From positions 682,001 through 746,000 of the forward strand of contig NZ_CP051131.1 in assembly GCF_013378075.1 (NCBI RefSeq): a stretch of 64,000 nt of DNA. The letters run 5' to 3'. A program made the position numbers and the translations under genes. This stretch comes from Parasphingopyxis algicola (GTDB lineage: Bacteria; Pseudomonadota; Alphaproteobacteria; Sphingomonadales; Sphingomonadaceae). Numbering within the stretch: the stretch's first letter is position 1; each line of letters opens with the position of its first letter. The notes beneath the pieces were generated by a model. It had not been told where the DNA came from and searched no databases. It saw only the letters and a list, made by a program, of their open reading frames with translations. Positions 1 through 64,000 of the stretch are shown here, piece by piece.

Positions 1-866
1 TCCCGACGCTCAGCTTCAATCCGCGGGTTATCCGGCTCGACCGCAACCAGCCCGGCGGCAGTTTCGATTCGCCGATCCCGCCTTTCGCCCCGTATCGGGC
101 GCGCCACGTCAATCCGACGCGCATCGATGGCGGACGGGCGACATATCGCCGGGTGCGGGACCAGCTCAGGGAGATCGAGCAGCGCACCGGCGTCCCTGGC
201 AAGATCGCCATCGCGATCTACGGGCATGAGACGAATTACGGCCGTATCACGGGCAATTTCGATCTGCCGCGCTCGCTCGCGACCCTAGCCTATGAGGGCC
301 GCCGTCGCGAGCTGTTCGCTGGCGAATTCATCGCCGCCATGAAGATGATCGACCGCGGCGTTCCGCGCGACCGGCTGGTGGGCAGCTGGGCGGGCGCATT
401 CGGCTATCCGCAATTCCTGCCCAGCGTCTATCTGCGCCTGGCGGTCGACGGCGACGGGGATGGCCGGGCGGAGATCTGGCGCAGCGAAGCCGATGCGCTC
501 GCGTCCATCGAGAATTATCTGAGCAATGCCGGATGGCGCGCCGGCGAGCCTTGGGGGATCGCGGTCAACGTGCCGTCCTCGCTGGATCGCAACGCCGTTG
601 CCAACCGCACGACGCCGACCCGGTGCCCGCGGGTCCATGAACGTCACAGCCGCTGGATGTCGATGGCCGAGTGGCGTGAACTCGGCATTCGCCCGCAAAA
701 CGGGGTGTGGCCCGATGACGGCATGATGGCGACGTTGCTAGAGCCGGATGGGCCGGGCAATACCGCCTATCTTCTCACCAACAATTATCGCGTGATACTC
801 GACTATAATTGTTCGAATTTCTATGCGTTGTCGGTGGGGTTATTGGCCGATGCAATTGTTCGATAA
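1..866 (+). CDS. Lytic murein transglycosylase, MltB family (5' end missing)
   Basis: This enzyme cleaves the glycan strands of peptidoglycan in the periplasm to give 1,6-anhydromuropeptides. The reading frame is open from the window edge (first full codon at base 3), so the N-terminus and any signal peptide or lipobox lie outside. The visible part is an SLT_2-type domain. It includes a GHETNYG motif whose Glu (codon at 228-230) is the expected catalytic acid, and a GAFGYPQFLPS stretch typical of MltB proteins. A GTG at 153 could be mistaken for the start, but family sequence continues upstream of it (for example RVIRLDRNQPGG). It is followed by rlpA with a short overlap, which points to co-transcription of two glycan-cleaving enzymes. 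The family call is firm; the exact MltB subtype is not. Confidence 0.9.
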   Translation, partial: PTLSFNPRVIRLDRNQPGGSFDSPIPPFAPYRARHVNPTRIDGGRATYRRVRDQLREIEQRTGVPGKIAIAIYGHETNYGRITGNFDLPRSLATLAYEGRRRELFAGEFIAAMKMIDRGVPRDRLVGSWAGAFGYPQFLPSVYLRLAVDGDGDGRAEIWRSEADALASIENYLSNAGWRAGEPWGIAVNVPSSLDRNAVANRTTPTRCPRVHERHSRWMSMAEWRELGIRPQNGVWPDDGMMATLLEPDGPGNTAYLLTNNYRVILDYNCSNFYALSVGLLADAIVR

Positions 867-1842
867 GAAGCGATGGACGGTCCTGCCGGCGCTCGCCGCA
901 CTCGCCGCATGCAGCAGCGGCGGCCGCGAACTGCCGCCGGCTTCGGCGGGTGCAGACGGCTCCGTTTACGGCGCCGCCGTATCGGACACACCGGTCCAGA
1001 TCGGTCCGCCCTACACGATCAACCGCCGCACCTATACGCCCGCCGATCCCTCGCATTATGACGAGGTGGGGCTTGCCTCCTATTATGGCGCCGAGCTTTC
1101 GGGCCGGCCGACAGCCAACGGCGAACGATTCCGTCCCTCGGGGATCAGCGCCGCGCACCGGACCCTGCCGCTGCCGTCCTATGTCGAGGTAACGGCGCTG
1201 CAGACCGGCCGCACAATCCTCGTCCGGGTCAACGATCGCGGGCCGTTCGCCGGGGATCGGATCATCGATCTTTCGGTCGGCGCCGCGCGGCAGCTCGGCA
1301 TAGTGGAGCGGGGGACGGCACCGGTCCGCGTCCGACGCGTCCAGCCTGTCGAAAGCGATCGCGCGCGGCTGCGCGCGGGCCAACCCGCCCAACCGCGCCT
1401 GCAGACCTCGCCGCAGCTGCTCGAAGCCCTGCGCGCGCAGTTCGAGCGCGGCGGCGGAATCATTCCGCAAGCAACACCATCGCCCGACGCACCGGCCTCG
1501 ACGGGCCAGGCGGCAACTTCGGGCGGCAACGCGGGCCCGTCCAATGCAGGTGTGAACTGGCAGATAGAGGAGGAACCGCAATCCCGGCCCGTGCAGTCCG
1601 CCCCACCGGCCGCAGCCGGCGACTATTACGTTCAGCTCGGCGCGTTCTCCAACGCCGCCAATGCGCAAAGGCTCGCCAACCGGGCGCAACGCCTCGGCAC
1701 GGTGCGCATCGTTTCGGCGGGTTCCATCCGCCGCGTCAGGCTCGGACCCTATCCGACCCAGGCGGCCGCGCGCCAGGCATTGTCACAGGTGCGGTCGGCC
1801 GGATTTGGCGACGCCCGAATTTTCCGCGATCCCGCCCAGTAG
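850..1842 (+). CDS. rlpA: RlpA family septal-ring lipoprotein / lytic transglycosylase
   Basis: RlpA is an outer-membrane lipoprotein that binds denuded septal glycan through its SPOR domain and, in some species, cleaves it. From the ATG at 850 the protein is 330 aa. It begins with a lipoprotein signal ending LAALAAC (Cys21). A double-psi beta-barrel domain follows at about residues 65-150, with GLASYYG, TANGERF and RVNDRGPF; the Asp in the last motif is the usual catalytic residue. After a Pro/Gln-rich linker comes a SPOR domain at about 255-327 (YYVQLGAF...VRLGPY). The chosen start overlaps the transglycosylase gene by 17 bases. An in-frame upstream start at 823 would place extra residues before the signal peptide and is less likely. 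Confidence 0.93.
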   Translation: MQLFDKKRWTVLPALAALAACSSGGRELPPASAGADGSVYGAAVSDTPVQIGPPYTINRRTYTPADPSHYDEVGLASYYGAELSGRPTANGERFRPSGISAAHRTLPLPSYVEVTALQTGRTILVRVNDRGPFAGDRIIDLSVGAARQLGIVERGTAPVRVRRVQPVESDRARLRAGQPAQPRLQTSPQLLEALRAQFERGGGIIPQATPSPDAPASTGQAATSGGNAGPSNAGVNWQIEEEPQSRPVQSAPPAAAGDYYVQLGAFSNAANAQRLANRAQRLGTVRIVSAGSIRRVRLGPYPTQAAARQALSQVRSAGFGDARIFRDPAQ

Positions 1843-1865
1843 CGGGACAGACAAGAAAGAGAGTT

Positions 1866-3038
1866 ATGAGCAAGGCTTCCGTTCTTCTCGCTGTGGCGCT
1901 GACCGCGATGGTCGCGCCCGGCCATGCCGAACGCCCCCGCTACGACGGCGATCCGCCCATCGCCTATCTGATCGACATGAGTTCGGGCGCGGTGTTGTTC
2001 GCGCGCGATGCAGACCGGCGGATCCCGCCCGCATCGATGGCGAAGATGATGACCGCGCATGTCGCGTTCGACCTGCTCGACGAAGGCGAGATCAGCCTCG
2101 ATCAGGAATGCATGGTGCGCCCGGAAACGTGGCGGCAATGGCACGGGCCGAGCGCCGGATCGACGATGTTCCTGTCGCCCGGTGAACGGGTCAGCATCGA
2201 GAACCTTCTCTATGGCGTGGTCACGGTATCGGGCAACGATGCCAGCGTCGTGCTCGCCGAATGCCTGTCGGGAACGGAAACGGCCTTTGCCGCGCTGATG
2301 AACCGCAAGGCGGAAGAACTCGGTCTTGAAAACAGCCGGTTCGGCAACAGCACGGGCTGGCCCGACGAAGGTAGGACCTATGTCACGGCGCGCGATCTCG
2401 CCCGGCTGGCGATTGCGACAATCCGCCGCTATCCCGAATATTACAGCCAGTTCTACGGTCGCCGCGAGTTTACCTGGGGCGAGACGATGAGCGGTCAGCC
2501 CATCACCCAGCCCAATCGCAATCCGCTGATGGGAAATGTAGACGGCGCGGACGGTCTCAAGACCGGCCACACCGAAGAAGCCGGCTATGGCTTTACGGGC
2601 TCCGCCGTTCAAAACGGACGCCGCCTCGTCATGGTCCTGGCGGGTCTCGATTCCTATCGCGGGCGGATCAGCGAAGCGACCCGCTTCATGGAATGGGGAT
2701 TCAACGCCTGGCGGTCGGTCCAGCTCGTATCGAGCGGCGGACGCGTCGGCACGGCGCGGGTGCAGGGCGGAAGCGCAGGCGAAGTCGGACTCGTGGCACC
2801 GCGCGATCTTGCCGTGACCGTGCCGGCGGGCCTCGCTTCCGAACGACAGGTCAAGATCGTGTACGAAGGACCGATCCGCGCACCGATCGCCGAAGGTCAG
2901 CATATCGCGGACTTGGTGGTGGAGACGCCGGACATGCCCGCCCAGCGGTTGCCGCTGGTCGCAGCGGAAGCGGTCGGCGAGCGCGGCTTTTTCGGGCGGG
3001 TCTGGGCTGGTCTCAAATCGCTGCTCGGCATTGGATAG
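1866..3038 (+). CDS. dacC: D-alanyl-D-alanine carboxypeptidase (PBP5/6 family, peptidase S11)
   Basis: This periplasmic penicillin-binding protein trims the terminal D-Ala from peptidoglycan stem peptides. The 390-aa product starts with a signal peptide ending near PGHAE. All three active-site boxes are present: SMAK (Ser57/Lys60), SGN near residue 120, and KTG near residue 235. A beta-rich C-terminal PBP5_C domain and a final amphipathic stretch (FFGRVWAGLKSLLG) likely anchor it to the inner membrane. It lies 23 bases after rlpA with a purine-rich ribosome binding site, so cell-wall hydrolysis genes are grouped here. The choice between dacA, dacC and dacD naming is conventional; the enzyme class is secure. 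Confidence 0.93.
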   Translation: MSKASVLLAVALTAMVAPGHAERPRYDGDPPIAYLIDMSSGAVLFARDADRRIPPASMAKMMTAHVAFDLLDEGEISLDQECMVRPETWRQWHGPSAGSTMFLSPGERVSIENLLYGVVTVSGNDASVVLAECLSGTETAFAALMNRKAEELGLENSRFGNSTGWPDEGRTYVTARDLARLAIATIRRYPEYYSQFYGRREFTWGETMSGQPITQPNRNPLMGNVDGADGLKTGHTEEAGYGFTGSAVQNGRRLVMVLAGLDSYRGRISEATRFMEWGFNAWRSVQLVSSGGRVGTARVQGGSAGEVGLVAPRDLAVTVPAGLASERQVKIVYEGPIRAPIAEGQHIADLVVETPDMPAQRLPLVAAEAVGERGFFGRVWAGLKSLLGIG

Positions 3039-3060
3039 CGGGAGTGGGGGATAGGCAGGG

Positions 3061-3684
3061 GTGCGCGGCAAATTCATAACGCTCGAAGGCGGCGAGGGCG
3101 CCGGCAAATCGACGCAGGCCAGGCTTTTGACGTCATGGCTTCACGATCGGGGATTTGAAACCGTCGAAACCCGCGAACCCGGCGGAACGCCGGGAGCCGA
3201 CGCGATCCGCGCATTGTTGCTGGACGGAGATACGCCGTTCACGCCCACCGCCGAAGCCCATCTGTTCGCGGCAGCGCGCGCCGATCATGTCGAAACGCTG
3301 ATCCGCCCGGCACTCGCAGCCGGTAGATGGGTGGTGTGCGACCGGTTCGTGGATTCGACGCTCGCCTACCAGGGCGCGGCGGGAAAGCTCGGCGTGGATC
3401 TGGTCCGCTCGATCAATGAAACGGCGATCGGCGACACCTGGCCGGATCTCACCATATTACTGCGGACCGACACGGATACGGGCACGCGCCGGGCGATCGC
3501 CCGCGATGGAGCCGAGACCGATCGGTTCACGAATCGGGATTTCGCTTTCCATCGCGCCGTGGGTAAGGCCTTTGATAATTTTGCGGAGAGGGAACCGGTG
3601 CGCTTTGCGGTGGTCGACGGGACCAAAAGTATAGAACAGGTGGCAGGCGCGATCCGATCGGCGGTAGAGACGCGGCTGCTATGA
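3061..3684 (+). CDS. tmk: Thymidylate kinase
   Basis: This cytoplasmic enzyme phosphorylates dTMP to dTDP for DNA synthesis. The 207-aa protein has the P-loop GGEGAGKST at its N-terminus, a TREPGGTPGAD segment and the DRFVDSTLAYQG dTMP-binding motif. Translation starts at a GTG, 22 bases after the carboxypeptidase stop; the residues MRGKFITLEGGEG match the family N-terminus. It overlaps holB by four bases (ATGA), so translation of the two is probably coupled. Tmk and HolB are adjacent in many bacteria. Confidence 0.96.
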   Translation: MRGKFITLEGGEGAGKSTQARLLTSWLHDRGFETVETREPGGTPGADAIRALLLDGDTPFTPTAEAHLFAAARADHVETLIRPALAAGRWVVCDRFVDSTLAYQGAAGKLGVDLVRSINETAIGDTWPDLTILLRTDTDTGTRRAIARDGAETDRFTNRDFAFHRAVGKAFDNFAEREPVRFAVVDGTKSIEQVAGAIRSAVETRLL

Positions 3685-4664
3685 AGCTTTTTGGCCAGGA
3701 TACCGCGATCGACGCGTTCCGCGATGCGATGGACAGCGGGAAACTGCACCATGCCTGGCTGCTTGCCGGGCCCAGGGGCGTCGGCAAGGCGCTGTTCGCC
3801 GACATGGCGGCGCGGCGTATGCTGGCCCAGGCCGCGCGGCCGGAAGGGCTGGGGGAGGGACTGTCCGTCCCTGACATCCATCCGACAGCGCAGCTGATCG
3901 ATGCGGGGAGCCATCCCGACCTGCGCCGTCTCGCCAGGCTTCCCAGGGACCGCAAGCCCGAGGAGCTGGCGCGCAACATCACGGTCGACCAGGTTCGCGG
4001 GATCCAGTCGCTGTTCGCGACCACGCCGTCGATGTCCGACTGGCGGGCGGTGGTCATCGACGCGATCGACGATCTCGAACGACCGGCGGCCAATGCGTTG
4101 CTCAAAAATCTCGAGGAACCGCCGTCCAATTGCGTGTTCCTGCTCGTCTGCCACAACCCTGGCCGGGTGCTGCCCACTATCCGGTCGCGCTGCAGAATGC
4201 TGAGATTTTCGCGGCTTTCGCCTGACGCCATGACGTCAGCCATTGCTCAGGCCGCGCCTGATCTGGATGCGGACGAGCGTACGGCCCTTGTACGGATCGG
4301 CAATGGCGCGCCCGGCCAGGCGCTGCACTATGCCGGACTCGATATCGCAGCGCTCGATGCGACCATCGGTTCGCTGATCGCCGAAGGGGACGCAGGCAAT
4401 CGCGCCCGCGCGGCGCTGGCGCAGAGCCTCGGTCTCAAGAACGCGCAGCCTCGCTACGAGGCCTTTCTGGATCGCGCGCCGTCGGCGATCGCGGCGCATG
4501 CGCGGACATTGGAGGGCAGGGCGCTCCAAAAGGCCGTATCCGTCTGGGAAGAGGCCCGCGCGCTGGCCGGCGGTGCGCAACGGCTGTCACTCGACCCGCA
4601 AACCACTGTTTTCGCGCTTGCCGGACTGCTCGCTTCGCTGCATGAACCCCGGCATGACGCCTGA
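3681..4664 (+). CDS. holB: DNA polymerase III subunit delta'
   Basis: Delta' is part of the clamp-loader complex that places the sliding clamp on DNA. The 327-aa protein has an AAA+ ATPase fold with LAGPRGVGKALFA near residue 30 (a P-loop-like motif), a VVIDAIDDLERPAANALLKNLEEPP segment from Walker B to sensor 1, and an IRSRC-type motif (TIRSRCRMLRF). The start overlaps the tmk stop by four bases, and its 3' end overlaps the metG start, giving a tight tmk-holB-metG-tatD run. Confidence 0.94.
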   Translation: MKLFGQDTAIDAFRDAMDSGKLHHAWLLAGPRGVGKALFADMAARRMLAQAARPEGLGEGLSVPDIHPTAQLIDAGSHPDLRRLARLPRDRKPEELARNITVDQVRGIQSLFATTPSMSDWRAVVIDAIDDLERPAANALLKNLEEPPSNCVFLLVCHNPGRVLPTIRSRCRMLRFSRLSPDAMTSAIAQAAPDLDADERTALVRIGNGAPGQALHYAGLDIAALDATIGSLIAEGDAGNRARAALAQSLGLKNAQPRYEAFLDRAPSAIAAHARTLEGRALQKAVSVWEEARALAGGAQRLSLDPQTTVFALAGLLASLHEPRHDA

Positions 4665-6219
4665 TTCCAAGCCTTTCTACATCACCACCGCGATCAGCTA
4701 TCCCAATGGGCGGCCGCATATCGGCCATGCCTATGAAGCGATCGCGACCGACGCGATCGCCCGCTTCCACCGGCTTGCGGGCCGCGATGTCCGGTTTCAG
4801 ACAGGTGTCGACGAGCACGGCCTGAAAATGGTCAAGACCGCGCGCGAACGCGGCATGGATATCCGCGATTTCGCCGATGAAATGACGCAATATTTCATCG
4901 AGATGAATAAAATTCTTAATATTCAATATGATCGCTTCATCCGGACGACCGAGGAGGCGAACCACCGCGCCGCGCAGGAGATCTGGCGACGGATGGAGGC
5001 CAGAGGCGATTTGTATCTCGATCGCTATGAGGGTTGGTACTCGGTCCGCGACGAAGCCTATTATGACGAGAAGGAGCTGATCGACGGGGAGGGGGACGAA
5101 AAACTCTCACCCCAAGGCACGCCAGTCGAGTGGACAGTCGAGGAAAGCTGGTTCTTCAAGCTCTCAAATTACCAGGACAAGCTCCTCGAATTATACGAAA
5201 ACGACCCCGAATTCCTGAAACCGGATAGCCGCCGCAACGAGATCGCCCGGTTCGTCGAAAGCGGACTGCGCGACCTTTCGATTTCGCGCACCAGCTTCGA
5301 TTGGGGCGTCAAAGTGCCCGGCCACGAAGATCATGTCATGTATGTCTGGCTCGATGCGCTGACCAACTATCTGACAGGCCTCGATTTTCCGGACGAGGAG
5401 GGGCTTTACGCCCGCTATTGGGGCGAGGATGCCGAAAGCGTCCATATCATCGGCAAGGATATCGTCCGCTTCCACACCGTTTATTGGCCAGCCTTTCTGA
5501 TGAGCGCCGATCTGCCGCTGCCGTCGCGCGTCTTCGGCCACGGTTTCCTGCTCAATCGTGGGCAAAAAGAGTCAAAATCGCTCGGTAATGTGACCGATCC
5601 GATCGAACTCGCCGAGACATTCGGCGTGGATTCGGTCCGCTATTTCCTGCTCAGCGAGGTCAGTTTCGGGCGGGACGGCAGCTACTCGGCCGAAGCCATC
5701 GTCAATCGCTGTAATGCCGATCTGGCTAACGATCTCGGCAATCTGGCCCAGCGTACGCTGTCCATGATCGCCAAGAATTTCGACGGCAAAGTGCCGGAAC
5801 CCGGCAACCCGACCGATGCCGATTGCACGCTGATGGCGACTTTCGACGCTATCCCGAAACAGGCCGCCGAGGCGATGGACGAATTCGCGATCCACCAGGC
5901 GCTGGAGGCGATCTGGCGCGGGGCGGGGGAAGCCAATCTCTACATCTCGGAGGAACAGCCCTGGTCGGTGCGCAAGACCGATCCCGATCGCGCCGGAACT
6001 ATCCTCTATCGCTCGGCCGAAGCCGTGCGCCAGCTCGCAATCCTCGCGCGCTGGGCGATCCCCGCCTCGGCCGATGCGCTGCTCGACCAGCTGGCCCAAC
6101 CCGAAGAGGCGCGCGACTTCGCCGCGCTCGGCCAACCGCTCAAACCCGAACTCGAACTGCCCGCACCCCAGGGCGTCTTTCCGCGGCTGGAATTGCCCGA
6201 AGAGCAGGGTGACAGTTAG
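4654..6219 (+). CDS. metG: Methionine--tRNA ligase
   Basis: MetG charges tRNA(Met) with methionine in the cytoplasm. It is a class I synthetase of 521 aa from this start. The HIGH motif (PHIGHAYE) is near residue 22, and the KMSKS-type loop reads KESKSLGN. The RDEAYYDEKEL insertion lacks paired zinc-binding cysteines, and there is no C-terminal tRNA-binding domain; both are common in alphaproteobacterial MetG. The start is uncertain. ATG at 4654 lies inside the end of holB, and ATG at 4642 is also in frame. Neither has a clear Shine-Dalgarno sequence, so translational coupling to holB is likely. Confidence 0.95.
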   Translation: MTPDSKPFYITTAISYPNGRPHIGHAYEAIATDAIARFHRLAGRDVRFQTGVDEHGLKMVKTARERGMDIRDFADEMTQYFIEMNKILNIQYDRFIRTTEEANHRAAQEIWRRMEARGDLYLDRYEGWYSVRDEAYYDEKELIDGEGDEKLSPQGTPVEWTVEESWFFKLSNYQDKLLELYENDPEFLKPDSRRNEIARFVESGLRDLSISRTSFDWGVKVPGHEDHVMYVWLDALTNYLTGLDFPDEEGLYARYWGEDAESVHIIGKDIVRFHTVYWPAFLMSADLPLPSRVFGHGFLLNRGQKESKSLGNVTDPIELAETFGVDSVRYFLLSEVSFGRDGSYSAEAIVNRCNADLANDLGNLAQRTLSMIAKNFDGKVPEPGNPTDADCTLMATFDAIPKQAAEAMDEFAIHQALEAIWRGAGEANLYISEEQPWSVRKTDPDRAGTILYRSAEAVRQLAILARWAIPASADALLDQLAQPEEARDFAALGQPLKPELELPAPQGVFPRLELPEEQGDS

Positions 6220-6243
6220 GGCACGAAGCCCTATCTCGGCGCC

Positions 6244-7020
6244 ATGTTCGTCGATAGTCACTGCCATCTCAATTACGAAGGTCTGGTCGAGCGTCAGGAT
6301 GATGTCATCGAGGCCGCGCGCGCACGCGGTGTATCGACGATGCTCAACATCTCCACGCGCGAACGCGAATGGGATGCGATCATCGGAACCGCGGAAAAGG
6401 CGGACGATATCTGGGCCTCGGTCGGCATTCACCCGCATGAAGCCGATGCGCACCCCGATATCGATACCGCGAAGCTCGTGGCCAGGGCCGATCATCCGCG
6501 CGTCGTGGCGATCGGCGAGACGGGCCTCGACTATTATTACGAGCATTCGGACCGCGCGCGCCAAAAGGCGAGTTTCCGGGCCCATATCGCCGCGTCCCGC
6601 GAAACGGATCTGCCGCTTATCGTCCACACGCGCGATGCCGAGGACGACACGGCGGAGATCCTGGCCGACGAAATGGGGAAGGGACCATATCGCGGCGTCA
6701 TCCACTGTTTCACGGCCAGCCAGGATTTCGCCGATATCGCGCTCGATCTGGGCTTCTATATCTCGATTTCCGGCATCGTGACGTTCAAGAATGCGAAGGA
6801 TTTGCAGGCGACGGCCGCCAAACTCCCGGCCGACCGGCTGCTGATCGAAACGGATTCGCCCTTTCTCGCCCCGGTCCCGAATCGCGGGAAGACCTGCGAG
6901 CCGGCCTTCGTCGCGGACACGGCGGCGTTCCTGGCTGACCTGCGCGGCGAGCCGGTGGAAGAGCTCGCGGCTTATACGACGCGCAACTTCCGTACATTGT
7001 TCGACAAGACCGCCGCGTGA
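6244..7020 (+). CDS. TatD family metal-dependent hydrolase (YcfH type)
   Basis: TatD-family proteins are TIM-barrel nucleases with two metal ions; some act as 3'-5' exonucleases or D-aminoacyl-tRNA deacylases. The 258-aa protein opens with FVDSHCHLNY, whose HxH binds metal. It carries GIHPHEAD, GETGLDYYY, IVHTRDAEDD, IHCFTAS and LLIETDSPFLAP, which together cover the full metal-binding set. It follows metG closely and its stop overlaps the next gene by four bases. The position after holB/metG is widely conserved. The true substrate cannot be read from sequence. Confidence 0.93.
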   Translation: MFVDSHCHLNYEGLVERQDDVIEAARARGVSTMLNISTREREWDAIIGTAEKADDIWASVGIHPHEADAHPDIDTAKLVARADHPRVVAIGETGLDYYYEHSDRARQKASFRAHIAASRETDLPLIVHTRDAEDDTAEILADEMGKGPYRGVIHCFTASQDFADIALDLGFYISISGIVTFKNAKDLQATAAKLPADRLLIETDSPFLAPVPNRGKTCEPAFVADTAAFLADLRGEPVEELAAYTTRNFRTLFDKTAA

Positions 7021-7784
7021 AGGTTCGCATTCTCGGCTGCGGCACCTCGTCGGGCGTTCCGAAGATCGGCAATGACTGGGGCGCCTGCGACCCGGACGAA
7101 CCGAAAAACCGGCGGATGCGCTCTTCGATCCTCGTTTCCGCCGACAATCATAACATCCTTGTCGATACCGGACCGGATCTGCGCCAGCAGATGCTCGAGG
7201 CAAAGGTCAAACGGGTGGATCATGTTATCTGGACGCATGAGCATGCCGATCATTGCCATGGTATCGACGAACTCCGGCAGCTCTATTTCGCGCTGGGCGG
7301 ACCGATACCCTGCCTTGCGCGGCCGCGCACCTTGCGGGAGCTGCAGCAGCGTTTCGATTTCGCATTTCGCGGCAACGGCCCCTATCCGTCCTATGCGCAG
7401 GGCCTGGCGCTGACCGACCGGGTAATGCTGGGCAGCGTAACGGTCACCGCGGCGGACATGCCGCACGGCACGATCACCTCGGCCGCCCTGCGCTTCGATC
7501 ATGGCGGCAAGAGCATCGCCTATACGACCGATTTCACCGGGCTGCCGGCCAAGGCCTTCGAGTGCGTCGAGGGTGTCGATGTCTGGGTCGTCGACGCGTT
7601 GCGCCGCCGCGAGCATCCGACGCACCCGCATCTCGCGCAAACGCTCGAATGGATTGACAAAGCCCGGCCGAAACGCGCGATACTGACGCATATGGACCAT
7701 TCGATGGATTACGCGACGCTCTGCGCCGAACTGCCGCCCGGCGTCGAGCCCGGCTATGACGGGATGGAGGTGGATTTCGGATGA
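7017..7784 (+). CDS. MBL-fold metallohydrolase (PhnP-like phosphodiesterase family)
   Basis: This is a beta-lactamase-fold hydrolase of 255 aa, probably cytoplasmic. It begins KVRILGCGTSSGVPKIG, the signature of the PhnP/YcbX-like branch. The zinc motif HEHADHCHG is at about residues 76-84, and further metal ligands follow (ADMPHG, YTTDFTG, LTHMDH). PhnP itself is a cyclic ribose phosphodiesterase, but no phosphonate genes are nearby here. Its start overlaps tatD by four bases and its end overlaps the aspartic protease gene by four, so it belongs to the same transcription unit. The specific substrate is unknown. Confidence 0.9.
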   Translation: MKVRILGCGTSSGVPKIGNDWGACDPDEPKNRRMRSSILVSADNHNILVDTGPDLRQQMLEAKVKRVDHVIWTHEHADHCHGIDELRQLYFALGGPIPCLARPRTLRELQQRFDFAFRGNGPYPSYAQGLALTDRVMLGSVTVTAADMPHGTITSAALRFDHGGKSIAYTTDFTGLPAKAFECVEGVDVWVVDALRRREHPTHPHLAQTLEWIDKARPKRAILTHMDHSMDYATLCAELPPGVEPGYDGMEVDFG

Positions 7785-8374
7785 GCGACGGGCAGGGCAT
7801 CAGTCTCGTCTGGGCGGTCATCATGCTGGTGATCGTCGTCAGCGCGCTGGCCAGTCGGCGGATTCCGTTGGGGCAGGCGGCAAAAATGGCCGTGGCCTGG
7901 ATCGCGATCTTTGCAATCGGCCTCACCATCTACGCTTTTCGCAACGATATCAAGGCGTTCGGACAGAGAATCTGGTACGAAATCGACCCGCCTGAAACGG
8001 TGGCGGACGGAGAAGCGCTGCGGATCCGCAAATCGCCCGACGGCCATTTTTGGGTGGACGTACGGATCAACGGCAATGAAGAGCGCTTCCTGATCGACAG
8101 CGGCGCGACGGTGACGGCGCTATCCGTCGGCGCCGCGACGCGGTCCGGCGTCGAACCCGGTGGCGGCTTCCCGATGATCCTGAATACCGCCAATGGCGCG
8201 ATTTCCGCCGATCGGGCGAGGGCCGAAACGCTGATCGTGGGGACGATCCGCCGCGACGACATGCCGGTCGTGATCGCGGAAGAATTTGGCGGCACCAACG
8301 TCCTAGGCATGAACTTTCTTTCGTCTTTGTCCAGCTGGAGCGTCCAAGGGGACTGGCTCGTCCTCGAGCCGTGA
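7781..8374 (+). CDS. Membrane-anchored retropepsin-like aspartic protease (TIGR02281 type)
   Basis: This 197-aa protein has two predicted membrane segments at about residues 7-24 and 36-53, followed by a periplasmic or cytosolic retropepsin-like domain. The catalytic motif is LIDSGATVTAL, with Asp106. A single Asp motif means it must dimerise to be active, as in retroviral proteases. Small clan AA proteases of this type are widespread in alphaproteobacteria, and their substrates are largely unknown. It is the last gene of the metG-tatD-MBL run; a good rho-independent terminator follows 8 bases after its stop. Confidence 0.87.
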   Translation: MSDGQGISLVWAVIMLVIVVSALASRRIPLGQAAKMAVAWIAIFAIGLTIYAFRNDIKAFGQRIWYEIDPPETVADGEALRIRKSPDGHFWVDVRINGNEERFLIDSGATVTALSVGAATRSGVEPGGGFPMILNTANGAISADRARAETLIVGTIRRDDMPVVIAEEFGGTNVLGMNFLSSLSSWSVQGDWLVLEP

Positions 8375-8381
8375 AATCCGT

Positions 8382-8411
8382 GCCCGCCAGTCATTGGCCC
8401 GGGCGTTTTTT
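8382..8411 (+). terminator. Rho-independent terminator after the protease gene
   Basis: A GCCCG arm pairs with CGGGC across a loop that can itself pair CCA with TGG. The hairpin is followed by G and six Ts. It lies just past the aspartic protease stop and would end the long tmk-to-protease transcription unit. Confidence 0.75.
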
Positions 8412-8428
8412 GCATCTAGACGGGACGG

Positions 8429-8479
8429 AAGGGCCTGAAGGCCTCGAAGAGCCCTTTATTTAACATAATGTATATTATC
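8429..8479 (+). promoter_or_regulatory. Candidate second hairpin and AT-rich promoter region before mazG
   Basis: AAGGGC (8429-8434) can pair with GCCCTT (8451-8456), followed by TATTT. Directly after is an AT-rich stretch with the inverted repeat ATAAT-GTAT-ATTAT at 8465-8478, which contains possible -10 elements. It stands out from the GC-rich surroundings and lies 15 bases before the mazG start, so it is the likely mazG promoter or operator. No clear -35 element is visible. Confidence 0.4.
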
Positions 8480-8493
8480 GGGATAGTAGATCC

Positions 8494-9288
8494 ATGGACG
8501 TGACATGCCCCTCTCGGCCGGATGACCATCTCGGCGACCGGATTTCGCGGCTCGCGACGATCATGGAGCGCTTACGCGATCCGAAAACCGGTTGTCCCTG
8601 GGATGTCGAACAGGATTTCACCTCGATCGCACCGTACACGATCGAGGAAGCCTATGAGGTTGCCGATGCGATCGAGCGCGACGACATGGCGGCGCTCAAG
8701 GACGAACTCGGCGACCTGCAACTGCAGGTCGTGTTCCACGCCCGCATGGCCGAGGAAGCCGGTCATTTCGCGCTGTCCGACGTGCTCGACGGCATTTCCG
8801 ACAAGATGATCCGCCGGCACCCGCATGTATTCGGTCCGGAAGCGGACAATGGCGATGCAGGTCCGGGCTGGGAGGCCATCAAGGAGGCGGAGCGGGCGGA
8901 AAAGGGCGGACATAGTACGCTGGATGGGGTTGCGACCGCACTTCCCGCGCTATTGCGCGCCGAAAAACTCCAGAAGCGGGCAGCGCGTGCCGGATTCGAC
9001 TGGCCGGATGCGACCGGTCCAAGGGCCAAGATCGAGGAAGAAATTTCCGAAGTGGAATGTGCCAAGAACGACACGCAACGCACTGAAGAGATTGGAGATT
9101 TACTATTCGCGGTCGTCAACTGGGCGCGCCATCTCAAAATCGACCCGGAAGCCGCGCTGCGGGCCGCGAACGCCAAGTTCGAGCGGCGTTTCAGAACCAT
9201 GGAAGAACGCGCTGGCGCCGGCTTTTCCGGGCTTTCGCTCGACGAGATGGAACGGCTTTGGGCGGCCGCGAAGCGTGAAGAAGCCTAG
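8494..9288 (+). CDS. mazG: Nucleoside triphosphate pyrophosphohydrolase
   Basis: MazG hydrolyses NTPs and dNTPs to monophosphates and pyrophosphate, clearing abnormal nucleotides and modulating stress alarmones. The 264-aa protein has the tandem all-alpha NTP-PPase layout. Domain one carries GCPWD, then EEAYEVADAI and DELGDLQLQVVFHA, which are the acidic metal-binding helices. Domain two has KIEEEISEVE and EEIGDLLFAVVNWARH. Length and both acidic motif sets are typical. It is monocistronic, and its stop overlaps the convergent hflX stop by four bases. Confidence 0.95.
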   Translation: MDVTCPSRPDDHLGDRISRLATIMERLRDPKTGCPWDVEQDFTSIAPYTIEEAYEVADAIERDDMAALKDELGDLQLQVVFHARMAEEAGHFALSDVLDGISDKMIRRHPHVFGPEADNGDAGPGWEAIKEAERAEKGGHSTLDGVATALPALLRAEKLQKRAARAGFDWPDATGPRAKIEEEISEVECAKNDTQRTEEIGDLLFAVVNWARHLKIDPEAALRAANAKFERRFRTMEERAGAGFSGLSLDEMERLWAAAKREEA

Positions 9289-10595
9289 CCGGCCTCTACC
9301 CGGTCCTGAAAACGGTCCCAATCGATCGCCGAGAGTTTTACCGAAACATGCATGATATCGCCGTCAACATGTTGATCCAGAACGCTTCCGTTGCGGTGAA
9401 GCCAGGCGAGATTTTCGCCATCGGACAGCTGAAGCCGCACATCGTGCACGGCACGACCGCGATCGAGCCGTTCGGCGATCAGGAGGCGCAGACCCTCGAT
9501 CCCCTCCCCGGTCAACGCCGAGACCGCGACCACGTCGGCACGGCGATCGGCGGCGTTGCACAACTGTTCGCGCGCCGCATCCTCGAGCGCGTCGATCTTG
9601 TTCCACGCCTCGATCAGCGGGGCACTCCCCTCCCCGTCGATCGCGTCGATCTCCTTCAGCACCGTCTCGACATCGGCGCTCTGCGCGTCGCTGTCGGGAT
9701 GCGAAACGTCGCGCACATGGACGATGAGATCCGCCGCATTGACCTCCTCCAGAGTGGCGCGGAACGCGGCGACCAACTGGGTCGGCAGATCCGACACGAA
9801 GCCGACCGTGTCGGACAGGATCGCCTTGTCGAGGCCGGGTAATGTTATCTCGCGCATCGTCGGATCGAGCGTGGCGAACAGCAAATCCGCCGCCATGACG
9901 TCACCGCCCGTCATCCTGTTGAAAAGCGTCGATTTTCCGGCATTCGTATAGCCGACGAGCGCGATGACCGGCCACGGCGCCTTCTGCCGGCGGGCCCGGT
10001 GCAGGCTGCGCGTCCGCCGCACCTGTTCGAGTTCGCGGCGCAGTTTCGCCATCCGGTCGCGGATCATGCGCCTGTCAGCCTCGATCTGGGTCTCGCCCGG
10101 ACCGCCGAGAAAACCGAAACCGCCGCGCTGCCGTTCCAGGTGGGTCCAGCTCCTGACAAGCCGCCCGGCCTGATAGTCGAGATGCGCGAGTTCGACCTGC
10201 AAACGCCCTTCCGCGGTCGCCGCGCGCTCGCCGAATATTTCGAGGATCAGCCCCGTTCGATCAATGACCTTGATCTTGAGTTCATCTTCGAGGTTCTTTT
10301 GCTGAACGGGCGTCAGGGCCGCGTCGACAATGGCGAGATCGGCTGCGGCAAGCCGCGTTTCCACGGCGAGGCTTTCCACCTGTCCCTTGCCGAACAGCGT
10401 GGCCGGCCGCGCCTGGCGCAGTTTGACCGCGCGTTTCTCGGCGACCTCGATGCCGATCGCCTCCGCCAGCCCCGCCGCCTCTTCGAGCCGCGCATCGCTG
10501 TCGCGGCTGTCCTCGCGCCCGAAATCGGGAAAGACGATCAGCGCGCGGTCACCGCGCCTCAGGCCGTCAAGTTCGTCGCGGTCGAAAACGCTCAA
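9285..10595 (-). CDS. hflX: GTPase HflX
   Basis: HflX is a ribosome-associated GTPase that rescues or splits stalled 70S ribosomes, mainly in stress. An N-terminal HflX domain (about residues 25-180, with ATLFGKGQVE and ERQRGGFGFLGGPGE) precedes a G domain with GYTNAGKSTLF (G1), DTVGFVSDLP (G3) and NKIDA (G4). I chose the TTG at 10595, 10 bases after the hfq stop, because it gives LSVFDRDEL directly at the family start. In-frame ATGs at 10649 and 10676 would overlap hfq. It is the last gene of the dusB-ntrY-ntrX-hfq-hflX block. Confidence 0.93.
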   Translation of the reverse strand: MSVFDRDELDGLRRGDRALIVFPDFGREDSRDSDARLEEAAGLAEAIGIEVAEKRAVKLRQARPATLFGKGQVESLAVETRLAAADLAIVDAALTPVQQKNLEDELKIKVIDRTGLILEIFGERAATAEGRLQVELAHLDYQAGRLVRSWTHLERQRGGFGFLGGPGETQIEADRRMIRDRMAKLRRELEQVRRTRSLHRARRQKAPWPVIALVGYTNAGKSTLFNRMTGGDVMAADLLFATLDPTMREITLPGLDKAILSDTVGFVSDLPTQLVAAFRATLEEVNAADLIVHVRDVSHPDSDAQSADVETVLKEIDAIDGEGSAPLIEAWNKIDALEDAAREQLCNAADRRADVVAVSALTGEGIEGLRLLIAERLDRGRAVHDVRLQLSDGENLAWLHRNGSVLDQHVDGDIMHVSVKLSAIDWDRFQDRVEAG

Positions 10596-10605
10596 AGCCG
10601 AAGAC

Positions 10606-11091
10606 TCAGGATGGCGCGTCTGGATCGGCGCTGCCGAGATCGATCGCATTGGCGGGCTGGATCGTCGAAATCGCATGTTTGTAGACCAGCTGCGACTGGC
10701 CGTCGCGGTTCAGCAGCAGGCAGAACAAGTCGAACGCGGCCACTTCGCCCTGCAGCATTACCCCGTTGACGAGAAACATCGTCACCGGATCGCGCTCGCG
10801 CTTGACGGCATTGAGGAAGATTTCCTGCAGCAGCTTGCCGCGTTTTTCTTCCGCGAAGGCCTCCTCGATCTCCGTCATATCCATCGGCCCGCCGGGCATG
10901 ATGGTCGAGATCGCGTGTTTATAGACGAGTTGCGACTGGCCATCGCGGCGCAGCAGCACCGAGAAGTTGTCAAACCAGGTGATGACGCCCTGGAGCTTCA
11001 CGCCCTTCACGAGAAACATCGTGACCGGCGTTTTGCTTTTACGCAGCGTGTTGAGAAACAGATCCTGAAGTATATTGACCTTTTCAGCCAT
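10606..11091 (-). CDS. hfq: RNA chaperone Hfq with two tandem Hfq (Sm-like) domains
   Basis: Hfq binds small RNAs and mRNAs and promotes their pairing. The usual protein has about 80-100 residues with one Sm fold, but this 161-aa product holds two complete copies. Copy one, at about residues 6-70, runs from NILQDLFLN to [10 protein letters not shown]. Copy two, at about 88-150, runs from KLLQEIFLN to [11 protein letters not shown] short acidic linker ([15 protein letters not shown]) joins them. Each copy keeps the proximal-face motif YKHAIST. The rim patch differs: copy one has LRKSK and copy two has VKRER, closer to the arginine-rich rim of enteric Hfq. The ATG at 11091 has a GGAGG six bases upstream. 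It lies between ntrX and hflX. Confidence 0.95.
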
Positions 11092-11209
11092 TTTCGGCCT
11101 CCGGTTCTTGGCGGGTCGTGGCCCGCTGGGCATCGTTTTTCGACGTCTGTTCGACAAGGCGGCGACCCGCCTCTTTCCGAAATGTAGGTGGGGCGATGCC
11201 CGACTTCAA

Positions 11210-12591
<1,382 letters not shown>

Positions 12592-12592
<1 letters not shown>

Positions 12593-14859
12593 CAGGATGC
12601 CTCCTCATCGTTACGCGTTAACTGAAACAGGCGATCTTCACCCTCGGTATCGCCGGACATCGAGTCCTTGAGCGGCGCCAGCGCCTCGACGTCGAACGCG
12701 ACACGCACCCGCGTACCGCCTTCCTTGCGATCGGAAAATGTGACCGTGCCGAAATGCTCCTCGACGATCTTCTTGACGATCGCGAGGCCCAGGCCAGTCC
12801 CGCTTTCCCGGGTGGTCATATAGGGCTCGGTGAGCCGTTCGCGCTCCGCCGGCAAGCCGACACCATTATCCTCGACATCGACGATGATCCGTCCGTCAGC
12901 CTCCGAAACGCTCAGCCTGACCAGTCCGCCGGGCTCGCCTTCGCCATGCTTCTGTTCGACGGCCTCGACGGCGTTCTTGACCACATTGGTCAGGGCCTGG
13001 CCCAGCTGCCGGCGGTCGCAGACCAGCGGCGGGAGCTCTTCGCCGACTTGCTGTTCGAATGCGATCTCGGGATGCGCGACTTCATGCAGGAAGACGGCCT
13101 GGCGTGCGATATCGACGATCGATTCCTCCCGGAAAACGGGTTTCGGCATGCGCGCGAAAGAGGAGAATTCGTCGACCATCCGCCGGAGATCGCCGACCTG
13201 ACGGACAATGGTTCCCGTCAGCTTGGCGAAAACGCCGCTATCGGGGTCGGCGGCATCGCCGAACCGTCGCTGCAGCCGTTCGGCCGCCAGTTGGATCGGC
13301 GTCAGCGGATTCTTGATCTCATGGGCGATGCGCCGGGCGACGTCCGACCAGGCCGCTCGCCGCTGATCGAGCAACTGCTGGGTGATATCGTCGAAGGTCA
13401 GAACGTGGCCGCCCTGATCCTCGACCAGGGTGACCGCCAGCGTGCGCGGCTCGCCGCCGCTCGTCATCTGGATGATCTTCTCGCTGTCGCGGCCGTCGAG
13501 CAGCCGGTCGAGTTCCGGCGCTATGTCCTTCAGGCACTTCGCCATGACCGCATGCTGCTCCACTTCCATGAGTTCGGCGGCCGAACGATTGATCAGACGA
13601 ACCCGCCGTTCGCTGTCGACCGAGACCACGCCTGCGGTCACGCTCGACAAAACCGCTTCGATAAAGGCGCGGCGGCTGTCGAGCTGGTCGTTGGCGAGCA
13701 CCAGCGCGCCGGTCTGTTCCTCGAGCCGGCCGGTCATCCCGTTGAACGCGCTGGCCAAAGTGCCGATCTCGTCATGGGCGCCCGCTTCAGGCACCCGCGT
13801 CGAGAGATCGCCATCGGCCACTTTGCGGGCCGCCTGGACCAAAGCGCCGACGGGCCTGACAAGTCGGTCCGCCACCGTCAGTGCAATCCAGATTGCGGCC
13901 GCCACAATCAGCAGCGAAATGACGAGCAACGCAACGTTGAACCGCAACTGCATCACCTGGCCGCGATCGATCAGTTCGTCATAATCGTTGAGGATCGCCT
14001 GGGCACGTTCGGTCTGCAATTGCATCTGCGGATCCGACGCCCGCGACGCGTAAATCAGATAAGGGGAATCATCGCCGAACCGGGCAAGGGCCTCGAACCG
14101 GTCGCCGGCATCGTTGACCGCCGACTGGCGTTCGGCATCGAGCGTCGCGAGCAGCGATGCCGTCAGCCGCGATTCCATCGAGCTGTTGTCGGGATTGACG
14201 AGCGCGACGGTCCGCACATCGCCTCCCTCACCTACCGTGAATATCGCCGCATCGGATAGTTCGCGCGCATAAACCTGAAAGGCGAAATTCTGTACGAATT
14301 CAGGCGATTCGAACGACGATCCCTCGACCAGAGGTGCAAGGTCCGCCGCCATGGTTCGCGTCTCCGCCTCCACCTCCTCCAGGCTTTCGAGATAGAAATC
14401 CTGGGCAAGGCTGCCAGCGTTCTCGAGCGTGTCGCGCGCGCGCTCCGAAAACCAGAATTCCACGCCATATTGGAACAGCAACGATGCGAAAATCACGACC
14501 AGCAAGGTCGGCACCGCAGCGATGCCGGAGAACAGTGCGACAAGGCGGACGTGCAGCCGCCCCTTGCCGCCGATCGGCGAGCGCGCGGCGCGGCGCTGGG
14601 CTATTCGCCGCGCGATCAGCACCATCAGGAACATCGCCGGGACGAGGAGCGCCACCAACAATGAAGCCGTCAGGAACGGGGTGAGGAACAGTTCGTCCGA
14701 GCCCTGGCGCGTTACGATGAAATAGCTGAGCGCGACCATGGAGAGGAACACGCCGAGCGCGACGAGCTCGATAGACGGCATGAACCAGCTCTTGTGGCGC
14801 AGCCCGTCCAAGCCGCCGTCGCCGCCTGCCAATTCCCCGGAAACCGCCTCGGTCGTCAT
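12592..14859 (-). CDS. ntrY: Nitrogen-regulation sensor histidine kinase NtrY
   Basis: NtrY is the membrane sensor kinase for NtrX. From the chosen ATG (MTTEAVSGEL) it is 755 aa. It has three hydrophobic segments near the N-terminus, a periplasmic region, another membrane segment (FNVALLVISLLIVAAAIWIAL), a HAMP domain (DRLVRPVGAL...DEIGTLASAFNGM), a PAS domain, a HisKA box IAHEIKNPLTPIQ with the phospho-accepting His, and a full HATPase domain (NVVKNAVEAVE, VEDNGVGLP, GTGLGLAIVKKI). An upstream in-frame start at 14925 adds 22 unlikely residues. dusB lies upstream with no ntrBC between. Confidence 0.94.
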
Positions 14860-14970
14860 CGTTGCACGGCTAACACAGTCCCGTTGCATAGAAAACACAG
14901 TTTTCCAGACATACGGGCGTTCCATGACGCTCGCATCGGGCGGTCCGTCGCAAAATCGACAGTGCGGCGA

Positions 14971-15969
14971 TCAAGCCGCGGCGCGTTCGAGCGCGGGCCC
15001 GAAAAAGTCGGCCAGCATCTGCAGCACCTGTTCGGGATCGTCTTCCTGATTGGCGCGGTTCCGGAATTCGGCCGATCCCGGAAGGCCCCTGGTGTACCAA
15101 CCGATATGCTTGCGAGCGACCTTCACCCCGACATCGCCACCATAATGATCGAGCATATCGCGATAATGGGCGGCGATGACGCGATACTGTTCATCGAGCG
15201 ACGGATCGGTACGCCGCTCGCCGGTCGCAAACCAGTGCATGATCTGGCTGAGCAGCCAGGGTTTCCCATAGGCTCCGCGGCCAACCATGACACCGTCGGC
15301 GCCCGACTGACGCAACGCCTCCTCGGCATCTTCGATCGAGCAGATATCGCCGTTGACGATGACCGGCAGCGACACCGCCTGCTTGACCTCCGACACAAAG
15401 GCCCAATCGGCATGACCTTTGTACATCTGGCAGCGCGTCCGGCCGTGCACGGTGATCAGCTGCGCGCCGAGATCCTCGGCGATCCGCGCGAGTTCCGGCG
15501 CATTGCGGCTGGAATCGTCCCATCCCGTCCGCATCTTCACGGTCACGGGCACCTGGACCGCCTTCACCGTCGCCTCGATCAATGAGGCGGCCAGCGGCAA
15601 ATCGCGCATCAGCGCCGATCCCGCATCGCCATTGACGACCTTCTTGACCGGACAGCCCATGTTGATGTCGATAATCGCTGCGCCGCGATCCTCGTTGAGG
15701 CGCGCGGCATCTGCCATCACATCGGGCTCGCAGCCGGCGAGCTGCATCGACACCGGCTCCTCGATCGGATCCCAGGCCGCTTTTTGCAGCGACTGGCGCG
15801 TTTCGCGGACCATCGCATGGCTCGCGATCATCTCGGTGACGTTGAGGCCCGAGCCGTAGCGGCGGACGAGCCGACGGAACGGCCGGTCGGTGACGCCCGT
15901 CATCGGCGCCAGGACTACCGGCGTTTCGATCGTCAGCGGACCGATGGAGATGGGGGCAAGCGTTGTCAT
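14971..15969 (-). CDS. dusB: tRNA-dihydrouridine synthase B
   Basis: DusB reduces specific uridines in the tRNA D-loop to dihydrouridine using FMN and NADPH. The TIM-barrel protein has APMTGVTDRPFRRL near the start, the DINMGCPVKKV motif with the catalytic Cys, TVHGRTRCQMYKG, and GADGVMVGRGAYGKPW for phosphate binding. The start is probably MTTLAPISIG at 15969; ATG at 15972 or 16020 are alternatives. In many alphaproteobacteria this gene (old name nifR3) heads a nifR3-ntrB-ntrC-ntrY-ntrX operon; here it leads directly to ntrY. Confidence 0.94.
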   Translation of the reverse strand: MTTLAPISIGPLTIETPVVLAPMTGVTDRPFRRLVRRYGSGLNVTEMIASHAMVRETRQSLQKAAWDPIEEPVSMQLAGCEPDVMADAARLNEDRGAAIIDINMGCPVKKVVNGDAGSALMRDLPLAASLIEATVKAVQVPVTVKMRTGWDDSSRNAPELARIAEDLGAQLITVHGRTRCQMYKGHADWAFVSEVKQAVSLPVIVNGDICSIEDAEEALRQSGADGVMVGRGAYGKPWLLSQIMHWFATGERRTDPSLDEQYRVIAAHYRDMLDHYGGDVGVKVARKHIGWYTRGLPGSAEFRNRANQEDDPEQVLQMLADFFGPALERAAA

Positions 15970-16040
15970 CATGCGTTTCGTTTCTGGCGCGCATCTAGTG
16001 ATAAAGGCGTTGGCGGGCAAGCCGGGGCTCGGCTAAGGCG

Positions 16041-17207
16041 ATGGCGATGTCGGATCGAGCCCATATCGTCGCACTGATCGTCGCAGCCGGCAAAGGCGAA
16101 CGGGCGGGCGGCGATACGCCCAAACAATATCGGGATTTTCGCGGCCAGACCGTGCTCGCGCATGCCATCGATGCGCTGACATCACATCCAGCCATCCAAG
16201 ACATCCGGGTCGTGATCGGCGAAGGCCAGGAGCAGGCCTATCGGCAAGCGATCGGATCACGCGACCCGCCCCCGCCGATCATCGGCGGCGCGTCGCGTCA
16301 GGAATCCGTGCGGAACGGGCTCGAGGCGCTCGCCACGTCCGGCGGCGCCGATATCGTGTTGATCCATGACGCCGCCCGTCCCTTTACACCGGCCGCGGTC
16401 ATCGACCGGCTGATCGACGCGCTCGACGCGGACGGCGGCGCGATCCCCGCCCTGCCCGTGATCGACAGTCTCGCGCGCACGGACGGCCGCACCGTCGACC
16501 GCTCCGAATTCGTCACGATCCAGACGCCGCAAGCCTTTCGCTTCGACACGATCCTCTCGGCGCACCGGAACTGGACCGGCGATCGGCCCGCAACCGACGA
16601 CGCCGCGATCGCCCGTGCCGCGGGTCATTCGGTCGCGTTGGTCGCCGGCGATCCCGCGCTCAAGAAGATCACTTTTGCCGAGGATTTCGCGATGCCTTCC
16701 AGCCTGTCAGCACCTTCCTCCGCTCTGATCCGCACCGGCCTCGGCTATGACGTCCACGCCTTTACCGAGGGCGATCATGTCTGGCTGTGCGGCGTCGAAA
16801 TTCCCCATGATCGGGCGTTAGCCGGTCATTCCGATGCGGATGTCGGGCTCCACGCGCTGACCGACGCCATTCTCGGCGCGCTCGGCGAAGGCGATATCGG
16901 CGACCATTTCCCGCCCAGCGACCCGCAATGGAAGGGAGCGGCCTCGCATCGCTTTCTCGAACATGCCCGCGATCTTGCGGCGGAACGAAATGCCGCCATC
17001 CATCATGTCGATGTGACCCTGATCTGCGAGGCGCCGAAGATCGGCCCGCACCGCGCCGCGATGCGGGCCCGGATCGCCGAAATCCTTGCGATCCCGGAAA
17101 AATCTGTCAGCGTGAAGGCCACGACGACCGAGAAGCTCGGTTTTACGGGGCGCAGCGAAGGCATTGCCGCACAGGCGATCGCCACGCTCGGAGACATGGG
17201 AGGGTGA
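16041..17207 (+). CDS. ispDF: Bifunctional IspD/IspF (MEP isoprenoid pathway)
   Basis: This fused enzyme covers two steps of non-mevalonate isoprenoid synthesis. IspD makes CDP-methylerythritol, and IspF cyclises the 2-phosphate to MEcPP. The 388-aa protein has IspD at about residues 8-220 ([19 protein letters not shown], the CTP-binding loop) and IspF at about 232-385 ([46 protein letters not shown]). Asp and His zinc ligands of IspF are present. Fusion of these domains is common in alphaproteobacteria. The gene is divergent from dusB across about 70 bases. Confidence 0.96.
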
Positions 17208-17208
17208 T

Positions 17209-17748
17209 ATGCGAGTGAAGAAATTGGCCGCTGGGGCGGCGTTAATGGGGTTATCGGCGCAAGCCGCCGCGCAGCCCGCCTGTCTGACGAGCGCCGAGGC
17301 CGAGACGATGATCCAGGCGATGCTGCCCAGCCTCATCGAGAATGTCAGCGAACAATGCGCACCCCACCTGCCGGCCAATGCCGGGCTGATCGCTCGCAGC
17401 CAGGCCCTGGGTCAACGTTATACGCCAGCGGCGGATGCGGCCCGGCCGGAAGCGGCGGGCCTCGCGCTGCGAATTCTGGACGAAGGCGAAGACGAAACCC
17501 CACCGTTCGACAAGGAATCCGGCGGCGAACTGGTGCTCGGTATTTTCGAGATGGGCATCGCGGTGGCCATGGCCGACGCCATGGACGCCGAGAGTTGCCC
17601 GATCGCGGACCGGGTCTTCACGGCACTCGAACCCCTTCCCTCGCGGAATTTTTCCAGTTTGCTGACGCTGCTCATCGAAATCGGCAGCCGCGACGACGAA
17701 GACGACGATCCCGGCCCGTTTTCGATCTGCGGCGTCGCGCAAGGCTGA
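17209..17748 (+). CDS. Small secreted protein of unknown function
   Basis: I do not recognise a family. The 179-aa protein has a signal peptide ([24 protein letters not shown]) with cleavage expected after AQA or AAA, so it is probably periplasmic. The mature part has four cysteines (in ACLTS, EQCAPH, ESCPIA and SICGVA), enough for two disulfides. It is rich in Asp and Glu, ending with an acidic run (RDDEDDDPG). It starts one base after the ispDF stop with a good GGAGGG ribosome binding site, and pncC follows two bases after its stop, so the three are likely co-transcribed. Confidence 0.75.
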
Positions 17749-17750
17749 CC

Positions 17751-18284
17751 GTGACCGCCTCAGTGTATCTGCTGCCTAATGAACTGGTGGAGAAGGCCCG
17801 CTCGGTCATCGACGCCAATCGCTCGGCGGGGCGGCGGATCGCGCTCGCCGAAAGTTGCACCGGCGGACTGGTCGGCGCCGCCCTGACGGAAATTCCGGGC
17901 TCTTCCGATGTCTTTGATGCCAGTTTCGTGACCTATGCGAACGGCGCCAAGACGGCGCTGCTGGGCGTGCATGACGGCCTCATTGAAACGTTTGGAGCAG
18001 TATCGCCCGCCGTCGCCTGGGCAATGGCGCTCGGCGCGCTGGAACGCAGCGGCGCCGATATCGCCGTCTCGATCACCGGGGTTGCGGGGCCCGGCGGCGG
18101 AACCGACAAGAAACCGGTCGGTACCGTCATATTCGGGCGCGCGTTGCGGGGCGACGATCCCGATCAGGCGGATACCGAGCAGAAACGGTTTCCCGACCGG
18201 GGCCGGGCCGCGATCCGCCTTCAGGCGGCGCTATGGGCGCTGGAACTGCTGCTGCCCGAAACGGCGCGCCCGCCATCGCCGTAA
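17751..18284 (+). CDS. pncC: CinA C-terminal domain / nicotinamide-nucleotide amidase
   Basis: PncC deamidates nicotinamide mononucleotide to nicotinate mononucleotide in NAD recycling. This is the stand-alone CinA C-terminal domain of 177 aa with no COG1058 N-terminal domain. Hallmarks are [31 protein letters not shown], and [20 protein letters not shown]. The start is GTG at 17751, two bases past the upstream stop. Its 3' end overlaps the convergent ratA gene by 64 bases. The name cinA is often used, but a competence role is not implied. Confidence 0.9.
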
Positions 18285-18706
18285 AGCGCGTCGGCGCGCG
18301 CCTCGAAACTGTCCGTCATCTTGCGGAGCGCGCGATCGAACACCTGGCCCGCCAGGCTTTCGAACACCCGGCTGCGAAAGGCGAAATCGACGCAGAATTC
18401 GATCGTGCAACCGCCGCTGTTGCTCGGTTCGAAACCCCATTCATTGTGCAGATATTTGAGCGGACCATCGAGATAATCGACCGCGATCCGGCAAGGCCGC
18501 TCCTTGTTCACCTTCGATGTGAACGTCTCGCGCAGCGATTTGAAGCCGACGACCAGATCCGCGACCATCGCGGTCTCGCTGTTGGAGCGTATCCGGGTGG
18601 CGATCACCCAGGGCAGGAATTCCTCATAGCGCCCGACATCCGCCACCAGGTCGAACATCTGTTCGGCCGTATAGGGTACGTGTCGGGTTTCGCTGTGACG
18701 TGGCAT
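18221..18706 (-). CDS. RatA/COQ10-type START-domain protein
   Basis: This belongs to the polyketide-cyclase/START-like family of COQ10 and RatA (YfjG). COQ10 proteins bind ubiquinone or its lipid precursors and support respiration; E. coli RatA was described as a ribosome-association toxin. The 161-aa protein begins [33 protein letters not shown], which is diagnostic. The position right after lipA is conserved in alphaproteobacteria. It overlaps the 3' end of pncC on the other strand. A quinone-binding role seems more likely than toxicity; no antitoxin gene is present. Confidence 0.88.
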
Positions 18707-18716
18707 CGATAGGGCG

Positions 18717-19649
18717 TCAGGCCTTGGCCAATTGCGCCTCGCGCGCGGCGCGCAACTTCTCGAAATCGTCACCGGCATGATAGCTCGATCGGGTCAGCGG
18801 GCTGGAGGCGACGAGCAGGAAGCCCTTGGCCCGGGCAATGCCGGCATAGGCGTCGAACGCCTGCGGGCTGACGAAATCGATAACCTTCGCATGTTTTGGC
18901 GTCGGCTGGAGATACTGGCCCATCGTCAGGAAATCGACGCCCGCCGAACGCATATCGTCCATCACCTGGTGCACTTCCATCCGCTCCTCGCCAAGGCCCA
19001 GCATGACGCCGGACTTGGTGAAAATCGACGGATCGTGGCGCTTCACCTGTTCGAGCAGCCGGAGCGACGCATAATAGCGCGCGCCGGGGCGGATCGTCGG
19101 ATAGAGACGCGGAACCGTTTCCAGATTGTGATTGTAGACGTCCGGCCGCGCGGCGACGATCGCCTCCACAGCCGCTTCCGATTTGTTGCGGAAATCGGGC
19201 GTCAGTATCTCGATCGTCGTTTTGGGCGTCGTCTTGCGCAACGCCTCGATCACCTTGACGAACTGGCTCGCCCCGCCGTCCGGCAGATCATCGCGATCGA
19301 CCGAGGTCACGACGATATGTTCGAGACCAAGCGCGGCGGCAGCATCTGCCGTATGCTGGGGTTCGAGCGGATCGACAGCGCCCGGCATGCCCGTCTTCAC
19401 GTTGCAGAAGGCACAGGCCCGCGTGCAGACATCGCCGAGAATCATGACTGTCGCATGTTTCTTAGACCAGCATTCGCCGATATTCGGACAGGCGGCCTCC
19501 TCGCATACGGTATTGAGGTTCAATTCGCGCATCAGCTTGCGCGTTTGGTTGAACGTCTCGCCCATCGGCGCCTTCACCCGGATCCAGTCGGGCTTGCGTG
19601 GCCGTTTAACAGGCGTCGAAGCGGCAGTTTGCAGAGTCGCGTTGTCCAT
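18717..19649 (-). CDS. lipA: Lipoyl synthase
   Basis: LipA inserts two sulfurs into octanoyl groups on lipoyl domains using two 4Fe-4S clusters. The 310-aa protein has the auxiliary-cluster motif [12 protein letters not shown], the radical-SAM motif CTRACAFC, and a C-terminal region ending near [14 protein letters not shown], which supplies the conserved Ser ligand. It lies 10 bases upstream of ratA. Its product is needed by the pyruvate dehydrogenase encoded elsewhere in this window, whose E1 beta subunit carries a lipoyl domain. Confidence 0.97.
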
Positions 19650-19687
19650 GCTTCGCAGATAGCGATGGATCGCAACGATTTCCAGAA

Positions 19688-20278
19688 TTACTCGCCCGCC
19701 GGACCGAACGGAAGGCTGGCGGCCATGATGGGGGCCCGCTCCGGCAGATCGTCGCGAATGGCCGCGATCTCCTCGTCCGAAAGGCGGTAGACGATGCCTT
19801 CTCGAACACCGGCTTCTCCGGCGTTCGCATCGCCGCTATCGGCATAGCCGACGATGGCGCGCACCAGTTGCAGGCTCACGTCATAATCGCTGAGCTCGGC
19901 GTATCGTCCGCGAAAATCCACAATCGACAAGAGCGCATCCAGGCCGATATCGACCGGATCGGGATCGATCAGCGTCCATGCCGCCTCGGATGCACGGGCC
20001 CGCGCGACCCGCCCGGAATCCAGCACACTGCCGATATAGACGGATTCGGTCTGATATCCGTTGAGAGCGATCTCGAGGAGACCGCCGGACGCGGTCGGCA
20101 AATAGATGTTGCACGGCGTCACACAGCTATCGCCATATTCGCTGGTGACCGTTGCGCCCTCCGGTGCAGTTACGACCCGAACCGGATGCGCATTGGCGAA
20201 AGGCCGCCCGCTCACACATCCTGCCAAGGCCATCGAACCGACCGCTACGGCTACAGTCAGAAACCGGAAATTGTGCAT
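19688..20278 (-). CDS. Putative lipoprotein with PEGA-like segment
   Basis: The 196-aa protein starts at ATG 20278, with GGGGAG upstream. It has a lipoprotein signal ending MALAGC (Cys21). The next part ([27 protein letters not shown]) resembles a PEGA domain, a surface-exposed fold that carries the APEGA motif and often a Cys pair; both cysteines are seen. The C-terminal half is not recognisable. It is divergent from the sbtA gene. Function is unknown; an envelope-anchored role is likely. The longer open frame upstream of the chosen start has no family support. Confidence 0.78.
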
Positions 20279-20414
20279 GGTCTCGCTCCCCTGATGCGCT
20301 GTTTTTTGAATCCGTTGCACTGAATAGCGAATGAATGGCGCCGGCGGTCGGTGCATCCGCCGCTGTTGATACAATGGCTTGATGCGGTGCGACCCCTGCA
20401 ATAGCGATGACCGC

Positions 20415-21374
20415 ATGGACATCGTGATCGCCACGCTGACCTCGCCGGTCATCCTCTTTTTCATCCTCGGCATGCTGGCGGCGTCCGCGCGATCCGACCT
20501 CGCCATTCCCGAGGCCATAGCCAAGGGCCTGTCGCTCTACCTGATGGCGGCGATCGGCCTGAAAGGCGGCGTCGCGGTCTCGGAATCGGGGTTTACGCCG
20601 GAACTCGCGCTGGCTGCTGCGGCTGGCGTCGCGCTATCTTTCGTCATACCCTATCTCGCTTATCCGCTGTTGACCGGCTTCGGCAAACTCGACCGCATCA
20701 ATGCCGGCGCCGTGTCGGCACACTACGGCTCGGTCAGCGTCGTCACATTCGTGACAGCGCAGGAGATTTTCACCGGTCAGTCGATGGGGCCTGCCGGCTA
20801 TATGGTCGCGGTCCTCGCCCTGATGGAAACCCCTGCGATCATCAGCGGCCTCATGCTGGCCCGGCGCGGCCAGAAGCGCGATGACGGGAATGGTGGCGGG
20901 CTGCTTCACGAAGTCCTGCTCAACGCCTCGGTCGTGCTGCTGATGGGAAGCTTCTTCATCGGCCTGATGGCCGGGCCCGTCGGTTTCGAACCGATCGCAC
21001 CGCTGTTCCAGGTGCCGTTCACCGGCGTGCTCTGCTTCTTCCTGCTCGACATGGGCCTCGTCGCCGCGCGGCGCCTGATCGAATCCAAATCGATGACGGT
21101 GCGGCTGGCCGCGCTCGGCATTCTCTTCCCGCTGTTCAACGGCGTCGTCGGAACCGTGCTGGGCACCGCGATCGGTCTTGACGTCGGATCGGCGGCCGCG
21201 CTCGGCGTGCTCGGGGCCAGCGCCTCCTATATTGCCGTCCCGGCGGCAATGCGCATGGCGCTGCCGGAGGCCGATCCAGGGCTCTATCTCTCGATGTCGC
21301 TTGGCGTTACTTTCCCTTTCAACATCATATTGGGCATTCCCTTGTTCGCAGCATTGGCGCAGGCGATAGGATAG
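20415..21374 (+). CDS. sbtA: Sodium-dependent bicarbonate transporter
   Basis: SbtA is a high-affinity Na+/HCO3- symporter first known from cyanobacteria. The 319-aa protein is almost wholly hydrophobic, with about ten membrane segments in two inverted halves. Features include LAIPEAIAKGLSLYLMAAIGLKGG, the AHYGSVSVVTF motif and ASASYIAVPAAMRMALPEADP, which match SbtA family sequences. The start ATG at 20415 precedes the first membrane segment; an ATG at 20379 is less likely. A SbtB-like regulator gene and a carbonic anhydrase gene follow directly. Confidence 0.9.
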   Translation: MDIVIATLTSPVILFFILGMLAASARSDLAIPEAIAKGLSLYLMAAIGLKGGVAVSESGFTPELALAAAAGVALSFVIPYLAYPLLTGFGKLDRINAGAVSAHYGSVSVVTFVTAQEIFTGQSMGPAGYMVAVLALMETPAIISGLMLARRGQKRDDGNGGGLLHEVLLNASVVLLMGSFFIGLMAGPVGFEPIAPLFQVPFTGVLCFFLLDMGLVAARRLIESKSMTVRLAALGILFPLFNGVVGTVLGTAIGLDVGSAAALGVLGASASYIAVPAAMRMALPEADPGLYLSMSLGVTFPFNIILGIPLFAALAQAIG

Positions 21375-21376
21375 TC

Positions 21377-21688
21377 ATGGTCGAAACCGTCACCCGCAAA
21401 CGGATCGAAATTCTCGTCGACAAGCCGCTGGCCCACGTGCCGATCCGGGCGGCCGCCGATGTCGGCATCGCCGGCTATTCCCTGATTCCGGTCCAATCCG
21501 GCGCCGGCCGGCACGGCAGCTGGCGCAACGACCGGATATCGGGAGCCGAAAACAAGGTGATTTTCCTGACCATCGCGTCGGAAGAAAAGGCCGACGCACT
21601 GGTCGACCAGCTTGCGCCCAAGCTCGACAGCCACAGCCTGCTCCTGACCGTTTCCGACGTGCAGGTCGTACGCGGAGACCGGTTCTAG
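21377..21688 (+). CDS. sbtB: SbtB-like PII-family regulator
   Basis: SbtB is a trimeric PII-like protein that binds adenine nucleotides (cAMP, AMP, ADP, ATP in cyanobacteria) and gates SbtA. The 103-aa product has the ferredoxin-like PII pattern. A central loop (GRHGSWRNDRISGAENK) matches the SbtB T-loop region, and its end VSDVQVVRGDRF matches the last strand. It lacks the canonical GlnB uridylylation motif and has no C-terminal Cys pair of the redox R-loop seen in some cyanobacterial SbtB. It starts two bases after sbtA. Assignment rests on both sequence and context. Confidence 0.85.
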   Translation: MVETVTRKRIEILVDKPLAHVPIRAAADVGIAGYSLIPVQSGAGRHGSWRNDRISGAENKVIFLTIASEEKADALVDQLAPKLDSHSLLLTVSDVQVVRGDRF

Positions 21689-22323
21689 TGCCGGAGTTCG
21701 GGGCGCTCGTCGACGGCTACTACCGGTTCCGGGCCGGCGATTATGCCGCCCAAAAACGCCGTTATGACAATCTCGACCATGACGGCCAGCATCCCCCGGT
21801 GATGGTCATCAGCTGCTGCGACAGCCGCGTCGACCCGGCGACAATTTTCGATACCGTGCCCGGCCAGATGTTCGCGCTCCGCAACGTCGCCAATCTCGTG
21901 CCCCCCTATCAGCCGGATCAGCGCCTGCACGGCGCGTCGGCGGCGATCGAGTTTGCCGTGGTCGATCTCAAGGTCCGCCATGTGGTCGTGATGGGCCATG
22001 GCAAATGCGGCGGTATTACCGCTTCGCTCAAGGGCGAAGACCGCGGCGTTGCGGGACCGAGTTTTATCGACGACTGGATGACGATCATCAAGCAGGGCCG
22101 CGATCGCATTGTCGAACGCGCGGCGACCGATCCGGCGCTCGACGCACAACGCGAGCTCGAGCATGAAGCGATCCGCATCAGCCTCCAGAACCTGCGCACC
22201 TTCCCCTATGTCGCCGAGCGCGAAGCCGAAGGCAGCCTCAAGCTCCACGGCTGTTGGTTCGCGATTGCCGATGGCGAACTGCACGTCATGGACGACGATT
22301 CCGGCGCCTTCGGGCCCGCCTGA
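21688..22323 (+). CDS. Beta-class carbonic anhydrase
   Basis: This zinc enzyme interconverts CO2 and bicarbonate. The 211-aa protein has the beta-class zinc and catalytic motifs: ISCCDSRVD (Cys, Asp-Arg dyad) and GHGKCGG (His, Cys). FALRNVANLVPP and SAAIEFAVVDLKVRHVVVMGH are also typical. GTG is the start and shares one base with the sbtB stop, so translation is probably coupled. In this cassette it would use the bicarbonate imported by SbtA to supply CO2, or hold bicarbonate for carboxylases. Confidence 0.94.
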   Translation: MPEFGALVDGYYRFRAGDYAAQKRRYDNLDHDGQHPPVMVISCCDSRVDPATIFDTVPGQMFALRNVANLVPPYQPDQRLHGASAAIEFAVVDLKVRHVVVMGHGKCGGITASLKGEDRGVAGPSFIDDWMTIIKQGRDRIVERAATDPALDAQRELEHEAIRISLQNLRTFPYVAEREAEGSLKLHGCWFAIADGELHVMDDDSGAFGPA

Positions 22324-22374
22324 CATTTTGACCCCGCCCCTAGCCAACCATCTCGCTGCTGCTAAGGCGTTCCG

Positions 22375-23865
22375 ATGCAAACCGGCCAGCTGATTTCCCT
22401 CGCCCTCTATTTCGTCGCCATGCTCGGAATCGGGCTCTACGCCTGGCGAACATCCACCGACGACGTTTCCGGCTATATGCTGGGCGGGCGCAAGCTGAGC
22501 CCGGCAGTCGCGTCGCTATCGGCCGGCGCGTCCGACATGTCGGGCTGGATGCTGCTCGGGCTGCCGGGCGCGATGTATGTCTCCGGGCTCAGCGCCAGCT
22601 GGATCGCGATCGGCCTGTTCATCGGCGCGCTCGTCAACTGGATCGTCGTCGCGCCGCGCCTGCGCGTACACACCCAGATCGCCGACGATGCGATCACCAT
22701 TCCCGACTATTTCGAAAAGCGTTTCGAAGACCGCTCGCGCATGCTGCGCGTGATGTCCTCTATCGTCATCGTCATCTTCTTTACGCTGTACACATCGAGC
22801 GGTGTCGTCGCCGGCGGCAAGCTGTTCGAAAGCGCGTTCGGCGCCGATTATGCGCTCGGCCTCTGGATCACGGCGGGCGTTGTCGTCGTCTATACGCTGT
22901 TCGGCGGCTTCCTCGCGGTTAGCCTGACGGATTTCGTGCAAGGCTGCATCATGTTCGTCGCGCTGGTTCTCGTGCCGGTCGTCGCGTTGACCGACATCGG
23001 CGGCGCGGGCGGCCTGCAGACGACGCTTAACGGCATCGATCCGGGCCTGCTCAACCTGTTCGGCGGGATGACGGCGATCGGTATCATATCCGCGATGGCT
23101 TGGGGTCTCGGCTATTTCGGCCAGCCCCATATCATCGTCCGCTTCATGGCGATCCGCAGCGTCGCCGACGTTCCCCGGGCGCGCAATATCGGCATGACCT
23201 GGATGGGCGTCACGCTGATCGGCGCGCTCTCGACCGGACTGATCGGCCTGGCCTATGCGACGCAGACCGGTCTGCCGGTCGACGATCCCGAGACGATTTT
23301 CATCATCCTCAGCCAGATCCTGTTCCACCCGTTGATCGCCGGTTTCCTGCTCGCCGCGATCCTCGCCGCGATCATGAGCACGATCTCCTCCCAGCTGCTG
23401 GTCTCGTCGAGCTCGCTGACCGAGGATTTCTACGCGATCTTCCTGCGCAAGGAAGCGGGCCAAAAGGAACTGGTGACGATCGGGCGGCTGTCCGTCGTTG
23501 CCGTAAGCCTCGTGGCGATCGCGCTGGCCTATAACCCGAACAGCAATGTCCTCGGCCTGGTCAGTAATGCCTGGGCCGGTTTCGGCGCAGCCTTCGGCCC
23601 GATCGTCCTGCTGAGCCTCACATGGAACCGGATGACGCGCAACGGCGCGCTGGCCGGGATGATCGCCGGCGCGGCGACGGTCCTGTTCTGGATCTACGTA
23701 CCGGTGCTGGCGGACGGCGCGACCTTGTCGAGTGTGATCTACGAGATCGTCCCCGGCTTTCTCGTCTGCGGCGCTATTGCCGTCAGCGTCAGCCTTTTGG
23801 GGCGCGAACCCGCCGACACCATTGCCCAGACTTTCGAACAGGCGCGCGTCGCCCGCACGAGCTGA
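22375..23865 (+). CDS. putP: Sodium/proline symporter
   Basis: PutP takes up proline with Na+ and belongs to the sodium:solute symporter family. The 496-aa protein has about 13 membrane helices, with the PutP signatures GYMLGGRKLSPAVASLSAGASDMSGWMLLGLPGA, GYFGQPHIIVRFMAIRS, and IMSTISSQLLVSSSSLTEDFY near the second Na+ site. The C-terminal end EPADTIAQTFEQA is also family-like. It begins 52 bases after the carbonic anhydrase stop. No proline-catabolism gene is seen next to it. Confidence 0.93.
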   Translation: MQTGQLISLALYFVAMLGIGLYAWRTSTDDVSGYMLGGRKLSPAVASLSAGASDMSGWMLLGLPGAMYVSGLSASWIAIGLFIGALVNWIVVAPRLRVHTQIADDAITIPDYFEKRFEDRSRMLRVMSSIVIVIFFTLYTSSGVVAGGKLFESAFGADYALGLWITAGVVVVYTLFGGFLAVSLTDFVQGCIMFVALVLVPVVALTDIGGAGGLQTTLNGIDPGLLNLFGGMTAIGIISAMAWGLGYFGQPHIIVRFMAIRSVADVPRARNIGMTWMGVTLIGALSTGLIGLAYATQTGLPVDDPETIFIILSQILFHPLIAGFLLAAILAAIMSTISSQLLVSSSSLTEDFYAIFLRKEAGQKELVTIGRLSVVAVSLVAIALAYNPNSNVLGLVSNAWAGFGAAFGPIVLLSLTWNRMTRNGALAGMIAGAATVLFWIYVPVLADGATLSSVIYEIVPGFLVCGAIAVSVSLLGREPADTIAQTFEQARVARTS

Positions 23866-23881
23866 CAGGAGAAACCCGTTC

Positions 23882-24805
23882 ATGACCGACGCCACGACCC
23901 CGATCCTCCACCATTACGACCGCTCGCCCTTCGCGGAAAAGGCGCGGATCCTGCTCGGCATCAAGGGCTTGGACTGGGGCTCGGTCGATATCCCGATGAT
24001 GATGCCCAAACCCGATCTGATGCCGCTGACCGGCGGTTACCGGAAGACGCCGGTGATGCAGATCGGCGCCGACATCTATTGCGACACCCAGCTGATCACC
24101 GACGTGCTGGAAGCACGGCAACCCGATCCGGGATTTTATCCGGACGACAACAGGGGCGCGGCGATGGGCATGTTGCGCTGGTCCGAAAGCGCCTTTTTCC
24201 GCGCGAGCGTCGGCAGCGTTTTTGGCACGATCATCGAGACCCTGCCGCCCGAATTCCTTAAGGACCGCTCCGAGTTCGGCGGCGCACCGCTCGATGTCGA
24301 CATGGTCAAGGCCGCGCAGCCGCATTCGATAGCCCAGTGGCGGGCCTTTACCGGCTGGGTCGACGCACAGCTCGCCGATGGCCGGGATTTCTTCTTCGGC
24401 GACGCGCCGGGCGCCGTCGATGCGAGCCTCTACATGCATGTCTGGTTCGTTTCCGCCGTCCTGTCCGCCGAACTGACCGGGATCGGCGTCTTCCGGCACG
24501 TCCAGCCCTGGGCCGCGCGGGTCGGGGCGATCAAGCACGGCAACCCGAGCCCCCTGCCCTCGTCCAACGCGCTCGATATCGCCCAATCGGCCGACCCGCG
24601 GGAGACCGAAGGGACCGTTGCGGGACGGTTCAGTTCGGGCGACACGGTCACCGTAACGCCCGACGACAATGGCCGCGTGCCGGTCGCCGGACGGCTTGTC
24701 CGGGCCGACGATGGGCGGATCACCGTGTTGCGCACCGACGACCGGGTCGGCGACGTCGCCGTGCATTTCCCGCGCGCCGGCTTTATCATTGCCCCTGCAG
24801 GATAA
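23882..24805 (+). CDS. Glutathione S-transferase family protein with extra C-terminal domain
   Basis: The 307-aa protein has a thioredoxin-like GST N-domain (residues 5-85: HHYDRSPFAEKARILLGIKGL, GYRKTPVMQIGADIYCDTQLI) and an all-alpha GST C-domain to about residue 225. Beyond it is a further beta-rich stretch of about 80 residues (TVAGRFSSGDTVTVTPDDNG...) that is not part of a usual 200-220 aa GST. Similar long GST-like proteins exist in alphaproteobacteria. The start ATG at 23882 has GGAGAAA upstream and lies 16 bases after putP. Substrate is unknown. Confidence 0.85.
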   Translation: MTDATTPILHHYDRSPFAEKARILLGIKGLDWGSVDIPMMMPKPDLMPLTGGYRKTPVMQIGADIYCDTQLITDVLEARQPDPGFYPDDNRGAAMGMLRWSESAFFRASVGSVFGTIIETLPPEFLKDRSEFGGAPLDVDMVKAAQPHSIAQWRAFTGWVDAQLADGRDFFFGDAPGAVDASLYMHVWFVSAVLSAELTGIGVFRHVQPWAARVGAIKHGNPSPLPSSNALDIAQSADPRETEGTVAGRFSSGDTVTVTPDDNGRVPVAGRLVRADDGRITVLRTDDRVGDVAVHFPRAGFIIAPAG

Positions 24806-24809
24806 CCCC

Positions 24810-25526
24810 ATGCCGAACGATTACAGCCGCGATCATCACAATATCGCCCTTCTCATCGATGCCGACAACGCCTCGCACCAGGGGATCGACCCGGTGCTGA
24901 CCGTGCTCGCCGAGCTCGGCACGGTGAACATCCGCCGCGCCTATGGCAACTGGCGCAAACAGGCGCTGAAGAACTGGGTCGACAAGCTGCACCGCTACGG
25001 CATCGAGCCGCAGCAGCAGTTCGATCTGACCAAGGGCAAGAACGCCACCGACATGAAGATGACGATCGACGCGATGGACCTGCTATTCGGCGGGCGCGTC
25101 GACGGGTTCGGAATCATGTCGTCGGACAGCGATTTTATGCCGATGGCGATGCGCATCCGCCAGGACGGCCTCCCCGTCTACGGCTTCGGCAGCGCCAAGA
25201 CGCCCGACGCCTTCAAACAGGCCTGCACCCGCTTCATCGATGTCGATGCGCTGATCCGCGCGGAGAAGGACGGAAACGCCAAAGGCGAAAAAGGCGCGGT
25301 GGACGAGGATGTCGTCGCGCTGCTGATCGACGCCTATGACGCCGCCAAACGCGACGAAAACGGCTACGCAGCGCTATCGGCCGTCGGCCAGCGCGCCGGC
25401 AACCGCTCGAGCTTCGACGTCCGAAACTACGGCTATTCGCGCCTCCGCGACCTGATCGACGACATCCCCAACTTCGCGACCGAGCAGCGCGAGAACGGGC
25501 AGGTTTGGGTGAAGCGGTTGCGGTAA
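24810..25526 (+). CDS. NYN-domain / LOTUS (OST-HTH) protein
   Basis: The 238-aa protein has an N-terminal NYN domain, a PIN-like metal-dependent ribonuclease fold. ALLIDADNAS holds the first acidic residue, GKNATDMKMTIDAM the next, and SSDSDFMPMAMRIR the third set. A C-terminal OST-HTH/LOTUS domain at about residues 165-235 is often linked to RNA binding. This is the LabA/YacP-like arrangement common in proteobacteria; targets are unknown. The start follows the GST stop by four bases, suggesting a putP-GST-NYN operon. Confidence 0.88.
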   Translation: MPNDYSRDHHNIALLIDADNASHQGIDPVLTVLAELGTVNIRRAYGNWRKQALKNWVDKLHRYGIEPQQQFDLTKGKNATDMKMTIDAMDLLFGGRVDGFGIMSSDSDFMPMAMRIRQDGLPVYGFGSAKTPDAFKQACTRFIDVDALIRAEKDGNAKGEKGAVDEDVVALLIDAYDAAKRDENGYAALSAVGQRAGNRSSFDVRNYGYSRLRDLIDDIPNFATEQRENGQVWVKRLR

Positions 25527-25910
25527 CGCGCAATGACCTTAGAGTAAGTTTGAGGAGTTATCTCCTTGTGACAAGGATTGCGTCCGGATGGTTCTTTGTT
25601 GTCATTGCGAGGAGCGAAGCGACGCGGCAATCCAGAGCGAACGAGCGATGCGCTTGCGGCTCTGGATTGCCGCGACGGCCCGAAGCGAGTTCGGCCCTCC
25701 TCGCAATGACGGCTGAAACTACAATCTCGATGCGTGTCGCGGAGGAAAGACCCTAAGTTTACATACTTTACACACAGCCGGCGTTTTTTCGACGGCTTCT
25801 CCTATCCCTTCTCCGTTTCCGGTCCGCGTTGCGGCGCGGTAGCCGAAGCGGCATTATCGCCGCACGTCCGGTCCCTTATCTCACACGCGATAGCCTGTAG
25901 GACAGCATAA
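25527..25910. other. 384-base intergenic stretch, mostly repeats
   Basis: No gene is seen. Two short hairpins follow the NYN gene (GGAG-TTAT-CTCC and CCTTG-TGA-CAAGG, about 25551-25577), neither with a good T run. A 111-base inverted-repeat element fills 25601-25711. Beyond it an AGCCG/CGGCT hairpin with a T-rich loop sits at about 25777-25798. The last 100 bases show nothing I can assign apart from the acylphosphatase leader. Confidence 0.7.
25601..25711. repeat. Nested inverted-repeat element (intergenic, TCATTGCGAGG type)
   Basis: The outer arms GTCATTGCGAGGA (25601-25613 and, inverted, 25698-25710) and inner arms CGCGGCAATCCAGAG (25623-25637 and inverted 25660-25674) give a long cruciform-like structure with a purine-rich GAGCGAAGCG segment between. 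Elements with these arms are scattered in intergenic regions of many alphaproteobacteria. It has no open frame and may be a non-autonomous, REP- or MITE-like repeat. Confidence 0.85.
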
Positions 25911-26186
25911 ATGATCGCCCGTCACCTCATCATCCACGGCCGCGTCCAAGGAGTCTGGTTTCGCGACTGGACGGTGAAGACGGCGCACGAACTCGGCCTT
26001 GTCGGCTGGGTCCGCAACCGGAGGGACGGCACGGTCGAGGCGGTCGTGCAGGGTGAGGAGAAAGCGGTGGAGCGGTTCCTGTCGCTCGCGAAAAACGGGC
26101 CGCCAGCTGCCGAAGTGCTGCGGATCGATCCAGGTACGGCGGAAACCGACAGGCTTGTCGGCTTCGAGAAACGCTCGACCTGCTGA
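25911..26186 (+). CDS. acyP: Acylphosphatase
   Basis: Acylphosphatase hydrolyses acyl phosphates such as carbamoyl phosphate and 1,3-bisphosphoglycerate. The 91-aa protein has the full signature: HGRVQGVWFRDW, with the catalytic Arg, and GLVGWVRNRRDGTVEAVVQG, with the catalytic Asn. Length is typical. Its TGA stop abuts the first REP-like palindrome. It is the only intact gene in the repeat-rich patch. Confidence 0.95.
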   Translation: MIARHLIIHGRVQGVWFRDWTVKTAHELGLVGWVRNRRDGTVEAVVQGEEKAVERFLSLAKNGPPAAEVLRIDPGTAETDRLVGFEKRSTC

Positions 26187-26190
26187 TACC

Positions 26191-26220
26191 GTCATGCCGG
26201 ACTTGATCCGGTATCCAGGG
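26191..26220 (+). repeat. REP-like palindrome, copy 1
   Basis: This 30-base unit reads GTCATGCCGGACTTGATCCG and continues GTATCCAGGG. It folds as TGCCGGA / TCCGGTA around a CTTGA loop centre. It lies just after the acylphosphatase stop. A second unit of the same family lies inverted at 26596-26625, with the GIY-YIG pseudogene between. Confidence 0.85.
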
Positions 26221-26236
26221 CAGTTAGGCACAAGGC

Positions 26237-26559
26237 ATGGCAAAACAACCGGCCGTTTACATTATGGCAAACCGCCGCAACGGCACGGACTACACCGGCG
26301 TCACATCCGACCTCCCGAAACGTATCCACGAACACCGCTCGGCACCTATCCAGGTTTCACGAAACGCTACAGCCTGAAACGCCTCGTCTGGTTCGAAACC
26401 CATGAAACCATGGAAACCGCTATCGCCCGCGAAAAGCAGATCAAGAACTGGAAACGCAGCTGGAAGTTGGAGTTGATCGAAAAGGACAACCCTCGGTGGC
26501 GCGACCTGGCTGAGGATTTAGGCTTTGATCTTCTCCCAAGTTCGTCACCCCGGGCTTGA
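26237..26559 (+). pseudogene. GIY-YIG nuclease-like gene, broken by a one-base deletion
   Basis: Small GIY-YIG proteins of about 95 aa resemble UvrC/homing-endonuclease catalytic domains. The first part (MAKQPAVYIMANRRNGTDYT, then GVTSDLPKRIHEHR) is in one frame. The rest (YPGFTKRYSLKRLVWFETHE, then AIAREKQIKNWKRSWKLELI) is in another. The break is in the GG at 26341-26342, where one more G would restore HRSGTYPGFTKRY. The two catalytic Tyr/Arg regions fall on opposite sides, so no active protein is expected. Its stop (TGA at 26557) is inside the downstream palindrome. Decay or a base error would look the same. Confidence 0.85.
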
Positions 26560-26625
26560 CCCGGGGTCCAGGGCGGCGAGCGTCATCATTGATGGCCCTG
26601 GATGCCGGATCAAGTCCGGCATAAC
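26544..26625. repeat. Pair of REP-like palindromes in inverted orientation (copies 2 and 3)
   Basis: Copy 2 (26544-26573, plus) has stem CCCCGGG / CCCGGGG around CTTGA. Copy 3 (26596-26625, minus) has stem TGCCGGA / TCCGGCA. Both end in TCCAGGG, so they face each other across a 22-base spacer and could form one long hairpin. The stem changes between copies are paired, so the fold is kept. A T run (26630-26634) follows copy 3, making a modest terminator possible. The ettA stop is 9 bases beyond, on the other strand. Confidence 0.85.
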
Positions 26626-26642
26626 TACGTTTTTCCTGACAC

Positions 26643-28322
26643 CTAACGAGTCAGCTTCTTATACGTCATCCGATGCGGCCGATCCGCTTCGTCGCCGAGC
26701 CGGCGTCGCTTGTCTTCCTCATACGCCTCGAAATTCCCCTCGAACCACTCCACATGGCTGTCGCCCTCGAACGCCAGGATATGCGTCGCGAGACGGTCGA
26801 GGAAGAAGCGGTCATGCGAAATCACCACGGCGCAACCCGCAAAACTTTCGAGCGCTTCTTCGAGCGCGCGCAGCGTTTCGACGTCGAGGTCGTTGGTCGG
26901 TTCGTCCAAGAGCAGGACGTTGCCGCCCTCCTTCAGCATCTTGGCCATATGGACGCGGTTGCGTTCGCCGCCCGATAGCTGGCCGACCTTTTTCTGCTGG
27001 TCGGTGCCCTTGAAGTTGAACGCGCCGACGTAAGCCCGCGTCTGCACTTCGTGCTTGCCGAAGGTGAAGATATCGAGCCCGTCGGAAACTTCCTCCCAGA
27101 CATTGTGGTTGGGATCGAGCGCGTCGCGGCTCTGATCGACATAGCCGAGCTTGACCGTCTCGCCGACCGCGATGTCACCATCGTCCGGTTCTTCCTGGCC
27201 GGTAATGAGTTTGAACAGCGTGGTCTTGCCCGCGCCGTTCGGCCCGATCACGCCGACGATACCGCCGGGCGGCAGGCTGAACGTCAGGTCTTCGAACAGC
27301 AGTTTATCACCATAAGCCTTGGAGAGCCCCTCGGCCTCGATGACCTTGCCGCCGAGCCGCTCGGGCGTCTGGATCAGGATCTGCGCCTTGCCGGGCGAGC
27401 GGTTTTCCTGCGCCTCGACCAGCTCGTCGAACGCCTTGATGCGGGCCTTGGACTTGGTCTGGCGCGCCTTGGGCGACTGCCGGATCCAGGCCAGTTCGTC
27501 GGAAATCGCCTTCTGCTTGCCCTTGTCCTCGCGCTCTTCCTGCTCGAGCCGTTTCGCCTTCTTGTCGAGATAGGTCGAATAATTGCCTTCGTAGACGAAG
27601 TAGCGGCCGCGATCGAGCTCCAGGATCCAGTTCACGACATTGTCGAGGAAATAGCGGTCATGGGTGACGAGGATCACGTTGCCCGGATAATCGACGAGAT
27701 GCTTTTCGAGCCAGGCGACGCTTTCGGCGTCGAGATGGTTGGTCGGTTCGTCGAGCAACAGGATATCGGGCTTGTCGAGCAGCAGCCGGCAGAGCGCCAC
27801 GCGGCGCCGTTCGCCGCCCGAAAGACTGGTGACATCGGCATCGCCCGGCGGGCAGCGCAGCGCGTCCATCGCGATTTCGAGCTGGTTGTCGAGCGTCCAG
27901 CCATCGACGGCGTCGATCTTCTCCTGAAGCTCGCCCATTTCCTCCATCAGCGTGTCGAAATTCGCATCCTCGGGCGGGTCGGCCATCATCCCGGAAATCT
28001 CGTTGAACCGGTCGACGAGATCGGCGACGGGCCGCACGCCGTCCATCACATTCTCCTTCACCGTCTTGTCCGGATCGAGCTCCGGCTCCTGCGCCAGATA
28101 GCCGACGCGGATCCCCTCGCCCGGCCAGGCTTCGCCGGTGAAATCGGTATCGATGCCGGCCATGATCTTCATCAGAGTCGATTTGCCCGAGCCGTTGGGC
28201 CCGACGATGCCGATCTTGGCATCGGGATAGAATTGCAGATGGACCTGGTCGAGGATCGGCTTGCGGGCGCCGGGAAAGGTCTTGGTCATGCCCTTCATGA
28301 CGAAGGAATATTGCGCGGCCAT
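26643..28322 (-). CDS. ettA: Energy-dependent translational throttle protein EttA (ABC-F)
   Basis: EttA is a soluble ABC-F ATPase that binds the ribosomal E site and gates entry into elongation by energy state. The 559-aa protein has two ABC domains. Domain one has Walker A GPNGSGKSTLMK, signature LSGGERRRVALCRLL and Walker B ILLLDEPTNHLD. Domain two has GPNGAGKTTLFK, LSGGERNRVHMAKML and LLLDEPTNDLD. An arm and linker rich in charged residues sit between. Length is typical. The start ATG at 28322 gives MAAQYSFVMKGMTKTFPG; the longer open frame is not family sequence. Confidence 0.96.
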   Translation of the reverse strand: MAAQYSFVMKGMTKTFPGARKPILDQVHLQFYPDAKIGIVGPNGSGKSTLMKIMAGIDTDFTGEAWPGEGIRVGYLAQEPELDPDKTVKENVMDGVRPVADLVDRFNEISGMMADPPEDANFDTLMEEMGELQEKIDAVDGWTLDNQLEIAMDALRCPPGDADVTSLSGGERRRVALCRLLLDKPDILLLDEPTNHLDAESVAWLEKHLVDYPGNVILVTHDRYFLDNVVNWILELDRGRYFVYEGNYSTYLDKKAKRLEQEEREDKGKQKAISDELAWIRQSPKARQTKSKARIKAFDELVEAQENRSPGKAQILIQTPERLGGKVIEAEGLSKAYGDKLLFEDLTFSLPPGGIVGVIGPNGAGKTTLFKLITGQEEPDDGDIAVGETVKLGYVDQSRDALDPNHNVWEEVSDGLDIFTFGKHEVQTRAYVGAFNFKGTDQQKKVGQLSGGERNRVHMAKMLKEGGNVLLLDEPTNDLDVETLRALEEALESFAGCAVVISHDRFFLDRLATHILAFEGDSHVEWFEGNFEAYEEDKRRRLGDEADRPHRMTYKKLTR

Positions 28323-28422
28323 GGGTCGATTATGCTCCGGATGGGGATATTGGAAATTGGGCTGCGATGTAGGGACGCCAAGGCGAATTGGCAAACGTTG
28401 AAGCGCGCGTTAAGCGAGGCGC

Positions 28423-29808
28423 ATGCAAAAAATCCTCCTCCCCCTCGCGCTCTGCGCAGCCGCCCTTCCCTCGCCACTCCTCGCGCAACCCAGCGACGCC
28501 GAAATCGCCGCGATGCGCGATGCCGCGCTGGAGGGCGATACGCTCGCCTATGAAATCACCGAAGGCCTGACGACCGAGATCGGCCCGCGCCTTGCCGGAA
28601 CCGAGGCCGAAGCGCGTGCCCGCGACTGGGCGGTCGAACGGCTGACCGGCCTCGGCTTTTCCAATGTCCGGATCGAGACGTTCCAGATGCCAACCTGGGT
28701 GCGCGGCGCGGAGACTGCCGAGATCGTGTCGCCCTACCCGCAAGCCATGCACGTGACGGCGCTGGGCCGCAGCGGGTCGACCGGCGAGGCCGGCCTTCGC
28801 GCCGAGATCGTGGCGTTCGAAACGATCGAGGAATTGCGGGCCGCGCCGATCGACAGCCTTACCGGCAAGATCGCCTATGTCGGCCATCATATGGAGCCGG
28901 CCCAGGACGGATCGGGCTACGGCTTTGCCGGGCCAGCACGCTGGAACGCGCCGTCGCTGGCCGCCGAGCGCGGCGCGGCGGCGATCGTGATCCGTTCGGT
29001 CGGGACGGCCGATCATCGCAGCGGCCATACCGGCGGAACGACATGGGCCGACGGTGTCACGCCGATTCCGGCGGGCGCGCTGTCCAATCCCGATGCCGAC
29101 AATCTCGAGCGTATGGTCGCGCTCGGGCGTCCGGTGACCATGCATCTGACCTTGACGCCCCAATGGATCGGCGATCGGGAATCCGGCAATGTGATCGCCG
29201 AGATACCGGGCCGCGATCCCGAAGCGGATATCGTCCTCGCCGCCTGCCATCTCGACAGCTGGGACCTTTCGCCCGGCGTGTTCGACGATGCGGCCGGTTG
29301 CGGGATCATCACCGCCGCCGCGCACCGCATCCTCGAGAGCGGCGTTCAACCGAGACGGACGATCCGCCTCTTCTGGGCGGGAGCGGAGGAAGTCGGCCTG
29401 TTCGGCGCCACCGCCTATTTCGAGCGCCACGGCGCGGACCGTCATGCCGTCGTTTCCGAATCCGATTTCGGCGCGGACCGCGTGTGGCGCGTCGAATTCG
29501 CGCTGCCGGAAGGCGCGAGCGGCGATGCCGACCGGATGAGCCGCCTGCTCGCCCCGCTCGGCATTCCGCGCAGCAACATCCCCGCGACCGGCGGTCCTGA
29601 CGTCCGGATACTGGTCCGGAACGGCGCACCGGCGATCGACCTTCAGCAGGACGGCACCCGTTATTTCGATCTGCACCACACGACCAACGACACGCTCGAC
29701 AAGATCGATCCGGCGCAACTGCGGCAAAATGTCGCAGCGTGGATCGTTATGCTGGCAGTCATGGCGAATAACGATATTGCAACCATGACGGCTCAAACCG
29801 CCGAGTAA
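28423..29808 (+). CDS. M28 family zinc aminopeptidase, secreted
   Basis: The 461-aa protein has a signal peptide (MQKILLPLALCAAALPSPLLAQ), a PA-like inserted domain at about residues 130-245, and an M28 peptidase domain with the di-zinc ligands: ACHLDSWD, FDDAAGCG, WAGAEEVGLFGA (Glu base) and SESDFGADR, with a later His in FDLHHTTNDT. It likely trims N-terminal residues from peptides in the periplasm or outside the cell. It is divergent from ettA and appears monocistronic. Confidence 0.92.
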   Translation: MQKILLPLALCAAALPSPLLAQPSDAEIAAMRDAALEGDTLAYEITEGLTTEIGPRLAGTEAEARARDWAVERLTGLGFSNVRIETFQMPTWVRGAETAEIVSPYPQAMHVTALGRSGSTGEAGLRAEIVAFETIEELRAAPIDSLTGKIAYVGHHMEPAQDGSGYGFAGPARWNAPSLAAERGAAAIVIRSVGTADHRSGHTGGTTWADGVTPIPAGALSNPDADNLERMVALGRPVTMHLTLTPQWIGDRESGNVIAEIPGRDPEADIVLAACHLDSWDLSPGVFDDAAGCGIITAAAHRILESGVQPRRTIRLFWAGAEEVGLFGATAYFERHGADRHAVVSESDFGADRVWRVEFALPEGASGDADRMSRLLAPLGIPRSNIPATGGPDVRILVRNGAPAIDLQQDGTRYFDLHHTTNDTLDKIDPAQLRQNVAAWIVMLAVMANNDIATMTAQTAE

Positions 29809-29900
29809 CTGCGAAAAACACGTGTTGCGCTGCAGCAAAAAATCCGGTTCATTTCGATACGGCCCCGCAATTACAAGTTGACGTTCCGTGGAGGGACGCT

Positions 29901-29939
29901 ATGGCAGCGCGCTGGGATTGGCGCAGAGCCAGGCCCTGA
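29901..29939 (+). other. Possible 12-codon leader ORF
   Basis: ATG at 29901 has a strong GGAGGG five bases upstream, better than most genes in this window. It encodes MAARWDWRRARP and stop, rich in Arg and Trp. It lies 24 bases before the small lipoprotein gene, in the same direction. It may be a translated leader or chance. Confidence 0.3.
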
Positions 29940-29963
29940 TTTATTGCTATGGGAGCACTTATA

Positions 29964-30224
29964 ATGAAGAAACTTAGCTTTGCGCTTGCGTCCGCCAGCC
30001 TGTTCGCGCTGGCCGCATGCGGCGAAACCGCCACGGAAACCGCTGACGAAGGCGCCGAAGCCGTCGAAGCAACGGAAGAAGCCGCTGAAGAAGCGATGGC
30101 CGAAGGCGAAGAAGCCATGGATGAAGCCATGGCCGAAGGCGAAGAAGCGATGGAAGAAGGCGCTGAAGCCGCCGACGCAGCCGAAGACGCTGTCGACGAA
30201 GAGATGGCCGAAGAAGGCATGTAA
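29964..30224 (+). CDS. Small Ala/Glu-rich lipoprotein with 11-residue repeats
   Basis: The 86-aa product has a lipoprotein signal (MKKLSFALASASLFALAAC, Cys19) and then an acidic, Ala-rich, low-complexity tail with no hydrophobic domain. Two near-identical 33-base repeats (30090-30122, 30123-30155) encode EAMAEGEEAMD and EAMAEGEEAME. The pattern should form a long helix, perhaps a coiled coil. The start was chosen over ATG 29949 because GGGAG is 8 bases before it. Function is unknown. A strong terminator follows. Confidence 0.8.
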   Translation: MKKLSFALASASLFALAACGETATETADEGAEAVEATEEAAEEAMAEGEEAMDEAMAEGEEAMEEGAEAADAAEDAVDEEMAEEGM

Positions 30225-30259
30225 TCCAGCGGTTGGCCTTCCGGCTAACCAACAGTTTC

Positions 30260-30297
30260 GAAAGGGCGTTCCCCCATGGGGAGCGCCCTTTCTTTTT
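30260..30297 (+). terminator. Strong rho-independent terminator
   Basis: The arms AAAGGGCGTTCCCC and GGGGAGCGCCCTTT pair over 14 positions with one G-T wobble, followed by CTTTTT. It lies 36 bases past the small lipoprotein stop and should end its transcript. Confidence 0.92.
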
Positions 30298-30393
30298 GCC
30301 CGTTTTCGATAGCCGCCAGTTTTCCTTAGCCGAATGCCCGTGCCGGCGAACTGGCCAGTAACCCGGATTCGGACCGGCCACCCTGCGCAAAGC

Positions 30394-31365
30394 CTAGCGA
30401 GCGGCTAGAAAAGCCTTGTATCGCTTCTTTTCCAACCGCTGTTGTCTCGCCGCTTCTTTCGCCTCGGCCTCTCGCACCCGGATATTCTCGTCAAGCGCGG
30501 CGATCATCCGCAACCGAAGATCGGGCGGAATGGCGCCACTATCCTCGGTCAAGCGGCGCCGAGCCAGTGCGGAGAACCCGAAAAGCTCCAGCAAGGCGAC
30601 ATGGGCCGCAGCCAGATGCTCCGGCGGATCCCACCTAAGATAAAGATTCTCCGCGCCGACGACGTGCGGGCGGTCGCTCGCGAGCGTCTGGCCCTCGAAC
30701 GAATGGAACCAGGAAATATTTTGCCGGCTGGAAAACTGCACGAATCCCGCGTCGTTCAGGAACTTTTCGACTTTACCTGACAACGCCTGACCCTTGTGGA
30801 CTTCGAGGTGCCAAACCTCGACCAGCACACCGAGACATTCGGAGAGACTGTTTTGCGCCCCTATGAGCGCCTCATATTCGGAACTGTGGACATCGAGTTT
30901 CAAGAAATTTGGCGGCAGCATTAATCCCTGCTCGACCGCAGCATCGATTGAGAACAGCTCGACCTCGATACGTTTCTCGGTCTCTCGGGGCGGAGCGCCG
31001 TAGCGATCCTCGAAATATTGCAGGAGTGGTATATTGGGGGGATATATCGAGGACGTTTCCGGCACTTTTGCGACGTGTAGCGCCTTTCGAGTCTGCTCCG
31101 ACCAAATGCCTCCGCCCATGGGCTTATGCATATGATCGCGCTCGGATTCAGTGGCCCGGGGCTCGAACGAATATACGCATATATCTTCGGGCGTTGCATC
31201 GAAGGGCGCGAACATTTCGCCAGCGGCGCCCCCATCGACTACGTTGAATTTCTTCTCCGAAAACAACGCAAGTTCAGGGTCGGAAAACAAATTTCGGCTG
31301 GGCGCGCGAAATGGCTCATGCGAGCGCTTCTTATTCACCCGGTTCTCCATATTCGTTTTTCCCAT
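30394..31365 (-). CDS. FkbM family methyltransferase-like protein
   Basis: The 323-aa protein has a SAM-binding motif (NVVDGGAAGEMFAPF) near residue 42 and the FkbM hallmark SIDAAVEQGL...PNFLKLDVHSSEYEALIGAQ...VLVEVWH at about 150-205. Such enzymes often methylate sugars or other surface glycans. The C-terminus is a charged helix (REAEAKEAARQQRLEKKRYK). Local base composition is clearly lower in GC than its neighbours; for example 30841-30900 is about 52% by count. It sits beside two tRNA genes. Together this suggests acquisition. An ATG at 31350 is a possible shorter start. Confidence 0.8.
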   Translation of the reverse strand: MGKTNMENRVNKKRSHEPFRAPSRNLFSDPELALFSEKKFNVVDGGAAGEMFAPFDATPEDICVYSFEPRATESERDHMHKPMGGGIWSEQTRKALHVAKVPETSSIYPPNIPLLQYFEDRYGAPPRETEKRIEVELFSIDAAVEQGLMLPPNFLKLDVHSSEYEALIGAQNSLSECLGVLVEVWHLEVHKGQALSGKVEKFLNDAGFVQFSSRQNISWFHSFEGQTLASDRPHVVGAENLYLRWDPPEHLAAAHVALLELFGFSALARRRLTEDSGAIPPDLRLRMIAALDENIRVREAEAKEAARQQRLEKKRYKAFLAAR

Positions 31366-31629
<264 letters not shown>

Positions 31630-31679
31630 ACCGGAAGAGCGCCCTTAGGCCGTACGGACACCAAGGGCAATGCCGGAAT

Positions 31680-31754
31680 TGGTGGGCCCGGAGGGACTCG
31701 AACCCCCAACCAAGCCGTTATGAGCGGCCGGCTCTACCATTGAGCTACAGGCCC
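31680..31754 (-). tRNA. tRNA with CAT anticodon, probably tRNA-Ile2
   Basis: The 75-base cloverleaf has acceptor GGGCCTG / CGGGCCC, discriminator A and encoded CCA. The anticodon loop is CTCATAA. The variable region and flanks (GGCTTGGTT) resemble tRNA-Ile2, whose C34 is converted to lysidine by TilS so it reads AUA. It lacks the C-A mismatch at the acceptor end typical of initiator tRNA. Elongator tRNA-Met is the alternative. Confidence 0.93.
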
Positions 31755-31816
31755 CACCGGTTCAGCGGCATCGCCCTGCCAAACGCGGTCGCCCAAGGCA
31801 AGCGGCTATTCGCGTG

Positions 31817-32902
31817 TTAAGCGGAACGGGCTGGGTCGGTCCGAGCCCGGTCAGCCGCCGCGACGATGTCGCGCGCGCGGACGGCGGTGACGCCGTGCCG
31901 GGCAAAAAGCTCGAAGACTCCGTCCCACCACGCGTAAAAGGCCTTGAGGTCGGCCGCGTCGCGCACATAGGGCGTGTGTCCCGGCACCACCGACGGCGAA
32001 TGATAGGACAGGCCGATCACGGGCAGACCATCGTCGATCAGCCGTCGAATCGCTTCGAGTGCGAGATCGAGCGGATAGTCTTCGGGCGTCAGCGACACCC
32101 GTTGAAGCAGCCGGGTCCGCGCGAGCAGCGTCCGCCAGAGGGGGAAATTCTCGCCCCAGGCGAATAACGGCATGCCGAACCGCCGCAGCGGACCGATAAA
32201 GGTCGACGTCAACGGCAGTTCGAGCAAAGTGCGCGACGGGCCCGCCCAAAAGGCATTGGTCCGAAAGCGCGAAAAATCGGGCCCGCCTTCCCGCGCATAG
32301 CTGAACAGCGCGCGAACCGAGGTATCCAGACGATAACCGGTGTCCTCGAGCAGCCGGGCGCTGTGCTCGCCGATACCGTACCGCCCGGCACGGTAGAGAG
32401 TCGGCCGCTCGCCAACTCTTTCGGCGATCCGTTCTGTCAGCCGCTCGAGCTTGGCGCGCTGGAGGTCAAGCGGCAGATTGCCGGTGAAGCTCGTAAAGCC
32501 CGTCACCGCCTCCTCGAACGGCGGATTGACCCAGGGGTGCAGCTGGGTTCCGATCTCGCAGCCGTCCTGCGCATGCATCTCGCAGATGATCGCTGCGCTG
32601 CGGTCATTATCGACGACGGGATAGTCGACCATATAGGCCGGTAGCGCGCCAGCCTCGCGGAAGAAGCGCTGGGCTTCGGGCAGTCCCTCCATCGCCGTGA
32701 CCGCGACATTGTCGCGGCTCAACGGCCGCTCCCAGTCGAACTCCTCTTCGGTATCGACGAAAATCACATAATGCTGACCGAAATCGTCCGGCAGGGCCGC
32801 ATGGGCCTTGGGGTCGGCCGGCCGGTCGATGCGGCCGGACCGGCGCTCGCCCATGTCCTCGGCCGGGATTGCCGACTCTTCGTCTCTATCTGCCCCGTTC
32901 AC
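31817..32902 (-). CDS. Polysaccharide deacetylase family protein (WalW-like)
   Basis: The enzyme family removes acetyl groups from surface or cell-wall polysaccharides. The NodB-like barrel starts at HYVIFVDTEEEFDWE, whose DTEEEFDW replaces the usual TFDD metal site. It continues through GCEIGTQLHPWVNPPFEE (His ligand), LYRAGRYGIGEHSARLLEDTGYRLDTSV and LSYHSPSVVPGHTPYV. The start is uncertain: GTG 32902 (361 aa) overlaps the kinase stop, ATG 32920 overlaps more, and ATG 32854 (345 aa) has GAGG close by. The upstream kinase gene overlaps it, so the two are made together. Confidence 0.82.
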   Translation of the reverse strand: MNGADRDEESAIPAEDMGERRSGRIDRPADPKAHAALPDDFGQHYVIFVDTEEEFDWERPLSRDNVAVTAMEGLPEAQRFFREAGALPAYMVDYPVVDNDRSAAIICEMHAQDGCEIGTQLHPWVNPPFEEAVTGFTSFTGNLPLDLQRAKLERLTERIAERVGERPTLYRAGRYGIGEHSARLLEDTGYRLDTSVRALFSYAREGGPDFSRFRTNAFWAGPSRTLLELPLTSTFIGPLRRFGMPLFAWGENFPLWRTLLARTRLLQRVSLTPEDYPLDLALEAIRRLIDDGLPVIGLSYHSPSVVPGHTPYVRDAADLKAFYAWWDGVFELFARHGVTAVRARDIVAAADRARTDPARSA

Positions 32903-34565
32903 CCGGCAAGGCGCTAGCATCTTTTGTCGGCAGGTGCAGGACAAATTTGTCCGGCTCGATATCGAGTTCGCCGTCCGCCTCATGGGCGATATTCCGCACA
33001 AGCCGCAACGCAAAGCCGAGCCCGAGCGCGGGCGCGTCGGGCCAGTCGCCGTCCGGCGAATAGCCGGGGTCGAGCAAGGCGTCCTCCTCCTGTCCGACAA
33101 GCAGCGCCGGCCGATCGAAGGCGATGGCGATACCGCCCCTGCTCGCGTCCCGCATGCAGACGACGAGAATCGTCTCCCCCGCCGCCGCGAGGCCGACCGT
33201 GGACGACAGCAGCCGTTCGACCATCCGCTCGATGGCGATCGGATCGGCGGTAAGCGACGGCAGATCCTGCTCGATACGGATCGCGAGATTGACGCCGCGC
33301 GCTTCGGCCTGTTCGACATAGGCATCGTGCAACCGCTGCAGGATCCCGGTCATTTCCACCGTTTCGACATCGAAGTTCAGCCGGTCGGTTTCGGCGCGCG
33401 CCGCGGTATCGATATCCTCGATGGACTGGAGGAGGCGGGCGGCCTCTTCGGCGACGCCAGACGCGCGCTGGCGATAGATCGCCGACACGGGACCGAGCAG
33501 CTGACCATCGATCATCTCCGCAAAACCGATAATCGCGTTGAGCGGGGTGCGCAGTTCATGAATGAGCTGCCGCAGCGAATCGGGCTCCAGATTGGAACCG
33601 AACAGACCGTCCGGCGGCGCGGCCGTCGTTGTCGCCTCCTCTTCGCGACGCGGACGACGCGCCATGCCGCGATACCCGGCGAAGCGCCCGTCCTCTTCAC
33701 CGAAAAACGGGACGGCGGAGATACGCCAGGCGCCCGAAGCGGACCCATCCCCCGCCACGACCAGGCGCGCATCGCGGAACGGGGCGCGCTGCCGGAATGC
33801 GCCCGCCGCATGCCCGTCGACCCCGAAATCGAGCGCGTCGGCGCTGAACGCTATCGTCTGGCCGATCAAGGGGCCCCGGGGCGCGCCGTCGACCCAGCGG
33901 ATCACACCGTCCGGACCGGCTTCGAACCGGAACTCCCGGACAGGAATGCGCGGCGCAGCCGCCGTATCCCCTTCCCGCGTTTTCCGAAATGCTTCGATCC
34001 GTTCGACGAGCGTGCGGATCTGTTCGAAATTTCCCGACGGGGCATCGGTTTCCGGCAGGTCTGGTAACGCATCCGAAGGGCCGAGTTCAAGGATATCCGC
34101 CGCCGGCGCTCGCGATTTTTCGTTCCGGCTTTCCAATACCATATCGGCCGCTCCGAACCGGCCAAGCGCTTCCCCAACCCGGGGGTCGAGGTCGCCGCGA
34201 TGCCGCAGCAGCGCCCGCGAACTGCCGCGCATTTGGGGAAGCAGCTCTATCCAGTCCTCCGGATCGAGCAGTGCCCCGAGCAAGACCGGCCGGGCGATTT
34301 CGGGGGCGTCCTCGGCGAAATGCGCGCACAGCCATGCTGGAATCCGGCGGCCGGCCAACGACCGCGCGGCCTCAAGGCGGACTTCGAACGGCACGTCCCG
34401 CTGCCATTCGTCGAGCAGCGCAAAGGCATGCACATGTTCGGGATCGAGCGCGACATCCTCGCGCTGTGCGAGCACATCGACAAGCTGGCGCCAGAGCGAT
34501 ATGCGCGCGGCGGCCGTATCGCGCGGCTGCGCCATCACCGTCGCCAACATATCGTCAAATCGCAT
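32886..34565 (-). CDS. Soluble sensor histidine kinase-like protein with degenerate ATPase motifs
   Basis: The 559-aa protein has no membrane segment. Residues about 25-150 look like helical HEAT-type repeats (RLEAARSLAGRRIPAWLCAHFAEDAPEIARPVLLGALL). A PAS-like middle (about 215-315) follows, then a HisKA box QLIHELRTPLNAIIGFAEMI with the phospho-accepting His. In the ATPase domain the N-box (ERMVERLLSSTVG) lacks its key Asn, and no DxGxG box is seen; only a G2-like LGLGFALRLVRNIA remains. It may therefore not bind ATP normally. It overlaps the deacetylase gene; no response regulator is adjacent. The start ATG 34565 precedes RFDDMLATVM. Confidence 0.83.
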   Translation of the reverse strand: MRFDDMLATVMAQPRDTAAARISLWRQLVDVLAQREDVALDPEHVHAFALLDEWQRDVPFEVRLEAARSLAGRRIPAWLCAHFAEDAPEIARPVLLGALLDPEDWIELLPQMRGSSRALLRHRGDLDPRVGEALGRFGAADMVLESRNEKSRAPAADILELGPSDALPDLPETDAPSGNFEQIRTLVERIEAFRKTREGDTAAAPRIPVREFRFEAGPDGVIRWVDGAPRGPLIGQTIAFSADALDFGVDGHAAGAFRQRAPFRDARLVVAGDGSASGAWRISAVPFFGEEDGRFAGYRGMARRPRREEEATTTAAPPDGLFGSNLEPDSLRQLIHELRTPLNAIIGFAEMIDGQLLGPVSAIYRQRASGVAEEAARLLQSIEDIDTAARAETDRLNFDVETVEMTGILQRLHDAYVEQAEARGVNLAIRIEQDLPSLTADPIAIERMVERLLSSTVGLAAAGETILVVCMRDASRGGIAIAFDRPALLVGQEEDALLDPGYSPDGDWPDAPALGLGFALRLVRNIAHEADGELDIEPDKFVLHLPTKDASALPGERGR

Positions 34566-34668
34566 CGGGATCCTCGCTCCAGGTGCCGCCCGCCCTCGCA
34601 AACACCATCATTTCAGATAGCCCTCGCCTATGGTTAACGAAAGCTGTCTTTTCGATCCGTGCGATACT

Positions 34669-34697
34669 GGGACAATTGCTTTTGCGGGACATATAAT
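34669..34697 (+). promoter_or_regulatory. Likely sigma-70 promoter of the Lrp/AsnC gene
   Basis: A perfect TATAAT (34692-34697) lies 17 bases after GGGACA (34669-34674), which matches TTGACA at four of six positions. It is 34 bases before the regulator start, in an AT-rich pocket between divergent genes. AAGGA upstream of the ATG serves as ribosome binding site. Confidence 0.65.
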
Positions 34698-34731
34698 TAT
34701 AACAGAAGCAGTTTTTCTGAAGGATTAGACT

Positions 34732-35217
34732 ATGAAATCCGCATCGCCCGCGCTCGATGACATTGACCGCCTTATTCTCGCAACGCTGCAAGACGAGGGA
34801 CGCATTACAAATGTCGAGCTGGCGCGCCGCGCCGGGCTGACGGCGCCACCCTGTCTTCGGCGAGTCCGCGCGCTCGAAGACAGCGGCGCGATCGAGAGCT
34901 ATCACGCCAAGCTTGACCCGCGGACGCTCGGTTACGGCATCACGGTGTTCGCGATGGTCAGCCTGAAAAGCCAGGCCGAGGACGATCTGCGCGCGTTCGA
35001 GGAGCATATCGCCTCGCTGCCGCTTGTCCGCGAATGCCATATGCTCAACGGAGAGATCGATTTCATCCTCAAGATAGTCGCCCGCGATCTCCAGCATTTT
35101 CAGGACTTCCTGACCTCGGGGCTCACGACGATTCCGAATGTCGAAAGCGTGAAAACGTCGCTAACCATTCGCACCGCCAAATCGCTGCCCGGTGTCCCCG
35201 TCGATACCGAAAGTTAA
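34732..35217 (+). CDS. Lrp/AsnC family transcriptional regulator
   Basis: The 161-aa protein has an N-terminal winged helix-turn-helix (LDDIDRLILATLQDEGRITNVELARRAGLTAPPCLRRVRALEDSG) and a C-terminal RAM ligand-binding domain (FAMVSLKSQAED, ECHMLNGEIDFILKIVARDLQHFQDFL). Such regulators bind amino acids and form octamers on DNA. The ligand is unknown. The gene is divergent from the kinase-deacetylase pair, which could be its target, and its stop overlaps the stop of the convergent TPR gene by four bases. Confidence 0.93.
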   Translation: MKSASPALDDIDRLILATLQDEGRITNVELARRAGLTAPPCLRRVRALEDSGAIESYHAKLDPRTLGYGITVFAMVSLKSQAEDDLRAFEEHIASLPLVRECHMLNGEIDFILKIVARDLQHFQDFLTSGLTTIPNVESVKTSLTIRTAKSLPGVPVDTES

Positions 35218-36500
35218 GTGCCGGGGGTTTCCGGCTGGACCGTGAGTTCCGGCGTCGGCGCCACTTGTGGCGCCGCAGGTTGCGACAAGGCGGCGTAAAC
35301 TCCCCACAGCCGCGCGATCGACGCCCGCGAACCGGTGACCTGGTCGAAAGCCGCCCGGGCGCCGGCGGCATCGCCGCTCCGCGCAAGCGCGATGCCAAGC
35401 CGCACGTTGGCGAGTTCGACATCGACCCCGCCCTTTTCCGCCGCCATGCGATAGAGTGGAGCCGCGGCCGCATGGTCACCCAGCGACATGTATCCGTCGG
35501 CTGCGGCCATCGCATTTTCGCCCGTCGCCGCGCTTGCGGCAGAACCGGCGCGCCCCGGCAGGGCCGAACGCAACGCCTGCGCCGCCCGAGTCGTCCCGCG
35601 ATCGAGGGTCGCGATCTCGGCATTGCCGCCATCGAGGACGTTCGCGGACCGGCCCGCCTGGACGATACGCTCGATCTCGGCGGGTAAAGACCGGCCGTGC
35701 GCGACCCGCGCATAGTCGCGATAGTCGAACTCGCCGGTGAGCGCGCCGGCCGCGTCCTGCAACCGCCATAGATCGAGCGCCGCCTCGGGATCGGTGGAAT
35801 AGGCGGCCCGATGCTGGACAAGAACGTCGCGCCAGTTGCGCTGGGTTGGATGCTCGGCCACCAGCGATTGGCCGAGCGTGACGACGCGCGCGGTGTCTTC
35901 GAGTTCCTGCGCGAAATGGATAGCCCGCCGGTACCAGTCCGCCGGGATTGCGATGCCCGCCGTCCGATGGATCGCGAACGCCCGCTCGACCAGCGAGAGC
36001 GCACCCGCATGATCCCCGCGTTCGTCGGTCAGGCTTGCCATGGCGATAAATATCTGCGGATTGCTCGTGCCGCGGTCGATAGCCGCCTGGAGGTCCGCTC
36101 GGGCCGCGTCGCCATTCTGGGCGTGATAGGAAATACGCGCCCGATGATAATAGAGCTCGGCACTTTGTTCGGTGCTCACCAACGGGCTGGCAAGCAGCGT
36201 ATTGATCGCTGCGACCTGCGCTGCAGTATTGAACGTCCGGTTGGCGACTTCGAGCTGAAGGCTTGCAATGACGTAGCGATCCCCGTCGGTCTGTGCGACG
36301 GCAGCCGCCTGATTGAGATAGGCCGATGCAGACGGAAAATTGCCCTGGGCTATGGCAATTTGCGCCTGTTCCGCAGCGCTCCGGACGTCTTGGGTCAGTT
36401 CATAAGCCAGTGGTGCCTGCTGCGCGGCAATCGGCGTTCCCATCGGCACGAACACGGCGACAGCCGCCGCAAGTGCCAGTCCGGTCAGTTTCTTCACCAT
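35214..36500 (-). CDS. Periplasmic TPR-repeat protein, paralogue A
   Basis: The 428-aa protein has a signal peptide (MVKKLTGLALAAAVAVFVPMGTPIAAQ) and helical repeat units of TPR type, for example AAEQAQIAIAQGNFPSASAYLNQAAAVA and the final NVRLGIALARSGDAAGARAAFDQVTG. It ends in a Pro-rich tail. It probably acts as a periplasmic scaffold. The upstream gene encodes a clear paralogue: both share an EKGGVD...RAAF...VTG ending. Start ATG 36500 was chosen by the signal peptide; the longer frame starting at 36563 is not needed. Confidence 0.8.
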   Translation of the reverse strand: MVKKLTGLALAAAVAVFVPMGTPIAAQQAPLAYELTQDVRSAAEQAQIAIAQGNFPSASAYLNQAAAVAQTDGDRYVIASLQLEVANRTFNTAAQVAAINTLLASPLVSTEQSAELYYHRARISYHAQNGDAARADLQAAIDRGTSNPQIFIAMASLTDERGDHAGALSLVERAFAIHRTAGIAIPADWYRRAIHFAQELEDTARVVTLGQSLVAEHPTQRNWRDVLVQHRAAYSTDPEAALDLWRLQDAAGALTGEFDYRDYARVAHGRSLPAEIERIVQAGRSANVLDGGNAEIATLDRGTTRAAQALRSALPGRAGSAASAATGENAMAAADGYMSLGDHAAAAPLYRMAAEKGGVDVELANVRLGIALARSGDAAGARAAFDQVTGSRASIARLWGVYAALSQPAAPQVAPTPELTVQPETPGT

Positions 36501-36605
36501 CCCTGTCCTCGATCTAATGTCGGTCTTTTCAAGCGCATAAAGAAATGGGGACGGCGACTCCATCGCGCCGTCCCCATAATTCTTCCGCTTGTCCTGCGCG
36601 CCGGT

Positions 36606-37985
36606 CTATTCGGCGCTTGCGGGTTCGGCGGGCGCCGGCGCAGCCGTTGCACCGGCCTGCTCGTCGAGCCATTGCAGCCAGAAGGCGGCGTGGGGTTCGC
36701 GGTCGCCGGTCACGGCCTCGAACGCCGCCCGGGCCTCGGCCGTCTGTCCCATCGAATAGAACAACGCTCCCTTGCGCAGATTGACGACACCGGTATCGAC
36801 CCCGCCCTTTTCGAGCGCGAGATCGTACAGTTCGAGCGCCTTCGTATTCTCGCCGTACGACGCATAAGCATCCGCCGTGTTGAGCGCGACACGGCCCGCC
36901 GCCGAACTGCGCGCGGTAGCCTCGGACTCCGCCAGCCCGGCCTGGTCGGCCGTGACATTGGACGTAAGCTCCGTGGCGATCTCCTGATTGGCCGGGATCG
37001 CCCCGCCCGCGACGCTTGCCGTATAGACATTCTGCGCTTCGCGCGGGAGCCCGCGCTGGGCTGCCAGACGGACATATTCGTTGATACTCGCCGCATCCAG
37101 ACCGTTGGTCGCCCGCATCAGGCGCAACAGGTCAAGGTTGGGCTGATCCTCAAGCCGTCCCGCGGTCTGGTAGACCCGAAGCACCTCGTTCCAGTTTTGC
37201 GGCGAAGGGTGCGAGGCCAGCAGTGCGGTGCCGAACTGTACGACCCGCGGCACATCGTTGGTCTGGTAGGCCGCGCGGAAAGGCACGGTATGCCAGCTCG
37301 ACGGGATTTCCTGACCCGCCGCCCGCAGCGCCGCGAACGCCGCAGCCGCGCTCTCATAGCCGGCGGCGCGATTGTCGGTATTGAAATGCGCAAGGGCGGT
37401 CTGGATCAGCGCGTCGGCATTGTCGGGATCATAGCGCAGCACATTCTGATAGGCCTCGATCGCGCCGGCATTGTCGCCTGCGCTGTTCGCGGCGTTGCCG
37501 ATCGCCAGCCAGTAAGTGGGACGGCGTTCGAGCGCCACCCGATTGCTGTCGAGCGCCAGACGAAGGCCCTGCAGCTGGACCGGCTGAATCTGTTCGTTGG
37601 CGCCGCCCTGCTGCTGGATTTTCGCAGCCAGCTGCAACATGAGCTGGCCCATGATGAAGCGATCGTCCTGATTCTGGATCAGCGGCACCGCGGCCTCGAG
37701 TTGCGACTGGACGGCGGCCGTATCGACCGGCCCGGCGCCCTCTTCCGCTTCGAGAGCGGTCTGCGCGGCGACCACGGCCGCGCGCACGCCATCGCTTATC
37801 TCGCCGGGGTCGAATTCCGCTACCTCGCCTTCGCTCGAAGCCGTCGAGCGACGATCGCTCGACTGTTGCGGTGGCGGAGCGGGCGGTGTGCCGTAATTCT
37901 GGGCTTCCGCGGGCGATGTCCATGCCACCGCGCTACCCGATACGGCCAACGCCAAAGCCAGTGTATAAGTCGAAACCATTTTCAT
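36606..37985 (-). CDS. Periplasmic TPR-repeat protein, paralogue B
   Basis: The 459-aa protein starts MKMVSTYTLALALAVSGSAV with a cleavage site near AEAQ, followed by a Pro-rich stretch and then TPR-like repeats (IEAYQNVLRYDPDNADALIQTALAHFN; LELYDLALEKGGVDTGVVNLRKGALFYSMGQTAEARAAFEAVTGD). It is the paralogue of the next gene downstream, 105 bases away, and the pair looks like a tandem duplication. Function is unknown; a role in envelope assembly or secretion is possible. ATG 37979 is an alternative start. Confidence 0.82.
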   Translation of the reverse strand: MKMVSTYTLALALAVSGSAVAWTSPAEAQNYGTPPAPPPQQSSDRRSTASSEGEVAEFDPGEISDGVRAAVVAAQTALEAEEGAGPVDTAAVQSQLEAAVPLIQNQDDRFIMGQLMLQLAAKIQQQGGANEQIQPVQLQGLRLALDSNRVALERRPTYWLAIGNAANSAGDNAGAIEAYQNVLRYDPDNADALIQTALAHFNTDNRAAGYESAAAAFAALRAAGQEIPSSWHTVPFRAAYQTNDVPRVVQFGTALLASHPSPQNWNEVLRVYQTAGRLEDQPNLDLLRLMRATNGLDAASINEYVRLAAQRGLPREAQNVYTASVAGGAIPANQEIATELTSNVTADQAGLAESEATARSSAAGRVALNTADAYASYGENTKALELYDLALEKGGVDTGVVNLRKGALFYSMGQTAEARAAFEAVTGDREPHAAFWLQWLDEQAGATAAPAPAEPASAE

Positions 37986-38182
37986 GAAATTGTGTCTCCC
38001 AAGTTCCCGCGCATTAAGCACGTTACGGTTAGATATCCTGCTACTAACGGATGAAGCGCGGCACAAGTTGCGCGTATGTGAATTGTTTATGGCCGAAAGA
38101 CGCTGAATGCGGGTTGAACCGTGTGTTTACAAGCGCGTAAGGCGCTTTTGACGCGGCCCTGTGAAACCGCTAACCGGACCCG

Positions 38183-38941
38183 ATGCTAGCTCTGATTTCC
38201 CCCGCCAAATCGCTCGACTTCAACAGCGAGCTTCCGGCGCTCGAATCGACAGCGCCGCGCTTTTCGGAAGAAACCGAGCGGCTCGTCTCCGCCGCCTCGA
38301 ATCTCACGAAGAAACGGCTGCAGGAGATCATGCCCGTCTCGGACAAGCTGATCGACCTCAATCATGGCCGGTACCGCGATTTTTGGGAACAGCCGGAACG
38401 CGCCGCGATCTACGCCTTTTCGGGCGACGTCTATGTCGGCTTCGAGGCGAAGACGATCGACGAGGAAGCGATCCGGTTCGCCCAGGATCATGTGCGCATC
38501 CTGTCCGGCCTCTATGGCCTGTTGCGGCCGCTCGACACGATCCGGCCCTATCGGCTCGAAATGGGGACCAAATGGGCACCCCGCTACAAGAAGCTGACCG
38601 ATTTCTGGGGCGACAAGATCGCAGGCCTGCTGGCGGAGGATCTCGAGGCCGACGGGTCCGGTGTGATCGTCAATCTGGCGAGCAACGAATATTGGGCGGC
38701 GGTCGAGCGATCGCGCACGGTCAAGGCGGCGCGCGTCATAACCATTGATTTCCGCGAGGAAGGCCCAAAGGGCCTCCGCTTCAACAGTTTCGAGGCCAAG
38801 CGGGCCCGCGGCATGATGGCGCGTTATATCTGCGAGCATCGGCTGGAAGACCCCGAAGCCCTCAAATCCTTCGACAGCGACGGCTACCGGTTCGTCGAAG
38901 ACGGTTCCGACGAGAATAGCTGGCGCTTCGTCCGGCGATGA
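38183..38941 (+). CDS. yaaA: Peroxide stress protein YaaA
   Basis: YaaA lowers free intracellular iron during H2O2 stress and binds DNA. The 252-aa protein opens MLALISPAKSLDF and carries the DUF328 core: IYAFSGDVYVGFEA, ILSGLYGLLRPLDTIRPYRLEMG, INL-type segment VIVNLASNEYW, and DFREEGPKGLRFNSFEAKRARGMMARYI. Length is typical. It overlaps the SDR gene by four bases. Confidence 0.96.
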   Translation: MLALISPAKSLDFNSELPALESTAPRFSEETERLVSAASNLTKKRLQEIMPVSDKLIDLNHGRYRDFWEQPERAAIYAFSGDVYVGFEAKTIDEEAIRFAQDHVRILSGLYGLLRPLDTIRPYRLEMGTKWAPRYKKLTDFWGDKIAGLLAEDLEADGSGVIVNLASNEYWAAVERSRTVKAARVITIDFREEGPKGLRFNSFEAKRARGMMARYICEHRLEDPEALKSFDSDGYRFVEDGSDENSWRFVRR

Positions 38942-39636
38942 CCGGCAGCGCGGTCGTAATCGGCGCGTCAGGCGGAATCGGCGGCGCTCTCGCCGACGCG
39001 CTCGAAGACGAAGGCGCGCATGAACATGTGGTCCGGCTGGCGCGATCGTCCGAGAGCGAAGCGCATATCGACCTGGAAGACGAAACGAGCATCGCCGCGG
39101 CGGCCGAGCGGTTTGCCGGTGCCCCCGCCCCTTCGCTCGTCCTGGTCGCCACCGGCATCCTCCACGACGGCAAGGCCGGCCCTGAAAAGGCGATGCGCGA
39201 TCTGGATGCCGATTGGCTGACGCACAACTTCGCGGTCAACACGATCGGGCCTGCGCTGGTCGCCAAGCATTTTCTACCGCTGATGCCCGCGAAGGGCCGT
39301 GCCGTCTTCGCCGCGCTTTCGGCTCGGGTCGGCAGCGTATCGGACAACCGGCTGGGCGGCTGGTACGGCTATCGTGCCTCCAAGGCCGCGCTCAACATGA
39401 TGATCCGCAACCTTGCGATCGAGCAGAAGCGCAAGAACGACCGCTCGATCGTCGTGGGTCTGCATCCCGGCACCGTCGACACCGCACTCAGCCAGCCCTT
39501 CCAGCGCAACGTGCCGTCGAAACAGCTGTTCGATGCCGAGCGCGCCGCGCTCCAGCTGCTCGATGTGCTGGACGGGTTGAAGCCGGCCGACAGCGGACAT
39601 ATTTTCGCTTGGGATGGCGAGGAAATCGCCCCTTAA
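38938..39636 (+). CDS. Short-chain dehydrogenase/reductase
   Basis: The 232-aa Rossmann-fold protein has the nucleotide motif IGASGGIGGAL near the N-terminus, a Ser-Tyr-Lys-type active site with YGYRASKAALN (Tyr-x-x-x-Lys), and a short length typical of the CsgA/YciK-like SDR branch. GLHPGTVDTALSQPF follows the active site. Substrate is unknown. Its start is inside the yaaA stop (ATGA). Confidence 0.92.
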   Translation: MTGSAVVIGASGGIGGALADALEDEGAHEHVVRLARSSESEAHIDLEDETSIAAAAERFAGAPAPSLVLVATGILHDGKAGPEKAMRDLDADWLTHNFAVNTIGPALVAKHFLPLMPAKGRAVFAALSARVGSVSDNRLGGWYGYRASKAALNMMIRNLAIEQKRKNDRSIVVGLHPGTVDTALSQPFQRNVPSKQLFDAERAALQLLDVLDGLKPADSGHIFAWDGEEIAP

Positions 39637-39737
39637 TCGACCCCATCTCATCTGTGGATAAATCGGGCTTTCGGCTCGCCAATTTCCAGCAGTTTTGCTA
39701 GGGTTTCCGCAATTATTTCACAGAGGAAAGTGACGCT

Positions 39738-42455
39738 TTGAGCGACGAGCAGATTACCATGGCGAGTCCGTCGGATATCAGCCCCGTCAATATCGTCGAC
39801 GAGATGAAGTCGAGCTATCTCGACTATGCGATGTCGGTGATCGTGGCGCGCGCGCTGCCCGATGTCCGCGACGGGCTGAAGCCGGTCCATCGCCGTATCC
39901 TCTATGCCTGTCAGGAAGGCGGCTTCGTCGCCGGGCGTCCCTATCGCAAATCGGCCAAGATCGTCGGCGACGTGATGGGCAATTACCACCCGCACGGCGA
40001 CAGCGCTATTTACGATGCGCTGGCCCGTATGACGCAGGACTGGTCGCTGCGCGTTCCGCTGATCGACGGCCAGGGCAATTTCGGCTCGATGGACCCCGAT
40101 CCGCCCGCCTCGATGCGCTATACCGAGGCGCGGCTCAACAAGGTGGCGATGACGCTGCTCGACGATCTCGACAAGGATACGGTCGATTTCACGCCGAACT
40201 ATGACGGCTCGACCACCGAACCGCAGGTGCTTCCCGCCCGCTTTCCGAACATACTCGTCAACGGAGCGGGCGGCATCGCGGTCGGCATGGCAACCAATAT
40301 CCCGCCGCACAATCTCGGCGAGGTACTGGATGCCTGCCGCGCCTTTATCGACAATCCGGCGATCACCAATGCCGAGCTGATGGAAATCGTGCCGGCACCC
40401 GATTTCCCGACGGCGCCTCTGATTCTCGGCCGGTCGGGTGCTCGCGCGGCCTATGAGACGGGCCGCGGGTCGATCATCATGCGCGCGCGGCACGAGATAG
40501 AAGAAAAAGCGGGCGACAAACGGGCGATCGTGCTTACGTCCATTCCCTTCCAGGTCGGCAAGTCGGGGCTCGTCGAGAAAATCGCGGAAGCGGCAAAGGA
40601 CGACCGGATCGAGGGTGTTTCTGACATTCGCGACGAATCGAACCGGGACGGCGTTCGCGTCGTGATCGAACTGAAACGCAGCGCGACCCCCGAAGTCGTG
40701 TTGAACCAGCTCTGGCGGCACACGCCCGCGCAATCGAGTTTCCCGGCCAATATGCTGGCGATCCGCGGCGGTCGACCCGAAACGCTGATGCTGCGCGACA
40801 TCATCCAAGCCTTCATCCAGTTCCGCGAGGAGGTCATCACCCGCCGCGCCAAGTTCGAGCTGTTCAAGGCCCGCGAGCGCGCGCACCTGTTGCTCGGGCT
40901 GGTCGTTGCGGTCACCAATCTCGACGAGGTGGTCCGGATCATCCGGGGTTCGTCCAACCCGGCCGAGGCGCGCGCCGCCCTGCGCGCCCGGGAGTGGCCG
41001 ATCGCCGAGATTCGCCCCTATATCCAGCTTGTCGAGGCCGTCGAAACGGCGGTCGAAGGCGACACCTATCAGCTGTCCGATGCGCAGGTGCGCGCGATCC
41101 TCGAACTGCGCCTCCATCGCCTCACCGCGCTCGGCCGCGACGAGATCGGCGCCGAGCTCAAGGAACTGGCCGAGAAGATCGCCGAACTGCTCGACATTCT
41201 CGGCGACCGGGCCAAGCTCTATGCCGTGATGCGAGCCGAGTTCGACGAGGTCAGCGAGCAATATGCGACGCCGCGCGTCTCCGAGATCACGGCCGGCGAT
41301 TTCGATATCGAAGACGAGGATCTGATCGCCCGCGAAGAGATGGTCGTGACGGTGACCCATTCCGGCTACATCAAGCGCACGCCGCTCGCGACGTTCCGCG
41401 CCCAGAAGCGGGGCGGCAAGGGCCGGGCCGGCATGGCGACCAAGGACGAGGATGTCGTCACGCGGCTCTTCGTCACCTCGACCCATACGCCCGTGCTCTT
41501 CTTCTCGAACAAGGGGCAGGTCTACCGGATGAAGGTCTGGAAGCTGCCCGAGGGCGGGCCGCAGACCAAGGGCCGGCCCATGCAGAACCTGCTGCCGCTG
41601 GCCGAGGACGAGTTCATCCGCACCGTGCTGCCGCTTCCCGAGGACGAGGCCGGGTGGGAAAAACTGCACGTGATGTTCGCCACGGCGCAGGGCAGCGTCC
41701 GGCGCAATTCGATGGATGCGTTCGAGAACATTCCGTCCAACGGCAAGATCGCGATGCGCTTCGCCCCCAAAAAGGATGGAACGCCCAGCGACGACAAGCT
41801 GATCGGCGTGGCGCTGCTCCAGGAAAGCGATGACGTCCTCCTGGCTACGCGCAACGGCAAGGCGATCCGCTTCGCGGCGACCGATGTCCGCGCCTTTGCA
41901 AGCCGTACCGCAACCGGCGTGCGTGGCGTGACGCTCAAGGACGACGACGAGGTCATCTCGCTATCGGTCATGGGTGCGACGGGCACCGAGATCGAGGAGC
42001 GCGACGCCTATCTGAAGGCCGCGCCCTGGAAGGACAACGACAACGAGCCCGAACTGCCGCCCGAAACCATGGCGAAGATGATCGCGGCCGAGGAGTTCAT
42101 CCTCACGGTTTGCGCCCACGGCTACGGCAAGCGTTCGAGCGCCTATGAATATCGCGTCACCAAGCGGGGCGGCCAGGGCGTGGTCAATATCGACAATATC
42201 AAGCGCAACGGCAAAGTCGTGGCGAGCTTCCCGGCCAGCAACGACAGCCAGGTCATGCTGATCACCGACCAGGGCAAGCTCATCCGGATGAACGTCAGCG
42301 ATGTCCGCGTGATGGGCCGCAGCACGGCGGGCGTGACGCTGCTCGACGTGGCGAAGGGCGAAAAGGTCGTCGGCGTCGCGCTGATCGACGAAGAGGAAGA
42401 TCCCGAGGACGCGGCGGAAGAGGCCGTGGTGGCGGAGATCGAAGCCGACAAGTAA
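39738..42455 (+). CDS. gyrA: DNA gyrase subunit A
   Basis: GyrA breaks and rejoins DNA in type II topoisomerase supercoiling. The 905-aa protein has the winged-helix/tower domain with the catalytic Tyr in [11 protein letters not shown], and a C-terminal beta-pinwheel beginning after the GyrA box KRGGKG, which separates it from ParC. The quinolone region reads [15 protein letters not shown], with Ser and Asp at the two resistance positions. I chose TTG 39738, which has AGAGGAAAG upstream and gives the usual MSDEQI N-terminus; ATG 39759 has no clear ribosome binding site. Confidence 0.97.
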
Positions 42456-42473
42456 CTCTGGAATTAATCCGCT

Positions 42474-42552
42474 TGCCCTGAGCCTGTCGAAGGGTCGTTC
42501 TTCACTTTGACCGAGCGTATGAGAAAGTGCAGGGCTTCGACAAGCTCACCCC
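42474..42552. repeat. Inverted-repeat element (CCTGTCGAAG type)
   Basis: TGAGCCTGTCGAAG (42479-42492) is matched in inverted orientation by CTTCGACAAGCTCA (42535-42548), with one mismatch in 14. CACTTT/AAAGTG inside extends the stem. Repeats with TTCGACAAGCTCA are common between genes in sphingomonads. It follows gyrA and may also serve as its transcript end, though no T run is present. Confidence 0.75.
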
Positions 42553-42567
42553 GATCGGAGTTTTGTC

Positions 42568-43410
42568 ATGGATATCACCCCTTCCGGCCAGGCCTGCGGC
42601 GCCACCGTCACGGGCGTCGATCTCTCGCAACCTCTGACAGATGAAGTCGTGGCGGATATCCGCGCCGTCTGGCTCAAGCATCATGTCCTCGCCTTTCCGG
42701 ACCAGAATCTGACCGACGACGACCTGGAACGCTTCACGCTCTATTTCGGCCCGTTCGGCGAGGATCCGTTCATCGCGCCGATCCCGGGCCGCGAACATAT
42801 CATCGCGGTGCAGCGCGATGCCGGCGAGACGGCCCCGCTCTTCGCCGAAAACTGGCATACCGACTGGAGCTTCCAGGAGCATCCCCCCGCCGGTACCTGC
42901 CTGTACGGCATCACCATTCCGCCCGAGGGCGGCGATACCCTGTTCGCCGACCAGCATGCAGCGTTCGAGGCGATGCCCGACGATCTGCGGGCGCGGCTCG
43001 ACGGCAAGATGGCGATCCATTCGGCGAAAAACGCCTATGCGCCCGAAGGCATGTACGGCGAGAAGGACGCGGGCCGTTCGATGGATATCCGCCCCTCCGA
43101 GGATGCCAAGGCGACGCAGCTTCATCCGGTCATCCGCGACCATCCCGAAACCGGGCGTACGGGAATCTACGGCACGGTGGGCTATATCGCGGGTATCGAC
43201 GGCTTGGCCGAGCGGGATGCCCTGCCCCTGCTGATGGAACTCTATGCGTGGCAGACGCAGGATCGCTTCGTCTATCGCCACAAATGGCAACCCGGCATGC
43301 TTCTCATGTGGGACAACCGCTCCGTGCTGCACAAGGCCACCGGCGGCTATGAGGGCGATGACCGGTTACTCCACAGGACGACGATAGGCGCATATCGCCA
43401 AGCCGGATAA
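42568..43410 (+). CDS. TauD/TfdA family Fe(II)/2-oxoglutarate dioxygenase
   Basis: The 280-aa enzyme has the iron facial triad: His and Asp in WHTDWSF, and a later His in SVLHKATGGY. The 2-oxoglutarate Arg follows in LLHRTTIG. Family members hydroxylate taurine, phenoxyacetates or other small acids to release sulfite or aldehydes. Nothing nearby indicates the substrate: no sulfonate transporter is present. It appears to stand alone. Confidence 0.9.
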   Translation: MDITPSGQACGATVTGVDLSQPLTDEVVADIRAVWLKHHVLAFPDQNLTDDDLERFTLYFGPFGEDPFIAPIPGREHIIAVQRDAGETAPLFAENWHTDWSFQEHPPAGTCLYGITIPPEGGDTLFADQHAAFEAMPDDLRARLDGKMAIHSAKNAYAPEGMYGEKDAGRSMDIRPSEDAKATQLHPVIRDHPETGRTGIYGTVGYIAGIDGLAERDALPLLMELYAWQTQDRFVYRHKWQPGMLLMWDNRSVLHKATGGYEGDDRLLHRTTIGAYRQAG

Positions 43411-43456
43411 TCGCCCGCTATTCTGCTTTGAGCGGAAAACCGGGGGAACGGCTCAC

Positions 43457-44263
43457 ATGCGCAATATGCTCGTCATCGGCAAAGTCATCGATATGAGGAG
43501 CCTGCTCGTCAGCGGCCTGGCGGTGCTCTCGACCTGGTTCTGCCTGCGATACGGCATCACCGGCAATTTCCCGCTGACGCTGATCGCGACGGCGATCGTC
43601 TTTCCGATCGTCTTCGCCATCGGCCACGCCTTCAAGCGGCGCGAAAAGGCGCTCGACGATTACGGGATCATCAAGGCGCATGGCCGCGCCATCTATTTCG
43701 CAGCGCGCGACTGGCTGCCCGAACGCGACGGGGATCGGCTGCGGCGCATCGAGACCGTTCTGGGTCACCTCCTCAAGGCGTGCCGCGACATGTTCAAGAG
43801 TCCGGTCAGCGAAATGGCCGACCATGAGAAACAGGTCTATGCCGCTTTTTCCGAACTCTCCGAATTCGTCAAAAGCATGCGCAACGAAGGCCTCGCCTCG
43901 GGCGAATGCTCGCGCTGCAACCAGTATATCAGCAAGATGATCGTCTCGTTCGAGCAGATCAAACATATCTACCAGTATCGCACGCCGCGTACGCTCAACG
44001 CGTTCAGCGACTTCTTCATCGTCACGCTGCCCGTCCTTTACGGCCCCTATTTCGCGCATGAGGCGGCGGATTATTCACTGGCACTCGTCTATGTGATGCC
44101 GATCCTGTTCTCGATCATCCTGGTCGGTCTTGCCAATATCCAGGATCATCTGGAGGACCCTTTCGACCAGATCGGCGAGGACGATGTCGCGATCAACGCG
44201 GAAAAATTCGTCGCGCTGCTCGGCTGCGAAGGCGAGGATATGGAAGCCGGCGCGACGGCCTAG
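43457..44263 (+). CDS. Bestrophin-like membrane protein
   Basis: The 268-aa protein has two hydrophobic segments near the start (about 14-31 and 40-57) and two near 190-205 and 212-230. A soluble helical middle contains a CSRCNQY pair of cysteines. After the last membrane segment comes NIQDHLEDPFDQIGEDDVAI, very like the bestrophin-family motif. It is probably a channel-like protein, but the match rests on this motif and topology only. It is convergent with the YhhN gene, overlapping at the stops. Confidence 0.6.
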   Translation: MRNMLVIGKVIDMRSLLVSGLAVLSTWFCLRYGITGNFPLTLIATAIVFPIVFAIGHAFKRREKALDDYGIIKAHGRAIYFAARDWLPERDGDRLRRIETVLGHLLKACRDMFKSPVSEMADHEKQVYAAFSELSEFVKSMRNEGLASGECSRCNQYISKMIVSFEQIKHIYQYRTPRTLNAFSDFFIVTLPVLYGPYFAHEAADYSLALVYVMPILFSIILVGLANIQDHLEDPFDQIGEDDVAINAEKFVALLGCEGEDMEAGATA

Positions 44264-44934
44264 GCCGGGTCCCGCCCGGCCAGTGTCTTCACGACGCCGA
44301 TCGCGATCATCGCCTGGCCGGTGAAATAGAGCGGCCAGATCAGCAGGCCGGGAACAAGCGAACTCGCCAGCGGCCCCATCCGGGCGAAGATCAGCAGGTC
44401 GGACACCACGAACAGCAGCGCGCCGATACCCGTCAGATAGCGCGAGAAGCGGCTGATCCACGCCAGCGCCGCCATGAAGGCGAGCGGCGTTGCGTAGAGC
44501 GCGACGCCGCTTGCCATTCCCCGATCCGCCGGAAACGTCCAGGAGAGCCAGATCACGACGGGAACAAGCAAGACGGCCAGTAATTTCTGGCTGAGCGTGG
44601 TTTCGGAGCGGCGATTGCGGAAAAAGAGCGTGATCGCGATCAGATGGCCGGCCATGAAGGCCATGCCGCCCTGCACTGTGCCGACCGCATCGAGCAGCAC
44701 ATCGCCGGTCGCGCCGAGCGCCATCACCAGCGCCAGCAGCCAGCCATCGAGACTGCGCGCCTGCATCGCCGCCCAGACCGCAAGCAGGCCGACGCCCGCT
44801 CCCTTCCACGCGATGAGCAGCGCCGACGGCTCCATGAACCGCGTCGCCAGATAATAGCTGAGTCCCGCAAGCAGCGCGATGACCAGGACCGCCGGCGCGA
44901 GATCGCCCGCTTTTGAGGATGATTCTTCGGTCAT
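44260..44934 (-). CDS. YhhN family membrane protein (TMEM86/lysoplasmalogenase-like)
   Basis: The 224-aa protein has about eight membrane helices. Motifs LVMALGATGDVLLD, FMAGHLIAITLFF, FVVSDLLIFAR and WPLYFTGQAMIAIG are characteristic of the YhhN/TMEM86 family, whose animal members hydrolyse lysoplasmalogen vinyl ethers. The bacterial substrate is unclear. It is divergent from trmFO. Confidence 0.88.
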   Translation of the reverse strand: MTEESSSKAGDLAPAVLVIALLAGLSYYLATRFMEPSALLIAWKGAGVGLLAVWAAMQARSLDGWLLALVMALGATGDVLLDAVGTVQGGMAFMAGHLIAITLFFRNRRSETTLSQKLLAVLLVPVVIWLSWTFPADRGMASGVALYATPLAFMAALAWISRFSRYLTGIGALLFVVSDLLIFARMGPLASSLVPGLLIWPLYFTGQAMIAIGVVKTLAGRDPA

Positions 44935-45036
44935 ACTGTCCTACAGGCCCCTTGTTGCGCCATGCACTTGTAACCATCGATCGAGGCAAGGCAACGCAGC
45001 GCCGTTAACCTTTGGAACTTTGCGAACGTAAGACGA

Positions 45037-46413
45037 ATGAACGACCATCAGATCCATATCATCGGCGGCGGACTCGCCGGTTCGGAAGCCGCCTGGCAGC
45101 TCGCCGAACAGGGCGTGAAAGTGCGGCTTTCCGAGATGCGCGGCGCCTCTGCTGACAATGGGGGCGACATGACGCCCGCGCACCAGACCGATGGGCTGGC
45201 GGAACTGGTCTGCTCGAACAGTTTCCGGTCCGACGATGCCGAGCGCAATGCGGTCGGCCTGCTGCATCAGGAGATGCGCGATCTGGGCTCGATCGTCATG
45301 CATTGCGGCGATGCGCACAAGGTGCCGGCCGGTTCTGCGCTGGCCGTCGATCGCGACGGCTTTTCGGATGCCGTAACGCAGGCACTGGCCGAGCATCCCA
45401 ATATCGAGATCGTCCGCGAACGGATCGACACGCTGCCGGACAGCGGCCCCACGATCGTCGCGACCGGCCCGCTGACCGCGCTCTCGCTGGCCGAAAGCAT
45501 CGGCGCGGCGACGGGCGCGGACGCCCTCGCCTTTTTCGACGCCATCGCCCCGATCGTCCACAAGGACAGTATCGATATGGACATCTGCTGGATGGCCTCG
45601 CGCTGGGACAAGGGGGACGGCGACGATTACATCAACTGCCCGATGGACAAGGAGCAATATCTCGCCTTCCATCGGGGTTTGCTCGACGGCGACAAGACCG
45701 AATTCAAGGATTGGGAAAAGGACACGCCCTATTTCGAAGGCTGCATGCCGATCGAGGTGATGGCCGAGCGCGGCGTCGATACGCTGCGCTATGGCCCGAT
45801 GAAGCCGGTCGGGCTCGACAATCCGCATAGCGCCACGCCCGAATTCCCCAATGGCCGCTGGCCCTATGCGGTCGTCCAGCTGCGCCAGGACAACGCGCTC
45901 GGCACGCTTTGGAACATGGTCGGCTTTCAGACGAAGCTCAAGCATGGCGCGCAGGTGGAGCTGTTCCGGACGATCCCGGGGCTCGAAAAGGCCGAGTTCG
46001 CGCGATTGGGCGGGCTGCACCGCAATACCTTCATCAACTCGCCGAAACTGCTCGACAGCGAGATGCGCCTCAAAAGCGCGCCGCATATCCGGTTCGCGGG
46101 GCAGATCACCGGGTGCGAAGGCTATGTCGAAAGTTCGGCGGTCGGGCTGATGGTCGGACGCTATTCGGCGGCCGAGTTGCGCGGCGAAACGCTCGCCCCT
46201 CCCCCGCCCGAAACCGCATTGGGAGCGCTGCTCGGGCATATCAGCGGCGGCGCCGACGCGCGCGACTATCAGCCGATGAACGTCAATTTCGGGCTGTTCC
46301 CGCCCTTTGCCGAGCGGGTCCACAAGAAACAGCGCAAGGAAGCGATGACGTTCCGCGCGCGGACCGCAATGGCCGACTGGCTGGGCCAGATCGACCGAAA
46401 GGCCGCCGCCTAA
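45037..46413 (+). CDS. trmFO: Methylenetetrahydrofolate--tRNA (uracil-54-C5) methyltransferase TrmFO
   Basis: TrmFO makes ribothymidine at position 54 of the tRNA T-loop, using methylene-tetrahydrofolate and FAD. The 458-aa protein opens with the FAD motif [17 protein letters not shown] and has [25 protein letters not shown] with a conserved Cys, [12 protein letters not shown], and [17 protein letters not shown]. Length is typical. A TTAACC lies about 30 bases upstream of the start. Confidence 0.96.
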
Positions 46414-47714
46414 TCCGCAGCCAGCCCCGCTTCGGCTATCAGCAGGGTCAGCCCGCGCATCGTGCACGCTGGGACTACGCCATCGTCGATCCAGTATTCG
46501 TCGAGCGAGTGCGCCCGCGCGCTCGTGCCGCAGCGGCTGATCGTGATCGCCGGGATGCCGAGCGAGATCGGGATGTTGGAGTCCGTCGAGGACGCGACCA
46601 ATTGCGGCTCGACATCTTCGGCCTGTAGCAGGGCCTGGGCACGCTGGACGAGCGGAGATGCAGGATCGCCCTCGCCCGCGGGCCGCTGACCGATCGATTC
46701 GATCTCGACGGTGAGAAGATCCCCGTCCCCGCGCACCGCATTCTCAGCTTCCAGCCCCTCGTTCATCGCCTGCTGGAAAACCGCGTCGAGGGCAGCGAGC
46801 TTTTCGGGATTGCCGGATCGCATATCGACCTCGAACCAGCTTTCGAACGGGATCGAATTGACCGAGGTCCCGCCCCCGGTCCGGCCGATATTGTAACTCG
46901 AACGCGGGCCTTCCTGCGTGATGGGCCGCGCCGCGTTGACGAAGCGCGTGATCGCGCGGGCGGCGGCATGATGCGGATTGCCGTCGCCGAAATCGCCCCA
47001 GCTATGACCGCCCGGGCCGTTGAAGGTGACGCGGTAGCGGTTCGATCCGACGGCACTGATAACGAGCCGCGCCTCGTCCCCGCCATCGATCGCGATGAAG
47101 CTGTCCGGGCGCTCTGCGCCGTCGCGGAAGAGATGACGGACACCGCGCAGATCGCCGAGCCCCTCCTCGCCGACATTGCCGACCAGGATGATGTCCTTTT
47201 CGGTTCTGATGTCCGCGGCCGCGATCGCCGCCGCCAGTTCGAGCATCATGATCGCCCCGCGCGTATTGTCGCCAATGCCGGGCGCCGTATAGCGATTGCC
47301 CTCGATCCGCACCGTCACATCGGTTTCGGCCGGAAACACGGTATCGAGATGCGCGACCATCATCACGCTTCCCGCGCCGGCGACGCCGGCCCGCCGGGCG
47401 ACGACATTGCCGACCTCGTCGATCGTCATATCGCCGAAACCGGTCGCGCGCATCATATCGGCAAAGGCTGCGCCGCGCGCTTCCTCGGCGAAGGGCGGCG
47501 CCGGGATCTCGGTCAGCGTGACGAGATCCTGCAGCCGCGCTTCGTAATTGTCGGCAATATGGGCGAAGGCGGCCTCCATCCGTGGATCGCCGCGCAAGAC
47601 GGAGAGTTCGGCCACATAAGGCTGTACTTCCAGCGCATCGACCTGGTGAAACGCCAGAGCGGGCATGAACGGGAGCGCAAACATAGCTGCGCAGGCAGGA
47701 AAAAAAGTTCGCAT
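46410..47714 (-). CDS. M20 family zinc peptidase (PepT-like), secreted
   Basis: The 434-aa protein has a signal peptide ([21 protein letters not shown]). It then has the M20 di-zinc set: [32 protein letters not shown] (catalytic Glu pair) and a late His in [10 protein letters not shown], with a dimerisation domain containing GGHSWGDFG. It likely cleaves small peptides in the periplasm. It is convergent with trmFO and overlaps its stop by four bases. Confidence 0.9.
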
Positions 47715-47750
47715 ACCCGATCTGTTTCGCGCTTGAACGCCCGCGTCAAC

Positions 47751-48212
47751 TTAACAATTGCAGCGGGAGCGGCTGGCGCCCGACCGTCGCTGCCGCGTTG
47801 TCGCAAACTCCTGCGGCGTCAGCGCGCCCGATCCGTCCGCGTCCGCGCTCGCGAATCGCTCGCTGGTCCGCACTGCCCATTCCTCGAAGGTCAGATAGTT
47901 GTCGCCATTCGTATCGAGCTGGCGGAAGGCGTTCGTCCGGCTGCTCATCATCTCGGTCCGGGTGATCGTGCCGTCCCGGTCCCTGTCATAGCGGCCGAAT
48001 CGCCTTTGCTCGCGCGTCAATTCGGTGGCTTCGGGTGGCGGCGGTCCGGTTCCCTGGGGTTCGGCGGCGGTCATCGGATCGGGCAGTTCGATCTCGGGCG
48101 GTGGCGCGACGGGCGGCGGCGGTTCATCCTGCTGGGCAATGCTTTCCCAGACGAACAATCCCGCGCCGATCAGCAGCATCGCCGATACCGCTCCCGCGAA
48201 ATAGCGTCCCAT
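47751..48212 (-). CDS. EF-hand domain protein, membrane-anchored
   Basis: The 153-aa protein has one N-terminal hydrophobic helix (AGAVSAMLLIGAGLFVW) serving as anchor or uncleaved signal, a Pro-rich spacer, and three calcium-binding loops: DRDRDGTITRTE, DTNGDNYLTFEE and DADGSGALTPQE. The C-terminal tail is Arg/Ser-rich and ends CNC. Calcium binding is expected; the role is unknown. Confidence 0.85.
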   Translation of the reverse strand: MGRYFAGAVSAMLLIGAGLFVWESIAQQDEPPPPVAPPPEIELPDPMTAAEPQGTGPPPPEATELTREQRRFGRYDRDRDGTITRTEMMSSRTNAFRQLDTNGDNYLTFEEWAVRTSERFASADADGSGALTPQEFATTRQRRSGASRSRCNC

Positions 48213-48267
48213 GGGCAGCCTCCTCTGTCGGCAATCCTAGCGCGTTCGGCGCGATGCACAAAGCCCG

Positions 48268-48927
48268 CTAACGCCCAGTAAGCCGGTGCCAGACCATTCG
48301 TCCCACCCGCGCCGGAGATCCCTGGCGACGGCCGTCCGCCGCCGCATCCCTTCGCGCCAGCACGGCCAGCGCACCCAGCGGCCGCAAGGCGCGCGGCCAG
48401 GGCTTTGGATCCGCTTCGGCAAAGATAGCACGCGCCATCGCCCGGGCGTCGACGGCGATATCGGGATCGCTTGTCCGGCAGGCCAGATCGCTCAGGGCCC
48501 AGGCACGGCCGGATTCGACCACGAAGCCGGGCACGTCCGCCGCCAGCAGCTTTGCGGACAGCGCGAAAAGCCGGCCGCCGCGCTCGTCGGCGAACCGCCG
48601 CAGATCGGCCGGTTCGAGCGGCTCCTGCAGCAGGGCGAACCATCCTTCGGCCATCTTGCCCCATTCCGCGCCGTCGGCGCCCGTTGCCGCTATGGTTTCC
48701 GCAACGCGTTCCAGAAGCGGCTCTGCACGCAGGTCGCCGTCCTGTTCCGTCAGCGCCTCCCGCCACCAGAGCAGCCGCATTTCCCCAATGGTCGCGTCGC
48801 TCGTGCCCGCCACGATCGCTCCGAACCTCTCGTCGACCATCCAGAGCGTCCGCAGATGTCCGGCGTTCGTTGCGGGTGCGTAGCTTAGTGCGAGCTCGCG
48901 CTCCGGATCGGCTAGCCTGTCAGTCAT
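48268..48927 (-). CDS. Squalene/phytoene synthase-like protein, probably non-catalytic
   Basis: The 219-aa protein has the all-helical isoprenoid-synthase pattern with ATNAGHLRTLWMVDERFGAIVAG and MRLLWWREAL, which occurs in the NDUFAF6-like branch. It is shorter than true synthases (about 280-350 aa), and I cannot find the two Asp-rich DxxxD motifs that bind magnesium and diphosphate. A scaffold or assembly role is more likely than making phytoene. Start ATG 48927 (MTDRLADPER) was preferred over 48963. Confidence 0.72.
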   Translation of the reverse strand: MTDRLADPERELALSYAPATNAGHLRTLWMVDERFGAIVAGTSDATIGEMRLLWWREALTEQDGDLRAEPLLERVAETIAATGADGAEWGKMAEGWFALLQEPLEPADLRRFADERGGRLFALSAKLLAADVPGFVVESGRAWALSDLACRTSDPDIAVDARAMARAIFAEADPKPWPRALRPLGALAVLARRDAAADGRRQGSPARVGRMVWHRLTGR

Positions 48928-49061
48928 CGTAAGCGCTCCTAGTGCCATCCGCCGGTATGGCAAACATCGCGTTAACCCTACCGCGAGACATCTACTTAAG
49001 TTTGTCCGTTCATAACGATCTTGAACGTGGGTGAATTATGCCGATTAGGCAGGGGACAATA

Positions 49062-50609
49062 ATGGGTAAGTGGCTGAAAAAGATAGCTTCGCGCCGAGTC
49101 GCGAAACCGAATTCCTTTCTCGCACGTCTGCGGCGCGACAGCCGCGGCAACACGCTTGCCATGGCGGGCGCGGCGCTGGTGCCGATCGCCGGCATGATCG
49201 GCTCCGGTCTCGATATGAGCCGCGCCTATATGGCGCAGGCGAAGATGCAGAATGCCTGCGACGCCGCTGCGCTCGGCGCGCGCCGCGAGATGTCCGGCAC
49301 CGTTTTCGATGCGGACGCCCGCACCGAGGGCGAGCGCTTCTTCGATTTCAACTTTCCGTCGACGACGATGAACGCGCAGAATGTAACCCGCACGATCTCG
49401 CAAAGCACAACCGACAGTTCGACTGTCGAGGTAAGGGCAAGCGCCGATATCCCGACATCGGTGATGGCTCTGTTCGGCAAGGATTTCATTCCGATTTCGG
49501 TCGAATGCGACGCAAACCAGGACTACGGCAACAACGACATCATGGTCGTGCTCGACGTGACCGGATCGATGAACAGTTCTCCGAGCACGGGCGGTTCTTC
49601 AAAGATCAGCCGGCTGCGTACCGGTGCGATCGGCCTATATCGCGCGCTGGCCGGGGCAACGAACACCCGCACGCGCTATGGCTTCATTCCCTATTCCCAG
49701 TCGGTAAATATCGGCCGCGATCTCGATTTGAACTGGGTTCGCGATCCCGCCGAATATCTGCAGAACATTTGCGTGTGGGATGCAGACGACGAGGAGTGGG
49801 ATTGCACCGGCAACGGATACGAACTGGTGGAAGTCGATCACAGCAGTTCCTGGCTGGACGACTGGCGTGGCAACGGCAGCTATACCACCAATGTCGGCAG
49901 CGGTTGTATCGAAGAACGCGCCACGATCGGCCAAAGCGGCAGCCCGATAAGTATTTCGACAAACGTCAGCCGCGACGATCTCGATCTGGTGTCGACGTCG
50001 AATCCCGATCGGAAGTGGGCGCCCTATGACGCCAGCGCGACCCATGGCGAGAGCAATAGTCGCTGTCCCCGGCCGGCCCGTCGATTGGCCGAATATGCGA
50101 GCGAAAGCGCCTATCAGAGCGCGATCGATGCCACTACGGGCTATGTGAGCGGCAACACCTATCACGATATCGGGCTGATCTGGGCTTCCCGCTACATATC
50201 GTCCACTGGCATGTTTGCCTCGGATAACCCTGAAACCTTCAACGGTGTGCCAGTGGCCAAACATATCGTCTTCCTGACGGACGGGGAGATGTGCCCCAGC
50301 CAGGGCATCTATTCGACCTATGGCGTGCATGACCAGGAACCACGGATTTCCGGTACGGCAGCGCCAATTTCGGGCTGCGGTAATAATGCCTTGCGCGGTC
50401 TTCATTCGGCACGTTTCCTTTCGGCCTGCTCTCAGGCGAAGTCGATGGGCATGACGGTCTGGGTGATCGCCTTCGACGTGACCGACACCACCGATATCGC
50501 ACCCTGCGCCACCAGCAGCGGCCATTTCTACACCAGCGACGGTACGGATCTGGAATCCGTCTTCGAGCAGATCGGCGCCGGTATCGGACGGTTGAGGCTG
50601 ACCCAATGA
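49062..50609 (+). CDS. TadG-like pilus-assembly protein with von Willebrand A domain (copy 1)
   Basis: The 515-aa protein begins with a short basic stretch and a hydrophobic helix preceded by RDSRGNTLAMAGAALVPIAGMIG, the Flp/TadG-type N-terminal region. DMSRAYMAQAKMQNACDAAALGARR is typical of TadG. A vWA domain follows with the metal motif VVLDVTGSMNSS. Extra segments carry many Ser/Tyr and Cys residues. Such proteins sit in the envelope with tight-adherence pili. AGGGG is six bases before the start; ATG 49038 is an alternative. It overlaps the first TadE-like gene by four bases and has a close paralogue 1.4 kb downstream. Confidence 0.85.
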   Translation: MGKWLKKIASRRVAKPNSFLARLRRDSRGNTLAMAGAALVPIAGMIGSGLDMSRAYMAQAKMQNACDAAALGARREMSGTVFDADARTEGERFFDFNFPSTTMNAQNVTRTISQSTTDSSTVEVRASADIPTSVMALFGKDFIPISVECDANQDYGNNDIMVVLDVTGSMNSSPSTGGSSKISRLRTGAIGLYRALAGATNTRTRYGFIPYSQSVNIGRDLDLNWVRDPAEYLQNICVWDADDEEWDCTGNGYELVEVDHSSSWLDDWRGNGSYTTNVGSGCIEERATIGQSGSPISISTNVSRDDLDLVSTSNPDRKWAPYDASATHGESNSRCPRPARRLAEYASESAYQSAIDATTGYVSGNTYHDIGLIWASRYISSTGMFASDNPETFNGVPVAKHIVFLTDGEMCPSQGIYSTYGVHDQEPRISGTAAPISGCGNNALRGLHSARFLSACSQAKSMGMTVWVIAFDVTDTTDIAPCATSSGHFYTSDGTDLESVFEQIGAGIGRLRLTQ

Positions 50610-51232
50610 GGATATTCGCAACCATATCCCGCAAGCTGCGCCGCGACGAAAGCGGCATGGCGGCCACGGAGTTCGGCCTCCTCGTCGTGCCCCTGATGAT
50701 CGTCCTGCTCGGCGCGTTCGATCTCGGCTACCAGTCTTATGTTCGTGCCCAGCTTCAAGGCGTGCTCAACGATGTGGCCCGCACGGCGACCGTCGAAACG
50801 CCGGATTTCACTGGCTATACCGGCACGACGACGGAAGAGCGGATCGAGAATGCGATCAAGGACCGCGTCAACAACATCGCCCGTAATGCAAGCTACACCA
50901 TTAATCAGACGAATTTCTACGAGTTTTCGGGCGTCGGGAACGCGGAGAAGCTGCTGACCGATGTTAACGGCAATGGCCAATACGATTCGGCGGACGGCGA
51001 TTGCTTCGAAGATATCAACAGCAACGGCGCATTCGACCTCAGCGCCGGCGCCAGCGGCCAGGGTGGCGCGGACGATATCGTCTATTATGACGTTACGATC
51101 ACCATGCCGCGCATCGTGCCGGTGATGACGCTGATCGGCGTTCCGGCGAACTATACGATCAACGCCCGGGCAGCGGTCCGCAACCAGCCTTTTGCCGACC
51201 AAGCCATTCCTCCAACGGTGTGCGGACCATGA
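50606..51232 (+). CDS. TadE-like pseudopilin (first)
   Basis: The 208-aa protein has the TadE N-terminus: basic RKLRRDESGMAATEFGLLVVPLMIVLLGAFDLGYQSYVRAQLQ, with a Glu five residues into the hydrophobic helix as in pseudopilins. The rest is exported. TadE proteins are processed by the TadV/CpaA peptidase and needed for Flp pilus formation. A DVNGNGQYDSADGD stretch resembles a calcium-binding loop. The gene overlaps both neighbours by four bases. Confidence 0.88.
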   Translation: MRIFATISRKLRRDESGMAATEFGLLVVPLMIVLLGAFDLGYQSYVRAQLQGVLNDVARTATVETPDFTGYTGTTTEERIENAIKDRVNNIARNASYTINQTNFYEFSGVGNAEKLLTDVNGNGQYDSADGDCFEDINSNGAFDLSAGASGQGGADDIVYYDVTITMPRIVPVMTLIGVPANYTINARAAVRNQPFADQAIPPTVCGP

Positions 51233-51882
51233 CGACCAGAAAATTTCTCGACCGCTTTGCCAAGGCGCGCAAGCTGAAGCAGAACAGCGAGGGTGTCGCG
51301 CTCATCGAGTTCGCCTTCTCGCTGCCCATTCTGCTGGCGCTGATCTTCGGGGGGCTGGAAACGGCGAATTACGCGCTGGCGCACCTCCGGGTCAGCCAGA
51401 TTGCGATGACGGTCGCCGACAATGCCGGCCGTGTGGACACGACGATCGATGAGGCCAACATTCAGGAAGTTTTCGCGGGGGCTGCGCTGGTCGGCAATTC
51501 CATCGACTTCACGCAAAACGGGCGCGTCGTCCTCTCCTCGTTGCAGCCCAACAATCAGTCGGGCTCTGACGAAGGCCAGATGATCAACTGGCAGCGCTGC
51601 ATGGGACAGCTGACGACCGCGACGCCGGCCTATGGCGTCGAGGACGACGGCCGCACGGACGATTCGCTTGAACTGGGCATGGGGCCGGCGGGCAACAAAA
51701 TCACATCGGCCGATGGTACCGCCGTGATGTTCGTCGAGGTGACGTACGATTATCAGCCGCTACTTCCGACCTTCGGCATCCTGGGCACCCGACAAATCCG
51801 CTATGAGAGTGCCTTCACGGTGCGCGATCGCACGAATCAGGACATCTCCAATACCCAAAGCCTGACTGTCGCCAGCTGCTGA
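51229..51882 (+). CDS. TadE-like pseudopilin (second)
   Basis: The 217-aa protein has KQNSEGVALIEFAFSLPILLALIFGGLETANYALAHLRVSQIAM, a TadE-type helix with the conserved Glu. The mature domain ends in a Cys (TVASC) and contains another in QRCMG, so a disulfide is possible. I use the ATG at 51229, inside the previous stop; GTG 51220 is also in frame. It differs clearly from the first TadE-like protein, so the two are probably distinct subunits. Confidence 0.86.
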   Translation: MTTRKFLDRFAKARKLKQNSEGVALIEFAFSLPILLALIFGGLETANYALAHLRVSQIAMTVADNAGRVDTTIDEANIQEVFAGAALVGNSIDFTQNGRVVLSSLQPNNQSGSDEGQMINWQRCMGQLTTATPAYGVEDDGRTDDSLELGMGPAGNKITSADGTAVMFVEVTYDYQPLLPTFGILGTRQIRYESAFTVRDRTNQDISNTQSLTVASC

Positions 51883-51968
51883 CGCAAGTCTGTCCGGTGA
51901 AGGGTCTCGACGCCATCTCGCTGCGTTGAAACGCAAAATTAACCGTATCCGATTTAGATGCCTCTCGT

Positions 51969-52002
51969 CCCGTGGGGGGACACAATGTCCGACCCACGGG
52001 GA
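51969..52002 (+). promoter_or_regulatory. Nested hairpin covering the ribosome binding site of the second vWA gene
   Basis: CCCGTGGG (51969-51976) pairs perfectly with CCCACGGG (51993-52000), and inside it GGACA pairs with TGTCC around CAA. The 3' arm runs into GGGGA (51998-52002), the likely Shine-Dalgarno sequence, five bases before the ATG. The fold would hide most of it. Confidence 0.6.
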
Positions 52003-52007
52003 TATCG

Positions 52008-53564
52008 ATGCTTCGCCCACCGACTGCCGACAAACTTCATTCAGAATCCGGATCCACCGCTTTCCTGGCGCGACTGGGCCGGGACAGTCGCGGCAACACG
52101 CTGGCGCTGACGGCAGCAGCGATGATCCCGATCGCCGCCATGATCGGATCGGGGCTCGACATGAGCCGCGCCTATATGGCGCAGGCCAAGCTCCAGAACG
52201 CCTGCGACGCCGCGGCCCTGGCCGCCCGCCGCGAGATGACGGGCGCGATCTTCGACAGCGACGCCCAAGCCGAAGGCGAGCGCTTCTTCGATTTCAACTT
52301 TCCGTCGACGACGATGAATGCGCAAAATATCGTGCGAACCATCGCGCAAAGCACGAGCGACAGTTCGACGGTCGAAGTGACGGCCAGCGCCGACATACCT
52401 GCATCGCTGATGTCCCTGTTCGGCATGGCAGAGCTTCCGATCAGCGTGACCTGCAACGCCGACCAGGATCACGGCAATGCCGATATCATGCTCGTGCTCG
52501 ACGTAACCGGGTCGATGAAATGCAATCCCGGTGTCTCGAGCTGTTGGTGGGAGCAGTCGAACTCCAAGATCGGCCGGCTGCGGGACGGCGCCGTCGGACT
52601 TTACAACGCGCTTTCAGGAGGAGGTGCGAATACCCGAATTCGGTACGGCTTCATGCCCTATTCGGTCACGGCGAATGTCGGGCGTGCGCTTGATTCCGGC
52701 TGGATCCGTGATCCCGCCGATTACCAACAGGATACTGGCCTGTGTGTGGAGAAATATCACTGGTATTACGGGTATTATGACGATTGCACCGGCAACGAAT
52801 ATGTCCTGGCCGAAGTTGACCATAGCAGCTCCTGGCTGAGTTCCTGGCGGGGCCATGGATCGTATTCGAGCAATACCAGCGACGGTTGCATCGAGGAGCG
52901 GGCGACGATCGGCCGCAGCGGATCGCCGATCAGCATTTCGACCGATGTGAGCCGGGACGATATCGATATCGTATCGACGAGCGATGCGGCGCGGCAATGG
53001 GCGCCGTATGACACCTCGGCCCAAGAGGCGGAGTCGTCGTCCGCCTGTCCGCGGCCGGCGCGGCAGCTCGCCGAATATGCGAGCGCCAGTTCCTATGAGA
53101 GCATGGTCGATACGGTAACCGGATATGTCGACGGTTCGACCTATCACGATGTCGGGCTGATCTGGGGCGCCCGTTTTCTCTCGTCGACCGGCATGTTCGC
53201 GTCATCCAACCCGGAAACCTATAACGGGATACCGGTCAGCAAGCATATCGTGTTCATGACCGACGGCATCATCTCGACCAGCGGGAGCGCCTACTCCGCT
53301 TATGGCGTCGACGACGAGGACGATCGCGTCGATTCGACGCTCGGACTGAATGCCCAGCATGTCGCCCGGTTCCAGTCCGCATGCAGCCAGGCGAAATCGA
53401 TGGGAATGACGATCTGGGTAATCGCGCTCGACGTCGCCGACACGACCGATATCGAGCCCTGCGCGACGAGCAGCGGCCATTTCGAGACCAGCGACGGCAC
53501 GGATCTGGAAGACGTCTTCGAGCGGATCGGCGCCGGGATCGGCCAGCTGCGGCTCACCCAGTAG
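52008..53564 (+). CDS. TadG-like pilus-assembly protein with von Willebrand A domain (copy 2)
   Basis: The 518-aa protein is a close paralogue of copy 1 and shares the order: RDSRGNTLALTAAAMIPIAAMIG helix, DMSRAYMAQAKLQNACDAAALAARR, vWA domain with LVLDVTGSMK, repeated SSSWLSSWRG and SCIEERATIG-type segments, and the end EPCATSSGHFETSDGTDLEDVFERIGAGIGQLRLTQ. A 44-base block is identical in both genes. Copy 2 has extra cysteines after the metal motif (MKCNPGVSSCWW). The start ATG 52008 follows the hairpin; a GTG at 51972 inside the stem is unlikely. Confidence 0.85.
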   Translation: MLRPPTADKLHSESGSTAFLARLGRDSRGNTLALTAAAMIPIAAMIGSGLDMSRAYMAQAKLQNACDAAALAARREMTGAIFDSDAQAEGERFFDFNFPSTTMNAQNIVRTIAQSTSDSSTVEVTASADIPASLMSLFGMAELPISVTCNADQDHGNADIMLVLDVTGSMKCNPGVSSCWWEQSNSKIGRLRDGAVGLYNALSGGGANTRIRYGFMPYSVTANVGRALDSGWIRDPADYQQDTGLCVEKYHWYYGYYDDCTGNEYVLAEVDHSSSWLSSWRGHGSYSSNTSDGCIEERATIGRSGSPISISTDVSRDDIDIVSTSDAARQWAPYDTSAQEAESSSACPRPARQLAEYASASSYESMVDTVTGYVDGSTYHDVGLIWGARFLSSTGMFASSNPETYNGIPVSKHIVFMTDGIISTSGSAYSAYGVDDEDDRVDSTLGLNAQHVARFQSACSQAKSMGMTIWVIALDVADTTDIEPCATSSGHFETSDGTDLEDVFERIGAGIGQLRLTQ

Positions 53565-53581
53565 GCCGCAGCCCGGGGCGG

Positions 53582-54979
53582 TTAGCGATAGGACACCGCC
53601 TTCGCGGCAGCGACGACCTTGTCGACATCGACAAGCGCCAGCTTTTCGAGATTGGCCGCATAGGGCATCGGCACATCTTCGTTCGTCACCCGGGTGACCG
53701 GTGCGTCGAGATCGTCGAAGCCCTTCGCCATGCAGATCGCCGCAATTTCGGAAGCGATCGAGCAGGTCGGCCAGCCTTCCTCGACGACGACCATGCGATT
53801 GGTGCGCGACAGGCTTTCGAGCACCGCCGTCTCGTCGAGCGGGCGCAGCGTTCTCAAATCGATCACATCGGCCTCGATACCCTCCTCGGCCAGCTTGTCA
53901 GCCGCCTCCAGCGCGATGCCGACACCGATCGAATAGCTGACGATCGATACGTCGTTGCCCGAACGGACGGTCCGCGCCTTGCCGATCGGCAGCGCATAGT
54001 CGTCGAGGTCGGGCACCTCGAAACTCTGCCCGTAGAGCAACTCGTTTTCGAGGAATACGACCGGATCGATCGTCCGGATCGCGGATTTGAGCAGGCCCTT
54101 GGCGTCGGCCGCCGAATAGGGTGCGATGACGACGAGACCGGGCACGCTTGCATACCAGGGGCCGTAATTCTGGCTGTGCTGCGCGGCGACACGCGATGCC
54201 GCGCCGTTGGGACCGCGAAACACGACCGGGCAGCGCATCTGACCGCCCGACATATAGTTGGTCTTGCCGGCCGAATTGACGATATGGTCGATCGCCTGCA
54301 TCGCGAAATTGAACGTCATGAATTCGACGATCGGCCGCAACCCGCCCATCGCCGCGCCCGTCCCGACGCCGGCAAAGCCATATTCGGTGATCGGCGTATC
54401 GATCACACGCCTGTCGCCGAACTCTTCGAGCAACCCCTGCGTCACCTTGTAAGCGCCCTGATATTCGGCGACTTCCTCGCCCATCACGAACACCCGGTCG
54501 TCGGATCGCATTTCCTCCGCCATCGCATCGCGCAGCGCCTCGCGCACGGTCAGCGTGACCATCTTCGTGCCGTCCGGAATATCGGGATCGGACGCGCGCG
54601 CGCCGGCCTCCGGCCGTGCGGGCGGCGCGATATCCTCGTCCGCTGTCTCATCGGGTTCGCTCCTGGCCTCGGCGGGCTGAGGCGCTGCGTCGACGCTCCC
54701 CGTGTCGGACGGCGCTTCGACGGCGTCCGCATCCTCGCCTTCCTCGGCCAGAATCGCGATCACCGCACCGACCTGCACCTCGTCGGTGCCCTCCGGCACG
54801 AGGATCTTCGCCAGCACGCCCTCGTCGACCGCCTCGAACTCCATCGTCGCCTTGTCGGTCTCGATCTCGGCCATGATGTCGCCGGAAACGATTTCGTCGC
54901 CTTCCTTGACCAGCCATTTGGCAAGCGTGCCTTCTTCCATGGTCGGCGACAGGGCCGGCATCTTCAGCTCGATCGCCAT
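53582..54979 (-). CDS. pdhB: Pyruvate dehydrogenase E1 component, beta subunit with N-terminal lipoyl domain
   Basis: E1 beta works with E1 alpha to decarboxylate pyruvate and load acetyl units onto lipoyl groups. The 465-aa protein has an extra biotinyl/lipoyl domain at residues 1-78, with the lipoylated Lys in ETDKATMEF. An acidic Pro/Ala-rich linker follows, then the transketolase-like E1 beta domain ([52 protein letters not shown]). This fusion is typical of alphaproteobacteria. The ATG overlaps the pdhA stop (ATGA). Confidence 0.96.
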
Positions 54980-56073
54980 CAATACTGCTCCACCAGAACG
55001 TCGGTATAGAGCGCATCCGGATCGGGTTCGGGCGAACTTTCGGCAAAGTCCGCGGCTTCCGCCACGATCGCCTTGATCTCCTTGTCGGTCGCCTTCATTT
55101 CGTCCGCACTCACCCCGGCCGCTTCCAATTCCTTCTTGATCGCCTCGATCGGATCCGATTTCTCGCGCACCGACTGGACTTCCTCGCGCGACCGGTATTT
55201 GGCCGGATCGGACATCGAATGACCCCGGTACCGGTATGTCTTGAGTTCAAGCAGGATCGGCCCCTTTCCGCTCCGGACCCAGTCGAGCGCCACTTCCGCC
55301 GCGCCGCGCACCTCGAGCACGTCCATGCCGTTGATCTGCAGGCCCGGAATGCGGAAGCTTTCGCCGCGCCGGTAGAGCTGGTCCTCGGCCGACGAGCGGT
55401 TGACGCTCGTGCCCATGGCGTACTGATTGTTCTCGATCACGAAGATGATCGGCAGCTTCCACAGTTCGGCCATATTGAAGGCCTCGTAGACCTGCCCCTG
55501 GTTCGCGGCGCCGTCGCCGAAATAGGCGAGGCAAACGCCGCCGTCATCGCGATACTTATGGGCGAAAGCGAGTCCCGTGCCGAGCGGCACCTGGGCCCCC
55601 ACAATGCCGTGGCCGCCATAAAATCGTTTTTCGACCGAGAACATGTGCATCGACCCGCCCTTGCCCCCGGCATTGCCCGCGGCACGGCCGGTCAACTCCG
55701 CCATGATCTCCTTGGGGTCGAGACCATAGGCCAGCATATGGCCATGATCGCGATAGCCGGTGATGACGCTGTCCTTGTCATTGTCGAGTGCCGATTGCAG
55801 CCCGATCGCGACCGCCTCCTGTCCGATATAGAGATGGCAGAAACCGCCGATCAGGCCGAGCCCGTACAGCTGGCCCGCCTTTTCCTCGAACCGCCGGATC
55901 AGCAGCATCTGCCGGTAATATTCGAGCAGCTGGTCCTTGGACGCCTTGTACCGTTTGGGTTCGGCGGGCCGTTCCCTGTTCGGCTTGGGGGGCGCCGCGG
56001 ATTTCCGGGCGGCCGGTTTCTTGCTGGAGGATTTGCGCGGAGCGCGTTTGGGTGACGCCGGTGCCTTGGCCAA
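54979..56073 (-). CDS. pdhA: Pyruvate dehydrogenase E1 component, alpha subunit
   Basis: E1 alpha binds thiamine diphosphate. The 364-aa protein has a Lys/Pro/Ala-rich N-terminal tail of about 40 residues, the thiamine motif [20 protein letters not shown]...NN, and the phosphorylation-loop region [34 protein letters not shown] is also diagnostic. The order eno-ftsB-pdhA-pdhB links glycolysis to acetyl-CoA formation. Confidence 0.96.
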
Positions 56074-56155
56074 GAGTAAGGCCTTTCCTGTTGGTGACTT
56101 CCGGTTGGGATATGGCCGAGCGGCAGCGATTCCGCAACGTCACCGAAAGGGAAAG

Positions 56156-56467
56156 TCAGTCGGTGATAACGATATGCTCGTCTTCGCGGACCTGGCCGGT
56201 ATTCCGCCGGACGAGCTCGTCCGCAAAATCCGGATCGACGCTGTCGGGATCAAGCAGTTCGACGCGATTGGCGAGCCGTTCGCGCTCTTCGTTCAGTTGC
56301 GTGAGTTCGACCTGCCGCTGCTCGTGAAGCCGCGCATAGTCGCCCCAGGCAAAAAGCCCGTTCGGACCGAGCAGCGCATAGCCGGCAAAATTGGCGATTA
56401 CGAGGATCGCCAATGCCGGCGCCGCGGCCGAGCGCAATATGTTGGCGAGGTTTCGCGAACGCGTCAT
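56156..56467 (-). CDS. ftsB: Septum formation initiator (FtsB/DivIC family)
   Basis: FtsB forms the FtsQLB complex that triggers septal peptidoglycan synthesis. The 103-aa protein has one membrane helix (APALAILVIANFAGYALLG), then a coiled coil (LHEQRQVELTQLNEERERLANRVELL) and a short periplasmic end (DPDFADELVRRNTGQVREDE). Its position between eno and pdhA is widely conserved. Confidence 0.93.
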   Translation of the reverse strand: MTRSRNLANILRSAAAPALAILVIANFAGYALLGPNGLFAWGDYARLHEQRQVELTQLNEERERLANRVELLDPDSVDPDFADELVRRNTGQVREDEHIVITD

Positions 56468-56562
56468 GCCAGCGTTGAATCACAAGCGACTCGTGGATTC
56501 AAGGGCGATTCGCGTGATGAGTCCTTTTTGCGACGAACGGAATCGGGCGAACGACGAGCGGT

Positions 56563-57864
<1,302 letters not shown>

Positions 57865-57931
57865 CTATTTACCGCGCTGCTCTATCCATGCTGCGCCCGC
57901 GAAGCAAATGCTGTAAACTGGAGAAAAGCAC

Positions 57932-57957
57932 GGAACATGATTGCGTTTCGTGCGCTT
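57932..57957 (+). promoter_or_regulatory. Candidate EcfG (general stress sigma factor) promoter
   Basis: GGAAC (57932-57936), then 16 bases, then CGCTT (57953-57957), close to the alphaproteobacterial EcfG consensus GGAAC-N16/17-CGTT. It is 35 bases before the start of the first gene of a cluster of small membrane proteins of the kind found in EcfG regulons. Confidence 0.5.
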
Positions 57958-57991
57958 GATACACAGATAGAAGTTTCGTTACGGAGGAAGA

Positions 57992-58456
57992 ATGATGGCG
58001 AGCAAGAAATCCGATCTGCCCGAGGGCACCGATACGGTTATCGACGTTCCGGCGGACGAGGCCGAGAAGGGTACCGTCACCAAGGCCAAGGAGCGTATCA
58101 AGGACGAAGCGAGCAACCTCAAGACGCAGGCGACCCAACAGGCGCGCGAATATGCGACGCAGGGCAAGGACAAGGCGACCGGCGCGATCCGGGACGTGTC
58201 GGCCGCGATGGACGACGCCGCCAAATCGGTCGATGAGCGTCTCGGCGAGAGCTACGGCGAATATGCACGCATGGCCGCCGGCGCCGTTTCGACTTTTGCC
58301 GAAAAGCTCGAGGGCAAGGAAGTCGAGGATATGCTGCGCGATGCGGAGAATTTCGTGCGCCGCAGCCCGGTCGTCGCAATCGGTATCGCCGCGGTCGCCG
58401 GATTCGCGATCGCGCGGCTCGTGAAATCGGGTCTCGGGGAACGGGACGACGCATGA
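57992..58456 (+). CDS. DUF883/ElaB-like membrane-anchored stress protein
   Basis: The 154-aa protein is mostly charged helix (KAKERIKDEASNLKTQATQQAREYATQ) with a single C-terminal membrane segment RSPVVAIGIAAVAGFAIARLV. This is the layout of the ElaB/YqjD family, which in E. coli anchors to the inner membrane and associates with ribosomes in stationary phase. Start with GGAGG upstream; a second ATG follows at once. It overlaps the next gene by four bases. Confidence 0.75.
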   Translation: MMASKKSDLPEGTDTVIDVPADEAEKGTVTKAKERIKDEASNLKTQATQQAREYATQGKDKATGAIRDVSAAMDDAAKSVDERLGESYGEYARMAAGAVSTFAEKLEGKEVEDMLRDAENFVRRSPVVAIGIAAVAGFAIARLVKSGLGERDDA

Positions 58457-58875
58457 ACGGCGACGGTGACGACATCTCCTACCGGCGCATCGTCGCCGGA
58501 TTGCTAGAAGACGGCGAGCAATTCGCCAAGTCCCGGATAAAACTGTACCGTGCCATCGTCCTGTACCGGGTGTCGCAGGCTCGGAAAGCGGCGGCGCTTA
58601 TGGTCGTCGCGCTGTTGATCGCCGCGGCCGCGCTCGTCGCGCTGCTGATGGCGCTGGTCATATCCCTGGCGCAACTCGTGGGCCCGCTCCTGTCCGGCAT
58701 CATTGTTTGCGGAGTCGGTCTGACGATCGCGGCTCTGCTCGCCTATTGGGGCGTCAAGACATTTCCCGATCTCGACGAGAAACTGTTCGATGACGACGAG
58801 TTCGACGCCGCTCCGTCATTGGCGGAGCACGAGAAACTGGCGCCGCCTACGGCAGAGGACGGTAAGATATCATGA
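58453..58875 (+). CDS. Phage holin family / YqjE-like membrane protein
   Basis: The 140-aa protein has two adjacent membrane segments (AALMVVALLIAAAALVALLMALVISLAQLVG and LLSGIIVCGVGLTIAALLAYWGV) with short charged ends, as in the Phage_holin_3_6/YqjE family. Despite the name there is no prophage here. In E. coli yqjE follows yqjD, as this gene follows a YqjD-like one. It is probably a stress-linked envelope protein. Confidence 0.8.
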   Translation: MNGDGDDISYRRIVAGLLEDGEQFAKSRIKLYRAIVLYRVSQARKAAALMVVALLIAAAALVALLMALVISLAQLVGPLLSGIIVCGVGLTIAALLAYWGVKTFPDLDEKLFDDDEFDAAPSLAEHEKLAPPTAEDGKIS

Positions 58876-59261
58876 AAACCGCGGAAGAACGGCTCTACGA
58901 TGCGCGCCGTGCGGAGCGCGAGGCCCGCGCGAACTGGTTCCAATCGCTCGGCATCGCGCAGGCCCGGTTGGCACCGGACGCGATCGCCAAGGACGCGATC
59001 GGCCAGATCAAGGATGGTGCGTCCGGGGCAGTCGACAAGGTAACCGGCGCGGCCCGCAGGCGCCCGGGGACGATCCTCGCCGTCGGCGCGGCGATCGGCC
59101 TTGTTCTGTTGCGCAAACCCATAGCGTCGGCGCTACGCGGAAAATTTTCGAAGAAAGAGGCAACCGGAGAGGATTTCCGTTCGTTGCCAGAACAAAGGAT
59201 AAAAGGGCGTGTGCATGATGATGGATCCGCACCCGTCACCATCGTAACCGAGGAGGTTTGA
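58872..59261 (+). CDS. Small membrane protein of the YqjD-YqjE-like cluster (DUF3618-like)
   Basis: The 129-aa protein has an N-terminal charged helix (EERLYDARRAEREARANWFQSL), a central region, and one membrane segment (RRPGTILAVGAAIGLVLLRKPI) about two thirds in. The tail is polar and may be disordered. It overlaps the previous gene by four bases. Resemblance to DUF3618 is by layout; function is unknown. Confidence 0.72.
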   Translation: MKTAEERLYDARRAEREARANWFQSLGIAQARLAPDAIAKDAIGQIKDGASGAVDKVTGAARRRPGTILAVGAAIGLVLLRKPIASALRGKFSKKEATGEDFRSLPEQRIKGRVHDDGSAPVTIVTEEV

Positions 59262-59263
59262 CC

Positions 59264-59734
59264 ATGACAGTCAAGGAAACAGCAAGCAAAGCCGGCGAGA
59301 CCGTTCGCGAGTCCTACCGCGCGACGCGCGCACGCGCCGAGGACGCCTATGAAACGGCAGCCGCGCGGACCGGCGAGCTGTACGCATCGGCGCGCGACCG
59401 CGCGGCGGGCGCCGGACGTCGCACCGCAGACACGGTCGAGAGCAATCCGCTTGCCGCGCTCGTCGGCGGTCTGGGCATCGGCATGCTGATCGGCGCGCTC
59501 CTGCCGCGAACGCGGCGCGAAACCGAGCTGCTCGGCCCCTATGGCAGCGAGATCACCGGCCGCGCCCGCGAAGCGGCGGAAGCCGCCAAGACAGTCGGCC
59601 AGGAGAAACTCGACGAACTCGGTTTCGTGAAGGACACGGCGCGCGAAACCGCGAAGAAAGTCATGGACGAGGCCAAGGCGGCCGCCAGCGAAGCGAGCAG
59701 CGCCGCCGCCCGCAAGGCGCGCGGCGAAGACTGA
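59264..59734 (+). CDS. DUF883-like membrane-anchored protein, second in cluster
   Basis: The 156-aa protein has amphipathic helices on both sides of one central membrane segment (NPLAALVGGLGIGMLIGALLPR). AGETVRESYRATRARAEDAY and the Ala/Lys-rich C-terminal helix are typical of LEA- or ElaB-like stress proteins. AGGAGG lies seven bases before the ATG at 59264. It closes the four-gene cluster; a hairpin (TCCCGG/CCGGGA at about 59762-59778) follows. Confidence 0.74.
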   Translation: MTVKETASKAGETVRESYRATRARAEDAYETAAARTGELYASARDRAAGAGRRTADTVESNPLAALVGGLGIGMLIGALLPRTRRETELLGPYGSEITGRAREAAEAAKTVGQEKLDELGFVKDTARETAKKVMDEAKAAASEASSAAARKARGED

Positions 59735-59826
59735 CTGTCTGCCGGGTAACGAACAGTTCAATCCCGGTTCAGCCGGGACAGGCTAAAACTCATAATCAAC
59801 TGCAATAACAGGGTTTTGAGACGATT

Positions 59827-60432
59827 ATGACACGCTTCCCCAAGATTTTCCTCGCCAGTGCAATGGCTACCGCCGCCGTGGCCGCGCCGGCGATTATTAC
59901 GACGCCGGCCCATGCCGCGGTCAGCCAGGCCAATCCCTCGGCCTTCGTCGAAAGCCTTGCTGCGGACGGGCTCGGCGCTCTGCGCACCGGCAGCGTGGCC
60001 GAACGCCGCAGCCGTTTCCGCTCGCTGCTAGGCGAGCATTTCGCGGTCAACCAGATCGGCGACCGGCTGATCCGCCGCTGGCGCGACGATATCAGCGCGA
60101 GCCAGTACAGCGCCTATCAGCGCGCACTGCCCGGCTTCATCCTCGGCACCTATGCCGACCGGTTGTCGTCCTATGCGCGCGCCGAAGTGGAGGTAACGAA
60201 CGCGACTCAGCGCGGCAGCACCTATCTCGTGCAGACGCGGATCACCAACCCGGGGCAGCGACCCGTCTCGGCGATCTGGTACCTGACTCGCACGAACGGC
60301 AGCTACAAGGTCTACAATATGCGCGTGGCGGGCATTAACCTGACGCTGAACCAGGCACAGGATTTCGACAGCTATATCCAGCGCAACGGCTTCGACCGGC
60401 TCGTCCGTTTCATGGAAAGCCGCAGCGCGTAA
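59827..60432 (+). CDS. MlaC/Ttg2D-like phospholipid-binding protein
   Basis: MlaC carries phospholipids across the periplasm between the outer-membrane MlaA complex and the inner-membrane MlaFEDB transporter. The 201-aa protein has a signal peptide (ending PAHAA) and the Tol_Tol_Ttg2 fold: RRSRFRSLLGEHFAVNQIG, FILGTYADRLSSYA, and WYLTRTNGSYKVYNMRVAGINLTLNQAQDFDSYIQRNG. No other mla genes are nearby. Confidence 0.9.
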   Translation: MTRFPKIFLASAMATAAVAAPAIITTPAHAAVSQANPSAFVESLAADGLGALRTGSVAERRSRFRSLLGEHFAVNQIGDRLIRRWRDDISASQYSAYQRALPGFILGTYADRLSSYARAEVEVTNATQRGSTYLVQTRITNPGQRPVSAIWYLTRTNGSYKVYNMRVAGINLTLNQAQDFDSYIQRNGFDRLVRFMESRSA

Positions 60433-60450
60433 TCTGCATTGATGTGCGCG

Positions 60451-60526
60451 GCACCGGCCCGTTCCCCCTCCCGGCCTCCCAATAGTTTTAGCCTGTCGGA
60501 GGCCGGGAGGGGGAACGGGCAGGTGC
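60451..60526. repeat. Very large palindrome (29-base arms)
   Basis: The arms at 60451-60479 and 60498-60526 are inverted copies matching at 28 of 29 positions, separated by an 18-base AT-richer loop. The arm starts GCACCGGCCCGTTCCCCCTC. No T run follows, so it is not a standard terminator. It lies 18 bases after the MlaC-like gene and 70 before the next. It may be a dispersed repeat or a structured RNA. Confidence 0.9.
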
Positions 60527-60596
60527 CGTATTTGCGAACGCGAAATTCTTCATCTTCGGTGGCAATATCGCCGCCTTTCGATTAAGGGGCGCGGCC

Positions 60597-60833
60597 ATGA
60601 GCGAAAACAAACTTCATCTCGTGTTCGGCGGCCGGGTTTCCGACCCGCGCACGCTCGATTTCAACGATTTCAACTCCATGGATCTGGTCGGCATCTATCC
60701 GAATTACGAGGACGCCGAGGACGCTTGGCGTTCCAAGGCGCAGGCGACCGTCGACGATGCCGAAATGAAATATGTCGTCGTGCACCTGCACCGGCTGCTC
60801 GAACCCGAGATCATCGAACCGGCCAAGAAATAG
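60597..60833 (+). CDS. DUF4170 domain protein
   Basis: The 78-aa protein matches DUF4170: LHLVFGGRVSDPRTLDFND, DLVGIYPNYEDAEDAWRSKAQATVDDAEMKYVVVHLHRLLEP. These small cytoplasmic proteins are common in alphaproteobacteria, and no function is known. Its small size and near-complete conservation suggest a real gene. It is convergent with the GFA gene, with 9 bases between stops. Confidence 0.88.
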   Translation: MSENKLHLVFGGRVSDPRTLDFNDFNSMDLVGIYPNYEDAEDAWRSKAQATVDDAEMKYVVVHLHRLLEPEIIEPAKK

Positions 60834-60842
60834 GCCCCTGCC

Positions 60843-61313
60843 CTAGCTGAAAATCGCGCCCAGGATCGGGCGCATGGCGGCCAGCTGGCTGACCAGCGGA
60901 CCGCTGCGCTTGGGCAACGTGTCGTCGATATCCGCGCTGCGCGTCCCGTAATGGATATGCATGGACGACGGCGGCAACGCCGCTGCATCGTCGAAATTCT
61001 TTGCCGCGATGAAAGCGAGCCGCGGCGATAGCGGCATATCGGCCAACGCGACCACCGGCTTGCCGCAATTTGTGCAGATGCCCCGCTCGATAGCGGGCGG
61101 CGATTTGTAGCGTGCAAAGGCGATCGCCTCCGGCGTTTCGATCGCGACCCTGTCGGCACGGATCACCGTGACATCGGCAAAGGGCGCGCGATAGACGGTC
61201 TGGCAGACCGTGCAGTGACAGAAAAAGCGATGGCGGGGCAGCGCGGTCAGGGTCAGCCGGGCGGCTCCGCAGGAGCAGGATGCGGGGAAAACGCGGCCCG
61301 CCGCCTCAGGCAT
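60843..61313 (-). CDS. GFA family zinc protein
   Basis: The 156-aa protein carries the two zinc sites of the GFA fold: CSCGAARL, CHCTVCQ and CTNCGKP. GFA (glutathione-dependent formaldehyde-activating) proteins were named after one enzyme; most members have unknown function. Its start overlaps the rhomboid gene end by eight bases, so both may be on one transcript. Confidence 0.9.
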   Translation of the reverse strand: MPEAAGRVFPASCSCGAARLTLTALPRHRFFCHCTVCQTVYRAPFADVTVIRADRVAIETPEAIAFARYKSPPAIERGICTNCGKPVVALADMPLSPRLAFIAAKNFDDAAALPPSSMHIHYGTRSADIDDTLPKRSGPLVSQLAAMRPILGAIFS

Positions 61314-61932
61314 CCCGATAGTGCCACATCAGCAGCGGCCGGGCCATCGCCAGCCCGACGCCGAAACCGAAGATGTGCGCCATGATCGCCACCGGTGCGG
61401 GCGATCCGTAGGTCGTCAGCCCGATCAGCAGCTGGATCACGATCCATGCGGCGGCGAGCGAGGCGACATGCCGCCATCCGCCCACGCCGTTGCGCGGTTT
61501 CGAATAGAGCAGCGCATAGGCCCCGATGATCGCGGACACCGCGCCGCTGGCGCCGATCATCGGGCCCGCGCTCTCGGTATTGAACAGGAAATGGCCGAGC
61601 GCCGCCACATAGGCGCCGATGACATAGAGCGCGATCAGCCCGCGTCCGCCCAGTGCCTGTTCGACGCCCCGGCCGCAGATGAACATCAGCAGCATGTTGA
61701 AGGCGAGATGCATGGCGTCCGCATGCAGCAACGTCGCGGAAAGCGGTGTCAGGATGGCGGGCAGCGCGCCCGGGATCGTGAAGCCCTCGTCGAAGCGCAG
61801 CGGGATGAATCCGCCAAAGCCATAGGCCCAGCGTTCCAGCCCGAGCGCCATCACCAGCAGCCAGCAGGCCGCCGTGACGAGAATGATCCGGGTCGTCAGC
61901 GTCGATTGGGCGAGGCGCGTCTGCCAGTCCAT
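61306..61932 (-). CDS. Rhomboid family intramembrane serine protease
   Basis: The 208-aa protein has six membrane helices. The catalytic Ser is in GASGAVSAIIG and the His in MAHIFGFGVGL. LLHADAMHLAFNMLLMFICGRGVEQALG covers the conserved L1-TM2 region. Rhomboids cut substrates inside or near the membrane; the target is unknown. Confidence 0.93.
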   Translation of the reverse strand: MDWQTRLAQSTLTTRIILVTAACWLLVMALGLERWAYGFGGFIPLRFDEGFTIPGALPAILTPLSATLLHADAMHLAFNMLLMFICGRGVEQALGGRGLIALYVIGAYVAALGHFLFNTESAGPMIGASGAVSAIIGAYALLYSKPRNGVGGWRHVASLAAAWIVIQLLIGLTTYGSPAPVAIMAHIFGFGVGLAMARPLLMWHYRDA

Positions 61933-61957
61933 GAAGCCGCTCCCCTGCCCTCTCGCC

Positions 61958-62437
61958 TTAAACGAACTCGATCTTTTCGATCAGGAAATATTTGTCGCCG
62001 GCCGGGACGGTGAACTCGACCTCGTCGCCCTTGCTGCGGCCGATCAGCGCCCGCGCCAGCGGCGAGCTGTATGAAATCTTGCCGGAATTCGCGTCCGCCT
62101 CGATCTCGCCGACAATCTGATATTTGAGCGGCTTGTCGTCCTCGTCGAGCAGATGGACGGTCGCACCGAACACGACCTTGTCGCCCGAAAGCTCTTTCGG
62201 GTCGATAACCTGGGCGCGGGTCAGCCGGTCTTCATAATCGGCAATCGTCGCCTCGATCTGGCCCTGGCGTTCCTTGGCCGCGTGATATTCCGCGTTTTCC
62301 GAGAGATCGCCATGCGCGCGCGCTTCCTCGATCGCGTCGATCACGTCGGGGCGTTCCACCTCTTTGAGGCGCTTCACCTCGGCATTCAGCTTCTCATAGC
62401 CTTCCAGCAACATCGGCATCTTTTCTATCGTCGCCAT
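61958..62437 (-). CDS. greA: Transcription elongation factor GreA
   Basis: GreA stimulates RNA polymerase to cleave backtracked RNA. The 159-aa protein has the N-terminal coiled coil ([31 protein letters not shown]) with the acidic tip, and the C-terminal FKBP-like domain ([37 protein letters not shown]). Start ATG 62437 gives [10 protein letters not shown]. It follows carB, as in many alphaproteobacteria. Confidence 0.96.
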
Positions 62438-62515
62438 TGCCTTACCTTTCGTCAAAAATCTGCCGTGCAGCGGCCCGTCCGGGTCCGCCTGCTGTTTCCG
62501 CACAAATTGTCGGGA

Positions 62516-64000
62516 TTAGCTTTCGGCAGTTGAATAATAGGCCTGTAGCGGCCGTACTTCAAGCTCCGTTGTGCTCAGCGCCCCAATTGCCCTTACGGCG
62601 GCCGCGCTTGCGGGCGCCGTCGTGAAATAGGGGATCCTGTTCGAAACCGCCGATTTGCGGATCGAGGCGCTGTCTTTCAGCGACTGCCAGCCCTCGGTCG
62701 TGTTGAAGATCAGGTCGATATCCCCGTCGACGATCGCATCGACGATATGGGGGCGGCCCTGCGCGACTTTGTTGATCCGCACCGCCTCGACCCCGTTCTC
62801 CTGCAGGAAGTCCGCGGTACCGCCCGTCGCCACGATCGAGAAGCCATAGCCGACGATATCCTTTATCGCGGGCAGGATATGCGCCTTGTCGCTGTCCTTC
62901 ACCGATACGAAGACACAGCCTTCGCTCGGCAGGGTCGTGCCGCCCGCGAGCTGGGACTTGGCGAAGGCGGTCGGGAAATCGTCGTCGATGCCCATCACCT
63001 CTCCCGTCGATTTCATTTCGGGCGAGAGGACCGGATCGGTGCCCTGGAAGCGGGCGAAGGGGAATACGGCTTCCTTCACCGCGATATGATCGATCGCGCG
63101 GTCGATTTTCGGCAGGTCGGCGAGTTTTTCGCCCGCCATGACCCGCGCCGCAATCTTGGCGACCGGATGACCGATCGCCTTCGCGACGAACGGCACGGTG
63201 CGGCTGGCGCGCGGATTGACTTCGATGAGATAGACATTTTGTCCTTCTGGGCCATCCTTCACCGCGAACTGGATGTTCATCAGGCCCCGCACCTTGAGCG
63301 CAATCGCCAGCGCCTCGGTCTGCCGCTCGATCTCGGCAATGATAGCGTCGGGCAGGCTGTAGGGCGGGATCGAACAGGCGCTGTCGCCCGAATGGACGCC
63401 AGCCTCCTCGATATGCTGGAGTACGCCGGCGACGATCACGTCCTCGCCATCGGATATCGCATCGACATCCACCTCGATCGCGTCACGCAGATACTGGTCG
63501 ATCAGGACCGGGCTGTCGCCCGACACCTGCACGGCCGTCTGGATATAATCCTCCAGCTGCGCATCGCTGTCGACGATCTCCATCGCCCGGCCGCCGAGCA
63601 CATAGCTGGGCCGCATCAGCACCGGATAGCCGATGCGCTGCGCCACCGCGAGCGCCTCTTCGCCGCTGCGCGCGATGCCGTTTTCGGGCTGCTTCAGATC
63701 GAGCTCGGCGACGAGATCGGCAAAGCGTTCGCGATCCTCGGCATGGTCGATGGCATCGGGCGAGGTGCCGAGAATCGGAATGCCCGCCTCTTCGAGCGCC
63801 TTGGCGAGGTTGAGCGGCGTCTGCCCGCCGAACTGGACGATCACGCCCGCCAACTCGCCGGATTGTTGTTCGATGTGCAGGATCTCGAGCACGTCCTCGG
63901 CGGTCAGCGGTTCGAAATAGAGCCGGTCCGACGTATCGTAATCGGTCGACACCGTTTCCGGGTTGCAGTTGATCATGATCGTCTCGAAGCCCTGCTCCTC
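62516..64000 (-). CDS. carB: Carbamoyl-phosphate synthase large subunit (5' part outside window)
   Basis: CarB makes carbamoyl phosphate for arginine and pyrimidine synthesis. About 494 C-terminal residues are visible: the second ATP-grasp half ([69 protein letters not shown]) and the C-terminal allosteric MGS-like domain. The frame runs off the window end, so an ATG at 63976 is internal. greA lies 78 bases downstream. Confidence 0.97.

Follow-up and report, generated by a model that had tools for sequence, protein, structure and literature searches.

How does an Hfq that carries two Sm domains in one chain assemble, and what might each domain contribute to RNA binding? The question is raised by a gene in a stretch of 64,000 nucleotides from Parasphingopyxis algicola (contig NZ_CP051131.1, positions 682,001 to 746,000; the whole stretch is termed the window herein). 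A first-pass annotation had described two complete Hfq units in a single chain of 161 amino acids (aa), each with its own YKHAIST motif, and this is borne out by the translation and by profile PF17209, which matches two stretches of the protein (195 bits in total, cut-off of 27).

The hfq locus and its precedents

The hfq frame, for which the first-pass annotation gave no strand, lies on the minus strand and runs from an ATG (11091-11089) to a TGA (10608-10606) with no internal stops. The protein also matches NF010691 (PRK14091.1, "RNA chaperone Hfq"), an NCBIfam equivalog of 176 positions that models the tandem form, with 294 bits against a cut-off of 270 (aa 1 to 155 on positions 16 to 170); the match indicates the same architecture and tells nothing about how the two halves differ. 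The N and C domains are 66% identical to each other (59 columns), and the N domain resembles single-domain alphaproteobacterial Hfq, with Lys replacing Asn at position 28 (Escherichia coli numbering is used throughout). The genome (one contig, 3.67 Mb) contains one PF17209 gene, the tandem hfq, and any Hfq ring must therefore consist of the tandem chain.

Table 1. Features of the hfq locus, in window coordinates
Feature	Coordinates	Strand	Basis
hfq, tandem two-domain Hfq, 161 aa (stop included)	10606..11091	-	Translation; PF17209 twice; NF010691
GGAGG, likely ribosome-binding site of hfq	11098..11102	-	Read from sequence; six bases between GGAGG and ATG
N-terminal Sm domain, aa 7-66, helix and five strands	10894..11073	-	AlphaFold2 secondary structure; residue tables
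Codon of N-domain position 28 (aa 29, K)	11005..11007	-	K in 129/129 N domains; N in 62/62 single-domain genomes
Linker, aa 67-88, 22 aa, net charge -3; short predicted helix at aa 73-78	10828..10893	-	Alignment; AlphaFold2
C-terminal Sm domain, aa 89-146 (helix from aa 88), diverged: M31, A38, L41, Q63	10654..10827	-	Residue tables; AlphaFold2
Codon of C-domain position 31 (aa 112, M)	10756..10758	-	M in 129/129 C domains; K in 62/62 single-domain genomes
Codon of C-domain position 41 (aa 122, L)	10726..10728	-	L in 125/129 C domains; N in 129/129 N domains
C-terminal tail, aa 147-161, mostly low confidence	10609..10653	-	Mean pLDDT 68 (aa 151-160) and 48 (aa 161)
hflX, directly downstream of hfq	9285..10595	-	GTPase and HflX_C Pfam domains
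ntrX response regulator, directly upstream of hfq	11210..12592	-	Pfam domains

The genes ntrY, ntrX, hfq, and hflX follow each other in this order on one strand, and mazG faces hflX. By our reading, hflX starts at a TTG (10595-10593); the listed open reading frame opens at an ATG at 10676, within hfq. The gene dusB lies directly upstream of ntrY with no gene in between (window 12592-16020, minus strand); in other alphaproteobacteria, ntrB and ntrC stand at the place upstream of ntrY. The plus strand encodes, at 7781-8374, a protein of 197 aa whose aspartyl protease domain is retropepsin-like (gag type) and for which we read an N-terminal membrane segment as likely.

The tandem architecture and the three-chain idea are already known (PMC2877685; NF010691). 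The available text of PMC2877685 (2010) describes two Sm-like domains in the one chain of Zymomonas mobilis Hfq (ZMO0347), like the window protein, and likewise in six other Sphingomonadales species, and raises as a structural question whether three proteins would suffice for a ring. The Z. mobilis locus in our set (L090) is tandem, and its best segment shares 69% identity with the window protein. Two hfq-like genes were counted in Novosphingobium aromaticivorans by an older survey, as cited in the available part of PMC3474761, and this is perhaps the same tandem arrangement. The parts available of PMC10725011, PMC9797736, PMC5770649, and PMC13414033 add nothing on tandem Hfq, and among the papers cited here PMC2877685 is the one that mentions an Hfq with two domains.

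AlphaFold2, given 80 tandem sequences, predicted two Sm folds and a short linker helix with a mean pLDDT of 90.4 and a pTM of 0.85, a value that for a two-domain chain of 161 aa suggests a defined arrangement of the domains. In a Foldseek search with the model, the best 50 of 1,185 matches were all Hfq chains, each covering one domain. The top match, Hfq of Caulobacter crescentus (6gwk; root mean square deviation of 0.7 Å over 65 columns), is also the nearest solved structure by sequence (N domain), with a shared alphaproteobacterial core. Unlike the two-domain window Hfq, it is a single-domain protein that forms a hexamer of identical subunits and carries N28, K31, and N41; its short tail, which occupies the place of the linker after the first domain of the tandem, packs against the basic rim with its acidic tip (PMC6561178, from the available text). 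None of the PDB sequences listed as matches (35 and 36) is a solved tandem Hfq, since the longest has 114 aa.

Distribution and origin of the tandem gene

How widespread the tandem form is was determined with NF010691 in 396 Sphingomonadales genomes, 313 from the family of the window (Sphingomonadaceae, taken broadly by our reading of its named members) and 83 from seven other families. Matches were found in 390 of the 396 genomes, 265 of them above the cut-off; 4 of 14 control genomes matched, none above it. Single-domain Hfqs scored no better than about E 2e-44, and proteins with E 1e-77 or better, present in 273 of the 313 family genomes, were taken as tandem. A recheck of 43 family genomes with PF17209 (the 40 lower scorers and 3 of the 273) gave two matches in the same open frame in 30 and one match in 13, which brings the family total to 300 tandem and 13 single-domain genomes among the 313 sampled. 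The mention of duplicated Hfq in "a few sphingomonads" in the first-pass annotation thus understated its spread. In the seven other families, the score-based count, which a tandem too unlike NF010691 would escape, was 0 of 83 (77 with a single-domain-like score and 6 without a match). A PF17209 recheck of 15 of these genomes gave one full match in 13 and none in 2; G001 has a further partial match on another contig, and the match of G014 is itself partial. In overlapping samples of the class and the phylum, 4 of 289 and 12 of 299 genomes, respectively, scored above the NF010691 cut-off, all of them from the family of the window. One record titled Bacillus sp. 2B10 (RPSH01000011.1, our locus L072) encodes a tandem Hfq that is 74% identical to the window protein; it is probably a mislabeled or contaminated assembly.

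The chromosomal neighborhood ntrX-hfq-hflX is common to the window tandem and its single-domain relatives: among 12 single-domain family genes inspected within stretches of roughly 7 kb, all 12 have ntrX in the stretch and 11 have hflX. Because both genes also lie beside single-domain hfq within the family, the duplication most simply occurred in place. Outside the family, ntrX adjoins hfq in one locus (L215), as it does in the family of the window, and three loci of other families (L216, L218, and L219) have partial ntrX-like matches about 3 kb from hfq, at the edges of the stretches.

When the duplication took place was approached through an unrooted tree of concatenated HflX and NtrX with 57 rows (37 tandem, 12 single-domain family, and 8 other-family). 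Nine rows fill under half of the columns, including 7 of the 8 other-family rows and Zymomonas. All tandem rows lie on one side of a branch with an SH-aLRT support of 99 (quick method), which corresponds to one change of state. A first concatenated tree also grouped the tandem set as one clade; its support label of 61, read after rerooting, is not relied on here. One single-domain row (L201, genome G053) falls among the long-branched other-family rows in both flanking-gene trees, a position on which nothing is built here. As the tandem genomes form one clade, the simplest history is that hfq was duplicated once, in place, in an ancestor shared by most of the family. The named tandem rows comprise Zymomonas, Sphingopyxis, Sphingorhabdus, Altererythrobacter, Qipengyuania, Sphingobium, and Sphingomonas, which places the duplication before the split of these genera. 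Independent duplications, or reversion in the single-domain relatives, are not needed with the tandems in one clade. The 13 single-domain family members all carry N28 and K31, like the outgroup Hfqs.

Divergence of the two domains

To see where the halves differ, we aligned 173 tandem loci from a set of 200, from which L198 (no Hfq) and L002 and L033 (further copies of the window gene) had been left out. Twenty-four of the 173 were dropped as identical domain pairs and 20 pairs from one genus (g13) were counted apart, leaving 129 distinct domain pairs as the main set; this set is biased, with L003 to L032 being the best NF010691 scorers and L041 to L120 the nearest to the window protein. The single-domain comparison comprises 62 genomes (13 + 11 + 40, less the duplicates G541 and G407), 40 of which were picked by hand among the class and phylum matches listed.

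The RNA-binding core is shared by both domains. Q8, F25, V30, L32, Q33, Q52, Y55, K56, H57, T61, and P64 are kept in 129 of 129 pairs in both domains, F42 in 129 N and 128 C domains, and G29 in 128 N and 129 C domains. These residues include the uridine pocket (Q8, F42, K56, and H57), of which position 41 is changed in the C domain, and the distal A-site residues L32, Q33, Q52, and T61. In E. coli numbering, Q8, K56, and position 41 touch the base in the proximal pocket and H57 the ribose, while on the distal face the first A site is made up of Q52, Q33, and L32, and the second is contacted by T61 and, through a water molecule, by N28 (PMC10628458, from the available text).

Around this core, the halves differ in a consistent and reciprocal manner. 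Position 28 is Lys in every N domain and Asn in every C domain, and position 31 is Lys in every N domain and Met in every C domain (129/129 each). All 62 single-domain genomes have N28 and K31 without exception, so K28 is a change in the N half and M31 a change in the C half. Further contrasts between the N and the C domains are found at position 63 (Met in 127 versus Gln in 129), position 43 (Ser in 129 versus Cys in 126), position 38 (Trp in 129 versus Ala in 114), and loop residue 46i, which we map to R49 of Caulobacter (Arg in 129 versus Glu in 75, Gln in 35, and Arg in 13). In 34 pairs taken from L161 to L200, mostly one per genus, K28 and M31 are present in all 34 and L41 in 31. The most conserved contrasts are thus those at 28, 31, 63, and 41, and not, as the first-pass annotation had it, those at the rim and at position 9; the latter (QD versus QE) is not fixed, as the C domain has Glu in 75 and Asp in 54 of the 129 pairs.

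The rim contrast drawn in that annotation (LRKSK versus VKRER) holds across the family and is weak in the window genome itself, where both rims are basic. Basic residues occupy all three of positions 16, 17, and 19 in every one of the 129 N domains and in 10 of the 129 C domains; over rim helix 16-20, the net charge averages +2.93 in N and +0.35 in C domains. The C domain of the window is one of the ten (K16, R17, and R19, but E18 and D20; net charge of +1, versus +3 in the N domain), so the contrast describes the family more than this genome; the C-domain rim helix of Z. mobilis L090 has no basic residue at the three positions where the window has three. R16, R17, and R19 form the arginine patch, and more rim arginines give faster annealing (PMC10628458, available text). 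According to the available part of a preprint (PMC12262471), the R16A mutation nearly abolishes sRNA-mRNA chimeras and K31A lowers them almost 4-fold; K31A is mild in E. coli reporter assays (same preprint; likewise the available text of PMC5348863), so the distal difference between the domains may matter little.

No description of the differences at 28, 31, and 41 was found in the literature searched, as far as its text was available; as that literature included few subscription papers, the absence carries little weight. That the halves have diverged consistently and reciprocally on their RNA-binding faces nevertheless looks undescribed.

Both domains are under strong purifying selection. In comparison with two genes of the same genus, the N domain gave dN/dS values of 0.016 and 0.025, the C domain of 0.000 and 0.011, and the linker of 0.26 and 0.11. 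The second half is maintained though faster evolving: within the 34 pairs, C domains are on average 79% and N domains 90% identical to each other, and the mean identity to single-domain family Hfqs is 81% for N and 62% for C. The corresponding mean patristic distances are 0.52 and 1.54, from a 63-column domain tree that is too short to root and was used for distances only. The faster rate of the C domain, and its strong divergence in part of genus g13, speak for a neutral leftover. That reading, taken together with the one in which the tandem is a sequencing or assembly artefact, is nonetheless highly improbable given the 300 tandem genomes, the dN/dS of the C domain, and the presence of N28, M31, and Q63 in 129 of 129 C domains. 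An artefact, including the frameshift or missed stop between the copies that the first-pass annotation had named among the things that would overturn it, is excluded by the open frame, the family count, and the selection on both domains, and the gene is a genuine in-frame tandem.

Genus g13 contains short, strongly diverged tandem Hfqs of 134 to 143 aa as read (L141, L146 to L149, L151, L155 to L157, and L159, the last without a start codon found). Of its 20 pairs, a quarter have Gln in place of H57 in the N domain, and 45% retain Q33 in the C domain; the two domains persist, with K28 in 100% of N domains and N28 in 95% of C domains.

The linker, taken as the stretch between the equivalent of P64, where the first core ends, and Q8 of the next core, measures 21 to 24 aa in 125 of the 129 distinct pairs, and its net charge ranges from -3 to +2 and is negative in 54. 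Its length is conserved across tandem Hfqs and its acidity is not; an acidic linker of 15 to 20 residues, as first annotated, is thus right in charge for the window protein, wrong in length, and not a family trait. An ATG in the linker of 53 of the 129 pairs would allow an internal start that yields free C domains and hence mixed assemblies. We give this very little credence, as a start codon preceded by an SD-like stretch occurs in 2 of 129 linkers, although the test is blunt: the real start scores 55 of 129, with loci lacking enough upstream sequence or a recognized start counted as misses.

Probable assembly of the tandem chain and its possible meaning for RNA binding

Tandem Hfq very probably works as an sRNA chaperone, by analogy with two systems known from the available text of the papers cited. 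In Sphingopyxis granuli, the sRNA SuhB acts on thnR mRNA in an Hfq-dependent manner (PMC6563040); the eight Sphingopyxis loci in our set (L107, L109, L110, L111, L113, L114, L117, and L120) are all tandem, the gene of the S. granuli strain not being among them. In Z. mobilis, Hfq is needed for stress tolerance, and an hfq mutant shows sensitivity to several inhibitors, which complementation reversed in part (PMC2877685).

We consider it likely that the only Hfq of this genome is an ordinary sRNA/mRNA-annealing chaperone in tandem form, three chains of which assemble into an alternating six-domain ring; such a pseudohexamer, which the first-pass annotation had also considered, is the most natural assembly of the chain. 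Three chains would close into one ring in which N and C domains alternate, each keeping the core of the uridine pocket (Q8, F42, Y55, K56, and H57) and of the distal A site (G29, V30, L32, Q33, Q52, and T61). The N domain would supply the full basic rim and N41, and the C domain usually a weaker rim and Leu41. The distal lysines would be redistributed, with K28 and K31 in the N and N28 and M31 in the C domain in place of the N28 and K31 of single-domain Hfq. Only an alternating ring would have strong rims at three positions, weaker ones at the other three, and its six distal lysines shifted to alternate subunits. A point against this reading as a whole is genus g13, which has lost several constraints and still has two domains.

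Eukaryotic Sm and Lsm heteroheptamers are built from seven subunits encoded by separate genes. They are rings of nonidentical Sm folds (PMC2877685, available text), as a ring of tandem Hfq would be; unlike them, the latter would place two domain types from one chain at six positions.

Two assemblies of six chains have to be weighed against the three-chain ring. In the first, the N domains alone form an ordinary hexamer, and the C domains lie outside the ring as folded units in place of the usual disordered acidic tail. The N domain is indeed the one near ordinary Hfq, both in identity over the 34 pairs and in the domain tree, and it is the C domain whose rim and position 41 are altered. Such an arrangement is unlikely to be the right one, however, as the C domain keeps Q8, Y55, K56, and H57 as well as L32, Q33, Q52, and T61 in all 129 pairs, is under purifying selection as strong as that on the N domain, and has acquired domain-specific fixed changes rather than decayed, and as the length of the linker is tightly kept. 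In the second, an all-N hexamer is stacked on an all-C hexamer, with six linkers joining twelve domains. Each domain could in principle self-associate and a 22-residue linker could span the faces, but stacking would hide one RNA-binding face per ring, and each domain retains the core residues of the two faces; we regard it as improbable.

The functional meaning of the asymmetry between N and C domains can be proposed from the residues themselves. Within the preferred three-chain ring, it is possible, though we hold it only tentatively, that the asymmetry is obligate, the N domains bearing a strong rim and the K28/K31 patch and the C domains a mostly weak rim, N28 and M31, and mostly Leu41. If so, the six distal lysines per ring would be kept in number and moved to alternate positions, RNA would be read with a two-subunit period, and the ring would have about half the strong annealing sites. 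The family would then possess a natural heteromeric Hfq in which the roles of single subunits would be genetically separable; its two fused subunits have diverged at residues that in E. coli Hfq are known to belong to the RNA-binding faces. In rings of identical subunits, mutating only some positions in the living cell is not easy; in an alternating ring, one point mutation would change rim, pocket, or distal residues at half of the positions. How many functional rims or faces a ring needs would thereby become testable in tractable hosts such as Zymomonas mobilis and Novosphingobium.
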